From positions 1-26,513 of the IMG/VR virus record IMGVR_UViG_3300022074_000317: a stretch of DNA of 26,513 nt; one strand, written 5' to 3'. The position numbers and the translations under genes were made by a program. The stretch comes from a virus. The notes beneath the pieces are model-generated. The model did no database searches. It was not told the origin of the DNA and was given only the letters and a program-made list of their open reading frames with translations. Shown piece by piece: positions 1-26,513 of this stretch (positions are counted from its first letter, which is position 1; each line of letters opens with the position of its first letter).

Positions 1-7
1 AAGTAAT

Positions 8-244
8 ATGGAAATAGACCCAGTAATGTTTTGGAATTTAATTCTAACCCTTGTGATAGCTCCTGCTATATGGACGTTTCGTAATGTAATGATTGAGATG
101 AAACGCATAGACATACTGCTAAATAAAACAAGAGAAGAGTACGCATCAAGGGCAGAGATGAAGGACGAGATGCATGGAGTAATGGAAGCATTGCACAGAC
201 TAGAAGATAAACTAGATAGAGTTTTAAGTAGGGACGTTAAATGA
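8..244 (+). CDS. Small membrane-anchored coiled-coil protein (78 aa)
   Basis: I do not recognise a named family. Residues about 7-25 form one hydrophobic segment (WNLILTLVIAPAIW) that looks like an N-terminal membrane anchor or uncleaved signal. The rest is charged and heptad-like (MEALHRLEDKLDRVL near the end), suggesting a coiled coil. The stop codon overlaps the next start as ATGA at 241-244, so it is translationally coupled to the large virion protein downstream. Similar anchor-plus-coil proteins in phages include holin-like or spanin-like proteins, but nothing here proves that. The start is only 7 bases from the window edge, so its ribosome site cannot be judged. Confidence 0.7.
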   Translation: MEIDPVMFWNLILTLVIAPAIWTFRNVMIEMKRIDILLNKTREEYASRAEMKDEMHGVMEALHRLEDKLDRVLSRDVK

Positions 245-3120
245 CACAGTTTTTAGGATTTACACCTGACCAAGCCAGTAAGATGCTACAGCAAAAAGGT
301 TTAAGAGCAAACTCACGAGAAGGTGCTGAGTATTTAATAGGAATGCAAAGCAAAGCACAAAATATGTTGAAAGAAAAAGGCTATCAATACGGTGGTCAAG
401 TAGGGGGCTTTGATGACAAGTCAAGTAAACTATTTGATGCTGCAGTAAAAAGAACCTCAAGCACAGAGCCTAAATCACCTGAGGTGCAAAGATACATAGA
501 CAATGTAATAGAAACTAGAGGTAGACCCACTATGGTATACCCTAATACTGCTGATCCTCTTATGGGATATGACAATGGTGGTGATGTTTCTAAAGATTTG
601 ATGCAGGATAATAGAGTCAAAAGAAAGATACTAGCGGAGAGAGTAAAAACAAATGTAGACTTTCAAGGTGACAGAACATATGAAGTAATAGATAAAATAC
701 CTTTCTTAGGTAGAATAACAGAAGATTATTATTTAAAACTACTTGCTAACAGTGTAGATGCTAAAATAGGTAGGCAGTCAGACATGCCTTTCTCAACTAG
801 GTTAATGTTTGCAGGTAAAGACCCCCAAGCGGATAACGAACTATATAAAGAACTGCTATCTTACGCAGATGAAGAGATGCCTCAAGGAGCGCAAGAGCCT
901 ACAGGAGAGACACCTCTTTATCAGAAAAAAATGCAAGAGGACGTAGACCGCAAAAATAATATGCTTATGATGCGTAAGGGTTTTGAGAGAGGGCTTGCAG
1001 ATCAAATAAGAAAAAGAGAAGAAGAAGCAAAAAGACTTTATGAGGAATCACAAGAACAAATAGAAAAAGATAGATTGCGTGAGTTTCAGGAGTTTAACGA
1101 AAGACGCAGAAGAGAGTATATGGAGCGTAAGGGTAAACCTGAGTTTAAAGAAGGAGGTGATGTAAAAGATCCTGACGTAGTAAACCCCTTCCCAACTACA
1201 GGAGCTACAGGCACTGCACCTAGAGATAAAGCTAGAGATAATCTTAATAAAGCCCAAGCAGATCTTGCCGCAGAAAGACAAAAGCTCTCTAACCTACAGC
1301 AAGAGTTAGCTAAGTTACCTACTGACGAAGCGTCAGACAAGAGACGACAAGAGCTTGTAGATAGCATAAACAACATGGGTGTTACTATAACACAAAGAGA
1401 AGCTGCGGTTTCTTCTGCCTCACAATCATTTCAGTCTGTTGGCATACCTACTGCAGCTGAAGCGGTTGGTACAACAGTATCTACACCTGATGACATTGCT
1501 ACACGACAGCAAGTCAACCTTATGCCTACGGACGATGTGTCTATTAAAGATCAGTTATTAACAACAGGCACAGGAGAGTTAGATGATAGAACAGATGCAG
1601 ACGTAAGAGAAGGCACAGCAGACACTGTTGCTGATCCCACAAAGCAAACCACTGTAACAAAGACTGCCTCAAATGTTGCTCAAGACATAAGAGATGAAGC
1701 ACTAAAAACCACTACAGGAACATTAAGTCCAGACGCTGAAGCAAAAGCGCAGATAATAAAAACAGAAGACTTAAATATAAGAGATGTAGAGGCAGCTACA
1801 GATACAAATAATGTACAAGTAGAGTCTCCTGCTAAAAGAAAACTAGAGGTTGGAGAGCTAGTATCAGGTGTAGCAAACGCAGAGGTTGCTAAGAACTTTC
1901 TTGAAGGGGTGGAGGCAGCGACAGGCGCACCATCAAATCAAGCTACTGTACAAGGACAGCTTACTAGCCTTATGACGCAGTTTGAGGGTGGTGATCCTCC
2001 TCCTTGGGCGGCAGGAGCTATGCGTCAAGCCACAGCAGTTATGGCACAAAGAGGTTTGGCTGCTAGTTCTATGGCAGGACAAGCTATAGTACAAGCTGCA
2101 ATGGAGAGTGCCTTACCTATAGCTATGCAAGATGCTAAAACAGTAGCACAGTTTGAAGCACAGAACCTTAGTAATAGACAGCAACGTGCAATGTTGGCTG
2201 CCCAACAAAGAGCGCAGTTCTTAGGTATGGAGTTTGATCAAGGTTTCCAAGCAAGAGTAAGAAATGCTGCAACCATATCAGACATAGCAAACAGAAACTT
2301 TTCTTCAGAAGTGCAGATTGAATTAGAGAATGCTAGACTAGCTCAAACTACAGACATGACTGTTCTAGGTAATAAGCAAGCTCTTGTTATGGCAAAATCT
2401 GCAGCTATTGCTCAAGCAGATATGGCTAACCTAAACAATAGACAGCAAGCAGAAGTTAGAAACGCTCAAGCATTTTTACAAATGGATATGGCAAACTTTA
2501 ATGCAGAACAACAAGTTGATATGTTTTCTAATCAATCTATAATACAGGGTTTATTTACAGACATAGCTTCTGAGAATGCTATGAAACAGTTTAACGCTAC
2601 GAGTGAAAACCAAGCGAATCAGTTTTTTGTAAAATTAGAAACACAAGTAGATGAGTTTAACTCTGCACAGACAAATGCTATGGAGCAGTTTAACGCAGGA
2701 GAAGACAATGCTCTTACAAAATTTCAAGAAGAACTAAACAATCAAAGAGATATGTTCAACGCAAGAAACGAGTTAGTCATAGCCCAAGCTAACGCACAGT
2801 GGAGACAGCAGTTAACGACTGTAAATACTGCTGCTCAGAACGAAGCAAACAGACAGGATGCGCTACAAGCTAACGCTCTTACACAAAAAGGACTTGATGA
2901 GATTTGGCAAAGAGAGCGAGACTTGATGGCATACGCATTTACTTCTGCGGAGAATGCAGAGCAAAGAAGGGTAGAGTTAATGAAGGCAGAAATAGATAGA
3001 GAATCTGATGTTGACTCTGCTTGGTCTACGGCTCTTGGGCAGTTTGGAGGGGCTATTGTAAACGGATTGTTTGGGTCAGGGTATATAGCATCTAAGATAA
3101 CAGGGATACCAGTAACATAA
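241..3120 (+). CDS. Large Gln/Asn-rich virion protein (959 aa), probable internal or tail protein
   Basis: This looks like a phage structural protein, inferred from its place in the late block and its composition. Residues 1-310 contain three short GG-x-V motifs (GGQV at 51, GGDV at 113 and 305) and a highly charged helix at about 245-300. Residues about 310-620 are low-complexity T/A/D-rich linker. Residues about 640-930 are a long helical region rich in Q, N and A with a recurring NxxQQ unit (NLSNRQQ, NLNNRQQ, NFNAEQQ). The last 30 residues are Gly-rich and hydrophobic. No enzymatic motif was seen. A T7 gp14/gp15-like core role or a tail role are both possible. The stop overlaps the next start by one base. 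Confidence 0.8.
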   Translation: MTQFLGFTPDQASKMLQQKGLRANSREGAEYLIGMQSKAQNMLKEKGYQYGGQVGGFDDKSSKLFDAAVKRTSSTEPKSPEVQRYIDNVIETRGRPTMVYPNTADPLMGYDNGGDVSKDLMQDNRVKRKILAERVKTNVDFQGDRTYEVIDKIPFLGRITEDYYLKLLANSVDAKIGRQSDMPFSTRLMFAGKDPQADNELYKELLSYADEEMPQGAQEPTGETPLYQKKMQEDVDRKNNMLMMRKGFERGLADQIRKREEEAKRLYEESQEQIEKDRLREFQEFNERRRREYMERKGKPEFKEGGDVKDPDVVNPFPTTGATGTAPRDKARDNLNKAQADLAAERQKLSNLQQELAKLPTDEASDKRRQELVDSINNMGVTITQREAAVSSASQSFQSVGIPTAAEAVGTTVSTPDDIATRQQVNLMPTDDVSIKDQLLTTGTGELDDRTDADVREGTADTVADPTKQTTVTKTASNVAQDIRDEALKTTTGTLSPDAEAKAQIIKTEDLNIRDVEAATDTNNVQVESPAKRKLEVGELVSGVANAEVAKNFLEGVEAATGAPSNQATVQGQLTSLMTQFEGGDPPPWAAGAMRQATAVMAQRGLAASSMAGQAIVQAAMESALPIAMQDAKTVAQFEAQNLSNRQQRAMLAAQQRAQFLGMEFDQGFQARVRNAATISDIANRNFSSEVQIELENARLAQTTDMTVLGNKQALVMAKSAAIAQADMANLNNRQQAEVRNAQAFLQMDMANFNAEQQVDMFSNQSIIQGLFTDIASENAMKQFNATSENQANQFFVKLETQVDEFNSAQTNAMEQFNAGEDNALTKFQEELNNQRDMFNARNELVIAQANAQWRQQLTTVNTAAQNEANRQDALQANALTQKGLDEIWQRERDLMAYAFTSAENAEQRRVELMKAEIDRESDVDSAWSTALGQFGGAIVNGLFGSGYIASKITGIPVT

Positions 3121-4361
3121 TGACAGATTATATAACATCACTACTAAACGCTAGACAGGCATATTTAACGTCTAAAGATCCAAAAGAAATAGATACAGCT
3201 ATAACAAGAGGTGGCTTAGGCGCACCCACACCTAAAAAAGTTACAGAAAAAATAGCAGAAGAGACAGATAATGTGTATGCAAAAAGGTTTAATAGAATAT
3301 ACGAATCAGATGACGCTGACTATGCAGGTGAGGGATTTAAGTATGAGTTACAAGCAGGAGATACACTATCAGAACTTGCGCTAAAACACGGCATGACTAT
3401 ACCTGAAATAATGAAGTTAAACGCTGACAACCCTGCTATTAAAACAAGAGATCTTATATACGCAGGAGGAACTATAAACTTAACTAGACCAAAAGATACT
3501 GAAGTAATGTCAATAGATGATAAGTTTGAATCTTCTAATGTAGATATAATAATGAATGATCTGTCAAAGAAGTATGACTTACCCTTTAAATTTATTAAGG
3601 CTGTGGCTAAACAAGAATCAGGAATAGAGTATAGAAAAGGGGCATTAGATGAAGAAGGTATTATGCAAGTCAGACCTATAGCGTTAGAAGATGTCAACAA
3701 ATATTACAAAGAGTTTAAAGGCAATCCCATAACTATAGAACAGTTGACAAAAGACTCTGGAAGTTATAATATACAAAGATCAATAGAAGCAGGTGTTGCT
3801 TATCTTGCTATGCTTAAAAATAAGTATAAAGCAAAAAGCCTAAAAGAAATAGCAACCATGTACAACGGTGGTCCTAATGCTGTGCGTTCTGGTAACAAAA
3901 AAGCAAACAGTTATGCTAATTCTGTCTTGGGACTAATGGAGGGCATAGAACCTTTTAAGTTCAAATCATTTAAGGGCGATGACAATGTGGAGTCTTTTGA
4001 CATGCCTGACGCTTTTCAGGGTAGTCAGGAGTCAAACACTCTTGTCAATGTAAAGAACCTTGGGTTGTCTGTTGATTTAACAAACGAGTTGTCTAACCTA
4101 CAAAAAGAAATAAACAATTCTTTGCAGATGGATGATAGTGATGGAACAAAGAAAAGAATTAAAAAAGCCCTAGAAGATACCTATGAGTTTCTAGCAGACT
4201 TGGACTCAGAAAAACCTAGCTATCAAGATACTACAACATTTGAAGAGCGTGTCAAAAAGTCTTTTCCAGAGGATAGTACATTTGTAGATAGAATACTAAA
4301 CGATAAAACAAGTGAACAAAAGGAGTCAATAGTGTCTAGACCAAAGAGGTTTGTAAGATGA
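3120..4361 (+). CDS. Virion-associated LysM and lytic transglycosylase protein (413 aa)
   Basis: This probable peptidoglycan-cleaving virion protein likely opens the cell wall during DNA entry. A LysM peptidoglycan-binding domain lies at about residues 74-121 (YELQAGDTLSELALKHG, then an IYAGGTINL end). An SLT lysozyme-like domain follows at about 145-275, with the catalytic glutamate E166 in KQESG, the GIMQV motif at 180-184 and MYNGG at 247-251. All hallmark SLT motifs are intact. The C-terminal 130 residues are charged and unassigned. No signal peptide is visible, which fits delivery from the particle. It sits between two large virion proteins; in T7 the equivalent activity is part of gp16, but here it is a separate protein. 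The TAATG junction couples it to the gene before. Confidence 0.92.
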   Translation: MTDYITSLLNARQAYLTSKDPKEIDTAITRGGLGAPTPKKVTEKIAEETDNVYAKRFNRIYESDDADYAGEGFKYELQAGDTLSELALKHGMTIPEIMKLNADNPAIKTRDLIYAGGTINLTRPKDTEVMSIDDKFESSNVDIIMNDLSKKYDLPFKFIKAVAKQESGIEYRKGALDEEGIMQVRPIALEDVNKYYKEFKGNPITIEQLTKDSGSYNIQRSIEAGVAYLAMLKNKYKAKSLKEIATMYNGGPNAVRSGNKKANSYANSVLGLMEGIEPFKFKSFKGDDNVESFDMPDAFQGSQESNTLVNVKNLGLSVDLTNELSNLQKEINNSLQMDDSDGTKKRIKKALEDTYEFLADLDSEKPSYQDTTTFEERVKKSFPEDSTFVDRILNDKTSEQKESIVSRPKRFVR

Positions 4362-4933
4362 GAAACATGAAAGCAGAAACACGATTACGTGCGCCAATTC
4401 CCGGACAGTCTTTAACTGGTGAGCCAAGAGGATATGCATGGGAAAGACCATCAGAGTATAGCACACCTGAGGAAGCACTACAGTTTTATCTACCTAGAAT
4501 AACATCAAAGGAAACGTTAGAGGATATAATGTTGGCTTTAGACAATGGCTTCCCTCTTGCTAGTCTTGTTAAAGGTATATACATGAACGGTGTCATGGAG
4601 GGTAAACATAGTATAGATATAGGATTGTTAATAGCTCCAGTGTTGCACGAGATAATTCTTTCTGCAGCTAAGTCCTATGGTGTGGCTGTTAAAGAACTAC
4701 CTGTATCTCCACGAGAAGAAGAAAAAAGAAGATCTGGCAAAATAATAGAGACATCAGTAAAAAGACAACTAGAAAGAGGGCTGAGAGAGGACGAAAGTTT
4801 AGAAGAGTCGATGGTATCTACGGACGAAGGGGCTGAAAACGCCCCTCAGGAACAGGAAGAAATGCCTGAAATAGCAGAAACAGAAGAAAGACCTGAGCTA
4901 GAGGCTAAAGGTTTAATGTCAAGGAGAACATAA
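4358..4933 (+). CDS. Virion-cluster protein of unknown function (191 aa)
   Basis: Not recognised. The N-terminal part has a conserved-looking segment (RAPIPGQSLTGEPRGYAWER), followed by a globular region to about residue 120 with a hydrophobic helix (LLIAPVLHEIILSAAKSYG). The last 70 residues are very rich in Glu and Arg and probably disordered. It starts inside the stop of the transglycosylase gene (ATGA at 4358-4361); a second in-frame ATG lies three codons on. The stop shares one base with the next start. Its place among ejection/core genes suggests a minor virion or assembly protein. Confidence 0.75.
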   Translation: MRNMKAETRLRAPIPGQSLTGEPRGYAWERPSEYSTPEEALQFYLPRITSKETLEDIMLALDNGFPLASLVKGIYMNGVMEGKHSIDIGLLIAPVLHEIILSAAKSYGVAVKELPVSPREEEKRRSGKIIETSVKRQLERGLREDESLEESMVSTDEGAENAPQEQEEMPEIAETEERPELEAKGLMSRRT

Positions 4934-5886
4934 TGGCTTTTAACGCAAGAGCATTTGCTACTGGATTTCTTGATGAACTTACAAAGGGAATCAAAGAAAG
5001 AGGTGCGGAAGCTAAAGAACTGCTTGTTGAAGAAAAAGAAAAAGCAGACAGAAACATTACAGAATACAAAGACCGTATAGCAAATATGGACACGGCTAAA
5101 AGATTAGCAGGGCAACTGGTTGAATTAGGAGCTACGGAAGAACAGGTTATGTATTATGCAAAGGATAAAGATCCTGTTACAGCATTACGTTCTGTTTATA
5201 CAGCACTAAGCGAAATGAAAGACTTAAAGTCTCAGAATGTAAACTATCCTGACCTTACACCTGCGCTTGTAAGCCAGATCATGGATGTTCCTGCAGACTT
5301 TAAACCATCAGATGAACAGATGGGGGACTTTTGGAAGAGGACATTTAACTTAACTAAACAGCATGAGACTAACTTACCCTCTGATACAGATGAAGGTTTC
5401 TTTGGAAACATATTGTTTGCTGCTATGAATATAAACGCAAGAGAAAGAGTGATGCGAAAGCTAGAGGAACAAAAGTATCTAGGAGATTACAGCATAGCAG
5501 ACATAAACAGAATCGCAGCATCTAATGAATACAGTGATGTGTTTAGTGGCGAATACGCACCTGCTACTATGCAAAGTGAAAAGATACCTCCTGTTGTTAA
5601 TTATGCTAAACTTAAAGTTTTAAACGCTACCTATACTAGCGTGTACGAAGATACTATGGCAGACACTGCTAACTTATTACTAAAAGAGTTTGGCATACCT
5701 CTTACTAAGCAGACTGAACCAGAAGCTTTAAACATAATAGATGAAATAAAAGAAATGAGAGGGGACGAGTATGCTAGAGCGAAGAGATATGCAAACGAAA
5801 AAGCTAAAGCAAAAACCGTAGCTGACTTTGGTTTAAGGGCTGATGAGATACCACAAGTACCCATACTTTCAACTGGCATAGGATAA
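4933..5886 (+). CDS. Virion-cluster protein with N-terminal coiled coil (317 aa)
   Basis: Unknown family. Residues about 14-55 are a charged helical region (ERGAEAKELLVEEKEKADRN) likely to form a coiled coil. The remainder is a soluble, mostly helical protein without a recognisable catalytic motif or membrane segment. It has a good ribosome site, AAGGAG at 4921-4926, seven bases before the start, and overlaps the upstream stop by one base. Directly upstream of the largest virion gene, it is probably a minor capsid/core or ejection component. That function is inferred from position only. Confidence 0.75.
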   Translation: MAFNARAFATGFLDELTKGIKERGAEAKELLVEEKEKADRNITEYKDRIANMDTAKRLAGQLVELGATEEQVMYYAKDKDPVTALRSVYTALSEMKDLKSQNVNYPDLTPALVSQIMDVPADFKPSDEQMGDFWKRTFNLTKQHETNLPSDTDEGFFGNILFAAMNINARERVMRKLEEQKYLGDYSIADINRIAASNEYSDVFSGEYAPATMQSEKIPPVVNYAKLKVLNATYTSVYEDTMADTANLLLKEFGIPLTKQTEPEALNIIDEIKEMRGDEYARAKRYANEKAKAKTVADFGLRADEIPQVPILSTGIG

Positions 5887-5888
5887 TA

Positions 5889-8800
5889 ATGGAACAAAAA
5901 GCACTAACTATGGATGATCTAGAACAGAATCCTGCCTTTCTAGAACCCATAAAAGCCTACATGATTGACAGAAAAGGCAAGCATTACGCTACTAAAAATG
6001 CTGAAGATATTGTTGATGATTTTACACGACACATGCGATTTTTTAACACCAATGAAGCTATTACATTATCTGAGGCTTTGTATATGCACAAAGCGGATGA
6101 TGACAAAAAAGCTAGAGCAGGTGAAGCCTATAAAGTATATGACAGACTAGGCAACGTGTTTGTTAACGATGGTATATATGGAGCTATTGATGGTGTGTCT
6201 GACTACATTCAATCTATAATGTCATCTCCCTCTACATACATAGGCTTTGGTGTAGCTAAAGGTGTTAACATGCTTGCAGGAAAAGGCTTTGGTGCTGCCG
6301 TTAGAAAGCAAGCTATGCAAGCCTACAAAAATAAAATAGGGGAAGGAAAAGATGTTGCACGAAAAGCTTTTGACGATGTGATGAAGAAGGGGGTGCATCA
6401 ACAAAGAGTTGCAACAGCAACAGGCACAGGTATACTAGATGCAGGAATAGCAGTAGATCAAGATGTAAGATTACAGAAGACAGAACTAAAAGCAGGATCA
6501 CGAGATGTGTATGATCCCTTACAAACAACCCTTTCTGGCGTAGCTTCTGCGGCAGGTACAGCATTAGCTATCAAGACTTTACCTAAGATAAAGGCTAGGT
6601 CAGACTCCTCAGGGGTAACACGAAAGGTTAAAGAAGCAGCAAGGAAAACTAGAGAAGGCATACGTGTCACAGATGAACAGAGACAAAATCTTGCAGAAGA
6701 ACTTAAAAAGAATGCAGAAAAGTCTTTTGGTAAGAAACAGGGTGGTGATATATTTAGAAGAGAAGCTGCTAAAGGAGAAAAAATATTTGTCAAAGATGCT
6801 TTAGAAAGAGAAGCTGATGACCTAGCAGGACCTGCACTAATAGAATTAGACGCAAACGGTGAAGTGTTTATACAAAAACCAAAGCAGCCAAAGCGTTTAT
6901 ATGAAGGTAATCTAGTGCAAAAGATTATTGGTAATAAGAAAGATGGCACATATATACTTGACGCTGCCGAAAGAGCAGGTATAAGTTTACCTTTTAGTAT
7001 GACAAAGGGTGATAAGATTGCAACTGTTCTTAACTCCTTAGACCCACAAGGAGCAAAAGACTTTAGAAATATTATATACGAAAACACAGGGTTACATCTA
7101 GGTAGCATACACGACAACCTTGCACCAAATATAGCGGCTACAGTATCCAGAAGTATACAAAACGCTGCTGAAACACTTGTTGCAACGCAAGGTAAAAAGT
7201 TACAAAGAGACGCTGCGTATGTTCAAGGTAGTGTATATCAAAAATTAGCAGATGAAACTGCTTTATCTAGGGACTTTGTTGAGGAAACAGTTGACAGTCT
7301 AACAGAAGCTGAGAGAAAAGGCTCTCCTCTTTCTTTAGGTTACGCACAAAACTTGTGGAAAAGAATGTTAGTTTCTGCCCCACAAACTACAGCCGTTAAC
7401 GTGTTTGGTTGGGGGCAATGGTATACCGCTAATACTTTAGCGGAAGTGTTACAAGGGGGTATGTACTCCACATTGGGAATACTAAAAGGAGGAAATCTTA
7501 CTGATGCAGGTAAAAGAGATCTTGCTCTGAGTAAAGCTATGTTTCAGTTACAGAAAGAAAAGTTTAGAAACTTTGCTGATCCATACGCTACGTATAGGTC
7601 TTATATGGAATTAATAAATACAGACCCAAAACTAAAGAAAAGAGTGTTTGACACTTTCTCAGGAGGTGTTGAAAGAACAGCCAAAAGATTTAATATAAAT
7701 GAAGCTAACGCTTTACTTAAACTAACAGAGGGTATAGCAGACGCAGCAGGTACACTATCTGGTGTAAGGTTACAGGATTCTGTTACAAAGAGTCAAGTGT
7801 TTATGACCTCTATAGACAAACAATTAAGATTACAAAAGGACATGACTTTTTCTGAAATTTTGGAAAAGGGAGATCTGTCTGATTTGTCAGATGATGTTAT
7901 GGACAAAGCACTAGAAGATACAATGAAGTCCGTATTTTCTTTTGACTACACAAAAAAAGCTGACATAGAAAGTACAGGAAGTATATTTAGAGATAAAATT
8001 GCACAAGCATTTGATGCTCCGGGTACAGGGGGAAGAGTGCTAGCTAGAATTGTAGAGGATGCTTCTAATACTCCGGGCATTGGTTTTATTTTACCGTTTG
8101 GTAGATTTATGAATAACGTAGTAGCATTTTCTTATTCATGGAGTCTTGCAGGAGTGCTTCCCGGAATGGCTGCTGTAGCTAGAGGTAAAAAGATAGATGC
8201 TGTTGAAGCTTTTTCTAGAGCAACGGTAGGCACTACTGCCTTAATTATGGCGTATGACTTTCAGAAAGAACAAGCTCGTAAAGGCTACGCATACAACGAG
8301 ATGGAAACAGGCGGTGGAGACGTTGTAGACATTGGTAACACATTTCCTCTATCTCTACTCATGGCAGGGGGAAGATTTATACACGACTATCTTGAGGGGG
8401 GTGATCTAAAAGACATAAGAGAGGAGTTGCTAAAACAAATAGCCATAGGTCAAACAGCATCAGATTTGTCCTTTGGTAATGATTTAACTAAATTAATTAG
8501 TCAGGTAGAATTAGCTTTTCAAGGTGACACCTCTGGAAAAAATATAACAAGACCTGATAACTATTATGAGTACTTATTCAACAAAGGCACAGGTACTCTA
8601 TTAGGTAACATAGGATCAGGGTACACTAGGTTTTTAGATCCTGTAAATAGAATAATGGGATACATGACAGATACAGATCCGGGAGTAGACAGAAGATTAG
8701 CGGATAGTTTTGGAGGAGCTTTGTCCTTAAATGGTCTAAAATATACAGACAATATATTTGAGGGACTCAGACGTTTCGTGACAGGGGATGAAGATTATCT

Positions 8801-9350
8801 TATGGGAGAGAAAGCTCAGGTGTCTTACAGAGAAGGAGATATGTACGATCCTAGTCCTGTACAGACTATGATGGGTGTGAGAGTGCAACAGCCTAGAACT
8901 GCTGTGGACATTATGTTTGGGATGGCAGGTAAATCTAAATGGAGAAGCAGTATGTTTACTGGCATACCTGAGCATGACAACTATGTAAACAGAGTTATTA
9001 CTCCCTTAATGGAAAAGCAAGCAGAAGACTTACTAAAAAGAAAAGGTTTTATTAATGCATCATTAAAAGACAAACAAACTATGGTGCAACAAGTAATACT
9101 AAAAACAAGAACCTCTGTTAGGGATAATTTAGCAAGACTACCAAAGTCTATGGATGATCCTTTAAACTACGAAAAAGTAAAAATAGATAGAGGACATAGT
9201 GCTAAAGATATTAAGGACGGTAGAACTCACATAGGCATAAAAAACAACCTAAGAAATATGACACAAAAAGAAGTGAGGATGCTAGGGGACTACTTAAAAG
9301 TTGATCCTGCTTATGTGCCTTACGGAACTCCTGACCTTATAAAAGAATAG
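5889..9350 (+). CDS. Giant probable DNA-ejection / internal virion protein (1153 aa)
   Basis: Its size, its position as the last gene of the structural block and scattered hydrophobic stretches in a soluble protein resemble T7 gp16-type ejection proteins, which leave the head and form a channel through the cell envelope. Hydrophobic or amphipathic stretches are visible at about residues 97-127, 215-235, 730-770 (GIGFILPFGRFMNNVVAFSY) and 778-790. Unlike T7 gp16 it has no lytic transglycosylase motif; that activity is in the separate gene at 3120-4361. The start follows the previous stop by two bases (TAATAATG). A hairpin overlaps its stop. The ejection role is inference; no sequence signature proves it. 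Confidence 0.8.
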   Translation: MEQKALTMDDLEQNPAFLEPIKAYMIDRKGKHYATKNAEDIVDDFTRHMRFFNTNEAITLSEALYMHKADDDKKARAGEAYKVYDRLGNVFVNDGIYGAIDGVSDYIQSIMSSPSTYIGFGVAKGVNMLAGKGFGAAVRKQAMQAYKNKIGEGKDVARKAFDDVMKKGVHQQRVATATGTGILDAGIAVDQDVRLQKTELKAGSRDVYDPLQTTLSGVASAAGTALAIKTLPKIKARSDSSGVTRKVKEAARKTREGIRVTDEQRQNLAEELKKNAEKSFGKKQGGDIFRREAAKGEKIFVKDALEREADDLAGPALIELDANGEVFIQKPKQPKRLYEGNLVQKIIGNKKDGTYILDAAERAGISLPFSMTKGDKIATVLNSLDPQGAKDFRNIIYENTGLHLGSIHDNLAPNIAATVSRSIQNAAETLVATQGKKLQRDAAYVQGSVYQKLADETALSRDFVEETVDSLTEAERKGSPLSLGYAQNLWKRMLVSAPQTTAVNVFGWGQWYTANTLAEVLQGGMYSTLGILKGGNLTDAGKRDLALSKAMFQLQKEKFRNFADPYATYRSYMELINTDPKLKKRVFDTFSGGVERTAKRFNINEANALLKLTEGIADAAGTLSGVRLQDSVTKSQVFMTSIDKQLRLQKDMTFSEILEKGDLSDLSDDVMDKALEDTMKSVFSFDYTKKADIESTGSIFRDKIAQAFDAPGTGGRVLARIVEDASNTPGIGFILPFGRFMNNVVAFSYSWSLAGVLPGMAAVARGKKIDAVEAFSRATVGTTALIMAYDFQKEQARKGYAYNEMETGGGDVVDIGNTFPLSLLMAGGRFIHDYLEGGDLKDIREELLKQIAIGQTASDLSFGNDLTKLISQVELAFQGDTSGKNITRPDNYYEYLFNKGTGTLLGNIGSGYTRFLDPVNRIMGYMTDTDPGVDRRLADSFGGALSLNGLKYTDNIFEGLRRFVTGDEDYLMGEKAQVSYREGDMYDPSPVQTMMGVRVQQPRTAVDIMFGMAGKSKWRSSMFTGIPEHDNYVNRVITPLMEKQAEDLLKRKGFINASLKDKQTMVQQVILKTRTSVRDNLARLPKSMDDPLNYEKVKIDRGHSAKDIKDGRTHIGIKNNLRNMTQKEVRMLGDYLKVDPAYVPYGTPDLIKE

Positions 9351-9371
9351 GGGAGTCTAAGCTCCCCCTTT
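9350..9371. terminator. Hairpin between convergent operons, probable bidirectional terminator
   Basis: GGGGAG at 9350-9355 pairs with CTCCCC at 9362-9367 around a six-base loop. It is followed by CTTT on the + strand and by a T-rich stretch (CTATTCTTTTA) on the - strand. It begins at the last base of the + strand stop codon and lies just before the end of the leftward operon at 9375, the expected place for a terminator serving both directions. The T tracts are short, so efficiency is uncertain. Confidence 0.65.
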
Positions 9372-9374
9372 AAG

Positions 9375-9614
9375 TTAATACCATTTGGTATAAAGTTTAT
9401 GTGGATCTGTACTAGACCATGAAGATGAATAGCCTGACACACCTAACGATCTAAGCTCTTCACGCACTGCTTCATCTGCAGATTTACGTGCCTCCATAGC
9501 AGATTTCAAACCTGCCATGCGCTTTTCACGATAGGCTTTTTTCATATCTTTAAGTTGTTGATCTAACTCTTCGATATCTTTTGCCATATCTTCAATACTA
9601 ATATTATCTTCCAT
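9375..9614 (-). CDS. Small charged coiled-coil protein (79 aa), unknown
   Basis: The last gene of the leftward operon. I chose the start at 9614 (MEDNISIEDMAKDIEEL) rather than the longer form beginning at 9710: it is preceded by ACGGAGG at good spacing and overlaps the upstream gene by only 11 bases. The longer N-terminus would lie almost wholly inside the upstream gene. The middle is a charged helix (EELDQQLKDMKKAYREKR), likely a coiled coil. The C-terminus is Ser/Trp/Tyr-rich. No function can be assigned. Confidence 0.65.
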   Translation of the reverse strand: MEDNISIEDMAKDIEELDQQLKDMKKAYREKRMAGLKSAMEARKSADEAVREELRSLGVSGYSSSWSSTDPHKLYTKWY

Positions 9615-9834
9615 ATTTACCTCCGTTTTTTTGAAAGCCTTTTCTGCTTCTCTCCTCGCTGAAGTCATGTCGCCTCCCCAAGTTGCGATAATACGCAGCA
9701 CTAAAGCCACGCTCCCATTCTTTAGAAGCTACACTTCCAAGGTGAAAGGGATTACCTCTCAGCATCTTTGTTCCTTCAGAGAGCTTACCTCTTACAAAGG
9801 TGCTGTATCCTTGTTCATACGGTTTCATCATCAC
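9604..9834 (-). CDS. Small RMF/CrpP-like protein (76 aa)
   Basis: The pattern YEQGYSTFVRGK, then NPF, then KEWERGFSAAYYRNL matches the layout of the small ribosome modulation factor/CrpP-type family: a repeated aromatic/Gly-x-x-A helix, a central (C/N)P(Y/F) and a W-x-x-G-(W/F) helix. Such small proteins are common in phages; RMF itself binds ribosomes, but a ribosome role here is unproven. The start is GTG at 9834 followed by two ATG codons, any of which could be used. It overlaps the upstream gene by 20 bases and the downstream gene by 11. Confidence 0.6.
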   Translation of the reverse strand: MMMKPYEQGYSTFVRGKLSEGTKMLRGNPFHLGSVASKEWERGFSAAYYRNLGRRHDFSEERSRKGFQKNGGKYGR

Positions 9835-10051
9835 TCACAAAATTAGTTTTATCCGAACACGCTATCATTAAAACTCTACTGTTTGGGTAAACCTTGTCTA
9901 AATGTTTCTTTAGCGTAGTGCTAATGTGATTACCGTTATTAGCTATATACTCCGTACACTCTTGTTGATTAGCAAACATGTTACCTTTATACTCTAAGTT
10001 CTCTACCTGACCGTTAAATAGTATAGTAGCAAATATAACTATTGTATTCAT
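9815..10051 (-). CDS. Small protein, possibly exported (78 aa)
   Basis: Unknown family. The N-terminus is short and hydrophobic (MNTIVIFATILFNG), consistent with a weak signal or anchor. The body has two cysteines (QQECTEYI and MIACSDK) about 32 residues apart, which could pair if the protein reaches the periplasm. The start overlaps the stop of the ribonucleotide reductase gene as ATGA, so the two are translationally coupled. No catalytic motif was seen. Confidence 0.6.
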   Translation of the reverse strand: MNTIVIFATILFNGQVENLEYKGNMFANQQECTEYIANNGNHISTTLKKHLDKVYPNSRVLMIACSDKTNFVSDDETV

Positions 10052-11931
10052 GTTATATCCACAATTTCACATGAATCACCAGAGCAAGCCAACGTCTGAG
10101 AAGAATGCGTGTTATCTTCTTCTTCATAACTTTGAAACTTTTCCCAATCTATATGTCCGAACTTACTGCTAAACTCATTGTATACCTCTTCTGTACACTC
10201 TTGATAGGGTGCTTGTTGGTAAGTATGGTCGGAGTGTGGTAAGAATGATACACCTGACATCTCGTCAAAGTGTTTGAAGACAAATGCTCCCACCTCCATC
10301 CACTCATCATCCCTCACAGAGATGGTCACTGACGGCTTGTGTTCACACCAGTGTCGCTGATATGTGAGCCACGTTTGTAGCTGTTCTATGGCTGTCATAT
10401 CGTCTCTCATCACAGACTTTCTAGGTGACATCATAGGAAAACTAAACACCGTGTTAGTATCAGGCTTCATCACATCAGGTTCGCTAGGTATACCACTATC
10501 AATCATGAAGTTAGTAAGAGGATCTTTATTATCGCCCCTAACGGTACGAATATAATAACTGCTATGACGAGGGTGGATACCACTGCTTGAGTCCACAAGT
10601 TGTGAGACTGTCCCACTTGGTTTGACACAGGTGATTGCTGTGCTTTGTGGGATTCCAAAGATTGTTGCCCATTCTTTATTCGTCTCAACAGCAACTTGCC
10701 GTAGTGATTCAAGCGTCTTATCAAGTCCATGTTTCTTTCCACTAGTTAATTCGTTATCCATTATTCCTGTAAGGCTAACACCAAGTAGTCTTTCTTCTTC
10801 TGTGTTATCTTTCCATACCTTACGTAGATAAGGGAACTTAGTCAAGGTAGACTGTATCGTACCAAGGATAGTAGCAAGCATAACCTTTCTCTTCAAGTCT
10901 TCAAACTTATCCTTCTCTCGTATCACAACCTCTGTAAGGTTACAGAACTGATAAGGTCTAAGTATAATCTCACTGCAAGGATTAGTTCCAAACGCATGGT
11001 CAGGATCTCTCCTGCCAAACTTCTTTGCTTGTTCCTGTGCAGATATCCTATTGAAGATACCTCGCTCTCCTGACTTAGACTCGACAAGAGATGTCCACTC
11101 TCTCAAGAATGTTTCACCATCAGGCTTGTCAGTATAGCACACAGAGTTATTAGCAAGTGCCATCTGTGGTGTTGTCTCCCACCATTGTCCAGACTTAGCG
11201 TGTCGCATACGTCCATCAGATAGATTAGACAAACTAATCATAGCAGATCTACGCACACCACCTGATACAACAACCTCTCCAACTTTACACATTAGATTAT
11301 GACAGTCGTAGCTAGACAGCTTACGTCCTGCATTGTCTTTAAATAGAGCTACGGTAAATCTAAACAAGTCTATTAATGGTGCAGGACCTGATGCCCTACC
11401 TCCAAATATTTTTAGTCTTGCTCCTGCAGGTCTGATAGCAGACGTATCCCACATTGGAACTTCTCCCATGTACAGGTGTCCTATCAGTTTACGTAAGGAT
11501 TTTGCCCAACCCTCTTTGCTATCTTGTACTTTTATAACTGTGTCAACATCTTCCATTTGCTTAGGTATTTCAGGAAGCTGACTAACGTATTGTCTTTCCA
11601 CAGAAAACCCAACACCTGTACCACATAGTAAAATATACATAGCTTCATCAAAAGATTTGGGATCATCAACAGGTAGATAGCTACAGTTATATCCTGCGGT
11701 GTTATCTCTTTCAAGAGCAAGACCTGCTGTCATCAACGCTCTCATAGAAGGCATGACTTCTAGTTTTGTTATAGCCTCTTTTAACTGCGGTATAGGTAGA
11801 TGTCCCTTTACTTTTACAGACATAAAATCTACGTATCTGTCCACCGTTTCTTCCCAAGTCTCTCTTCTGTTTTGATTGGGTAGCCATCTAGCATACCTAG
11901 ATACAGCTATAAATTTTTGATAATCGTTCAT
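10048..11931 (-). CDS. nrdJ: Class II adenosylcobalamin-dependent ribonucleoside-triphosphate reductase (627 aa)
   Basis: Reduces ribonucleotides to deoxyribonucleotides for phage DNA synthesis, using vitamin B12 as radical source. The signature NPCSEI at 317-322 holds the presumed thiyl cysteine C319 and E321. C83 (YNCSY) and C330 (FCNL) form the presumed active-site disulfide pair, and C616 and C621 (CSGDSC) form the C-terminal shuttle pair. The spacing of C319/C330 (11) and C616/C621 (5) equals that of the Lactobacillus leichmannii monomeric enzyme (C408/C419, C731/C736). No small subunit gene is nearby, as expected for class II. At 627 aa it is somewhat shorter than that enzyme, as phage versions often are. 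Overlaps the gene before and the gene after by ATGA. Confidence 0.93.
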   Translation of the reverse strand: MNDYQKFIAVSRYARWLPNQNRRETWEETVDRYVDFMSVKVKGHLPIPQLKEAITKLEVMPSMRALMTAGLALERDNTAGYNCSYLPVDDPKSFDEAMYILLCGTGVGFSVERQYVSQLPEIPKQMEDVDTVIKVQDSKEGWAKSLRKLIGHLYMGEVPMWDTSAIRPAGARLKIFGGRASGPAPLIDLFRFTVALFKDNAGRKLSSYDCHNLMCKVGEVVVSGGVRRSAMISLSNLSDGRMRHAKSGQWWETTPQMALANNSVCYTDKPDGETFLREWTSLVESKSGERGIFNRISAQEQAKKFGRRDPDHAFGTNPCSEIILRPYQFCNLTEVVIREKDKFEDLKRKVMLATILGTIQSTLTKFPYLRKVWKDNTEEERLLGVSLTGIMDNELTSGKKHGLDKTLESLRQVAVETNKEWATIFGIPQSTAITCVKPSGTVSQLVDSSSGIHPRHSSYYIRTVRGDNKDPLTNFMIDSGIPSEPDVMKPDTNTVFSFPMMSPRKSVMRDDMTAIEQLQTWLTYQRHWCEHKPSVTISVRDDEWMEVGAFVFKHFDEMSGVSFLPHSDHTYQQAPYQECTEEVYNEFSSKFGHIDWEKFQSYEEEDNTHSSQTLACSGDSCEIVDIT

Positions 11932-12107
11932 ACTTTTGTTACCTTTATTTGTAATATTTCTATATCGTCCATATCATATAGGAGATCTTTAACTATATCT
12001 GAAATTACTTTCTCTCCTTCTTTCTTTTTACTGTCAGCATCACAAGTGACAGGAAGATGACTAGATTCATCATCAATCTCTACCTCTGCTAATATCTTAA
12101 ATTTCAT
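11928..12107 (-). CDS. Small acidic protein (59 aa), unknown
   Basis: A short gene between the DUF3310 gene and the reductase. It begins MKFKILAEVEIDDESS and ends IEILQIKVTKV, with a strong ribosome site (GAGGAG) before the ATG at 12107. Its stop overlaps the reductase start as ATGA, and its start overlaps the upstream gene by 11 bases, the pattern of real genes in this operon. The alternating hydrophobic strands at both ends suggest a small beta-rich fold. No family recognised. Confidence 0.7.
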   Translation of the reverse strand: MKFKILAEVEIDDESSHLPVTCDADSKKKEGEKVISDIVKDLLYDMDDIEILQIKVTKV

Positions 12108-12345
12108 TTTTCTCCTCTTTCTCTAGCCATTGTATCATTTTATCTAAATAAAATCTAGCTTTATATAGTTGCTCTAGAGGTATACCTTTCTTGTCCCATC
12201 GCCAAACATACTTAAACACATTGCCCCACCAGTTACCTATGATAGGAGCAACAACAGACCCTTCCATCATAGCTTCCATAGCGTCTATACACTCTATACG
12301 TCCTGTTGTATAGTGGGGTGGACTGTTAACTGTATCTACTTCCAT
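12097..12345 (-). CDS. DUF3310 family protein (82 aa)
   Basis: Matches the phage DUF3310 pattern: an N-terminal PPHYTTGRIECIDAMEAM, a central GNVFKYVWRWDKKG and a terminal LYKARFYLDKMIQWL. The molecular role is not firmly known; some phage annotations link the domain to nucleotide metabolism, which would suit its place next to the reductase. I chose the ATG at 12345, which overlaps the upstream gene by 10 bases and starts just before the domain. An in-frame ATG at 12393, with GGAG upstream, would add 16 residues but overlap by 58 bases. Confidence 0.8.
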   Translation of the reverse strand: MEVDTVNSPPHYTTGRIECIDAMEAMMEGSVVAPIIGNWWGNVFKYVWRWDKKGIPLEQLYKARFYLDKMIQWLEKEEKNEI

Positions 12346-12746
12346 TTGTTCAGTACACCTAGTTGTATCTTCTTTTTCTTTTCTGTCAACCATTTTTTAG
12401 GTATCTCCTTATCTGTCCACTCGAATCCATACTTGTCACACCAATCACAATAACGTGTCTTAGAATTTTTATGAATCTTGTTGTATGCGTTTTGAAATAA
12501 AAACCTGATGTCCAGATCAGGGTACTGCTCCTGTACTAACAAATGCTTTACTCTATCAGTAGGTTTAAACCATCCTTTCGCTTCGATAATAATACCATTG
12601 TTAAGAATAAAGTCAGGCTTATAGAGTCTAAACATTTGTACTGCGTATTTAATGGATAGTTTTTCATATATAATCCTTTGCTTTTGAGAACGTAATACCT
12701 TTGCTACGTCCTCTTCAAACCTACTCCTGAACTGTGTTTTGGGCAT
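12336..12746 (-). CDS. T7 endonuclease I-like Holliday-junction resolvase (136 aa)
   Basis: Cleaves branched DNA during phage recombination and before packaging. It resembles T7 gp3 along most of its length: FRSRFEEDV near the start, YKPDFILNNGIIIEAKGW, then DRVKHLLVQEQYPDLDIR and IPKKWL. The predicted PD-(D/E)xK residues are E11, D45, E55 and K57; D45/E55/K57 have the same spacing as D55/E65/K67 of T7. Length is close to the T7 protein (149 aa). It overlaps the RecB/Cas4-like nuclease gene upstream by 26 bases and the DUF3310 gene downstream. Confidence 0.9.
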   Translation of the reverse strand: MPKTQFRSRFEEDVAKVLRSQKQRIIYEKLSIKYAVQMFRLYKPDFILNNGIIIEAKGWFKPTDRVKHLLVQEQYPDLDIRFLFQNAYNKIHKNSKTRYCDWCDKYGFEWTDKEIPKKWLTEKKKKIQLGVLNKWK

Positions 12747-13587
12747 TAGCTAAGTATACGTAATTAATTAATGGTGGATTAGAAGACTTAGAAACCTTTG
12801 ATGGGAGAACCTCTAAGTCATCCCAACACTTTTCTCTGTAGTTGCACAAGCTACACTCTACTCCTAGTTTTAAATTACCACTAGGTTTACCATAGTATGT
12901 TTCTTCAACAGGCTCATAGCATCTTTCAAATGCACCACCATCGTTGATATACGATACAGTTTCTTCTATCTTATTTATCTCTTTATCCATGTCTACATCT
13001 TCGGCACTAACATATTTAAAGTTACCATTAGCTTTGTTAATTACCCACCAACCGCCAACAGGAACACCCTTGGCTTTTGCGTAACCAACTAGCTGTGCTA
13101 CATAACCAAAGCTGTCCTTGCCACTTAGTGTAGCAAAGTCTACAAACTTATTCTCGTAAGACCAAGGAGAGGCAGACTTTACGTCATCAACCTTACCGTT
13201 CATAACCATGTCGTATGATCCATCAACTTTGCTGTCGCTAAGTTTTAACGTAACCTTATCACTGTCCTCAAACTTTACATTAGATGCCCTTAGTAATCCC
13301 TTAAACACTGCCTCTACAATATCACCTAAAATCATATTAATAATAAAGAAAGGAGAGTTGGGTAGCTTATCCTCAGGGGCGTTCTTATCAAACCAAAGCT
13401 GACATCTCTTACGTCCTATGTTGGACATCCTCAACTTAAATTCTCTTTTACCCCCTGAGAACTGGCGGTCTAACGAATCCCTTACATCTTTAGCTACGAG
13501 GTCAAGAATAGCACCGTCAACACTAGCTTCACCTAGCATGACTTTTTGTAAGAAAGAATGTACCGCCAACTCTGCAGGATGGTTCAT
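12721..13587 (-). CDS. PD-(D/E)XK nuclease, Cas4/RecB-like with probable Fe-S cluster (288 aa)
   Basis: A probable DNA exonuclease for recombination or host DNA breakdown. Core motifs in order: G88-D89-x-x-E92, D126 in GSYD, D135-V-K137, and Q165 in QLVGYA, the QxxxYA signature of RecB-type nucleases. One cysteine before the core (C62 in RKRCQLWF) and three after it (C245, C248, C254 in CSLCNYREKC) reproduce the 1+3 pattern that holds a 4Fe-4S cluster in Cas4, AddB and Dna2; the cluster is inferred. No cas1 or cas2 lies nearby, so this is a replication-module nuclease, not a CRISPR gene. GAGGAG precedes the ATG at 13587. Confidence 0.85.
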   Translation of the reverse strand: MNHPAELAVHSFLQKVMLGEASVDGAILDLVAKDVRDSLDRQFSGGKREFKLRMSNIGRKRCQLWFDKNAPEDKLPNSPFFIINMILGDIVEAVFKGLLRASNVKFEDSDKVTLKLSDSKVDGSYDMVMNGKVDDVKSASPWSYENKFVDFATLSGKDSFGYVAQLVGYAKAKGVPVGGWWVINKANGNFKYVSAEDVDMDKEINKIEETVSYINDGGAFERCYEPVEETYYGKPSGNLKLGVECSLCNYREKCWDDLEVLPSKVSKSSNPPLINYVYLANAQNTVQE

Positions 13588-13589
13588 GC

Positions 13590-14471
13590 CTACTCCTCTA
13601 TCTCAATGATTTTAGAAGCAATCTCTTCTTCGTCTCCTGACAACTCGTCAGGTCGATGATGCTCCTCCCACTTACTCAATGTGATAGTGTTCATAGACTC
13701 TACCCACTCGACAAAATTATTTAGTGTCTCCTGATCATCAGTGTCAATCTCTACTAACTCACCTAGATATGGTTTCATAACAGCGTAGGTAGCTCCACTA
13801 GGTATACTCTTTACTTGTGACGACATGTGAACTAAATGTTGAATAGGGAGTCTATTCTTTCTTTGTATCTGAGAAAACAAGTCAGTCATAGCCTTAAAAC
13901 TGTCACGGTTTTTTATTCTCATTAAGAAAGGAAACTCCTTTACTTCAGTAGGTTTACCCTCAGAATCCTTTGGGCTGTCGAGTGTACACAAACCAAATAT
14001 GATCTTGAACCTGTCGGTACTTCTCATAAGGTCTTGTGTTTCTTGAGGCAACGAGTCAAAGTCCTTAACATAACCAGAGGGTCTACCACAGTTGAACCCA
14101 CCATAATTATCTTTTAAATCACCATTCAAGGACGTTGACATAACAGTGCGTAACATTCTGCCCTCACCACCATCAGGCTTCTGATAGTGCTTATCGTAAC
14201 GCTGAAACTGAAAGCGTTGCATAAACGGACGTATTGTTATCTTGTCACTGTAATAAACAGATTCATCAGGGAACACTACTGAGAAAGCTCCTGCCTTGAC
14301 AATGGCAACTTCCATCATCTCACCATCGACTTTCTTTGTACCCATTACGTTCTGATGAACCTGTTTAATCTCTGCTAACGCTGAGGTAGAACGAGCAGGT
14401 ACGTTTGACATACCCATCAACTCTGCTAAATCAGCACTAGATTTTCCAATTATTGCTAAACCATTTTCCAT
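13590..14471 (-). CDS. Probable phage single-stranded DNA-binding protein (293 aa)
   Basis: No catalytic motif is visible. The assignment rests on position between DNA polymerase and recombination nuclease, on a central region of mixed strands rich in aromatic and basic residues (RPFMQRFQFQRYDKHY near 80-95) and on a strongly acidic tail (about the last 20 residues, DEEEIASKIIEIEE). Such a tail is typical of T7 gp2.5 and other SSBs that recruit partner proteins. It could instead be another replication accessory protein. TTTAGGAGAAA precedes the ATG at 14471; the 36-base gap to the polymerase gene is one of the larger gaps in the operon. Confidence 0.55.
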   Translation of the reverse strand: MENGLAIIGKSSADLAELMGMSNVPARSTSALAEIKQVHQNVMGTKKVDGEMMEVAIVKAGAFSVVFPDESVYYSDKITIRPFMQRFQFQRYDKHYQKPDGGEGRMLRTVMSTSLNGDLKDNYGGFNCGRPSGYVKDFDSLPQETQDLMRSTDRFKIIFGLCTLDSPKDSEGKPTEVKEFPFLMRIKNRDSFKAMTDLFSQIQRKNRLPIQHLVHMSSQVKSIPSGATYAVMKPYLGELVEIDTDDQETLNNFVEWVESMNTITLSKWEEHHRPDELSGDEEEIASKIIEIEE

Positions 14472-14507
14472 ATGTATATTTTCTCCTAAATAAGAAAGTG
14501 AATTATA

Positions 14508-16580
14508 TCACTGAACATCTGCTACGTCAAGCCAATTATCACCTATTTTTGACTCTAATAGCATTGGTACATTTACATCTATATCGTAATGACTCTCTAT
14601 TATAATCTTTAGGTTCTTGTTGACCTGTCGTATTATGTTCAGCACCTTGTCAACTTCTGCAGGATGAACATCCAACACTACAGAATCATGCACACTGTTT
14701 ACTAGCATACTATTTAAATTATCTATCTTAAGTAGCTTCTCTATCTCTATAAGAACTATAGGAACTATATCGCCAGTAGCAAACCCTTGTACAGGGTAGT
14801 TCTTTATCATAGTGAAGTGTGTAGGCGCACCGCTTGCTCGTCTCTCTACATCTGGAAAAGCGTACTGCCTACCTGAGGGTATCTTTATCCTGCCAAGATT
14901 TATAGCTTCATCACCTAACTTTTTGTGCCACTTAGCTATACCTCTATACTTGCCCATAAAGTGCGTATAATACTCAGCCTCAGCTTTCGTTCTACCGAAC
15001 CCTGTAGCTCCGTAGAGAGGCGCAAAGGTATGTGCCTTAGCTTCTTGCCTAGACGTAGGTTGTCCTGCCTCAGAGATGATTTTAGCGGTGTAGGAGTGAA
15101 CATCAAAACCTGTAGACACTTCTTCCATAGCAACTTTATCTTGCGAAAGAAGTGCTGCCACCCTAAATTCTAGCTGTGCAAAGTCTGCTTCAAGTATCTT
15201 ACCCTGCGTACCATACTCAGGCTTGTTCCAACGAGAGATAAACACCCTCTTAACAGGAAACGTACCGCCTCTTGGCATGTTCTGCATGTTAGGATCTGCT
15301 CCACTAAACCTGCCAGTGGCTGTCCTATGTTGTAACAACTTAACATGTAGTCTGTTATCACTCTTTGTATGTATAGTTATACCCTCTACAAAAGCAGAAA
15401 GGTAACTAGACACCGCACTTTGTCTCTTCAGATCAGATAAGAATGACTCTGCGTAGGTAAGACCCTTTGACTTAGCTATATTTATAAGACCTTCTAAGTT
15501 GCCCTTGCTTGTAGAGAAACCATTAGCACTAACCCATGTCTTTGATGGTGGAAAGAAGCCAAGTCCTGCCATTTCATTTAGCTTTGCAAGCCTGTAGCCT
15601 CTCGTATCGCAGTCTACACAGCGACTAGGCTTGGCAAATGGAGTCCCATCCTTCTTGATCTTGCGTATTTTACCCTCACCGTTGCACGTTTTGCATACAC
15701 TAGCCTTAGTTTTTACCATCATAGAACTATTTTCCTTGACAGCCTTCCTAAATTCTTCTTTTGTGTCTGCATAGTCGAAGGCAACTGCCCATTTCTTCTT
15801 GTCGTGTAGTATTCTAGAGTAGATAACTTGACTAACCTGCTCTGGAGAGTTAAGATTTATGGGAGTATCGCCCATTAATTTCTTGACAAATGTGTTTAAC
15901 CTGTTTTCTATAGCTAAAAGCTCATCTTCGAAGTCTTTTCTAACCTGAGCGAGGGCATTTTTGTCCACCGCAAAGCCATTCATGTACATTCTTGCTAGTG
16001 TTTTGCACACTTCGTTGTTTATATCACGCACCTTTACTAAAGATTGGGACTCAGGCTTATCATACTCGTCCATCAACTTCCAATAAAGCTCTCTCGTTAC
16101 TCTCAAGTCCTGTTTCAGGTACTCTGATAGCTCGTCAAGAGGTATATCATCTGTTTGAAACCCTCTAGTAAAGTAATTTTTAAGTGTATCTGACTTCTTC
16201 ATGTCTAAATTGTGTCGTATTGCACAGTTTTCTAAGCTAACAGACCCCTTCTGACCACGTTGTAGTATATAATCCCCCAACATTGTGTCAAATATCTTTC
16301 CATCATACTTAAATCCACACCCCCAAAGCCACTGAAGGTCGTATTGTAGGTTGTGACCTATCAATAATGTGGTGTTGTCAAGCACTCTTTGTAATCTTTT
16401 GTCTGCATCATCGTCTTCTATTGTCTTTTCTTTGTGATCGAACACAAATACTGTCGCCTCATTGTCCAGATAATCTGACACACCAACAAGTGTCAAAGAA
16501 TTGTCAGGCTCAAAAGGATCAAGATGCAACTTACCATCCCTTTTCGTTGTTGTATTCTCTACATCAAGTACAATCTTCAT
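14508..16580 (-). CDS. polA: Family A DNA polymerase with 3'-5' exonuclease and inserted DnaJ-type zinc module (690 aa)
   Basis: Replicates the phage genome. The proofreading domain has D6/E8 (LDVEN), N77/D81 (GHNLQYDLQWL) and Y154/D158 (YLKQDLRVTREL). Residues 296-329 hold CKTCNGEGKI and CVDCDTRGY, a CxxCxGxG...CxxCxxxGY zinc module like half of the DnaJ central domain. The polymerase domain has motif A D466 (ADFAQLEFR), motif B R511/K515/F519/Y523 (RQEAKAHTFAPLYG) and motif C H631/D632 (VHD). F519 aligns with Phe762 of E. coli Pol I. I chose the ATG at 16580, which overlaps the upstream stop as ATGA; the frame stays open to 16634, but that extension would be inside the helicase gene. The inserted module is the known hallmark of HMO-2011-type phages. 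Confidence 0.95.
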   Translation of the reverse strand: MKIVLDVENTTTKRDGKLHLDPFEPDNSLTLVGVSDYLDNEATVFVFDHKEKTIEDDDADKRLQRVLDNTTLLIGHNLQYDLQWLWGCGFKYDGKIFDTMLGDYILQRGQKGSVSLENCAIRHNLDMKKSDTLKNYFTRGFQTDDIPLDELSEYLKQDLRVTRELYWKLMDEYDKPESQSLVKVRDINNEVCKTLARMYMNGFAVDKNALAQVRKDFEDELLAIENRLNTFVKKLMGDTPINLNSPEQVSQVIYSRILHDKKKWAVAFDYADTKEEFRKAVKENSSMMVKTKASVCKTCNGEGKIRKIKKDGTPFAKPSRCVDCDTRGYRLAKLNEMAGLGFFPPSKTWVSANGFSTSKGNLEGLINIAKSKGLTYAESFLSDLKRQSAVSSYLSAFVEGITIHTKSDNRLHVKLLQHRTATGRFSGADPNMQNMPRGGTFPVKRVFISRWNKPEYGTQGKILEADFAQLEFRVAALLSQDKVAMEEVSTGFDVHSYTAKIISEAGQPTSRQEAKAHTFAPLYGATGFGRTKAEAEYYTHFMGKYRGIAKWHKKLGDEAINLGRIKIPSGRQYAFPDVERRASGAPTHFTMIKNYPVQGFATGDIVPIVLIEIEKLLKIDNLNSMLVNSVHDSVVLDVHPAEVDKVLNIIRQVNKNLKIIIESHYDIDVNVPMLLESKIGDNWLDVADVQ

Positions 16581-17089
16581 GCTGAATATATACCTCTCTC
16601 TACATCTAGCTCGACATGAACTGTGCCATGCCAACCTGTTAGTTTGTTTTTAGCCAATCTAATATGACGTTGAGGATCGTTACTATCCTGCCCTTCAATC
16701 TCAGGATTCTTACTAATTAATAACATCAAATCTGCTTCGGCTGCCTTACCAGTTTTACTGCCCTCAAGCATAGATTGGTTAACATTTATCTTACCTTCCG
16801 CTTCTGCTGATAGCTGAGACATCCATATGATAGCGCAGTTGTACTTCTTTGCTATGTTTCTAGCGTGAATTGCTGCCTCTTTTAAATAAATATCTGACCT
16901 ATCTGAACCTGACACTGCGAACTTATCTCCCATATCGAGAACTATTATATCAGGTTTAACGCTTTTTGCAAGCTGTTCTACATAATCCATACGTTTATCT
17001 GTAGCATCTTTGATAGATAGTAACTCTTTAACAGGAGCGTATCTCTTAATAGCCATGTCTCTATTCTCCAGAACCTCTTCACTAGACAT
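16577..17089 (-). CDS. DnaB-like replicative helicase, C-terminal part (170 aa) downstream of an in-frame stop
   Basis: This is the second half of the RecA-like motor of a replicative helicase. It carries Walker B (DIIVLDMGDKF, D52), the H3-like polar strand (CAIIWMSQLS, Q92), the AAEADLMLLI strand and a likely arginine-finger region (RHIRLAKNKL). It lacks a Walker A motif, which is in the piece at 17111-17800 in the same frame. Seven sense codons and one TGA separate the two pieces. No Shine-Dalgarno sequence precedes the ATG at 17089, so independent translation is unlikely. Joined, the two make a 407-aa helicase of normal layout. The stop overlaps the polymerase start. Confidence 0.85.
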   Translation of the reverse strand: MSSEEVLENRDMAIKRYAPVKELLSIKDATDKRMDYVEQLAKSVKPDIIVLDMGDKFAVSGSDRSDIYLKEAAIHARNIAKKYNCAIIWMSQLSAEAEGKINVNQSMLEGSKTGKAAEADLMLLISKNPEIEGQDSNDPQRHIRLAKNKLTGWHGTVHVELDVERGIYSA

Positions 17090-17110
17090 CTTAGATTTAC
17101 AATATAGATA

Positions 17111-17113
17111 TCA
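17111..17113 (-). other. In-frame TGA splitting the helicase
   Basis: The codon after RVGL is TGA and the frame then continues without a shift (YLYCKSK, MSSEEV...). The surrounding NEEAYKRVG-x-RY-like motif usually carries a positively charged residue at this point, so a CGA-to-TGA or AGA-to-TGA change is the simplest origin. TGA is a normal stop elsewhere in this genome, for example at the ATGA junctions, so general recoding is unlikely. Confidence 0.8.
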
Positions 17114-17800
17114 CAAGCCAACTCTTTTGTATGCTTCTTCGTTACACAGCACAACACACCTAGCACCTTGATCTATGAAGCCACCCTCTGATGCTATAAG
17201 ACTAGCATGAAAAGATGTTTTACCAGTGTTAGGTCTTGCACCAACTATAACAAAGTGACCACCACTAAGTCCCTCGACTCGTCTACGTAAGGACGGAATG
17301 TTAAACTTCCATTGATACTTTACATTAAGATGTTCTAGTAACGTATTGAAACTTATATCATCTCCCTCAAAGCGGAAGCTAGGTGTGAAGTCATCTTGAT
17401 AGTTGTCAAGTATATTCCTCAGTGGTTCTAAGTTAGACTTAGTTCCGTTAACATAATCAAATCCTAGATTAGCAATCTCCTCTCCTACCATTTGTTGAAA
17501 CAATTTAGACAGCACCTCTTTGGCTATCTCGTTATTCATAGCCTCTTCTCTCGACAACTTGCTGAACAGAACCTCGTAAGAAGCTCTGTTCGCTGATGTC
17601 ATAGTGCCGTTGTTAGAAAAGAACAATGCTTGTAGTTCTGTCAAAGAGACATCCCTCTCGTATTTATGCATCGTTGTATCAAGCGTTTGCTTAATCTTCC
17701 TAACATCTTTACTAAACAATCTATCTGGACACTTACTGCCCTTATGATCGTCATAGAAGTCTTTATGCATTAGACTCCTAATTAGTGCTAGTTCTATCAT
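17111..17800 (-). CDS. DnaB-like replicative helicase, N-terminal part (229 aa) with Walker A
   Basis: The N-terminal 150 residues are helical and match the usual accessory domain in size. The motor begins at about residue 165. Walker A is GARPNTGKTS with G193, K194 and T195. The next motif is VVLCNEEAYKRV, with the catalytic-type glutamate at 221 or 222. The protein stops there at TGA, before Walker B, so alone it could not hydrolyse ATP normally. A strong ribosome site (AAGGAGAG) precedes the ATG at 17800, which lies 23 bases inside the GIY-YIG gene. Helicase and primase are separate proteins here, unlike T7 gp4. Confidence 0.88.
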   Translation of the reverse strand: MIELALIRSLMHKDFYDDHKGSKCPDRLFSKDVRKIKQTLDTTMHKYERDVSLTELQALFFSNNGTMTSANRASYEVLFSKLSREEAMNNEIAKEVLSKLFQQMVGEEIANLGFDYVNGTKSNLEPLRNILDNYQDDFTPSFRFEGDDISFNTLLEHLNVKYQWKFNIPSLRRRVEGLSGGHFVIVGARPNTGKTSFHASLIASEGGFIDQGARCVVLCNEEAYKRVGL

Positions 17801-18275
17801 TAACTCTCCTTAATGCTGAATCAAATTTGCTTTTATTATAATTAGTAAGATGAAACCACTCGCCTCTTCGCTCCTTTGATTTAAAAGTAAAGTAGTTGTG
17901 CATCAACTTCTCTGACGCATTTCTGTCATCTACTTTTACAAAGGTCACTAGCTCGTAATCTCTGTGAGGACTACTAGTCTGATAACTTTTACACCTATCT
18001 GTAGCATCGACAGCCTTACCCACTTTGTACCAATCCTTCCACGCAGGGTTTTTAAGAATGTATACTTCTCCTTTTGCACAAGTCTCGTAGTTTTGCAAGG
18101 CAGAAAAAGCAGCATCATTAAATGTTCTGTACTTTCCCGGCTTATACAATGGATGTGACTTCGATACATACTTACCGTCTACATACATCTGTGCATCGTT
18201 CCTTTTCTTTACCGCCTCAACACTATCTTTATAATAATAATTCTTACCTGTCAATGGATTTACTGCATCAAGCAT
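17778..18275 (-). CDS. GIY-YIG (T5orf172/MUG113-like) nuclease-family protein (165 aa)
   Basis: The core at residues 69-141 reads GEVYILKN, YKVGKAVDATDRCKSYQT, then SEKLMHNYF and GEWFHL, the layout of the T5orf172 branch of GIY-YIG nucleases. Likely catalytic residues are Y72, Y83, R94 and E122. The first 68 residues are basic and tyrosine-rich and may bind DNA. Proteins of this type include free-standing homing endonucleases and phage nucleases of unknown role. It lies between the primase and helicase genes but overlaps both (8 and 23 bases), so it is settled in the operon rather than freshly inserted. Confidence 0.8.
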   Translation of the reverse strand: MLDAVNPLTGKNYYYKDSVEAVKKRNDAQMYVDGKYVSKSHPLYKPGKYRTFNDAAFSALQNYETCAKGEVYILKNPAWKDWYKVGKAVDATDRCKSYQTSSPHRDYELVTFVKVDDRNASEKLMHNYFTFKSKERRGEWFHLTNYNKSKFDSALRRVNDRTSTN

Positions 18276-19056
18276 TAACTAACTCCTTTAATTTAAGCAT
18301 GTCTGCTTCTCGTTTATATTTAATGTCATCCTCTATGTGCATAGCCACCACCTGAGAAGGATCACAATAGCTCTTTAACTCTTTGGTATACTCTATTGTT
18401 TTACCAAGAGCATCTGGATCAAGAGCAACAATAATCTTATCAAACGTATCAAGATATTCTTTATGCTCTCTCAAAAGATTCGTTCCTAGAAGTGCAACAC
18501 CAGTGACTCCTAGTATGTTCTGTCCCACCACTGTAGCAGAGACGCAATCCTCAACCACTACAGCTATCTTCCTGCATGGATTAATACAGTAAGAATAATA
18601 CTTACCTGACTTACCATACTTGTACCACTTTGGATGCGAGTCATACAAAGCTCTACCAATAGCGTCAACAAGTCTGCCATTCTTATATATAGGAAACACT
18701 GCTCTCTTATCTTTGACATCGTAGAGCAGGTCTATCATAAGATCCCATCGTGCTTTAAAGCGTTGCACATAAGCGTTATCTCCATCTGTTATCTGCTCAG
18801 GCATCTCAAACTTCTCGTGTGGCTGTCCCTCTATCTCGCCACTTAGTTTTTGTTTAATAGTATCTACTAACATGTTCGTCAGGAAAGAACCCTTCACATC
18901 ACACGATGCACGATAGCAGTTGTACAGCAACATGCCATCTAGGTTACTGACCGAAAACTTCTTGACACCATCACACTTAGGACAATCCATATTAAGTGTC
19001 TCTCCTTCTTTGATGTCAAGGTTCTGTAAGAAATCTCTTGATGGTAGGTTAGGCAT
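18268..19056 (-). CDS. TOPRIM DNA primase with zinc-binding domain (262 aa)
   Basis: Makes RNA primers at the replication fork. An N-terminal zinc ribbon is formed by C25/C28 (CPKCDG) and C47/C52 (NCYRASC). The TOPRIM fold follows, with E169 in VVVEDCVSATVVG and D213/D215 in IIVALDPDALGK, the metal-binding acidic residues. It resembles the primase half of T7 gp4 but ends without a helicase domain. I chose the ATG at 19056, which has GGGAG upstream and overlaps the integrase stop by 8 bases; the longer open frame to 19188 runs inside the integrase gene. The GIY-YIG gene overlaps its end. Confidence 0.9.
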   Translation of the reverse strand: MPNLPSRDFLQNLDIKEGETLNMDCPKCDGVKKFSVSNLDGMLLYNCYRASCDVKGSFLTNMLVDTIKQKLSGEIEGQPHEKFEMPEQITDGDNAYVQRFKARWDLMIDLLYDVKDKRAVFPIYKNGRLVDAIGRALYDSHPKWYKYGKSGKYYSYCINPCRKIAVVVEDCVSATVVGQNILGVTGVALLGTNLLREHKEYLDTFDKIIVALDPDALGKTIEYTKELKSYCDPSQVVAMHIEDDIKYKREADMLKLKELVNA

Positions 19057-19972
19057 TCTTGTATGTCTCCCTTCTACTGAGTGCGTTACTCGCTGAGTTG
19101 TAGGTATGTTTAATGTAGGGTGCGATTGAGTTAGGGCTATTGTGTCCTGACACTGCCATGATCTGAGTGGTATCAACACCTGCTTCAACCATCTCAGTGA
19201 TAGCTGTTCTTCTCATGTCCATAGCTGTAAGCTCCTTTGGTAAGTTCGCTACTTGTTTAATCTGATTTACCAGTGGGCTAATATCTACATCATTGTAGAT
19301 TCTATACTGCCCACCTCTAGGATAGGGGTGAGGTACAACATAGTTTTGAAAGCTAAACTCTTCATGCTGTTTAGTGAGCATGGCAAGTAGATTCTCTTCT
19401 ATAGGCAAATGTACCTCTGCCCTCTTCTTCGATTGTTCGAGGTCAAGTCTTTTTTCATCGAAGTTGATATTGCTCCACTCTAGAGATCTCATATCCCCTA
19501 CCCTTTGAGCGAATGAGTAAGCCATGTGTACAATCAAACCAATGCTTCTCCACTTATATTGAGAGTAAGCCGTGTCTAAGAACACCTTTACTTGATCGCT
19601 TGTCCACATGACCTTACGTCCACGCTCCTTCATCTTACTAACGCTCCGCATTGGGTTACGCACAATCAACTCCAGTTCCTCAGCCATATTGAGAACTATT
19701 GAAGTCGTTGTCGCCATCACGTTAGCAGTTCGTACACCTCTCTTCAACCACATCTGATACGCTGACTTACAGTGAGCCACACTGAGTTTAGCCAACTTAA
19801 CATCCCCTAACTTTGATGCAGGAGTTATTGGTGTACCTAACACTCCAGACAGCCTATACTCATACCCTTTCTGAGTCTGCGGTCTAAGTGCCAAGAACTG
19901 AGGACTACGTAGGTAGTAGCCTACCATATCACTCAGATTCTTTATCTCTTTTTTGTTGTCTTGTAAGTTCAT
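19049..19972 (-). CDS. Tyrosine recombinase / phage integrase (307 aa)
   Basis: Site-specific recombinase family. A SAM-like core-binding domain occupies about residues 12-115 and the catalytic domain about 120-295. Predicted active-site residues are R157 (AQRVGDMRSLEW), K182 or K183 (SKKRAEVHLP), R254 (MDMRRT), H277 (GHNS) and nucleophile Y286 (APYIKH), with the standard nine-residue H-Y spacing. The first histidine of the usual HxLR box is a methionine (M251), an uncommon but tolerated variant. It overlaps the small membrane gene upstream by 44 bases; a later ATG at 19924 would cut into the core-binding domain. No attachment site could be recognised, so integration is unproven; resolution of genome multimers is an alternative role. 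Confidence 0.9.
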   Translation of the reverse strand: MNLQDNKKEIKNLSDMVGYYLRSPQFLALRPQTQKGYEYRLSGVLGTPITPASKLGDVKLAKLSVAHCKSAYQMWLKRGVRTANVMATTTSIVLNMAEELELIVRNPMRSVSKMKERGRKVMWTSDQVKVFLDTAYSQYKWRSIGLIVHMAYSFAQRVGDMRSLEWSNINFDEKRLDLEQSKKRAEVHLPIEENLLAMLTKQHEEFSFQNYVVPHPYPRGGQYRIYNDVDISPLVNQIKQVANLPKELTAMDMRRTAITEMVEAGVDTTQIMAVSGHNSPNSIAPYIKHTYNSASNALSRRETYKNA

Positions 19973-20066
19973 TATAATTACCTACGCAAAGTGCTACGAA
20001 AATCAAAAACCATATTACTACATATACGAGCATTTGTAAATCCCATATTTTCATTTTCTTTCCCAT
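19929..20066 (-). CDS. Small single-span membrane protein next to endolysin (45 aa)
   Basis: A short gene starting inside the end of the endolysin gene (16-base overlap) and ending inside the integrase gene. Residues about 11-29 (MLVYVVIWFLIFVALCVG) are one strong transmembrane segment, with a Lys-rich N-terminus and a charged C-tail (RQQKRDKESE). Its position right after the endolysin makes a holin or pinholin-like role worth considering, but one span and context are the only evidence. No clear ribosome site; translation is probably coupled. Confidence 0.6.
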   Translation of the reverse strand: MGKKMKIWDLQMLVYVVIWFLIFVALCVGNYNELTRQQKRDKESE

Positions 20067-20479
20067 CTGTAGAATATGTGTCTGTTTATCCTAACTGTTT
20101 TAGTCTTTGTTCTTGCCCATGCAGGTCGCACATAGGTTGCGTGATAGTGCGTTGCACCCTCTGTAACATCTAGTGTTATCTTATTTGTCATAACCATAGA
20201 CGCATATCGAATAGAGTTTTGCCACTTCTCACTTTTCATATTGACATCATCTTTCTTGCCATCACAATACCATGAGAACTGGCATTTGCCAAGAACAACT
20301 TTGCCATTTTTATATGTGAGTCCTTGCTTGATCACATCACATATAGTATTAGGGTAACGGCTGTCCTTTACTCTGTTCATAACTACTTGTGCTACAGCTA
20401 TCTGTCCTGCCATTGGCTGATTTTTAGCTTCATGGTAGATGTTTGTTGCCATACACATCAATGCTGTTTCTAATATCAT
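20051..20479 (-). CDS. SleB-type cell wall hydrolase, probable endolysin (142 aa)
   Basis: A peptidoglycan hydrolase of the SleB (Hydrolase_2) family, likely the lysis enzyme. It has MCMATNIYHEAKNQPMAGQ with the predicted catalytic glutamate E17, then AVAQVVMNRVKD, CQFSWYCDG and GATHYHATYVRPAWA, all typical of the family, and covers the domain from end to end. No signal peptide is present, because the N-terminus belongs to the fold; a holin or other export route would be needed. Its location in the early-strand operon, not with the structural genes, is notable. Confidence 0.9.
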   Translation of the reverse strand: MILETALMCMATNIYHEAKNQPMAGQIAVAQVVMNRVKDSRYPNTICDVIKQGLTYKNGKVVLGKCQFSWYCDGKKDDVNMKSEKWQNSIRYASMVMTNKITLDVTEGATHYHATYVRPAWARTKTKTVRINRHIFYRWERK

Positions 20480-20482
20480 CCG

Positions 20483-20632
20483 TTACTCTTCTGTTTTTTC
20501 TTCATTTATTATCTTCTTGAATCGTTGTACAATACTGAAGTCTTCTTCAATAGTATTGTCAAACTCTTTATCAATAAGTTTACCATCTAATATAGATAGG
20601 TCGTTCCAGTCATTTTCAAATTCATGTTTCAT
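20483..20632 (-). CDS. Small acidic protein (49 aa), unknown
   Basis: Begins MKHEFENDWNDLSILDGK and ends INEEKTEE; strongly acidic with a short central helix. GAGGT lies at good spacing before the ATG at 20632, whose first base is shared with the upstream stop (TAATG). It ends three bases before the endolysin start. The junction pattern and ribosome site support a real gene; no function can be given. Confidence 0.65.
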   Translation of the reverse strand: MKHEFENDWNDLSILDGKLIDKEFDNTIEEDFSIVQRFKKIINEEKTEE

Positions 20633-20796
20633 TAGTGTAATACCTCATAATCAAAATCAGGATTGTGTTCTACATATCCTACTATCTTTGCGTCTAACAT
20701 AAGCTCGTGATCTATATCCCAAGTACAGTCTCTACATATAGTTTCAAGATCATCAGCGTCATGTTCTACTTTTATTATTATATATCCATTAGCCAT
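20632..20796 (-). CDS. Small acidic protein with CxxC (54 aa), unknown
   Basis: Begins MANGYIIIKVEHDADDLETI and contains CRDC at residues 21-24, which could bind a metal or form a disulfide. The C-terminus is VEHNPDFDYEVLH. The IIIKVEHDADDLETIC pattern suggests a small beta-alpha fold. Its stop overlaps the next start as TAATG, and its start lies one base beyond the upstream stop. Not recognised. Confidence 0.65.
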   Translation of the reverse strand: MANGYIIIKVEHDADDLETICRDCTWDIDHELMLDAKIVGYVEHNPDFDYEVLH

Positions 20797-20797
20797 A

Positions 20798-20926
20798 TCA
20801 CGTTATCCTTATAAAAAATTCAGCACATCCGTTTAGAATAAGTGTTATACCAATTAACATAGTCATTGTCAAGAGTAAAGCTTGACCTTCTGTTGGATCT
20901 TTATTGTCGTTATCATTCTTCTTCAT
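20798..20926 (-). CDS. Small membrane protein (42 aa)
   Basis: I chose the ATG at 20926, preceded by GGAGGA at good spacing and overlapping the upstream gene by 14 bases; a longer open frame to 21058 lies wholly inside that gene. The first 15 residues are polar and charged (KKNDNDNKDPTEGQ). Residues about 16-32 (ALLLTMTMLIGITLILNG) form one transmembrane helix. Role unknown; it is one of several one-span proteins upstream of the endolysin. Confidence 0.65.
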   Translation of the reverse strand: MKKNDNDNKDPTEGQALLLTMTMLIGITLILNGCAEFFIRIT

Positions 20927-21158
20927 GGCAAAAGTTCCTCCAAAATTTACAGTTGTTATCGCCCTTACATACACGTTCATGCTTGGCATTTTCCCAACAT
21001 TCTGACTGCCAAGGTGAGAAATACTTAATAGTAAATCTATCCACCCAATCTTGACCATCTACTACCCATAACCCAAATATAGGTAGTGGTATTAGTAGCA
21101 GGAAGACTACAAAGAAAGCCATGCCAAAGCCTTTATTATGATAAGGTTGCATCTTCAT
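20913..21158 (-). CDS. Membrane-anchored Cys-rich small protein (81 aa)
   Basis: Residues about 12-33 (GMAFFVVFLLLIPLPIFGLW) form one transmembrane segment. The remaining 45 residues hold four cysteines (C54, C64, C70, C77) and several tryptophans, which would suit a small disulfide-bonded domain outside the inner membrane. A second ATG at 21152 has better ribosome-site spacing and would remove two residues. It overlaps the genes on both sides. An envelope role such as lysis or exclusion is possible but unproven. Confidence 0.65.
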   Translation of the reverse strand: MKMQPYHNKGFGMAFFVVFLLLIPLPIFGLWVVDGQDWVDRFTIKYFSPWQSECWENAKHERVCKGDNNCKFWRNFCHEEE

Positions 21159-21240
21159 CTTCCTCTTCTAAATTACTCCAATACTCAATCCAATCACCTT
21201 GTTGGTCTTTGGTTAAGTCATTCCACTCTTCTTCTGTCAT
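21136..21240 (-). CDS. Very small acidic protein (34 aa)
   Basis: Begins MTEEEWNDLTKDQQGDWIEY and ends EEEDEDATLS. The start at 21240 directly follows the TAG of the upstream gene, and AGGAAGGGA lies upstream. Its end overlaps the next gene by 23 bases. The composition (very acidic, two Trp-x-x helices) looks like a small soluble interaction protein; phages use such proteins to bind host enzymes, but no family is recognised. Confidence 0.55.
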   Translation of the reverse strand: MTEEEWNDLTKDQQGDWIEYWSNLEEEDEDATLS

Positions 21241-21459
21241 CTATATTCCCTTCCTTATGTTCAAACCCTTTGGGTCATACTGGTCAGCTATCTCTTCAGG
21301 TAGATGCCTACTCGCTGTAGGGTCATTGAAGAAGTCATTGCAATACAGCAAGAATATTAGAAACAACATAGTGTACCCAAAGTATTTAAGAAACTTATGG
21401 AATATTATGTATGCTTCCTGTGCTTGCTTCAACGCTTCAGCTTTTACTTCATCACTCAT
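21241..21459 (-). CDS. Small single-span membrane protein (72 aa)
   Basis: A polar helical N-terminus (MSDEVKAEALKQAQEAY) is followed by a transmembrane segment at about residues 25-40 (KYFGYTMLFLIFLLYC) and a polar C-terminal tail of about 30 residues. The start overlaps the upstream gene by 8 bases and the stop is directly followed by the next start. Family not recognised; holin-like size, but only one span. Confidence 0.65.
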   Translation of the reverse strand: MSDEVKAEALKQAQEAYIIFHKFLKYFGYTMLFLIFLLYCNDFFNDPTASRHLPEEIADQYDPKGLNIRKGI

Positions 21460-21652
21460 ACTGTTCTCCTACCCATCGTACAATCTCTCCAGTATTCCAC
21501 TTAGCACATTCTATCTGTGCATCTTCATATGTGTCAAGTACTTTGACTGGACTATCTTGCGTCCACATAGCACCACATCCTTCTTTGACATACTCAGTAT
21601 CTTCTTCTTCAAAAGGTGTAAAGAGTATTGCCCACTTAACTTGTCTCGTCAT
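21452..21652 (-). CDS. Small protein of unknown function (66 aa)
   Basis: Begins MTRQVKWAILFTPFEEED and has TYEDAQIECAKWN and IVRWVGEQYE toward the end, the look of a small conserved phage protein with a beta-strand start and a helix. A strong ribosome site (GGAGGAG) precedes the ATG at 21652, and it overlaps the upstream gene by 17 bases. Two cysteines at residues 26 and 49. No function assigned. Confidence 0.65.
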   Translation of the reverse strand: MTRQVKWAILFTPFEEEDTEYVKEGCGAMWTQDSPVKVLDTYEDAQIECAKWNTGEIVRWVGEQYE

Positions 21653-21773
21653 CTCTTAACTCCTCCTCTAGTTTCTCTTTTAGTTTTTCTTTTAAATAGT
21701 CAGCATGTTGTTTATTCTTCTCACTGTCACCAAAGTCTATTATTATATGTTCGTCAAACCAATCTTTAGTCAT
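21636..21773 (-). CDS. Small charged helical protein (45 aa)
   Basis: Begins MTKDWFDEHIIIDFGDSEKN and ends in a long charged helix (YLKEKLKEKLEEELRDDE). It starts 8 bases inside the methyltransferase gene end and ends 17 bases inside the next gene. The compact overlaps support it as a real gene. Function unknown; the helix could mediate dimerisation. Confidence 0.6.
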   Translation of the reverse strand: MTKDWFDEHIIIDFGDSEKNKQHADYLKEKLKEKLEEELRDDETS

Positions 21774-22893
21774 CAATCTCTACTCCTTTTAATATGTTAG
21801 CTATTGTTGAGACACAGAAGCCATTACCTAGCATCTTGTATCGTTGGCTGTTTGATACAGGCACACGCATATTAGTGCTTGTAACACCGTACTTAGTGCA
21901 ATCGTCAGGCACAGTTTGTAATCTCTCACACTCAAGCGGAGTCAATGCTCTCCAATACATCTCCTCATGATTAACTACTACATTATCTTTCTGTACTGTC
22001 GATAGTGTATTAGTCTTGCCATCACCTCTAGTCTCAAGTCTTGGCTCTGCCTTGATGTCAGCATTGTAGTCGTCACGTTTGCCTGTGTCAGGGTTAATCT
22101 TACGATTAATAATCTGACCACATTCTACCTTAGGCATTCGCCAACCACCTTGCATAGTCGTCAGCGTAGGACTCTTGCCTTGCCTACTGTACACACGCTT
22201 GATAATGTCATAGCCTTTAAGATCAGCTACGCCAACTTGTTTGCAACCATTCTTGTCAAAGACTATCTGTCGTCTAGCCTTGTTATAGTAATGACTAAGA
22301 TTACCACCTTTGAAATAGTTTGCATCTAAGCAATGTGACTTGTCTCTATCTGCCATAGCACCATCTTCTAATATATCATTGAGTACAACATCCTCATCTT
22401 CTATATCATTATAAATAATGTTTGTCCAGTAAAATCTTTTCCTACTCTGTGCAGAACTCTTAGCACTATTCTCTAAGTAAAGACTTATGTCAGGGAAGAT
22501 CTCTTTGAATGTCTGCGTAAAATAGTCTCGCCATTGTACAGGCATAGACGCTACATTCTCAATCAATACTCTGTCAACATCTAATTCTTTGAGAGCTTGT
22601 ATCAGCACCTTAGACATATCTCTTGGGTCATCTTGGAACTTCTGCAAACCTGCAACTGAGTAGCTCTGACAAGGGAATCCTGCTACTAGCAGATCAATCT
22701 TCTTGCCTTTGAGCTTTGTCCAGTTCCTAGCATCACCATGTCGAATGATATTAGGAAAGTTATATTTACTCACCGCAGTAGGATAGGGGTCTATCTCAAA
22801 TGCATGATACTCATCAGGCTCAATACCTAGTTTGTCTAGTGCAAACATAGTGCCTGAGAAACCATCAAAGAAACTTGCTACTGTCTTATACAT
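21766..22893 (-). CDS. DNA (cytosine-5) methyltransferase (375 aa)
   Basis: Methylates cytosine in DNA, probably to shield phage DNA from host restriction or to compete with host methylation. Motifs in order: I FDGFSG (9-14) for AdoMet, II FEID (E33), IV FPCQS with catalytic C75, VI ENV (112-114), VIII QSRKR (149-153), a target-recognition region at about 240-320, IX ALTPLECERLQ and X LGNGFCVSTIANIL. All are intact and length is normal. No partner restriction enzyme lies next to it, so it is an orphan methylase; the recognition sequence cannot be read from sequence. It overlaps small genes on both sides by 8 bases. Confidence 0.94.
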   Translation of the reverse strand: MYKTVASFFDGFSGTMFALDKLGIEPDEYHAFEIDPYPTAVSKYNFPNIIRHGDARNWTKLKGKKIDLLVAGFPCQSYSVAGLQKFQDDPRDMSKVLIQALKELDVDRVLIENVASMPVQWRDYFTQTFKEIFPDISLYLENSAKSSAQSRKRFYWTNIIYNDIEDEDVVLNDILEDGAMADRDKSHCLDANYFKGGNLSHYYNKARRQIVFDKNGCKQVGVADLKGYDIIKRVYSRQGKSPTLTTMQGGWRMPKVECGQIINRKINPDTGKRDDYNADIKAEPRLETRGDGKTNTLSTVQKDNVVVNHEEMYWRALTPLECERLQTVPDDCTKYGVTSTNMRVPVSNSQRYKMLGNGFCVSTIANILKGVEIDD

Positions 22894-23032
22894 CTTTTAA
22901 CTCCTTCCTCAAGAGTTTAGCTTGGTATATTTCATGTTCATGTCTCCGCTTGGCAACCTTTTCTCTCTTGTCATTGATAGTCATGGTTGCCTTACGGATA
23001 AACATTGGGTTTCTATTCTTAGGCTGTTTCAC
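22886..23032 (-). CDS. Small basic protein (48 aa), GTG start
   Basis: Reads MKQPKNRNPMFIRKATMTIN from a GTG at 23032 and ends LLRKELKDV. It is strongly basic in its middle (KREKVAKRRHEHE) and may bind nucleic acid or form a helix. It overlaps the upstream gene by 14 bases and the methyltransferase by 8. An in-frame ATG at 23005 is an alternative start. The ribosome site is weak for both, so confidence is moderate. Confidence 0.55.
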   Translation of the reverse strand: MKQPKNRNPMFIRKATMTINDKREKVAKRRHEHEIYQAKLLRKELKDV

Positions 23033-23390
23033 TTTCTTTGTCAAGTACCCACTCCCATAGTATATTACTTCTAAGACTCTCTATTGTAGAGTCAGGCTCT
23101 ATACTGTCCCCTTCATCATCACATCCTAGCACTAATCCTTTATTGACTAGATTGATAGGTGGGTGTGCAGTATTGTATCTGAATGACCAAGGATACTTAA
23201 TAGGTGCATATAATCCTTCATCATCTACATATATACCATCAAATCCTATAGGTATACGAACTATGTCAAAAGCTCTTGGTTGATATTTAGTAAATGAATA
23301 ACCAATCAATCTGTATATAGATTTATAGTCACCATCATACTGAACTTCTTTTATAGTATTAAACATTGGATCTATTAATATTGCTTTCAT
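23019..23390 (-). CDS. DUF3846-like protein (123 aa)
   Basis: The pattern MKAILIDPMFNTIKEVQYDG, then GIYVDDEGLY, NLVNKG and LVLGCDDEGDS resembles the DUF3846 domain found in phages and plasmids, where a VDEEG-like strand and a (N/G)PVVVxGxDDEG-like strand recur. The biochemical role is unknown. It has a GGAGG ribosome site, and the start shares one base with the upstream stop (TAATG). The C-terminal 25 residues are acidic. Confidence 0.6.
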   Translation of the reverse strand: MKAILIDPMFNTIKEVQYDGDYKSIYRLIGYSFTKYQPRAFDIVRIPIGFDGIYVDDEGLYAPIKYPWSFRYNTAHPPINLVNKGLVLGCDDEGDSIEPDSTIESLRSNILWEWVLDKESETA

Positions 23391-23755
23391 TACGCTACCT
23401 CCTTCGCAAAGTATTTCTTAGCTGTATCATCATCTATAATATATTCGCCACCATTTTGCAAGTCTTTTATTAAAAAAGGTTTCTTCCTAGCTTTACGTCT
23501 ATACCCTGACAGCTTGAACTCTTTGCCATCAAGCCTAGCTATCTTGTCAAGATCAAGCTTGTATATACCTGCCCAATCTTCTAGCTCCTTCTCACTCTGA
23601 GACTTAGCACCTTTTATCCTAAGGTTAACTTTGAATGTTACTTCTGTGTCACTAAAGTTAGCTCCACCTACTTCTACTTCAAAGTTGTCCAGATCTATTA
23701 GCTTATCTTGTAAGACTAACCGCATCTCTTTCACTATCTTTCTGTTTAATAACAT
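23390..23755 (-). CDS. Conserved-looking small phage protein (121 aa), unknown
   Basis: I chose the ATG at 23755 (MLLNRKIVKEMRL), which has GAGGT at good spacing; a longer frame to 23815 overlaps the 26-aa gene upstream. The sequence has a basic N-terminal helix, an alternating strand region (SDTEVTFKVNLRIKG) and a GYRRKARKKPFLIKD segment. The basic GYRxxARKKPF motif might contact nucleic acid. No family name could be given. Confidence 0.65.
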   Translation of the reverse strand: MLLNRKIVKEMRLVLQDKLIDLDNFEVEVGGANFSDTEVTFKVNLRIKGAKSQSEKELEDWAGIYKLDLDKIARLDGKEFKLSGYRRKARKKPFLIKDLQNGGEYIIDDDTAKKYFAKEVA

Positions 23756-23775
23756 TTGTTTGACCTCATTAGTTG

Positions 23776-23856
23776 TTAAAAATAATAGTTGTACACTACG
23801 TCTACTATATAGCATACTGTTACTAATGCAATGAATATATTAAATTCTTTTTTCAT
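23776..23856 (-). CDS. Membrane microprotein (26 aa)
   Basis: Reads MKKEFNIFIALVTVCYIVDV and then VYNYYF: a lysine-rich start and one hydrophobic helix that makes up nearly the whole protein. A strong ribosome site (GAGGAGA) lies before the ATG, which overlaps the upstream stop as ATGA. The combination of a strong ribosome site, coupling and an uninterrupted membrane helix supports it, but a 26-aa gene cannot be certain. Confidence 0.5.
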   Translation of the reverse strand: MKKEFNIFIALVTVCYIVDVVYNYYF

Positions 23857-24608
23857 AGTCTCTCCTCACAGAATATACCACACTCAAAGCTATAGTTCTT
23901 TAATGATCTACCCTTAGCATCTTTAGGTAACTCATGTAAGAATAATCGCTTACCCTTATACTTAACTAGCTTTGCTCCAATACGTTTGGATTGTTCTAGT
24001 CTCTTCTCAAATACCTCAGGAAACTTTTCTCGTACAAGATTCCAATAGGTAGGTGAACCTGCTTTGACACACCCAATACAGTTTGCATTAGGAAAGCCAT
24101 ACCTATAGATCTTAGGTAACTCTACATTGTTCTTTGCTAGTATGTCAAAACAATCTTGTTTAGTTAACCCAAGATCTACAAGTATAGGTAGCAAGGTATC
24201 ACGTTCCGTCATCTTAAATCTATCTGCTCTGTTCTTCTCCTCAGCAGTAAATCCAAGCACTAGATAGTCAGAGTTATTCTTGTTCTCCCATTGCTGTCTA
24301 GCGTGTTTCTTTAGTCTCATGGTACAAGGCGCACCTGCTATTCCTGCCATGTACTTATGCTTATTCCATACAGTTTCCGCAGAGCAATCAGGAAAATCCT
24401 CATTGATAGCGTACTCTATCTTTATACCTAACCACTTCTCCACATCATACAGAAACCTTTGGTTATCCTCATGCTCCTCTTTGACTGGATTATTTACTAC
24501 TCTAACATTGTTAGTATCTCCGTAGTGTTTCAGCGTCATTAGTGTAGCTATGGCACTAGCACTCCCACATGAAAACCATACAGTAATATCTTTGTTTGTT
24601 ATGCCCAT
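23853..24608 (-). CDS. PAPS-reductase-like / PP-loop ATPase family protein (251 aa)
   Basis: Belongs to the adenine nucleotide alpha-hydrolase (PAPS reductase/DndC-like) superfamily. The PP-loop is FSCGSAS at residues 12-18. Five cysteines may hold an Fe-S cluster or act in sulfur transfer: C95 (APCTMRLKK), C177/C180 (NCIGC) and C243/C247 (ECGIFC). Members activate a substrate with ATP and then transfer or reduce sulfur: sulfate assimilation, tRNA thiolation or DNA phosphorothioation. Here the CxxC and CxxxC pairs favour a modification enzyme over a plain CysH, but no other dnd genes are in view. It overlaps genes on both sides. Confidence 0.78.
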   Translation of the reverse strand: MGITNKDITVWFSCGSASAIATLMTLKHYGDTNNVRVVNNPVKEEHEDNQRFLYDVEKWLGIKIEYAINEDFPDCSAETVWNKHKYMAGIAGAPCTMRLKKHARQQWENKNNSDYLVLGFTAEEKNRADRFKMTERDTLLPILVDLGLTKQDCFDILAKNNVELPKIYRYGFPNANCIGCVKAGSPTYWNLVREKFPEVFEKRLEQSKRIGAKLVKYKGKRLFLHELPKDAKGRSLKNYSFECGIFCEERL

Positions 24609-24934
24609 CTTAAGTATCTCTCTCCATCTTTCTCGTAGCTCATACTTCTTCTATAATCTTTACTGTACCTAATGTCAATATATTTTTCATAGTCTTCTAA
24701 AATCCATAGTGGTTCTGCTCCGCTACCTCTACACAAAAACCCATTACACATATACAGATAGTCACCCTCTGCTGACCACTCGCTATCCATATCTAAATAA
24801 CAGAATTTACCATGCACTCTGTCTTCTGTAATCTTTGTAGTCTCCCATAGAAACTCATCACTATTTACGCAATCGTAACCTAATCGCCATACTTCACCTA
24901 CTTTTAATTCTTTTGTATTCTCAATTAGTTTCAT
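24599..24934 (-). CDS. Protein of unknown function (111 aa)
   Basis: I chose the ATG at 24934 (MKLIENTKELKVGEVWRLGY) with AGGAAAG upstream; a longer frame to 24985 runs through the zinc-ribbon gene. The sequence looks like a small beta-rich domain (VGEVWRL, TTKITEDRVHGKFCYLD) with an acidic middle and a basic C-terminus (RYSKDYRRSM). It overlaps the PAPS-reductase-like gene by 10 bases. Not recognised. Confidence 0.65.
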   Translation of the reverse strand: MKLIENTKELKVGEVWRLGYDCVNSDEFLWETTKITEDRVHGKFCYLDMDSEWSAEGDYLYMCNGFLCRGSGAEPLWILEDYEKYIDIRYSKDYRRSMSYEKDGERYLRWA

Positions 24935-25040
24935 CACTTTCCTCTTCTGCTTTTTCACACTCTCCGCATTGATATTCCCACTCATCTCCGCAATGCTGAC
25001 AATCTGCTAATTTATATAATCCGTTTATAATCTCATACAT
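24921..25040 (-). CDS. Zinc-ribbon microprotein (39 aa)
   Basis: Contains CQHC at residues 14-17 and CGEC at 25-28, a CxxC-N7-CxxC arrangement typical of a small zinc ribbon, followed by an acidic tail (EKAEEESDETN). GAGGT precedes the ATG at 25040, and the end overlaps the next gene by 14 bases. Zinc ribbons of this size bind nucleic acid or proteins; the actual partner is unknown. Confidence 0.65.
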   Translation of the reverse strand: MYEIINGLYKLADCQHCGDEWEYQCGECEKAEEESDETN

Positions 25041-25066
25041 TTGTTATACCTCGTTGATACTATTTG

Positions 25067-25684
25067 TCAATACTTCTTTACTTTTTCTACTATTACATTC
25101 CTACCGCCAAACTTATAGCAAGCCAAACAATCCTTACATTTTTGACCAGTACAGTTTTGCTCCTCTACGTTCTCATGTTCTAGCACATTGTTAAACACCT
25201 TGTCAAAGTTTTCAGGCGGTTCATACATTATATTACTCATGATAGGATTACTATATACTAGTATTAAGTTCTTAGGTTTATCTCTAGTTTGTAGTATCTT
25301 CTTAATCAAGTCTTTACGTTTTGTCCATAGTGCAAACGTAGTTAGCTCATTCTTATCACATATGTTAAATAGGTTTATCGTATGGTTAAGATTGATCAAC
25401 TCACCATGAGCGGAGAACCTAAAGTATAGCTTCATAATCGTAGGTAATTGTTGTGTATGTAAAACAGAGCTACTCAATAGAACACTATTCCTCTCTAGAC
25501 AATCCACCATATTTTTGCGATACGTCATTAGCATTTGCCAAGAATAACACTTCTTACATATAGTTTGTTTCTTAGCTTTAAACATCTTCTGACAGAAATT
25601 ATTGCTCGTAGTGTTTGTAGATATAGCATCAAAGTCAATGAGCTTTCCTGTCATCTTTGATACGTGTACTTGTTGTAAGTTCAT
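25067..25684 (-). CDS. Gp88-like cysteine-rich phage protein (205 aa)
   Basis: Resembles the phage gene-product-88 family: an N-terminal cysteine group (C31, C43, C46 and C62, with CKKCYSWQM and DCLERN), a YFRFSAHGELINLNHT segment followed by ALWTKRKDLI in the middle, and a C-terminal group of four (C178, C183, C186, C189 in NCTGQKCKDCLACYKF). Eight positioned cysteines suggest iron-sulfur or zinc binding. Function of the family is not established. The start at 25684 has AGAGG upstream and overlaps the preceding stop as ATGA; a later ATG ten codons on is possible. Confidence 0.7.
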   Translation of the reverse strand: MNLQQVHVSKMTGKLIDFDAISTNTTSNNFCQKMFKAKKQTICKKCYSWQMLMTYRKNMVDCLERNSVLLSSSVLHTQQLPTIMKLYFRFSAHGELINLNHTINLFNICDKNELTTFALWTKRKDLIKKILQTRDKPKNLILVYSNPIMSNIMYEPPENFDKVFNNVLEHENVEEQNCTGQKCKDCLACYKFGGRNVIVEKVKKY

Positions 25685-25785
25685 GGCTGATAACCTCTCC
25701 AAATCCACCAAATCCAAAATATAAATATTAGTGCATATCCAAACGTCATACATAATATTATATCGCCTAATAGATAATTAGTCAT
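25681..25785 (-). CDS. Membrane microprotein (34 aa)
   Basis: Reads MTNYLLGDIILCMTFGYALI then FIFWIWWIWRGYQP: one long hydrophobic helix with a Trp-rich end. GAGGT lies at close spacing before the ATG at 25785, and the stop overlaps the next start as ATGA. An ATG five bases upstream leads straight to a stop. One of a set of one-span microproteins in this operon; function unknown. Confidence 0.6.
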   Translation of the reverse strand: MTNYLLGDIILCMTFGYALIFIFWIWWIWRGYQP

Positions 25786-25803
25786 AGCATACCTCGCTTT
25801 TAG

Positions 25804-25828
25804 TTGTCAATCTTAAAGTGCCTATCAA
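25804..25828 (-). repeat. Copy 2 of a 25-bp inverted-orientation element
   Basis: On the - strand this gap reads TTGATAG, G, CACTTT, AAGAT, TGACAA. It matches the element at 26134-26158 (+ strand) at 22 of 25 positions by hand comparison. It lies between the first and second genes of the operon and ends 18 bases before the 34-aa gene. Confidence 0.65.
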
Positions 25829-25837
25829 GTTTAAAGT

Positions 25838-25859
25838 AAGCTCTAACTAAATAGAGCTT
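25838..25859. terminator. Hairpin at end of first operon gene, possible attenuator
   Basis: AAGCTCTA at 25838-25845 pairs perfectly with TAGAGCTT at 25852-25859 around a six-base loop. It spans the stop codon of the 72-aa gene. On the - strand it is followed by TTACTTT, a weak T tract, so it may be a partial terminator or attenuator after the first gene, or an RNA-end stabiliser. Confidence 0.45.
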
Positions 25860-26061
25860 GACCTTCTTCATAAGCTTTCTTGTATTTTCTGTCAAGCTTT
25901 TTCTTCATCTTCTTATCAGCAAACGTACCTCTTGGCGTTCTGAATATTACAAGTTTACCGCCTATCAAAGTACCATTGCCTTGATACCCATGGTTAACTC
26001 GCATTTGTCCGTTGTTCACTTTACGGAATGATATGTCTGTTATTTTAATTGTAGTTGTCAT
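25843..26061 (-). CDS. Small basic protein, first gene of the leftward operon (72 aa)
   Basis: Begins MTTTIKITDISFRKVNNGQM, with a strand-rich middle (GTLIGGKLVIFRTPRGTFA) and a very basic helix (DKKMKKKLDRKYKKAYEE). The GCGAGG ribosome site precedes the ATG at 26061, and the promoter at 26096-26125 lies just upstream. First-expressed small basic phage proteins often act on the host, but that is only a suggestion here. No family recognised. Confidence 0.65.
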   Translation of the reverse strand: MTTTIKITDISFRKVNNGQMRVNHGYQGNGTLIGGKLVIFRTPRGTFADKKMKKKLDRKYKKAYEEGQALFS

Positions 26062-26095
26062 AGTGACCTCGCTTTCTTATTTATGGCTGATTAAT

Positions 26096-26125
26096 GTTAT
26101 ACTATCAATACTAATTACTTGTCAA
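26096..26125 (-). promoter_or_regulatory. Sigma70-like promoter for the leftward operon
   Basis: On the - strand TTGACA (26120-26125), an 18-base spacer and TATAAC (26096-26101). The -35 is perfect and the -10 differs by one base. Transcription would start near 26089, about 28 bases before the first gene. It is the best promoter match seen in the window and the likely driver of the whole early operon. Confidence 0.75.
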
Positions 26126-26140
26126 TAACTTTATTGATAG
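26102..26140. promoter_or_regulatory. Operator-like palindromes overlapping the promoter
   Basis: CTATCAATA at 26102-26110 and TATTGATAG at 26132-26140 are perfect inverted copies with centres 30 bases apart, about three helical turns. Inside them TCAATAA (26122-26128) and TTATTGA (26131-26137) form a second palindrome that covers most of the -35 box. The layout suits a dimeric regulator that blocks or activates the promoter. No regulator gene was recognised in the window. Confidence 0.55.
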
Positions 26141-26158
26141 ACACTTTGAGAGTGACAA
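26134..26158 (+). repeat. Copy 1 of a 25-bp inverted-orientation element
   Basis: On the + strand reads TTGATAG, A, CACTTT, GAGAG, TGACAA. It matches the - strand element at 25804-25828 with three differences. Its first bases overlap the TATTGATAG operator arm. The two copies face opposite ways about 305 bp apart, enclosing the first gene and its promoter. Confidence 0.65.
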
Positions 26159-26164
26159 ATATAA

Positions 26165-26202
26165 GGGTGTGGTTGTCACCTATGTCACCATAGCTCACAC
26201 CC
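26165..26202 (-). terminator. Hairpin upstream of the operon promoter, possible terminator
   Basis: GGGTGTG (26165-26171) pairs with CACACCC (26196-26202) around a 24-base loop. On the - strand it is followed by TTATATTT. This could end a transcript arriving from the right before the operon promoter starts a new one. The loop holds two GTCACC repeats (26175-26180 and 26184-26189), and TTGTCAC (26173-26179) is also the inverse of GTGACAA at 26152-26158, so a protein-binding role is an alternative. Confidence 0.4.
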
Positions 26203-26203
26203 C

Positions 26204-26513
26204 TACATTAAACATATTTGTCCAGTTCCGTCTTTCGACTAGTTGCAACTCTGTATTGTCTAGTTCAGCACCCACGAATCTCAGTGAGTTATTGTAGTAT
26301 AACCGACCATCATTTACTTATCGATCTGTCGTGTCAGCGTGTTTCAAGCTGTCCTACTATTTGGTTTTATTGCGTCTACGTCTACCAATCTGCTTGTCGG
26401 ATTCAACCAACTTGGATATTAATTTAGTCGTTTTCGTTTTGGTCGTCAAGTTTTTTTTTTACTAAATTTTACTATTTATATTTTTACTAGGTCGTCAAAT
26501 TGTGTAGTTGTTT
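26204..26513. other. Gene-free region with promoter-like signals and a broken reading frame
   Basis: No intact gene was found on either strand. GGTCGTCAA occurs at 26441-26449 and 26490-26498 (TTGACGACC on the - strand). The first copy has a T10 run beside it (26451-26460), and on the - strand this gives an A-tract, TTGACG, 17 bases and TAAATT (26421-26426), a possible promoter. The - strand frame from about 26450 to 26195 is protein-like but has three stops. The + strand open frame at 26218-26427 looks like a shadow of it. Confidence 0.5.

What the first reader, a model, noticed from the sequence alone, without database searches (positions are those of the whole stretch)
16577..17800. Replicative helicase split by one in-frame TGA
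Walker A and Walker B halves lie in the same frame, separated by TGA and seven sense codons. The downstream ATG has no ribosome site. Options: sequencing or assembly error, a real disabling mutation, stop readthrough, or two subunits that assemble. The change fits CGA to TGA, a C-to-T transition. Since TGA is a normal stop at many junctions here, global recoding is unlikely.
Basis: partly seen in the sequence, partly recalled or inferred. Interest (0 to 1): 0.65.

Follow-up and report, generated by a model that had tools for sequence, protein, structure and literature searches.

The report
Isolated nonsense change in phage helicase
This marine phage fragment carries an ordinary DNA-copying helicase gene with one premature stop codon that none of about 80 related phage sequences share, so it is most likely an assembly or sequencing error or a single dead mutant, not a new kind of split enzyme.

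Summary
On the - strand, 17800-16577 reads as one DnaB-type replicative helicase (407 codons) broken by a single in-frame TGA at 17113-17111; the two halves match the two ends of Pfam DnaB_C. The window is a fragment of an HMO-2011-type marine phage (relatives: Roseobacter phages CRP-603/-2/-1, Puniceispirillum phage HMO-2011). All 73 close IMG/VR relatives, two more found by DNA pattern, seven distant ones and three cultured phages have one uninterrupted helicase with arginine at this position. No other record of the viral collection has TGA or TGG there. The nearest relative, L002, differs from the window's helicase by 15 silent codons and this stop, with no missense change before or after it. 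In seven replication and nucleotide-metabolism genes of these loci (about 135,000 aligned codons) no other internal stop was found. There is no suppressor tRNA, no known recoding RNA element and no unusual fold after the TGA. TGA=Trp would not give the conserved arginine. So the stop is a recent one-base change confined to this contig: an assembly or sequencing error, or a rare loss-of-function allele. Only reads could separate these two. There is no support for conserved readthrough or an evolved two-subunit helicase.

The parts
16577..17800 (-). DnaB-type replicative helicase gene, interrupted by one in-frame TGA
   Evidence: intact in all relatives
17111..17113 (-). in-frame TGA at codon 230, where relatives have a conserved arginine
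17111..17800 (-). N-terminal part (229 codons plus stop), with Walker A
16577..17089 (-). possible C-terminal reading frame from the in-frame ATG, with Walker B; no ribosome site
14508..16580 (-). family A DNA polymerase; its ATG overlaps the helicase stop codon (ATGA)

Best explanation
This is the ordinary single-polypeptide DnaB-type helicase of an HMO-2011-type marine phage, in which this one contig shows a single-base change from an arginine codon to TGA. The change is isolated and recent. It is either an error in the assembled sequence (somewhat more likely, about 60%) or a rare loss-of-function allele carried by one phage or a decaying prophage (about 35%). If it is real, translation would stop after 229 residues, just past the NEE motif and before Walker B, giving an inactive helicase. 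Shown: the stop, its absence from relatives, and the silent-only differences elsewhere in the gene. Inferred: loss of function, and the split between error and mutation.
For: All 73 close relatives read arginine at this codon in an intact frame, through CGA, CGG, CGT, CGC, AGA or AGG; the codon varies and the residue does not. Two further contigs have arginine. CRP-603, HMO-2011 and CRP-1 have a single 407-409 aa helicase gene with arginine there. A degenerate search of the viral collection for TGA or TGG at this site found nothing; the exact window 26-mer found nothing. Compared with L002, the helicase has 15 silent codon changes (6 synonymous base changes before the stop, 9 after), no missense and this one nonsense, so both halves were under selection as one protein until very recently. 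No other internal stop was seen in helicase, polymerase, gp30-like, endonuclease, primase, integrase and RNR genes of these loci, about 135,000 aligned codons. [quoted passage not shown]
Against: No reads were available, so the base could not be checked. The viral collection may leave out the window's own record or records very near it, so a small clade of nearly identical phages sharing the TGA cannot be fully excluded (note). No other damage was seen in the replication genes, so the contig is not generally poor.
Confidence: 0.95

Rival explanations
1. Programmed or tolerated stop readthrough makes a full-length helicase from this allele.
For: The frame is open on both sides and all differences from L002 outside the stop are silent.
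Against: The stop is in no relative. TGA is followed by T. No suppressor tRNA, no Rfam element, and the RNA after the stop folds no better than shuffles (z 0.74 and 1.38). The silent-only pattern is equally expected for a very recent change. The rest of the genome, and the host, could still supply a suppressor.
Confidence: 0.025
2. Two separately translated subunits (ATG 17800 and ATG 17089, by termination and reinitiation) assemble into a working split helicase.
For: The in-frame ATG lies only 21 bases past the stop, a distance at which reinitiation can occur (general knowledge).
Against: No ribosome site before ATG 17089. The cut separates Walker A from Walker B within the RecA core. No relative is split. 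The same ATG is also present in intact relatives as an ordinary internal Met, so it is not an adaptation to the stop.
Confidence: 0.015
3. The phage or its host uses another genetic code in which TGA is a sense codon.
For: TGA lies inside one frame.
Against: TGA is the terminal stop of 11 of 28 genes counted. No other core gene was seen to need TGA as sense. The conserved residue is arginine, not the tryptophan of the known TGA reassignment. Relatives with the standard code surround it.
Confidence: 0.005

Closest known systems
DNA helicase of HMO-2011-type phages (CRP-603 gp28 UAW59195.1; HMO-2011 phage1322_11 ADW08448.1; CRP-1 gp15 QBQ72424.1)
   Same: Same gene, length, motifs and place downstream of primase and upstream of DNA polymerase; the N part is 60-66% identical.
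   Different: The named phages have one open frame with arginine at the position where this contig has TGA.
IMG/VR contig IMGVR_UViG_3300030095_000762 (L002)
   Same: 95.8% identical DNA over 8,017 bases; the helicase is identical in amino acids apart from the stop codon.
   Different: Codon 230 is an arginine codon, frame intact.

Membership tests
DnaB-type replicative helicase (Pfam PF03796) | DnaB_C domain over the curated cut-off | tested here: met
   The joined frame scores 46.9 bits against a cut-off of 27, positions 8-245 of 255; each half alone is below the cut-off (21.5 and 22.3 bits).
DnaB-type replicative helicase (Pfam PF03796) | Walker A and Walker B in one uninterrupted polypeptide | tested here: not met
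   TGA at 17113-17111 lies between them; met in all relatives.
HMO-2011-type phage | Core replication genes primase, helicase and DnaJ-containing family A polymerase in order | tested here: met
   Order integrase, primase, helicase, polymerase as in CRP-603 and HMO-2011; the polymerase contains a cysteine-rich DnaJ-like stretch (CKTCNGEG...CVDCDTRG). Core list from PMC9038755. Structural core genes were not checked; the window is a 26.5 kb fragment.
Stop-codon readthrough or recoding gene | Stop conserved among relatives | tested here: not met
   0 of about 85 relatives.
Stop-codon readthrough or recoding gene | Recoding signal or suppressor tRNA | tested here: not met
   (window only; the rest of the genome is not held).
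Split gene by intron or intein | Inserted sequence between the two halves | tested here: not met
   The frame aligns to L002 codon for codon with no gap.

The most novel reading that the evidence does not exclude
A small clade of nearly identical phages, hidden from the searches here, really carries the TGA and makes working helicase by readthrough or as two pieces.
Probability: 0.03. Interest if true: 0.45.

Novelty: not a real feature. Interest (0 to 1): 0.06.

Why it matters
It matters little biologically. It is a clean example of a core phage gene that looks split in one metagenomic contig, and shows that a comparison with relatives settles the matter: the residue is an invariant arginine elsewhere and no relative shares the stop. 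Annotators should treat the two open frames as one helicase gene.

Tried and rejected
Global recoding of TGA: rejected, TGA is a normal terminal stop here. Intron, intein or insertion: rejected, no gap against L002. Frameshift: rejected, both halves are in the same frame. Suppressor tRNA or RNA element in the window: none. Stimulatory fold after the stop: none. Conserved stop in other viral records: none. The degenerate pattern in bacterial genomes hit nine unrelated chance sites, none of which translates as a helicase. An apparent stop in the exonuclease-like gene of 22 relatives was followed up in two (L051, L034): there it is only the normal end of the protein, just before the last aligned residue. 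A structure prediction was not run, since it could not bear on the cause of the stop.

Full report
OBSERVATION. The - strand from 17800 to 16577 reads as one frame of 407 codons with a single TGA at 17113-17111. Walker A (GARPNTGKTS) is before it and Walker B (IIVLDMGD) after it. Pfam DnaB_C matches the joined frame at 46.9 bits (cut-off 27) with one TGA inside; the two parts match opposite ends of the profile. The true start at 17800 has AAGGAGAG just upstream.

WHAT THE PHAGE IS. Helicase and flanking genes match the HMO-2011-type marine phages: CRP-603, CRP-2, CRP-1, CRP-345, HMO-2011 and CRP-207 at 58-66% protein identity for the N part. Gene order integrase, primase, helicase, family A polymerase, two conserved proteins, endonuclease, RNR agrees with CRP-603. 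In these phages helicase, primase and polymerase are core to all members (PMC9038755). The window is a fragment: 26.5 kb against 53-55 kb for the cultured phages.

RELATIVES. A scan of viral contigs with the N part, which does not depend on the codon in question, gave 80 loci. In all 73 close ones the codon is arginine and the frame continues to the end of the gene or of the contig. Six arginine codons are used, so the residue is held while the codon drifts. In seven distant loci the corresponding arginine is also present, one codon on in the printed register. A degenerate DNA search for TGA or TGG at this spot found no record, the exact window sequence found none, and a search allowing CGN or TGN found 41 contigs, all CGN, two of them new. 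The tools warn that the window's own record and very near ones may be left out, so this does not exclude a few near-identical sisters.

RECENT CHANGE. L002 is 95.8% identical over 8 kb, and the aligned stretch including the helicase has no gap. In the helicase it differs by 15 silent codons, no missense change and the stop. Silent changes lie on both sides of the stop (6 before, 9 after). A gene that had been dead, or split into separate subunits, for any length of time would be expected to show some missense or frame damage. It shows none. The stop is therefore recent, or not in the virus at all.

BASE RATE. Over helicase, polymerase, gp30-like, endonuclease, primase, integrase and RNR genes of the 80 loci (about 135,000 aligned codons) no other internal stop was seen. 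Of 1,221 possible transitions in the helicase, 20 give a stop. The event is rare per gene, as expected for consensus errors or rare dead alleles, and needs no special explanation once many contigs are read.

MECHANISM. Readthrough has no support: no suppressor tRNA, no RNA family, RNA after the stop folds no better than shuffles. Two-subunit assembly has no support: no ribosome site, no split relative, and the downstream ATG is an ordinary internal methionine kept in intact relatives too. Recoding is contradicted by 11 normal TGA terminators and by the identity of the residue. What remains is an error in the assembled sequence or a rare nonsense allele. I favour the error slightly, since an allele without helicase should not become the consensus of a replicating population; a low-coverage contig or a decaying prophage (an integrase gene is present) would allow a real one. 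This preference is inference.

VERDICT. A real letter in the contig, an ordinary gene, and no new biology shown. Interest is low.

Noticed in passing
17778-18275, - strand: A T5orf172/MUG113-domain gene (a group that includes GIY-YIG-like proteins, from general knowledge) sits between primase and helicase and overlaps the helicase start. A relative was found in 47 of the 80 loci, ending at or near the helicase start in those compared, but only weakly and elsewhere in CRP-603. It diverges faster than the helicase N part (60% against 93% protein identity in L008-L011), as a mobile or homing-type gene might.
   Followed up: partly
12471-20484: Differences from L002 are clustered: peaks near 12500-13000, 16000, 18000 and 20000 and few between, which suggests recombination patches.
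   Followed up: no
16577-16580, - strand: Helicase stop and polymerase start overlap as ATGA, which suggests translational coupling; a premature helicase stop could then also lower polymerase expression.
   Followed up: no
12721-13587, - strand: The exonuclease-like gene (CRP-603 gp31 position) shows one stop against the window's protein in 22 of 43 relatives; in the two checked the protein simply ends two residues before the window's.
   Followed up: partly

Follow-up and report, generated by a model that had tools for sequence, protein, structure and literature searches.

What is the role of a 25-bp element that occurs in two inverted copies around the first early gene of a marine phage? The question was raised by the window, i.e. 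the whole stretch of 26,513 bases analysed here, which encodes an integrase, a DNA primase, a DNA methyltransferase and a PAPS reductase. The encoded DNA polymerase shares 61% identity with that of Roseobacter phage CRP-2 over the full length and 57% with that of Puniceispirillum phage HMO-2011, and the order of integrase, primase and polymerase in the window is that of CRP-2, so that polymerase and gene order both assign it to the HMO-2011 type. Since the genomes of CRP-2 and HMO-2011 are 54-55 kb long, the window is, judging from its genes, about half of an HMO-2011-type marine podophage. The early and late genes of CRP-2 diverge from a single control region; the early genes of the window point leftward from ~26.1 kb, which places the inverted pair at their start. 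An endolysin-like protein (PHROGs) is also encoded at 20051-20479, within the early gene cluster and adjoining the integrase gene. Concerning published work, the HMO-2011-type member CRP-3 was demonstrated to integrate (PMC6918029), a term search of the main text of PMC9038755, which deals with HMO-2011-type phages, returned no words such as promoter or repressor, and our literature search found no paper joining HMO-2011 with an inverted repeat.

Element A (26134-26158, plus strand) reads TTGATAGACACTTTGAGAGTGACAA, or TTGTCACTCTCAAAGTGTCTATCAA on the early-gene strand, and element B (25804-25828, minus strand) reads TTGATAGGCACTTTAAGATTGACAA and is inverted with respect to A. They are identical at 22 of 25 positions, with mismatches at positions 8, 15 and 19, and with their flanks included the arms reach 32 nt and 84% complementarity. 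The preliminary description had reported this pair, which proved to be real: over 200 dinucleotide shuffles of positions 25001-26513, the best inverted 25-mer averaged 17.9 matches with a maximum of 20, none reaching 22, and across the whole window no other inverted 25-mers up to 1 kb apart match at 22/25 or better. A third, partial look-alike had also been proposed at 25054-25070, which did not hold, as that stretch has no CACTTT core and does not figure in the list of the window's eight best matrix hits; it overlaps the gene3 stop codon and the leader of the next gene, and matrix scoring of the window found no third copy of the element. A contains a partial dyad, CACTnTnAnAGTG, that B does not fit.

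All the features around the pair lie on the minus strand, the early-gene strand. Upstream of A, a promoter-like TTGACG-17-TAAATT (26421-26449), identified by consensus match only, precedes a putative structured leader RNA (26210-26420), taken as non-coding, and then a leader hairpin (26160-26209) that adjoins A and carries a GNRA-type loop (GUGA). Between A and gene1 is a second promoter-like sequence, TTGACA-18-TATAAC (26096-26125), found by eye since the consensus promoter scan demands a final T. Gene1 (25843-26061) encodes a basic protein of 72 aa belonging to no family, and a small hairpin (25838-25859) spans its stop codon just ahead of B; the counterpart of this hairpin in the close relative described below is terminator-like on the opposite strand. 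It was thus correctly noted from the start that the two copies frame a promoter and the first gene. B ends 5 nt from AGCGAGG (25792-25798), by eye the probable ribosome-binding site of gene2 (25681-25785), whose 34-aa product is probably membrane-spanning (by eye). Gene3 follows (25067-25684; 205 aa) and resembles Pfam GP88 below the cut-off. As for gene1, no relative was found in the phage collection at E-values up to 1, and its predicted structure (pLDDT 58) is too poor a model to judge a repressor fold.

The preliminary description had suggested scanning relatives for the element and had counted its absence from close relatives, in both copies and together with a lack of inverted reads, against the proposed roles. 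Both copies were in fact conserved in IMGVR_UViG_3300006916_000250 (hereafter G001; its locus is L003), the sole other contig returned by two 25-mer pattern scans of IMG/VR, which demand exact matches and which diverged copies escape. Among 19 related records searched with up to three mismatches, G001 alone has the element, in two copies, the other 18 having none. A further hit, in an Osedax symbiont genome, was rejected: it lies inside a 647-aa ORF on the other strand, and about 0.5 chance hits were expected by our estimate. Between the window and G001, B is identical (25/25), A is kept at 23/25, and the TTGACA-18-TATAAC promoter is identical over 30 bases, compared with 51 differences at the 206 third codon positions of gene3. 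Gene1 points the same way in both phages, with an A-B gap of 305 bp in the window and 318 bp in G001. Its DNA is 66% identical and its protein 60% identical to the G001 counterpart. In the alignment of window 25843-26061 with L003 3276-3506, 34 of 73 third codon positions of gene1 differ while the flanks are nearly identical, which points to a gene1 that was replaced, or is changing very fast, between the two phages. Neither of the two changes in A is compensated in B. At positions 7 and 18 of the transcribed strand, A differs from B in an identical manner in both phages, which implies that the arms were not homogenised. On the late side of G001, an ORF (L003 515-1000) appears to us to encode a peptidase M15-type endolysin.

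Related loci were collected with gene3 as bait. One IMG/VR scan gave 265 relatives of gene3, a gene that CRP-5 and Greip, too, have near the beginning of their early genes. With the bait and four aligned relatives, 80 of the 265 loci were kept, 63 of them with 1000 bases or more upstream. Eight of these 63 loci (G001, L097, L100, L145, L158, L108, L164 and L166) contained an inverted 25-mer pair with 21 or more matches and 14 a direct one, the best inverted pair of L099 reaching 20/25. Among the eight, the pairs of L145 and L158 resemble ribosome-binding sites of opposed genes, that of L108 is AT-rich, and those of L164 and L166 are the GTCCAACGTTGGAC palindrome. The window, G001, L097, L099 and L100 have one architecture in common, namely a hairpin, A, gene1, the inverted B and the next start codon. 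A starts 19-21 nt past the start of the hairpin GTGACAA in all five phages, the A-B gap is 300 bp in L097, 303 bp in L099 and 302 bp in L100, and the end of B is separated from the next start codon by 18 nt in the window and G001, 14 nt in L097, 13 nt in L099 and 12 nt in L100. The A/B sequences of these five phages fall into two groups unrelated to each other, and L099 and L100 are closely related phages.

In L097, L099 and L100, gene1 encodes 82 aa (L097 and L099 being 78% and 85% identical to L100, respectively) and has no detectable similarity to gene1 of the window; a search of the phage collection with gene1 of L100 found no relative at E-values up to 0.01. Between the two groups, the gene that follows B is different as well. 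Since a different gene1 occupies the same layout, the frame is kept while gene1 is exchanged between the groups.

An RNA model of the hairpin next to A, built from the five phages and searched against 145 sources, has strong matches in these five only (E-values of 1.7e-17 or better), and the next match (E = 0.034) is on the reverse strand of one of the five. In the model, the stem of the window and G001 is misregistered by one base; pair counts are given for a hand-set register, in which all 15 stem pairs are standard in the five phages, which carry four distinct sequences (the hairpin is identical in the window and G001); six pairs differ in both bases, and two are G-U in some of the phages. 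The loop stays of the GNRA type, GUGA being replaced by GCAA in L097. Because the hairpin covaries, uses G-U pairs and keeps its loop, the upstream neighbour of A looks like a structured RNA of the early-gene strand.

Beyond the hairpin, a long leader lies upstream of the module (26160-26440, minus strand, in the window; 2320-2660 in L097; 3300-3655 in L099; 3030-3380 in L100), and TTGAC aligns at the position of the promoter-like TTGACG in all five phages. The consensus fold of the L097, L099 and L100 leaders has 77 pairs, of which seven changed on both sides, three of these in the hairpin adjoining A. The window leader with its hairpin folds with z = -1.6, 16 of 200 shuffles being equally good, which is not significant. 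No Rfam family was found at E-values up to 1 in positions 20000-26513 of the window, 3000-4010 of L099 or 2000-3010 of L097. A coding leader was rejected: the minus-strand frame from ~26450 to 26190 holds TAG TAG and TAA, Pfam and PHROGs scans were empty, and a back-translated pattern matched G001 only; by eye, about half of the differences from G001 in this frame are at third positions. The plus-strand ORF at 26218-26427 was likewise rejected as a gene, its differences from G001 being mostly non-conservative (by eye). It is possible that the leader is a new phage non-coding RNA.

The second line of evidence is the joint change of A and B. The two element ends read GTACCTAC and GTAGGTAC in L097, GTACGCAC and GTGCGTAC in L099, and GTACCCAC and GTGGGTAC in L100, and A matches the reverse complement of its own B at 22, 19 and 20 of 22 positions, respectively. 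By letters, A of L099 matches B of L100 as well as its own (19/22 each). The predicted duplex energies were lowest with the own B throughout: -28.1 kcal/mol for A of L097 (-17.1 and -24.0 with the other two), -26.4 for L099 (-15.9 and -23.8) and -28.2 for L100 (-18.5 and -20.1). The window and G001 have one common B sequence. Taken over the own pairs, the duplexes are 22-25 nt long, which corresponds to the near-perfect duplex of approximately two turns or more of an RNase III stem, with energies of -26.4 to -30.6 kcal/mol. The mismatches, read as RNA, show no bias towards G-U: they are C-U, C-A and U-G in the window, C-A, C-U and U-G in G001, U-U, G-U and C-A in L099, and G-U and C-A in L100.

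How specific is this complementarity? The duplex of a 40-nt segment taken from the hairpin end with the 60 nt that precede the next start codon had a lower energy than all 1000 shuffles in each of the five phages, with the L097 segment shifted by 14 nt, and the fold from the hairpin to the gene2 start has z = -4.1, none of 100 shuffles being as good. In a control over the 63 gene3 loci, the four hairpin-bearing loci ranked 1-4; its anchors were partly set by hand, at the gene after gene1 for G001, L097 (14 nt inside the gene) and L100, and for the other loci where the tblastn match began, a point that can sit some codons inside gene3. When one rule was applied to all loci, L100 ranked 1, L099 5, L097 9 and G001 17 of 63, with a median best z of -3.6. 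Given these ranks, upstream complementarity alone does not single out the loci with the module. The weaker result of the uniform control slightly reduced our confidence in pairing at the RNA level, from evenly balanced to a shade under, and slightly raised that in DNA operators, which stays well short of even.

Inverted repeats were also compared in 15 control regions, with 40 shuffles each. The best inverted 25-mer exceeded all 40 shuffles in the window, G001, CRP-2, CRP-603 and HMO-2011, the pairs of the last three being on the late-gene side. The pair of L012 (20/25) was equalled by one shuffle in 40, and direct pairs beyond all 40 shuffles were found in L020, CRP-603 and CRP-1. The module is absent from every isolate whose control region was read.

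Two readings of the module have to be weighed above all. The RNA reading holds that A base-pairs with B within the early transcript, or that the leader finds its partner in trans, as the c4 RNA of P1/P7 does; from the sequences compared here, we give this close to an even chance. The duplex energies by themselves prove nothing, as any inverted DNA repeat folds as RNA, and the case for RNA is built on a layout that is conserved and on A and B having changed jointly. The neighbours of A and B that are conserved across the five phages appear to be those of the RNA level, i.e. the hairpin and the ribosome-binding site, and promoters are not shared: by eye, a promoter directly follows A in the window group, and a promoter-like TTGACA-17-TAAYGT overlaps the start of B in L097, L099 and L100. 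From the presence and conservation of the pair, the covarying hairpin, the matching of A with B in five phages and the predicted duplex, we infer that transcription crosses A, that the two elements pair in the cell and that gene2 is affected. The same data can be read as two DNA operators for one regulator of the phage or its host, possibly the gene1 product, perhaps looping the 300 bp between them; A would then lie at about -69 to -45 of the gene1 promoter (by eye) and B at the gene2 start, and the early genes would be under their control. This we hold to be plausible, if appreciably less than an even bet. A contains the partial dyad and is followed downstream by a good sigma-70-like promoter that G001 shares unchanged, and gene1 is small, basic and first in line; the overlap of B with TTGACA-17-TAAYGT would suit an operator, and drifting specificity of a protein would also shift A and B jointly. 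Two covarying positions of B in L097, L099 and L100 are upstream of the likely start point of this B promoter, and would therefore act only in longer transcripts or as DNA. Against operators, the dyad is lost in B and the elements of L097, L099 and L100 are not palindromic (by eye), no repressor-like domain was found in the early proteins scanned (a set that leaves out several small ORFs), the promoter position relative to A and B differs between the groups while the hairpin and ribosome-binding site are constant, and the A-B distances of the window and G001 differ by 13 bp, a non-integral number of helical turns. Our estimate for the DNA reading is nonetheless kept where it is because CRP-1, CRP-345 and CRP-603 carry operator-like palindrome repeats, so that operator-like arrays exist in this phage group: in the control region, GTCCAACGTTGGAC is present at two exact and two one-mismatch sites in CRP-1 and at three sites in CRP-345, and CRP-603 has four copies of TGTGATCACA.

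Three other explanations fare worse. The preliminary description had considered regulator sites, recombination sites or parts of an invertible segment; the regulator idea gained from the conservation of A, B and their neighbours in G001 and from the module in three more phages, and the recombination idea lost. An invertible segment of 305 bp, fimS-like, or recombination sites or terminal repeats of a gene1 cassette would suit a promoter enclosed by inverted repeats some 300 bp apart in a phage that encodes an integrase, and the exchange of gene1 between two phage groups within a constant frame; inversion could also keep the arms alike. It is nevertheless quite improbable, because the five phages show a single orientation and no invertase came to light: among the window proteins scanned, the integrase (19049-19972), ~6 kb off, was the one recombinase to be identified, and relatives of it were not found in genome_contigs. 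The letters specific to A and to B stay separate in the window and G001, the window arms differ near their middle (position 15 is G in A and A in B), and by eye no target-site duplication was seen beside A or B. That the elements are themselves promoters, for a phage RNA polymerase or sigma-70, is very unlikely. Conserved TTGATA..TTGACA hexamers lie inside the element, and the legend of Fig. 2 in PMC6918029 names RNAP among the genes of several phage groups, the group being unspecified; but the element was rejected as such a promoter, since neither copy has a consistent -10 after it (by eye) and the window and G001 have only two copies each, 18 other records having none. RNA polymerase was absent among the window genes searched, and the term 'RNA polymerase' from the main text of PMC9038755. 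Least credible of all is chance similarity or an old neutral duplication, for which it can be said that there are two copies only, that phage DNA is AT-rich and that, under the uniform control, other gene3 loci also have strong upstream complementarity. Against it stand the shuffles (0/200), the identity of B in G001 (25/25) beside 51/206 differing third positions in gene3, and the recurrence of the module next to the same hairpin in three further phages, which contradicts chance.

Several repeats were observed in passing in other phages of the collection. The four TGTGATCACA copies of CRP-603 (MZ892991.1) lie within ~120 bp, about 450-330 bp before the first gene. GTCCAACGTTGGAC occurs at several early sites of CRP-1 (MK613343.1) and CRP-345 (MZ892990.1) and also in L164 and L166. 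A near-palindrome, GTCCCAAGTTGGGAC, is present in L165, L171 and L173 and looks operator-like, and paired AGTTATAACT palindromes were found in L010 (2204-2287) and where the control region begins in L028 and L031, with similar ones in L025, in each case on its late-gene side.

If A and B do pair as RNA, a long early transcript from TTGACG-17-TAAATT would carry the leader, the hairpin, A, gene1, B and gene2 onward, and pairing of A with B (22/25) would close gene1 into a loop, the duplex stopping 5 nt short of the gene2 ribosome-binding site. Such a duplex may control the translation of the downstream genes; alternatively, its ~22-25 bp of double strand may be an RNase III target, cutting of which would separate the gene1 mRNA from the rest. 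The promoter downstream of A (26125-26096) would give an mRNA with B and without A, free of the duplex unless the leader acts in trans, and a leader fragment ending in A could pair in trans with this B-only mRNA, as c4 does. In HMO-2011-type phages, a leader RNA whose pairing code is particular to each phage and surrounds an exchangeable gene would then be part of early control. If the pair acts as DNA, it would mark the operators of a regulator not yet recognised. That a covarying leader hairpin, whose tail A pairs across an exchangeable gene with the tail B, amounts to an undescribed kind of phage riboregulator is a proposal we consider doubtful. Were it true, the tail pair would differ from phage to phage and each leader RNA would best recognise its own early mRNA, a specificity code like that of P1/P7 c4 heteroimmunity, made from inverted repeats around a cassette gene.

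How does the module compare with known systems? In invertible promoters of the fimS type, ~300 bp with a promoter inside are likewise enclosed by inverted repeats; unlike these, A and B have one orientation in five phages and no dedicated recombinase was recognised. Operator pairs and arrays, such as OL/OR of lambda and the stoperators of mycobacteriophage L5, repeat the same short site around early promoters and genes, as here, but A and B are at best weakly palindromic and two in number, no repressor gene was recognised, and their conserved neighbours appear to be of the RNA level. Long-range RNase III stems are formed around 16S and 23S rRNA, and RNase III sites are known in T7 early mRNA; the likeness is that inverted repeats around a segment would form a transcript duplex of about two turns, potentially cleavable, and the difference that what A and B enclose is a gene for a small protein, within the early operon of a phage, and that cleavage is putative. 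The c4 RNA (Rfam RF01695) lies upstream of its own target in the same transcript and pairs with it via short matches. In P1/P7 it acts as antisense to the ant mRNA, which it binds around the ribosome-binding site (PMC12197685). It is the nearest known case for the trans form of A/B pairing, in that a structured phage RNA is proposed here to pair near the ribosome-binding site of another phage gene. The leader regions of the window, L097 and L099 have no Rfam match, and the target of c4, ant, encodes an antirepressor, which the gene after B is not known to be. In contrast to the short matches of c4, the A/B match is one continuous stretch of 22-25 nt, and the partner of A sits beyond a whole gene, ahead of the ribosome-binding site rather than over it.
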